A stretch of 14,324 nucleotides of DNA from Candidatus Cloacimonadota bacterium (GTDB taxonomy: Bacteria > Cloacimonadota > Cloacimonadia > Cloacimonadales > TCS61), in assembly GCA_030445745.1 (NCBI GenBank), contig JASUTE010000031.1, positions 1 to 14,324 on the forward strand. Direction: 5' to 3'. Made by a program: the position numbers and the translations under genes. Shown piece after piece: positions 1 to 14,324 of this stretch. Numbering within the stretch: the stretch's first letter is position 1; each line of letters begins with the position of its first letter. A model generated the notes under the pieces. It did no database searches. It saw only the letters and a list, made by a program, of their open reading frames with translations, and was not told the DNA's origin.

Positions 1-26
1 ATAGGCGGCGCAGTAGCGGCGTGCGA

Positions 27-45
27 AGAGCAATAGCATTGCTCT
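27..45. repeat. Perfect 8-bp hairpin
   Basis: AGAGCAAT and ATTGCTCT are exact reverse complements separated by AGC. The surrounding bases (GC-rich to the left, a run of C followed by TTCTGC to the right) suggest it is the inner arm of a larger element cut by the window edge. No T-run follows, so it is not an obvious terminator. Confidence 0.6.
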
Positions 46-341
46 GAGGTAGCCATTCCCCCCTTCTGCACCAACTATTTTAATTATGAATTTTGAATGA
101 TTAATTTTGAATTACAAGTTTCAATTCTATCTTTTTCAAAGTTCGATAGATTTATCCTAAAAAATAGAAGAAAATATCATTCCGAAAAATTCTCCGAACT
201 CGTTCGACGACCTGTCTCGCCGAAGTATATCGAAGGCGGAAGAATCTAAACTCTCACATTCCGATGTCCTGAGCGGAAGTGTAGGTTTCATAAATCCAGC
301 TAATCATAAAATCCCGACTATCCTGATTCTGCCTTTTTCTT

Positions 342-450
342 CCTCGAACTTCTCAGGTTGCCCTGTTAAGGGAAACTACAAAGGGTTTCATTACTCCTTG
401 AACCTCTCAAGTTTTCTCTTGCATAGTAAGAGAAAACTACAAATGAGTTC
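342..450. repeat. Diverged tandem repeat of a hairpin unit
   Basis: Two units of about 50 bases lie side by side, starting near 342 and 395. Each reads GAAC..CTCA.GTT, then a hairpin, then GAAA(A)CTACAAA. The second unit holds an 11-bp perfect stem (410-420 with 428-438, loop GCATAGT). The first has a shorter equivalent (GTTGCCCT with AGGGAAAC, one mismatch, about 358-375). A third partial copy of the tail, GGGAAAACTACA, sits at 458-469. The hairpin is kept while its sequence differs between units. Confidence 0.6.
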
Positions 451-512
451 GCAGTAAGGGAAAACTACAGAGGCATCCGACGAAGAATCTAATAAGGTCA
501 TTAAGTTTTAAG

Positions 513-564
513 TTACAGATTGCTTCACCCATAAAGGGTTCGCAATGACGGTTATTTTGTCATT
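513..564 (+). repeat. Dispersed repeat R1, left copy
   Basis: By direct comparison, 50 of these 52 bases match the reverse complement of 13966-14017. The core can fold: ATTGC pairs with GCAAT, and ACCC with GGGT around an ATAAA loop. It is directly followed by repeat R2. A diverged relative with compensating base changes lies at 14062-14106. Confidence 0.8.
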
Positions 565-604
565 TCGACTGGAAGTAGCGAAGCTACTGGAATGGAGAAA
601 TCTC
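560..604 (+). repeat. Dispersed repeat R2, left copy
   Basis: The element begins TCATTTCGACTGG and ends GGAGAAATCTC, so the outer arms ATTTC and GAAAT can pair. Inside is a perfect 6-bp hairpin, AGTAGC-GAA-GCTACT (574-588). The reverse complement of 14290-14324 has identical flanks but a different inner hairpin, AGCC-GTA-GGCT. A third, more diverged member is at 14230-14268. Confidence 0.75.
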
Positions 605-702
605 AAAAAGCAACAATGTTAGATTTGAAACTTCTATTCTTACAATGAGACCTGCACCAGAGGAAGCATAAAGCTATCACTATAAGATATTATTTAAAAG
701 TG

Positions 703-3700
703 CTATTTCAACAGCATCATTTTCTTAGTGATAACTTGCTGAGCAGTTTGCAGGCGATATAAGTAAATTCCGCTGGCAACCTGGTTGTTGTTCTCATCGC
801 GTCCATTCCAAATAAAACTATGGTTATCTGCCGCCAGGTTTTTATCTACCAAAGTGCAGATCTTTTGGCCTTTTAGGTTGTAAATGTCAAGCTCTACGTT
901 ACCTGGTTCTTTTAAAGCAAACTCTATAGTGGTTTGCGGATTGAACGGATTGGGATAGTTCTGGTACAGGGTTGTATTGCTAATGGGAATTTGCTGGGGC
1001 TGGTTAGAAACAAACTCTTCACCATCTGTGTAAACAGCTAGGTTCCCATAATTTCTAGCTAACACCAATAATTGACCGTCAATGTTAACCATACCTATTG
1101 GTAGTATGTCTAATGTTTCTGTAGCTACAATATTTCCTTCCAGATCATTTAAAGTAACAGCAAAATCATCCATAGTAAATTTCAAGAGCATTTCTTCGTC
1201 TTCATAATAGTAGTTAGAATAAGCTTGTACAAATTGTTCTCCGCAAACTTTATAAGAATTGGTACTATTACAAAAGGTAAACACTGGGGAATAAAGCTCA
1301 CTCTCGCCATTTATAAATTCTAATTCAGAATCAATTACCTGAAAGCGAAAATCATCATATGGTTGAATATCGCTTCCGTTATGATGTCTTTTCAATATTA
1401 CAATTGAATTTTGATAAAAATGGGCATCCAAACAACTAACAGAGCCCCATGAACCACTATGACCAGGGTCACTCCATTCGTAACTTACGTATTCATAACC
1501 ACTATCTATAAAATCTCCTTCCAAAAATTCGTAATATGTAATTTCCCATTCATTACAAAAGGCTACATAAAGTGAATTTGAATAGGAAAGCAAACCAAAA
1601 TCGTATAATTCTGGATTAGTATAGTCGAAAGTGAATTCCTCATTATTATCTAAATTGGTAAGTGTTAGGGTTTGTTCATCATAATGGGCACGATAATGAG
1701 TGCCGTTGTGTTCGGTTACAAAAAGGTATTCATCGCCAGAAGAAGGTAGTTCTTCCTGATAGAGAATATTGCCCTCTTTTTCCATTATGGTTATAAAAAT
1801 ATAACCAGGTTTTTTAACTGCAATATAGAGGTCATCTTTACCATCGTTGTTGTAGTCTACCAAAGATACTTCTTTTTGGGAATTAGAAATCGATTCATCG
1901 GTGAATGTAATAAAGTATTGCTGATGCAAATCCAAAAATTCTCCAGTTACATGCACTGTTTGGTCATCTGTGTAAGTTAACTCGCCCTCTTCGGTATCAA
2001 GGGTTACACTAATTTGATAATCCCCTGGTTGGGTATAGGTGTAATGTGGATTAGCAGTATTGCTGTCTATTTCACCATCGTTATTAAAATCCCAGCTATA
2101 TTCCTGAATATCATCAAACTCATAAAAAGCGTTTACATAAATAGTTTCACCAGTATTTATTACATAATCGGTAGCTGAAAAACTGGCTCCCTTCACTCGC
2201 AAACAATTATCAAATGTTTCCAAAATTTGCCAATCGAGCCAACCCATGCCCCATTCTTCTGCACCCCAGAATTCACCATTGTAAATTCCAGGTTTATTAA
2301 TCAAGTAACTAGCTCCCCACAAATAAGTTTCTAATTCATAATTTTGATAATGTGTATTAAATAACTTTAGTTTGTAATCTACAAAATATGGGTCATTATA
2401 AGTATGATTAATATCTATTGCTAATGGCATCAAACCTTCACATGGTTCTATGGTAACCCACTGCGAATTGAATTGGATTGTGTTAAGTTCTTGTTCCACA
2501 CTACCTAAATATTCTTCTCCATCATATATTTCTAGAACTACAGTGTAAATGCCTAATTCATCGTAAATATAGTAAAAGTCAGCTCCAACTCCATCAATCT
2601 GACCATCATTATCCACATCCCATTTATATGTATATTCTATATTAGGTTCGTTTACAAAAAAATGGAACTGAGAAAAATTCTCGGGGTCTCTTTCAATTTC
2701 AAAAGGCAGAGTTACCTCTACTAAATCTGGATATGTAATCGTAGCTGGAGGTAAGTTAGGTTGACATATTTGCAAAACTACAGAAAAAGTGCCAACCTGG
2801 TTGTAGGTAAAGCTGAAGACTGTACCACTGCCATCATAATTGCCATCACCATCTGCATCCCAGTTGTACACATATCCTTCTGCTGGTTCATTTATTGAAA
2901 ATTCTACTTCTAAGGGAATAGTACCAGTTGTTTCTGTATATGAAATAATGTCTCCCATAGAAGTTGGATTCAGGTAAGGATAACCATCGTTGTTGGAATA
3001 ATCTTCATCTGCTAACCAAATTTCTCCAAATTCCCAATCAACATAAGTATTTTCTGCATAAGGATAGGTCATTTCCTGGGTGGTTCTAGCTTCGCCCCCA
3101 GCACTTATATTAATTCCAGAACTTTCAGTATCCCAATAACAATTGATAATTGTTGTTTCAGAATCCCATACATCTCCTACTAATCCACCGGCATTATCTG
3201 CCTGATCAGCTACTATAATACCTGTACTATAACACTTATCTATATAAGAACTTTCAAAAACTTCTCCAACTAATCCTCCTATATTAAAAAAACCTGATAT
3301 GCTGCCACGATTAAAACAATTTTCTATAGTATTATTTGATATATTACCTACAATGCCACCAATATAAAAAAATCCAGTAATATCAGCATTGTTAACACAG
3401 TTTTGTATCTGAGAAGAATGAGATAACCCAACTACTCCTCCGACCCAATCTGCACCATTTACTGTACCGCTTACCCGACAATTTATTATAGTTGTATAAT
3501 CTGCCCTTCCTATCAATAGAGCAGTATTACTACTACCTGTAATATTACCTGATTCTAAATTTATATTTGTAATTTCAGCTTCATAAGTAGTTCCAAATAA
3601 ACCGATTTCAGAGCTGCTACTATTACAATAAATGTTACTGATAACAAAATTTCCACCATTATATTTTCCAGTAAAAGGATTACTAGTATCTGCTCCGATT

Positions 3701-3963
3701 GGTTTCCAACCTTGCCCGTTAAACCAATCTTCGGTTTCAGCAGCATCTATATTGGCTGTTTGTATATAGTTAGCTGCCCAGCGTTCTTCCTGCGTAGGTT
3801 CTGGTACTTCATTATTATCCGCTGCTATCCAGTATAAATTCTGCAGGCTGGATATCTGGTAAGGATTTGTTGGTGTACCACTACCAAATTCGGGTGCTGC
3901 TGCCGTTTGAGCACATAAAAAACTTGTGAAAACTAAGATAAATATAAATGGTAAATATTTCAT
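703..3963 (-). CDS. Secreted GLUG/PKD surface protein with sorting domain
   Basis: Predicted 1,086-residue exported protein, probably cell-surface or released. Its ligand is unknown; adhesion or polymer binding is an inference from the modules. An upstream in-frame start at 3999 exists, but I chose ATG at 3963 because GAGGGGAG precedes it and it opens directly on a signal peptide (about residues 1-18, cleavage near LCA/Q; no lipobox). Domains in order: beta-solenoid with four GG[IVL]VG 'GLUG' repeats (about 174, 201, 228, 258); PKD-like domains around 340-420, 420-490 and 600-675, each with a DxDxDG-type acidic loop (369, 449, 625); a repeat-like DYNNDGKDD segment near 703; and a C-terminal domain from about 1000 with YPNPFNP, SGIYLYRL and a basic KKMMLLK tail, typical of type IX secretion or FlgD-like sorting domains. 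No terminator is evident after the stop. Confidence 0.88.
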   Translation of the reverse strand: MKYLPFIFILVFTSFLCAQTAAAPEFGSGTPTNPYQISSLQNLYWIAADNNEVPEPTQEERWAANYIQTANIDAAETEDWFNGQGWKPIGADTSNPFTGKYNGGNFVISNIYCNSSSSEIGLFGTTYEAEITNINLESGNITGSSNTALLIGRADYTTIINCRVSGTVNGADWVGGVVGLSHSSQIQNCVNNADITGFFYIGGIVGNISNNTIENCFNRGSISGFFNIGGLVGEVFESSYIDKCYSTGIIVADQADNAGGLVGDVWDSETTIINCYWDTESSGINISAGGEARTTQEMTYPYAENTYVDWEFGEIWLADEDYSNNDGYPYLNPTSMGDIISYTETTGTIPLEVEFSINEPAEGYVYNWDADGDGNYDGSGTVFSFTYNQVGTFSVVLQICQPNLPPATITYPDLVEVTLPFEIERDPENFSQFHFFVNEPNIEYTYKWDVDNDGQIDGVGADFYYIYDELGIYTVVLEIYDGEEYLGSVEQELNTIQFNSQWVTIEPCEGLMPLAIDINHTYNDPYFVDYKLKLFNTHYQNYELETYLWGASYLINKPGIYNGEFWGAEEWGMGWLDWQILETFDNCLRVKGASFSATDYVINTGETIYVNAFYEFDDIQEYSWDFNNDGEIDSNTANPHYTYTQPGDYQISVTLDTEEGELTYTDDQTVHVTGEFLDLHQQYFITFTDESISNSQKEVSLVDYNNDGKDDLYIAVKKPGYIFITIMEKEGNILYQEELPSSGDEYLFVTEHNGTHYRAHYDEQTLTLTNLDNNEEFTFDYTNPELYDFGLLSYSNSLYVAFCNEWEITYYEFLEGDFIDSGYEYVSYEWSDPGHSGSWGSVSCLDAHFYQNSIVILKRHHNGSDIQPYDDFRFQVIDSELEFINGESELYSPVFTFCNSTNSYKVCGEQFVQAYSNYYYEDEEMLLKFTMDDFAVTLNDLEGNIVATETLDILPIGMVNIDGQLLVLARNYGNLAVYTDGEEFVSNQPQQIPISNTTLYQNYPNPFNPQTTIEFALKEPGNVELDIYNLKGQKICTLVDKNLAADNHSFIWNGRDENNNQVASGIYLYRLQTAQQVITKKMMLLK

Positions 3964-4004
3964 AATAACTCCCCTCAAATATTTAACTAACAAACACAAA
4001 ATAT

Positions 4005-4033
4005 AATTTACAACCTTAAGTAATATTAGTCAA
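4005..4033 (-). promoter_or_regulatory. Sigma70-type promoter of the surface-protein gene
   Basis: On the minus strand TTGACT (4028-4033) and TAAATT (4005-4010) are separated by exactly 17 bases, five and four matches to the -35 and -10 consensus. The predicted transcript would start near 3998, leaving about 35 bases before the ATG at 3963, with the GAGGGGAG ribosome-binding site inside it. This supports the 3963 start over 3999. Confidence 0.55.
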
Positions 4034-4140
4034 GAATAAAATATATTTTTTAGAGCTAAAAAACAAATTATTAATATCAGGTCGTAAACAAATGATGATA
4101 ATTATTCAGATTTTCTAAATACAAGAGTGGTATAGAATAC

Positions 4141-4698
4141 TCAAAGTAAGTGCTCTAACAGAATTTTAATCCCAATTCCAATTAACACTAAGCCGCCAAT
4201 TATTTCGATCTTATTTTCGAAAAGTGAACCAAATTTATCACCTATAAATACACCAATATAGGAAAGAACGAAGGTAATGACACCGATAATCAAAATAGGT
4301 TCAATTATATTAAGATTCAGAATGGAAAAACTAAGTCCAACCGCTAAAGCATCAATACTGGTAGCTATGGCAAGGGTAAACAATATTAAGATATTTTCCG
4401 GATTGCAGCTTTTCTGTTTTTCTTCTAAATAAAAAGATTCATAGATCATTTTTCCACCGATAAATAGCAGCAACCCAAAAGCGATCCAATGGTCGAAACT
4501 GGTAATATAAATACGAAAACTGTTACCAGCTAGCCAACCCAAAACCGGCATTATAGCTTGGAAAAAGCCAAAAAAGAAAGCAACCCGAAATGCGATGCGC
4601 TGTTTGAAACAACGAATAGTAACTCCACTGGCTATGGAAACGGCAAAAGCATCCATGGCCAACCCTATAGCTATTACGATAATTGAAAAAATATCCAT
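4141..4698 (-). CDS. mntP: MntP-family manganese efflux pump
   Basis: Inner-membrane exporter expected to remove excess Mn(II). The 185-residue protein matches the length of characterised MntP (about 188) and is nearly all hydrophobic, consistent with six membrane helices. The two pseudo-symmetric family motifs are present: MDAFAVS near residue 15 (Asp16) and SIDALAVG near 114 (Asp116), the acidic residues thought to bind metal. The ORF can be extended to a GTG at 4710, but AGGAG overlaps that codon. ATG at 4698 lies about 11 bases after AGGAG and places MDAFA as in known members. It is divergent from the kinase gene. I see no yybP-ykoY manganese riboswitch in its upstream region, so regulation, if metal-dependent, is likely by a protein. 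Confidence 0.88.
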   Translation of the reverse strand: MDIFSIIVIAIGLAMDAFAVSIASGVTIRCFKQRIAFRVAFFFGFFQAIMPVLGWLAGNSFRIYITSFDHWIAFGLLLFIGGKMIYESFYLEEKQKSCNPENILILFTLAIATSIDALAVGLSFSILNLNIIEPILIIGVITFVLSYIGVFIGDKFGSLFENKIEIIGGLVLIGIGIKILLEHLL

Positions 4699-4798
4699 TC
4701 TTTTCTTCACTCCTGTAAGAAATTAACTACATTTTTTTCCTAAAGTACACTTTGGCAAGGTGAAAAATAATATCAGCAGACATAGTTTGATAAGATAG

Positions 4799-4829
4799 TT
4801 GACATTATTTCACTAAAAGTGATTATTCT
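4799..4829 (+). promoter_or_regulatory. Putative promoter with embedded palindrome, kinase gene
   Basis: A perfect -35 hexamer TTGACA lies at 4799-4804. The best -10 is TATTCT at 4824-4829, giving a rather long 19-base spacer. In that spacer is the 13-base palindrome TCACT-AAA-AGTGA (4810-4822), placed where a bound repressor would block polymerase. The predicted start is near 4836, about 30 bases before the ATG at 4867. No binding protein can be assigned. Confidence 0.4.
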
Positions 4830-4866
4830 AATAGGAAATTCAATTTTTTTAAAAGAGGAGATTAAA

Positions 4867-6207
4867 ATGAGTAAATTCCAATATGTAATAAAAAGAAATG
4901 GCGCTAAAGTACCTTTTACTACACAAAGAATAACCAATGCGATCTATCGAGCTTCGGTAGCCACCGGCGGTCGTGATAAGAATTTTGCTAAAAAACTGGC
5001 AGAAAAAGCTGTGGCAAAATTGGAAAACAAATTCCCTGCCTCCTATGTACCACATATCGAGGAAATTCAAGATGTTGTGGAAGAAGTTTTAATAGAAGCA
5101 GGGGAGAGCGAACTGGCTAAAGCCTACATCATCTATCGTGCCGAAAATATGAAGAGAAGACAGCAGCAATCACGCCGTTATTCCTACGAAGACAATGTAC
5201 CTTGGGAAAAGATTTGGCGCACCTTAGTTTGGGCACAAAAGCATGATCTGGATAGCATCGACAAACTAAATAAACGAATCCGGAAGGGCGAAATGCCAGA
5301 TATTATCAAAGAATCAGAGCAGTTCTATCAAAAACAGATCGATTTTGCTTCCCAACTAATACTAGATAAAAGTGATGAGATAAAAATGGTGATGGTCAGC
5401 GGACCTTCCTCTTCCGGCAAAACTACCACTACCATAAAATTGGAAAAAATCTTGCGCAAACAAGGCTTCAAGTTCGTTCCGTTGAATGTAGATAACTACT
5501 TTTTCGATTTGGATATGCATCCTAAAGATGAATTTGGCGATTATGACTTTGAAACTCCGCAAGCTTTGGACTTGGAGCTTATAAACAAACATATCAACCA
5601 ACTTTTACAGGGCAGAGAAGTGAAAATTCCCTTCTATGATTTTTCTAAGGGGAAAAGAACTTTGAACAAAACACCACTGCAACTGAAGAAAAAGGAGATC
5701 CTGATAATCGACAGCTTGCATGGACTTAACCCGCAGTTTGCTGCCGATTCCCCTGAAGAAAGTAAATTCAAACTATATTTGGAACCACTTCTGCAAATGC
5801 GCGATAAGCAAGATAAATTTATCCGCTGGACCGATATTCGCATGATGAGACGTATGCTGCGCGATGCTAAATTCCGTGCTTATAAACCTGCCCAGACCCT
5901 GGAACATTGGCACTACGTGCGCGCTAGCGAGATGCGGCACATTATTCCAAATGCAATGAGTGCCGACTTTATAATAAACAGCGCAATGCCATATGAATTA
6001 AGCTTTTATAAATACTATTTAATAAACGACTTTAAAAAATGGACAAAGCAATACAAAGACGATCCATTGCGGGAAGATGCTCTGATGCGTGCCACTCGTG
6101 TTTATTCTTTTTTAAAAGATATCCAGAAATGTGAGCAAGAAGATTTGATTCCCAAAGATTCTGTGATACGGGAGTTTTTGGGTGGCAGTGAGCTTAAATA
6201 TCATTAA
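4867..6207 (+). CDS. ATP-cone / uridine-kinase-like fusion protein
   Basis: A 446-residue cytoplasmic P-loop kinase; the substrate is not known. Residues 3-95 form an ATP-cone (VIKRNGAKVPF, then RITNAIYRAS), the nucleotide-sensing domain of ribonucleotide reductases and NrdR. Residues 170-300 resemble the uridine kinase/phosphoribulokinase fold: Walker A GPSSSGKT (179-186), VDNYF (208-212), DEFGDYDFETP (221-231), FYDF (256-259) and IIDSLHGLNP (280-289). The rest, up to a basic C-terminal half, is unassigned. The closest named architecture I know is the Thermotoga-type uridine-kinase-related protein, which carries a TGS region instead. ATG 4867 is preserved by GAGGAG six bases upstream; the in-frame GTG at 4819 has none and lies within the promoter. 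Inference: a nucleoside-type kinase allosterically controlled by ATP or dATP. Confidence 0.8.
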   Translation: MSKFQYVIKRNGAKVPFTTQRITNAIYRASVATGGRDKNFAKKLAEKAVAKLENKFPASYVPHIEEIQDVVEEVLIEAGESELAKAYIIYRAENMKRRQQQSRRYSYEDNVPWEKIWRTLVWAQKHDLDSIDKLNKRIRKGEMPDIIKESEQFYQKQIDFASQLILDKSDEIKMVMVSGPSSSGKTTTTIKLEKILRKQGFKFVPLNVDNYFFDLDMHPKDEFGDYDFETPQALDLELINKHINQLLQGREVKIPFYDFSKGKRTLNKTPLQLKKKEILIIDSLHGLNPQFAADSPEESKFKLYLEPLLQMRDKQDKFIRWTDIRMMRRMLRDAKFRAYKPAQTLEHWHYVRASEMRHIIPNAMSADFIINSAMPYELSFYKYYLINDFKKWTKQYKDDPLREDALMRATRVYSFLKDIQKCEQEDLIPKDSVIREFLGGSELKYH

Positions 6208-6223
6208 TTTGATATTATTTCCC

Positions 6224-6250
6224 AAAAACCCCGTCCTTTCAGGAGCGGGG
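6224..6250 (-). terminator. Rho-independent terminator of leuS
   Basis: CCCCG-TCCT (6229-6237) pairs with AGGA-CGGGG (6241-6250), with one bulged G and a TTC loop. On the minus strand the stem is followed by TTTTT (complement of 6224-6228), so it terminates leuS transcription about 40 bases after its stop. On the plus strand no T-run follows, so any effect on the convergent kinase transcript would be hairpin-only. Confidence 0.75.
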
Positions 6251-6290
6251 TATAAACTAGGTAATCCGCCTTTTATCTAGCTTTTATCTA

Positions 6291-8768
6291 CTATTTCGCT
6301 ACGATACTCACCAATTTTTGGGGAACAACGATAATTTTTTTAATATCTTTGCCTTCTAAATGTTTTTGTACATTTTCCTGAGCTAAAGCTTCTTTTTTAA
6401 TAGCTTCTTGGTCAGCCTCGGCACTTATTTCAAAGCTACCACGAATTTTTCCCATTATCTGCACCACATAGGTTATCTCATCTTTTTTTAGGAACTCTTT
6501 TGTATAAGTAGGAAGCCCTGCCGTGTGCAGCATACCATCCTGGCCGCTCATTTGCCACAATTCTTCCGCGATATGCGGAGCAAAGAAGTGCAACAGACGC
6601 GGCATTATAAGGCATGCTTCAGCAAAAACAGCTTTATCGGCATTGCTTAGTTTTGCCACATTTTTTACTGCATACACATTGTTCAAATGTTCCATAATTG
6701 CGGCAATGGCTGTATTGAACTGCATTCTATTTTCAATATCTTCGATAACTTTTTTAATGGTAAAGTGTGAGCTATAACGCAGTTTTTTCAGTTGGGAACT
6801 TACGTTGCCATCCACTGGTTTACCGGCAAATTCCTTAATAACATCGATATTTTCCTGGAAAATGCGCCAAACACGGTTCAGAAAACGAAAACTTCCCTTA
6901 ACCCCTTCATCACTCCATTCCACATCTTTTTCTGGTGGAGAGGCAAACAACATGAAAACTCGCACCGTATCAGCGCCATAACGATCGATAATATACTGTG
7001 GGTCTACCACATTTCCCTTGGATTTACTCATCTTAGCACCATCTTTGGTTACCATACCCTGGGTAAGCAAACGAGCAAATGGCTCATCGCTATTCACCAT
7101 ACCTATATCGCGCATGAATTTATGGAAAAAGCGCGCATACAGCAGATGCATACAAGCATGTTCGATGCCGCCAATATACTGATCGACTGGTAGCCAGTAA
7201 TCAGCATTTTCTTTACTGAAAGGTAGCGCGGCATTGTGAGCATCGGTGTAGCGCGCAAAATACCAGGAACTATCTACGAAAGTATCCATGGTATCTGTTT
7301 CGCGGCGAGCTGGCCTACCACATTTAGGGCAAGTGGTATTTACCCACTCTTTCACGCTTAGTAGCGGATTTTGACGAGTTTTGCCAACTTCTACATTATC
7401 CGGAAGTTCAACCGGCAGGTCTGCATCGGGAACCAGAACGGTTCCGCATTTTTCACAGTAGATAACTGGAATAGGATTTCCCCAATAACGCTGACGGGAA
7501 ACTCCCCAGTCGCGCAGACGATAGGTAACAGTTTGGGTAGCTATACCTTCTGCTTCCATCCACTGGGAAATAGCTTTCTGAGATTTCACACTTCCCATCC
7601 CATCGAATTTGCCTGAGTTAACCAACACGCCTGATTCCACATAAGCTGCGGTCATCTCTTCCAAAACCAGGTTTTGTTCCGGGTTTTGAATAACCAATTT
7701 AAAGGGGATATCATATTTTTTGGCAAAATCAAAATCGCGCTGGTCGTGAGCTGGAACCGCCATCACAGCTCCTGTACCGTAATCCATAAGCACATAATTG
7801 GTAATCCATATCTGCACTTTTTCACCATTTACTGGGTTTATGGCAAAACGTCCGCTAAAAATACCCTCTTTGGTTGTATCGTCGGCGGTACGCAGTAATT
7901 TATCCTCGTTCATCACTTTATCACAGAACTGGCGCATCTTGGAATCTGCTGCTTCCGATTTTAACCATTTTCCTACCAAAGGATGCTCTGGCGGCAAAGC
8001 CATAAAAGTACAGCCAAAGATAGTATCGGGGCGAGTGGTGAAAACTTCAATAATTTCATCACTGTTTTCCAATTTGAAGAAAATATTGGTACCTTCGCTG
8101 CGTCCAATCCAGTTTTTTTGCATGGTTATAACTTTTTCAGGCCAATCTATTACCTTGGAAAAATCCAGTAACTCTTCAGCGTAATCGGTAATTTTGAAGA
8201 ACCATTGTTCCAATTCTTTTTGTCTTACTGGGCTATTGCAACGCCAGCATTTACCATCTTCCACCTGTTCGTTCGCCAGCACGGTTTGACATTCATCACA
8301 CCAGTTCACAAAGCTAGATTTTTTATAAGCCAGTCCTTTTTCGTACATTCGTTTGAACAACCACTGTCCCCATTTGTAGTAATCGGGACGGCAGGTACTA
8401 ACTTCTCTATCCCAATCCAAACCAAATCCCATTGCATCGAATTGTTTACGCATATGCTCGATATTTTCTTCGGTAGTAATACGCGGGTGAGAATTATGTT
8501 CTATCGCATAATTTTCGGCTGGCATGCCAAAAGAATCGTAGCCCATGGGCTGCATCACGTTGAAGCCCTGGGTAAGTTTATAGCGGGTGATGGCATCAGC
8601 AATGGAATAGTTGGAAACATGACCCATATGCAATTTCCCAGATGGGTAGGGAAACATGGAAAGGATGTAGTACTTCTTCTGGTCTGTCTTGTTGGAAGCT
8701 CGGAAAATACCTTCATCATTCCATTTCTGCTGCCATTTTTTCTCTATCTTATCAAAAGGATATTCCAT
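6291..8768 (-). CDS. leuS: Leucyl-tRNA synthetase
   Basis: Class I aminoacyl-tRNA synthetase charging tRNA-Leu with leucine in the cytoplasm; 825 residues, normal for the bacterial type. The HIGH motif is HMGH (47-50) after YPSGKL, and the KMSKS loop is at 579-583. A zinc-ribbon Cys set lies at 157, 160, 174 and 177, and a second at 438, 441, 480 and 483. The CP1 editing domain shows TTRPDT (244-249) and GTGAVMAVPAHDQRD (331-345), so proofreading of non-cognate amino acids should be intact. ATG 8768 follows AGGAG by eight bases. It lies alone on the minus strand, converging on the kinase gene with a terminator between. Its leader contains a leucine-rich small ORF and a strong promoter-like sequence (separate entries). 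No T-box sequence is visible. Confidence 0.98.
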   Translation of the reverse strand: MEYPFDKIEKKWQQKWNDEGIFRASNKTDQKKYYILSMFPYPSGKLHMGHVSNYSIADAITRYKLTQGFNVMQPMGYDSFGMPAENYAIEHNSHPRITTEENIEHMRKQFDAMGFGLDWDREVSTCRPDYYKWGQWLFKRMYEKGLAYKKSSFVNWCDECQTVLANEQVEDGKCWRCNSPVRQKELEQWFFKITDYAEELLDFSKVIDWPEKVITMQKNWIGRSEGTNIFFKLENSDEIIEVFTTRPDTIFGCTFMALPPEHPLVGKWLKSEAADSKMRQFCDKVMNEDKLLRTADDTTKEGIFSGRFAINPVNGEKVQIWITNYVLMDYGTGAVMAVPAHDQRDFDFAKKYDIPFKLVIQNPEQNLVLEEMTAAYVESGVLVNSGKFDGMGSVKSQKAISQWMEAEGIATQTVTYRLRDWGVSRQRYWGNPIPVIYCEKCGTVLVPDADLPVELPDNVEVGKTRQNPLLSVKEWVNTTCPKCGRPARRETDTMDTFVDSSWYFARYTDAHNAALPFSKENADYWLPVDQYIGGIEHACMHLLYARFFHKFMRDIGMVNSDEPFARLLTQGMVTKDGAKMSKSKGNVVDPQYIIDRYGADTVRVFMLFASPPEKDVEWSDEGVKGSFRFLNRVWRIFQENIDVIKEFAGKPVDGNVSSQLKKLRYSSHFTIKKVIEDIENRMQFNTAIAAIMEHLNNVYAVKNVAKLSNADKAVFAEACLIMPRLLHFFAPHIAEELWQMSGQDGMLHTAGLPTYTKEFLKKDEITYVVQIMGKIRGSFEISAEADQEAIKKEALAQENVQKHLEGKDIKKIIVVPQKLVSIVAK

Positions 8769-8781
8769 TCTTAAAACTCCT

Positions 8782-8810
8782 ATTATATTTTTTTAGAAAT
8801 GTACTGTAAA
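8782..8810 (-). promoter_or_regulatory. Strong promoter-like sequence just before leuS
   Basis: On the minus strand TTTACA (8805-8810) and a perfect TATAAT (8782-8787) are 17 bases apart. The expected start, about seven bases past the -10, is near 8775, only a few bases before the leuS ATG at 8768 and beyond most of the AGGAG site (8777-8781). A transcript from here would be nearly leaderless. It is either a second promoter or a chance match in AT-rich DNA; it competes with the leader-peptide model. Confidence 0.4.
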
Positions 8811-8812
8811 TT

Positions 8813-8893
8813 CTATCCCCAAAAGGGGAGTAAAAGCAGAAGAGTACGGCCGGAATGGTCTCTTACAATTTTATGTAGAAAATTAACAGCCAT
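8813..8893 (-). CDS. Putative leucine-rich leader peptide upstream of leuS
   Basis: A 26-codon ORF on the same strand as leuS, too short for routine ORF calling. ATG at 8893 is preceded by AAGGA seven bases upstream, one of the better ribosome-binding sites here. Residues 18-22 are five consecutive leucines encoded CTT CTG CTT TTA CTC (about 8828-8842), followed by PFWG and TAG, 44 bases before the leuS ATG. Leader peptides rich in the cognate amino acid control amino-acid biosynthesis and some synthetase genes (leuL, pheM). The last codons also form a TCCCC-TTTT-GGGGA hairpin, and ACTCC there could pair with GGAGT at the leuS ribosome-binding site. No classical terminator fits in the 44-base gap. 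A coding role is inferred from position and Leu content. Confidence 0.5.
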   Translation of the reverse strand: MAVNFLHKIVRDHSGRTLLLLLPFWG

Positions 8894-9092
8894 TTTCTCT
8901 TCCTTTCTTATTTATTTTCAGTTGGTTGCCAGTTTTGTAGGAAACCTTTTTCGGTCAAATATTTTTTGGAAAGATAATCCAATTAAAACAGCCCAGATAG
9001 TAAATCCACCCGCGCTATATTCCGAGATTGTTTTTTATCTCATATCCTTCCTTCTACAATTGTTCAGGTATCTATTTTAGGAAATTTAAAAA
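8894..9092. other. Intergenic stretch upstream of the leuS leader
   Basis: About 200 bases between the lon terminator and the leader ORF. A minus-strand TTGACC occurs near 8952-8957, but no good -10 lies at 16-18 bases. No RNA gene or convincing coding sequence is seen on either strand. The promoter driving the leuS leader, if it exists, should be here, but I cannot place it. Confidence 0.4.
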
Positions 9093-9122
9093 AGCTGTTC
9101 CAAGAAAGATCCTGAAACAGCT
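9087..9122 (-). terminator. Rho-independent terminator of lon
   Basis: On the minus strand AGCTGTTTCA pairs with TGGAACAGCT (9 of 10 bp, one A-C mismatch) around a 10-base loop, spanning 9093-9122. TTTTTT follows directly. It begins about 18 bases after the lon stop, so lon and leuS should be separate transcription units. Confidence 0.8.
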
Positions 9123-9140
9123 ATCTATACTGATTTCTTT

Positions 9141-11504
9141 TTAGTATACAACTTTCAGCACGTCGTTGAAGTAGTCTACATAATGTATTTCCATACCCTC
9201 TTTTATGTAATCGGGCAGCTCTTGGAAATCCTTTTTATTATCTATCGGCAAAATTAACTTAGGAATATTCACTCTACGAGCAGCTATCACTTTTTCTTTC
9301 ACACCGCCGATAGGAAGTACTTTACCGGTAATTGTCAGCTCACCTGTCATAGCAATATTATCGGGGACAGGTTTTCCTGTAGCCAAAGAATAGAGAGCTA
9401 ATGCCATCGTAATTCCTGCGGAAGGGCCGTCTTTAGGTGTGGCCCCAGCGGGAACATGCAGATGTACAAAATTATTTTCAAAAAATGAAGCTGTTTGCTT
9501 GTTCTTACTCAACAGTGAGCGAATGTAGGAAAAAGCGATCTCGGAAGATTCCTTCATCACTCCACCTAACTGTCCAGTTTGTTTAAAGCCATTTTGTTTG
9601 CTCTTTAAAGCGGCAGCTTCAATATAAAGCGTAGTGCCGCCCAGGGAAGTCCAGGCCAAACCTAAGGCAACTCCTGGCACATTTTTGTTATAAAGCACTT
9701 CGGTCGTATAGATTGGTTTGCCCAGGTAGTCTTCCAAATTCCGCTTCGAAACAGATATCTTATTTTTTTCACCTTCTGCTTGTTTCAAGGTAACTTGTCG
9801 CATTATCTTTTTTATTTGGTTCTCCAAGTTTCGCACACCTGCTTCGCGTGCATATTTATCGGCGATCATTTCCAAGGCTTTATCGGTAATATTTAGCTCC
9901 TTTTTCTTTAAACCATGTTGCTGCAACTGTTTAGGAATAAGATAGTGCTTGGCAATTTGCACTTTTTCCTGCAAAATATAACCGGAGAGCTTCACAACTT
10001 CCATTCTATCTAAAAGCGGCCGAGGAATAGTATCTAACTGATTGGCCGTGGTTATAAAAAGCACTTTGGAAAGATCGAAGTGAACATCTAAATAGTGATC
10101 TAAAAAGCTACTGTTTTGTTCTGGGTCTAAAACTTCCAACAAAGCAGAAGCAGGATCTCCGCGAAAACTTTTGCCAACCTTATCGATTTCGTCCAGCATA
10201 ATAACCGGATTGGAAGTACCGCATCTTTTTATGCTCTGCATAATTTTGCCAGGCATAGCGCCAATGTAGGTGCGACGGTGGCCTTTAATTTCGGCTTCAT
10301 CTTGCATACCACCCAGAGAAAAACGGAAAAATTTGCGATTCATAGCTCTAGCTATCGATTTTCCTACCGAAGTTTTCCCTACTCCGGGCGGACCAACCAA
10401 ACACAGAATAGAGCCAGCTACAGTTTTTCTTTTGATGATGGTGCTGATGAACTGTAAAATAAGGTCTTTCACATCCTGCAAACCATAGTGGTCTTCATCC
10501 AAAATTTGACGAACTTTTTTAATATCCAAATTGTCTTTGGAATAAATTCCCCAAGGTAGTTCCACTAATGCATTCAAATAACTACGAGTAACGTTGAATT
10601 CAGGTGATTCTGGATTAAGTAGTTTTAGGTTATTTAATTCCTCGTTAATGGTTTTTTCCACATCTGTTGGTATTTTTAGCTTTTTGATCCGCTTTTCTAT
10701 CCTTTCGATTTCAGCAGTTTTATCATCTTTTTCCAAACCCAGTTCTTTTTTTATAATTTTAAGCTGTTCACGTAGGAAAAATTCGCGTTGTTGTTTGGAT
10801 ATTTTCTCTTCAATCTGCTTTTTTATATCTTCTTGTAGTTGGGTTAATTCTATCTCTTGTTTTAGCAAAATCAGTAATTTTTCACTGCGTTCAATCAGAT
10901 CGAAAGTTTCTAACAGGTCTTGTAGCTTTTCTTTTTCAGCATTCAACATAGAAGCAACCACATCGATTAGTAAAGCTGGATTGCTACGTGGTATTTGTGA
11001 CATCACAATCTTTAGTTGTTCTTGAATTATTGGATTCGAGTTCAAAAGCTCTTTTAAATACGATATTATAGAAAGAGAGTAAGCTTTAAGTTCATTAGAA
11101 TTATGTTCATCAGATTCATAGTGATATTTCACTCTCCAGCGGTAAAATGGTTCTTTCTGAATAACACGTGTTTTTTCAAAACGCCTAAGACCCTGAATCA
11201 ATACCATCGCTGTATCGTTTTCCTGTATTGTCATTTTTAAAATCTTAGCAACCGTGCCAACATTATATAGTTCTTCAGTTTCTGTTTTATCATCCTGCTC
11301 TTTTTTCAGAACAATTCCCACTAAGCCATTTTCGTATTCTTTTGCTTTTTCCAAAGCTTCTATTTTTTCTTCATCTTGAATACTAATTGGAAAAGTGATA
11401 CCGGGAAATACAGGACGACTGGAAATAGGAATTATTATCAATTGGTCTGGCATTATTTCCGAAACAAGAACCAAGTCTGAATTATGTCTTTTGTTATTAC
11501 TCAT
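9141..11504 (-). CDS. lon: ATP-dependent protease Lon
   Basis: Cytoplasmic hexameric AAA+ serine protease degrading misfolded and regulatory proteins; 787 residues, close to E. coli Lon (784). The N-terminal substrate-binding domain begins at about residue 20 (PISSRPVFPG), followed by a long charged coiled-coil region around 200-280. Walker A is GPPGVGKT (371-378) and Walker B is VIMLDEID (434-441). The Ser-Lys dyad is intact: Ser695 in DGPSAG and Lys738 in GGVKEK, with the usual 43-residue spacing. ATG 11504 follows AAGGAG by about seven bases. It lies 128 bases downstream of the S51-like gene on the same strand with no terminator between, so read-through is possible. I saw no CIRCE element and no clear heat-shock promoter. 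Confidence 0.98.
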   Translation of the reverse strand: MSNNKRHNSDLVLVSEIMPDQLIIIPISSRPVFPGITFPISIQDEEKIEALEKAKEYENGLVGIVLKKEQDDKTETEELYNVGTVAKILKMTIQENDTAMVLIQGLRRFEKTRVIQKEPFYRWRVKYHYESDEHNSNELKAYSLSIISYLKELLNSNPIIQEQLKIVMSQIPRSNPALLIDVVASMLNAEKEKLQDLLETFDLIERSEKLLILLKQEIELTQLQEDIKKQIEEKISKQQREFFLREQLKIIKKELGLEKDDKTAEIERIEKRIKKLKIPTDVEKTINEELNNLKLLNPESPEFNVTRSYLNALVELPWGIYSKDNLDIKKVRQILDEDHYGLQDVKDLILQFISTIIKRKTVAGSILCLVGPPGVGKTSVGKSIARAMNRKFFRFSLGGMQDEAEIKGHRRTYIGAMPGKIMQSIKRCGTSNPVIMLDEIDKVGKSFRGDPASALLEVLDPEQNSSFLDHYLDVHFDLSKVLFITTANQLDTIPRPLLDRMEVVKLSGYILQEKVQIAKHYLIPKQLQQHGLKKKELNITDKALEMIADKYAREAGVRNLENQIKKIMRQVTLKQAEGEKNKISVSKRNLEDYLGKPIYTTEVLYNKNVPGVALGLAWTSLGGTTLYIEAAALKSKQNGFKQTGQLGGVMKESSEIAFSYIRSLLSKNKQTASFFENNFVHLHVPAGATPKDGPSAGITMALALYSLATGKPVPDNIAMTGELTITGKVLPIGGVKEKVIAARRVNIPKLILPIDNKKDFQELPDYIKEGMEIHYVDYFNDVLKVVY

Positions 11505-11609
11505 ATTCCACTCCTTTATCAGATTTCATAATTAAAAAAATAAATGAAACTAGTTTTTTTCCAATTTTTTTCTACACTAATAATAATTTGTTACAAAGAA
11601 CATAGGTTT

Positions 11610-11615
11610 ATTATA
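11610..11615 (-). promoter_or_regulatory. Possible -10 element for lon
   Basis: A perfect TATAAT on the minus strand between the S51-like gene and lon, about 105 bases before the lon ATG. The hexamer 17 bases upstream, CTTTAA, is a poor -35. The 5' leader it implies is AT-rich and unstructured. This is a weak call. Confidence 0.3.
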
Positions 11616-11632
11616 AAAACAGAAAATAATAT

Positions 11633-12274
11633 TTAAAGCTTCACTACATCTTTATTCTGGCAGATTTGCAAATTAAAATGGTTTGTAGCTTTTTTAGTAA
11701 AAAAGTAGCAGTTACCAACTCCGAATATTTTAAATTCAGTTTCATCTGTTACTTCCAGCCAACAGCCATCATCAATGCCCAAACCATATTTGGCTTTGTT
11801 TACCTTTTTTGCCAGCTCCAGAAGCCGGTTTCTTCTGGTAAAATGGGGTTTTATTGCAAAATTGGGCAATATTCCTAACCTAATGGTAAGAATAGCTCCA
11901 GCGGAAAGACCAGCATAAATGGTGCCTGAATTGTATTTTTGCAAAATAAGCTGACATATTTGCTGTTGGGTATAAGCATTTATGTAACGAAAAGTATAGC
12001 CACCACCCACAAAAATACCTGTTGCTTTTTCTAAGTTGGAATACATCGTAGCAGTAAGATCATTGCTCTGGTTAGGAAAAATGGGATTTATGCTGGCAGG
12101 TTTGTATTTTTCGAAATATTCTTTGTATTCATCAAAATATTTCTGCCAGTTTTTATCACCCTGCATCAAATAGGCGATTCTGGCATGTTCTCCCCCAGCA
12201 GCTAGCACAAATTTACGGCAGATCTCACTAAAATTAGCGGTTACCTCGCTTATTAAAAACAGCTTTCTTTCCAT
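11633..12274 (-). CDS. Peptidase S51-like (dipeptidase E/cyanophycinase) protein
   Basis: A 213-residue cytoplasmic protein with the class I glutamine-amidotransferase-like fold of peptidase family S51. That family contains aspartyl dipeptidase (PepE) and cyanophycinase. The expected landmarks are in order: a beta-strand start (KLFLISE), FVGGGYTFRYI (88-98) like the PepE GGNTF loop, the nucleophile elbow GLSAGA with Ser124, and KPHFTRRNRLLEL with His144 as the likely second catalytic residue. The length is close to PepE. I cannot tell dipeptidase from cyanophycinase-like or non-peptidase members. ATG 12274 has only a weak GGGA upstream site. It precedes lon on the same strand and is divergent from the flavoprotein gene. 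A small ORF overlaps its start. Confidence 0.75.
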   Translation of the reverse strand: MERKLFLISEVTANFSEICRKFVLAAGGEHARIAYLMQGDKNWQKYFDEYKEYFEKYKPASINPIFPNQSNDLTATMYSNLEKATGIFVGGGYTFRYINAYTQQQICQLILQKYNSGTIYAGLSAGAILTIRLGILPNFAIKPHFTRRNRLLELAKKVNKAKYGLGIDDGCWLEVTDETEFKIFGVGNCYFFTKKATNHFNLQICQNKDVVKL

Positions 12275-12452
12275 AGAATTTTCCCAATTTTTTTATTCTA
12301 AATTCACCAGCCTGGCAAAATTTGTCTACGATTTTATCTCCTATTTCAACAACAAGCATTTGCTGGTAGCTCTGGTTTGGCTGTCCATCAGGACGGTAGA
12401 AATTTGTAATTATCACTTTACAAATTAAGGAAATATGAAAAGAGAGAACCAA
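12234..12452 (-). CDS. Doubtful small ORF overlapping the S51 gene start
   Basis: An open frame of up to 72 codons in the divergent gap, running 41 bases into the S51-like gene in another frame. Possible starts are ATG 12452, GTG 12416 or ATG 12359 (41 residues); none has a good ribosome-binding site. The translation from about 12413 on (NFYRPDGQPNQSYQQ, then VVEIGDKIVDKFCQAGEF) is coding-like in composition, basic at its C-terminus, and matches no family I know. Against it: the large overlap, the lack of a start signal, and a palindromic regulatory-like site at 12401-12426 inside its upstream part. It may be an unannotated small gene or an open frame by chance. Confidence 0.25.
   Translation of the reverse strand: MVLSFHISLICKVIITNFYRPDGQPNQSYQQMLVVEIGDKIVDKFCQAGEFRIKKLGKFYGKKAVFNKRGNR
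12401..12426. promoter_or_regulatory. Perfect 9-bp inverted repeat, operator candidate
   Basis: AATTTGTAA (12401-12409) and TTACAAATT (12418-12426) are exact reverse complements with an 8-base spacer. The site sits between the divergent S51-like and flavoprotein genes, 40 bases before the flavoprotein start, a typical place for a dimeric repressor or activator. An AT-rich RNA hairpin is the alternative. No regulator gene is in the window to pair with it. Confidence 0.45.
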
Positions 12453-12465
12453 ACTTACCGAAGAG

Positions 12466-13722
12466 GTGAATTTGCAAACTTACAATGTAGCTATAATAGG
12501 TGGAGGCGCAGCCGGCATGATGGCTGCCATTGCAGCTTCTGAAAATGGTAAAAAAGTAGTGGTGATAGAAAAGAACAAACAGCTGGGAAAAAAGTTGCTG
12601 ATAACTGGTAAAGGACGCTGCAACATAACTAACTACTGCGATGTGAAAGAACTTATTGCCAATTGCCCTCGCAACGGCCGCTTTATGACCAATGCCTTTT
12701 ATCATTTTAACAGTTTCCAAACCATCGATTTCTTTCATAACTTAGGATTGCAAACCAAGATAGAACGTGGTAACCGCGTATTTCCGCAAAGCGATAAAGC
12801 CAGCGATGTGGTAAAAGTGCTTCAACTTAAACTAACCGAGCTAAAAGTAGATATAATTAACCAGCCAGCTAAAAAGTTGGTAAAAACAGCTAAAGTTTTT
12901 GCTGTTCAATTGCAGAATGGGCAGAATATACGTGCTGAAAAACTGATAATCGCTACTGGTGGTAAATCTTACCCAGCTACTGGCTCTACTGGTGACGGCT
13001 ATAAATTTGCCAAAAGTTTTGGGCACAAATTAACTCGTTTTCAGCCTTCTTTAGTACCATTGGAAGCTAAATATTTTATAGATACGAACCAGAAAAATAT
13101 TCCCCAACTAAACGTGAACCAGTTACAGGGACTTTCCCTGAAAAATGTAGCGATTGAGGTTTGGCATGAGAATACTAAGCTTTATGAAGATTTCGGTGAG
13201 ATGTTGTTCACCCATTTTGGTGTTTCCGGTCCCATCATTCTTTCTGCTAGTAGCCATCTTCGCCAAATCAATTCCCATTTACTTAAAATCGATTTGAAAC
13301 CAGCTTTAGATGAAGCCAAACTGGATAAGCGCTTAGTGCGTGAATTTGAGCAGAATTCCAATAAACAGCTGCAAAATATCCTGAAAAACCTGCTTCCTAA
13401 AAAAATGATACCTGTGTTTTTGCAATTAGTTGCCATCAATCCCGAAATTCCCGCTAACAGAATAACTAAAGCGCAAAGAAAGCAAATTGGCTGGCAGTTA
13501 AAAAACCTGTGGCTAAAGTTGGAAAAATTTCGTCCAATCCACGAAGCAATTATCACCAGCGGTGGGGTAGAGGTAAGTCAAATAGACCCGCAAACCATGG
13601 AATCCAAGTTGGTGCCCGGCCTCTACTTTGCTGGTGAAGTTCTGGATGTAGATGCCTACACCGGTGGTTTCAACTTGCAAATAGCCTGGAGCAGCGGCTT
13701 TGTAGCCGGAAATTCCGTTTAG
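12466..13722 (+). CDS. HI0933/BaiN-family FAD-dependent oxidoreductase
   Basis: A 418-residue cytoplasmic flavoprotein of the HI0933 (YhiN/BaiN) family, usually annotated as an NAD(P)/FAD-dependent oxidoreductase. The family includes BaiN of bile-acid dehydroxylators, but most members have no known substrate. Motifs: GGGAAG dinucleotide-binding loop (12-17), family signature GKGRCNITN (48-56), ATGGKSYPATGSTGDG (163-178), EMLFTHFGVSGP, and the C-terminal GLYFAGEVLDVDAYTGGFNLQ-type FAD loop (from about 384). Length is normal and no key motif is missing. The start is uncertain. GTG 12466 directly abuts AAGAGG; TTG 12472 would sit five bases after the same AGAGG and is better spaced. It is divergent from the S51-like gene and its stop overlaps the stop of a minus-strand remnant. 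Confidence 0.92.
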   Translation: MNLQTYNVAIIGGGAAGMMAAIAASENGKKVVVIEKNKQLGKKLLITGKGRCNITNYCDVKELIANCPRNGRFMTNAFYHFNSFQTIDFFHNLGLQTKIERGNRVFPQSDKASDVVKVLQLKLTELKVDIINQPAKKLVKTAKVFAVQLQNGQNIRAEKLIIATGGKSYPATGSTGDGYKFAKSFGHKLTRFQPSLVPLEAKYFIDTNQKNIPQLNVNQLQGLSLKNVAIEVWHENTKLYEDFGEMLFTHFGVSGPIILSASSHLRQINSHLLKIDLKPALDEAKLDKRLVREFEQNSNKQLQNILKNLLPKKMIPVFLQLVAINPEIPANRITKAQRKQIGWQLKNLWLKLEKFRPIHEAIITSGGVEVSQIDPQTMESKLVPGLYFAGEVLDVDAYTGGFNLQIAWSSGFVAGNSV

Positions 13723-13895
13723 ATCTTGAAGATATAGTTTCTTTGGAAATTAATTATCACAGAAACAGCTAACCACAGCAAGGTTAGAATTATGAAAACT
13801 ACCCTCAGGATCAGCGATAATATCGTTCCACCATATTCATCTTCATAGCTGGTCGAGCCATCGAAATAAGTTACTTTCCACCTTCTATCCGAGCG
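13719..13895 (-). pseudogene. C-terminal remnant of a membrane protein
   Basis: An open frame with no usable start encodes 58 residues ending in TAA that overlaps the flavoprotein stop. It reads KVTYFDGSTSYEDEYGG, then one clear membrane helix (TILSLILRVVFIILTLLWL), then a short basic tail. Codon choice looks like genuine coding sequence. The frame is closed upstream by TAG at 13896-13898 and has no ATG. I do not recognise the family. It appears to be the 3' end of a gene whose front has been lost or moved. Confidence 0.45.
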
Positions 13896-14040
13896 CTACA
13901 GTGAATCCATGGAACTGGCCTATCGCACTGGATATTTTGCCATAGTTTTTCAACCTGCTAAATACAATGACAAAAAAACGGTCATTGCGAACCCTTTATG
14001 GGTGAAGCAATCTGTAATTATAAACATAAAGTTAATATAA
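13891..14040 (+). pseudogene. Short coding-like remnant running into a repeat
   Basis: The plus-strand frame reads ERYSESMELAYRTGY, then FAIVFQPAKY up to about 13965, with coding-like codon choice. From 13966 the frame continues into dispersed repeat R1 and stops at 14038-14040. The only ATG (13909) has no ribosome-binding site, and the frame is closed upstream at 13867-13869. It lies head-to-head with the minus-strand remnant, overlapping by a few bases. The source gene is unknown. Confidence 0.35.
13966..14017 (-). repeat. Dispersed repeat R1, inverted right copy
   Basis: The reverse complement matches 513-564 at 50 of 52 positions; the 37-base core is identical. The copy starts exactly where the coding-like plus-strand fragment ends, as if the repeat had inserted into, or marks a break in, a former gene. 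Confidence 0.8.
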
Positions 14041-14061
14041 GACTTTTATTAACAATTTATA

Positions 14062-14106
14062 GATTACTTCGCGAAAGATAATTCAAGAAGATTTACTCGT
14101 AATGAC
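14062..14106 (-). repeat. Diverged R1 relative with compensating changes
   Basis: It begins GATTACTTCG and ends CTCGTAATGAC. Relative to R1's GATTGC and GCAATGAC, the G-C pair has become A-T on both arms, so the outer stem is kept. The interior is unrelated in sequence. Confidence 0.45.
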
Positions 14107-14117
14107 AGCATCTTTTG

Positions 14118-14215
14118 CTCCCCTTTTTAAGGGGAGAAGCTCTGCCCTAGTGGAATCGGCAAAGCCGGCAGCATAGCTGCATTCCATAAGGCAAGCTTTG
14201 CAGAGCAGAGGGGTT
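14118..14215. repeat. Composite hairpin element with three-way junction
   Basis: First comes an 8-bp hairpin CTCCCCTT-TTT-AAGGGGAG (14118-14136). Then an outer stem GCTCTGC (14139-14145) with GCAGAGC (14200-14206) encloses a perfect three-way junction at 14151-14186: TGGAAT pairs with ATTCCA, and between them CGGC-AAA-GCCG and GCAGC-ATA-GCTGC fill the space with no unpaired junction base. A further small hairpin GCAA-GCT-TTGC (14191-14201) overlaps the outer arm. No protein is encoded. It looks like a non-autonomous, structured dispersed element. Confidence 0.6.
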
Positions 14216-14229
14216 TTTGATATCTAAAT

Positions 14230-14268
14230 TGTCATCTCGAGCGGAACGAAGTGGAGTCGAGAGATCTC
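14230..14268 (+). repeat. Dispersed repeat R2, diverged member
   Basis: It shares the R2 frame, TGTCATCTCGA at the start and GAGAGATCTC at the end, with TCTCGA and TCGAGA as pairing arms. The interior differs from the other two copies. Confidence 0.55.
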
Positions 14269-14289
14269 AGGTTTACCATAAGTTTGTAT

Positions 14290-14324
14290 GAGATTTCTCC
14301 ATTCCAGCCTACGGCTTCCAGTCG
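14290..14324 (-). repeat. Dispersed repeat R2, inverted copy at window edge
   Basis: The reverse complement has the same 10-base and 18-base flanks as 566-604, but the inner hairpin is AGCC-GTA-GGCT in place of AGTAGC-GAA-GCTACT. The element is cut by the end of the window. Confidence 0.7.

Follow-up and report, generated by a model that had tools for sequence, protein, structure and literature searches.

The enterobacterial leader peptides leuL, ilvL and pheM work by way of intrinsic terminators, ermC-type translational attenuation relies on drug-dependent stalling and is defined by masking of the downstream Shine-Dalgarno (SD) sequence, and T-box leaders regulate synthetase genes by tRNA charging. 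For Streptomyces coelicolor and S. avermitilis, Seliverstov et al. (2005, PMC1262725) predicted candidate attenuators of leuS, and evidence is cited in the same paper that mutation of the leucine codons in the LEU element, located at leuA in Actinobacteria, left regulation unaffected (PMC1262725). Regulation in Cloacimonadota, which are uncultured anaerobes, is hardly known.

The window, the whole stretch of 14,324 nt that was analysed, is one contig of a Cloacimonadota MAG with an assembly size of 2.04 Mb. The leuS gene at 8768..6291 on the minus strand encodes a leucyl-tRNA synthetase of 825 residues with 66–77% identity to the orthologues across the order, and its closest named relatives are found in Cloacimonadota, namely TCS62, Candidatus Stygibacter and 'Candidatus Cloacimonas sp. 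SDB'. Upstream, on the same strand as are all parts of the leader given below, lies a short ORF of 26 codons followed by TAG (8893..8813), the translation of which is MAVNFLHKIVRDHSGRTLLLLLPFWG. It is served by the SD sequence AGGAAGAG (8904..8897), and its stop codon is followed by a spacer of 44 nt before the leuS ATG at 8768. Five consecutive leucine codons, CTT CTG CTT TTA CTC, are located at 8842..8828. Leucine accounts for 8.5% of the codons in the window genes, at which frequency a run of five is expected by chance about 1e-4 times per ORF, and no other of the 441 start-codon frames of 12–45 codons in the window has such a run. The window also encodes a large secreted protein (703–3960, minus strand) with PKD-like repeats and a C-terminal sorting-type domain of the YPNPFNPxT kind.

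The regions upstream of leuS were compared in 51 genomes of the order and in the genome of the window itself. A counterpart of the leader precedes leuS in 34 genomes from 18 genera, comprising 32 of the 33 readable family members together with G037 and G041, one each from two other families, and it is absent from the leuS upstream regions of 17 genomes from other families. G002, the sole genome without the leader among the readable family members, has a TTGAC box 57 nt before leuS, a state consistent with a clean loss of the leader. An in-frame ATG with an SD sequence is found in frame 0 in 32 of the 34 genomes and in frames 1 and 2 in none (genus-level Fisher p 4e-13), and at least 20 open codons precede the CTC codon in frame 0 in 34/34 genomes, as compared to 11/34 and 13/34 for the two alternative frames. 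This conservation of start, SD and openness in a single frame is the decisive evidence that the leader ORF is real. The N-terminal body of the peptide cannot be aligned between genera and the end of the peptide is kept.

Judged from the genomes searched, the element is specific to leuS. In the family the pattern TTACTCCCCT-N1-5-GGGGA is limited at leuS to a single site per genome, and a covariance model built on the 3' end of the leader matches 27 of 124 genomes of the phylum, with a single site in each and always at leuS. The ileS upstream regions of the family hold no conserved counterpart, and among 60 leuS loci of other phyla there is no SD-bearing ORF with four or more consecutive leucine codons. 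Matches to the pattern of the 3' hairpin (P2, see below) elsewhere in the window genome were rejected as leaders, being either an interspersed palindromic repeat or chance matches, and an additional motif match in G104 is located before valS and is unrelated; valS of the window genome directly follows another gene. The window genome carries seven or more copies of the repeat, CTCCCCTTTTAAGGGGA with a shared element (GAAGCTCTGCCCTAGTGGAATCGGCAAAGCCGGCAGCATAGCTGCATTCC...) behind it (loci L136, L138, L140, L144, L146, L148 and L150 in G000). A short ORF, MNKKDNFISKWEAAFFTRGLILCLRYNYIVV, with hairpin-like repeats lies 134 to 41 nt before ileS (L006, G000:C4) and is not conserved in relatives.

The end of the leader has a common pattern, (L)LL-P followed by the near-invariant CUUUUACUCCCC and then by hairpin P2. 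All 34 leaders have Leu-Leu near the end, mostly within a series of three to five leucines and often as HLLLLP, and the Leu-Leu pair is always followed by proline except in G007, where Leu-Leu-Leu-Val is found and the peptide ends LLLLV. In the run of the window, the last two positions are the universal ones. Codon -1 is CTC in every leader, codon -2 is leucine in all 18 genera by way of TTA, TTG or CTG, and codon -4 varies between CTT, CTC, CTG and CTA. CTC is the rarest leucine codon of the window genes, with 7 out of 340 in what is a small sample. Merely two adjacent leucine codons are left at the end in G017, G037, G004, G026 and G003, which is few for a sensor, and the conservation of the leucine codons may in part serve pairing within the RNA instead of decoding. 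A TnaC-like arrest peptide ending in LLP-stop was rejected as a general reading, as many members run past the proline (PFWG, PLRG) and G007 has LLLLV. The class II tRNA genes that were examined have the leucine anticodons UAG, AAG, UAA, CAA and CAG; GAG was not seen in them. The locus L212 (G000:C4:15986-16071) is a tRNA-Leu with anticodon AAG, which is unusual in bacteria, and with GAG not seen and AAG present the CUC and CUU codons of the leader are therefore probably read by an A34/I34 tRNA.

A promoter-like -35 box, TTGACC (8958..8953), probably marks the start of the leuS transcription unit, and the sequence AAAACTGGCAA (8936..8926), which is conserved and follows the TTGAC box at a distance of about 17 nt, is its probable -10 region; a TTTCAAAACTGGCAA-like or CAAAACTGGCAA-like block recurs at this place in the family. 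The TTGAC box is located 52–65 nt before the leader ATG in 33 of the 34 leader genomes, for 15 of the 18 relatives without a leader it is instead found 53–113 nt before leuS itself, and in no genome is there a TTGAC box between leader and leuS. Since the box precedes the leader, or leuS itself where the leader is missing, the ORF is very probably part of the leuS transcript, and most likely its first item. A σ70-like TTTACA-17-TATAAT in the spacer (8810–8782) was discarded as an alternative start, with two such sites found and 2.1 expected by chance. The upstream lon gene ends in a terminator-like hairpin (9122..9093). Between this hairpin and the leader promoter (9062–8922, minus strand) there is a strong SD with ATG AGA TAA, followed by the open stretch KTISEYSAGGFTIWAVLIGLSFQKIFDRKRFPTKLATN, which could be a decayed gene for a small membrane protein.

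The original prediction had described a 26-codon ORF with a strong ribosomal binding site, five consecutive leucine codons and a distance of 44 nt to leuS, all of which were confirmed in the window, and had assigned it to leuS, an assignment borne out by the conservation of the leader in the family and by the conserved promoter-like box in front of it. The alignment of related leuS upstream regions that it had proposed gave a conserved ORF, a leucine run and synonymous changes, and the transcript start downstream of 8813 that would have spoken against it is not indicated, as the predicted box precedes the leader and none follows.

Two helices are predicted in the leader RNA. The short one, P2, is a UCCCC-UUUU-GGGGA hairpin (8829..8816) that abuts both the last leucine codon and the longer helix. 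A UCCCC-loop-GGGGA stem is found in all 34 leaders with loops of about 3–5 nt that vary, with no anticodon or other sequence conserved in them, in G007 it is maintained by a compensated C-to-U/G-to-A change (CTCCTC/GAGGAG), and in roughly half of the genomes the stop codon comes before its 3' strand. An Rfam scan gave nothing at the gathering score and just chance-level matches at E<=5. The longer helix, P1, which is new here, would pair the segment with the leucine codons (8852..8831) with the SD and start codon region of the leader itself (8910..8887), with 19 pairs predicted for the window; the leader from 8918 to 8810 folds at -34.1 kcal/mol (z -4.6). This predicted pairing to the leader's own ribosomal binding site is supported statistically by swap and shuffle tests. 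Native arms form a duplex of -12.8 kcal/mol as compared to -9.5 kcal/mol for swaps across genera (p 2.5e-6, per genus p 8e-4), they also pair better than synonymous-codon randomisations, and in the shuffle test the signal is seen at the leader binding site only, with z -1.45 +/- 0.38 versus -0.50 +/- 0.21 at the SD of leuS. P1 is not apparent in all genomes, with little of it in G001, G003 and G041, the whole-leader folding z is modest on average (-1.28 per genus), and in a covariation count the arms are nearly invariant within one clade.

The reading we prefer, with a probability of roughly 0.6, is that the leader is a cis-acting leader-peptide element of leuS in which the position of the ribosome on the leucine codons opens or closes P1 and P2. 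Transcription would start about 20–25 nt before the leader ATG, and a ribosome would load while the binding site of the leader is still free and translate toward the leucine codons. The universal Leu-Leu codons are placed just before P2, and the ribosome must therefore melt this hairpin while decoding them. With ample Leu-tRNA it should run through, stop in or just behind P2 and leave, whereupon the leucine-codon segment and the leader binding site would form P1, P2 would form again, and the 5' end would be closed. With scarce Leu-tRNA it should wait on the leucine codons, both helices would be blocked, and leuS expression would rise. The direction of this effect is taken from physiology, by which stalling at the leucine codons most likely raises leuS expression. 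A leuA gene above the family cut-off was found in 1 of 39 family genomes and none was found in that of the window, so family members probably scavenge their leucine. For the output step we favour an effect on translation or on the stability of leuS mRNA over Rho-dependent termination, which comes second. A wider proposal, that this is a terminator-less switch of a distinct kind for tRNA-charging control, evolved within Cloacimonadota, with regulatory codons that pair over a long range with the leader's own binding site beside a second hairpin and a 5' end of the synthetase mRNA that would be opened or closed by where the ribosome stands on them, is put forward tentatively and is possible rather than probable.

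It is also conceivable, if unlikely, that it is mainly the RNA structure of P1 and P2 that is conserved, shielding the 5' end or limiting translation of the leader, perhaps bound by LeuRS or another protein, and that the leucine codons are largely a by-product of a pyrimidine-rich strand that pairs with the SD. The P1 pairing persists in G024, G037, G004 and G026 in spite of lost leucine codons, so pairing of the RNA must have been selected too, CUUUUACUCCCC is conserved at the nucleotide level, and P2 is conserved though its GGGG is often outside the ORF. Against this reading, frame, start and SD are kept in all genera and solely in frame 0, the changes at codon -2 are all synonymous (TTA/TTG/CTG), four different leucine codons are used at -4, and the P2 loop lacks a conserved sequence of the anticodon type.

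In translational attenuation resembling that of ermC or the LEU element, the leucine run would be an anti-SD for leuS and a stalled ribosome would free the SD of leuS (AGGAG, 8781..8777), which lies in the spacer at 8812..8769. With a ribosome modelled on the leucine codons the mean accessibility of this SD goes from 0.31 to 0.48 (per-genus p 0.001), a result that also speaks for the preferred reading. The modelled pairing between the run and this SD is close to 1 in G006, G012, G020 and G027 and rises to an average of 0.32 with the ribosome at the leader start, native pairing is slightly better than that of swaps (p 0.004), and a pairing of this type exists in the actinobacterial LEU element. 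In the window genome, however, the pairing probability is 0.0 and the accessibility barely shifts between ribosome states, from 0.12 to 0.16, as the SD is paired locally; this weighs on the preferred reading too, and masking of the SD is probably not how the element works in general. The pairing is absent in about two thirds of the other genomes as well, the shuffle control at the leuS SD is weak (z -0.50), and the spacer varies from 46 to 224 nt in length, all of which makes this a rather improbable explanation.

Rho-dependent termination governed by translation of the leader is less probable still. Rho is present, and the spacer is unstructured with more C than G (14% versus 7%, median ratio 2.7), but it is also short, with a median of 57 nt to the leuS ATG, and rich in A (50%), and leuS would already be under translation by the time Rho could act.

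Classical transcription attenuation, with an intrinsic terminator of the type used by leuL and pheM and by the leuS attenuators predicted for Streptomyces, would fit a leader peptide whose cognate codons precede a synthetase gene, and is already contradicted by the sequence to the point of being very improbable. The spacer of the window is A-rich, G-poor and without terminator, no terminator-like site is located between leader and leuS in any of the 34 genomes, that of the window included, and the stem of P2 has about 5 bp and is not followed by a U-tract. Attenuation as defined for leuL and pheM is therefore ruled out, and for want of a terminator there is no mutually exclusive antiterminator/terminator pair. 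The analogy to leuL and pheM in the original prediction thus fails for lack of a terminator in the 34 genomes, and several leaders keep only two or three leucine codons yet have the pairing to the ribosomal binding site. Its remark that no leucine leader of leuS was known in this lineage agrees with our literature search, which found none for Cloacimonadota, and has to be seen beside the candidates predicted for Streptomyces in 2005 (PMC1262725). That the ORF encodes a functional small protein is hardly credible with an unalignable N-terminal part and changes within genera that are spread over the three codon positions (36–55 each), and a chance ORF is excluded by the conservation and by the ATG and SD in frame 0.

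The leader offers an example of a leader-peptide design without a terminator, and as an element of leuS only, found throughout a family, it gives a testable model of how probable leucine scavengers tune their synthetase to the leucine supply. The 34 natural variants make a defined case for separating codon-dependent from structure-dependent control, and regulatory codons that pair with a ribosomal binding site would, if true, constitute a distinct architecture for tRNA-charging control.

Compared with known systems, the locus has the features of a cognate-codon leader, namely a short SD-bearing ORF upstream, a shared transcript as predicted from the position of the promoter, and leucine codons near the end. 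With leuL, ilvL and pheM it shares a leader peptide of cognate codons before a biosynthetic or synthetase operon, whereas their intrinsic terminators have no equivalent here. With ermC it shares a leader ORF, alternative pairings and the lack of a terminator, but the masking of the downstream SD that defines ermC is seen in a minority of the genomes. The proposed regulation of a synthetase gene by tRNA charging is also that of T-box leaders; the T-box covariance model, however, has no match in the window at the gathering score or at E<=5. The predicted leuS attenuators of Streptomyces likewise place leucine codons in a leader ORF immediately before leuS, but with antiterminator and terminator hairpins and a poly-U tract (PMC1262725), all missing in the Cloacimonadota leader, where P1 would form on its own binding site. 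The LEU element is similar in having a leader ORF with a leucine run that pairs with an SD and no terminator, but its run pairs with the SD of leuA, the gene under control, and a pseudoknot is conserved (PMC1262725), whereas in Cloacimonadota the predicted pairing is mainly with the SD of the leader itself and the gene is leuS. The leader upstream of leuS in Cloacimonadota is thus of the leader-peptide kind without the usual terminator, and we take it for a new variant.
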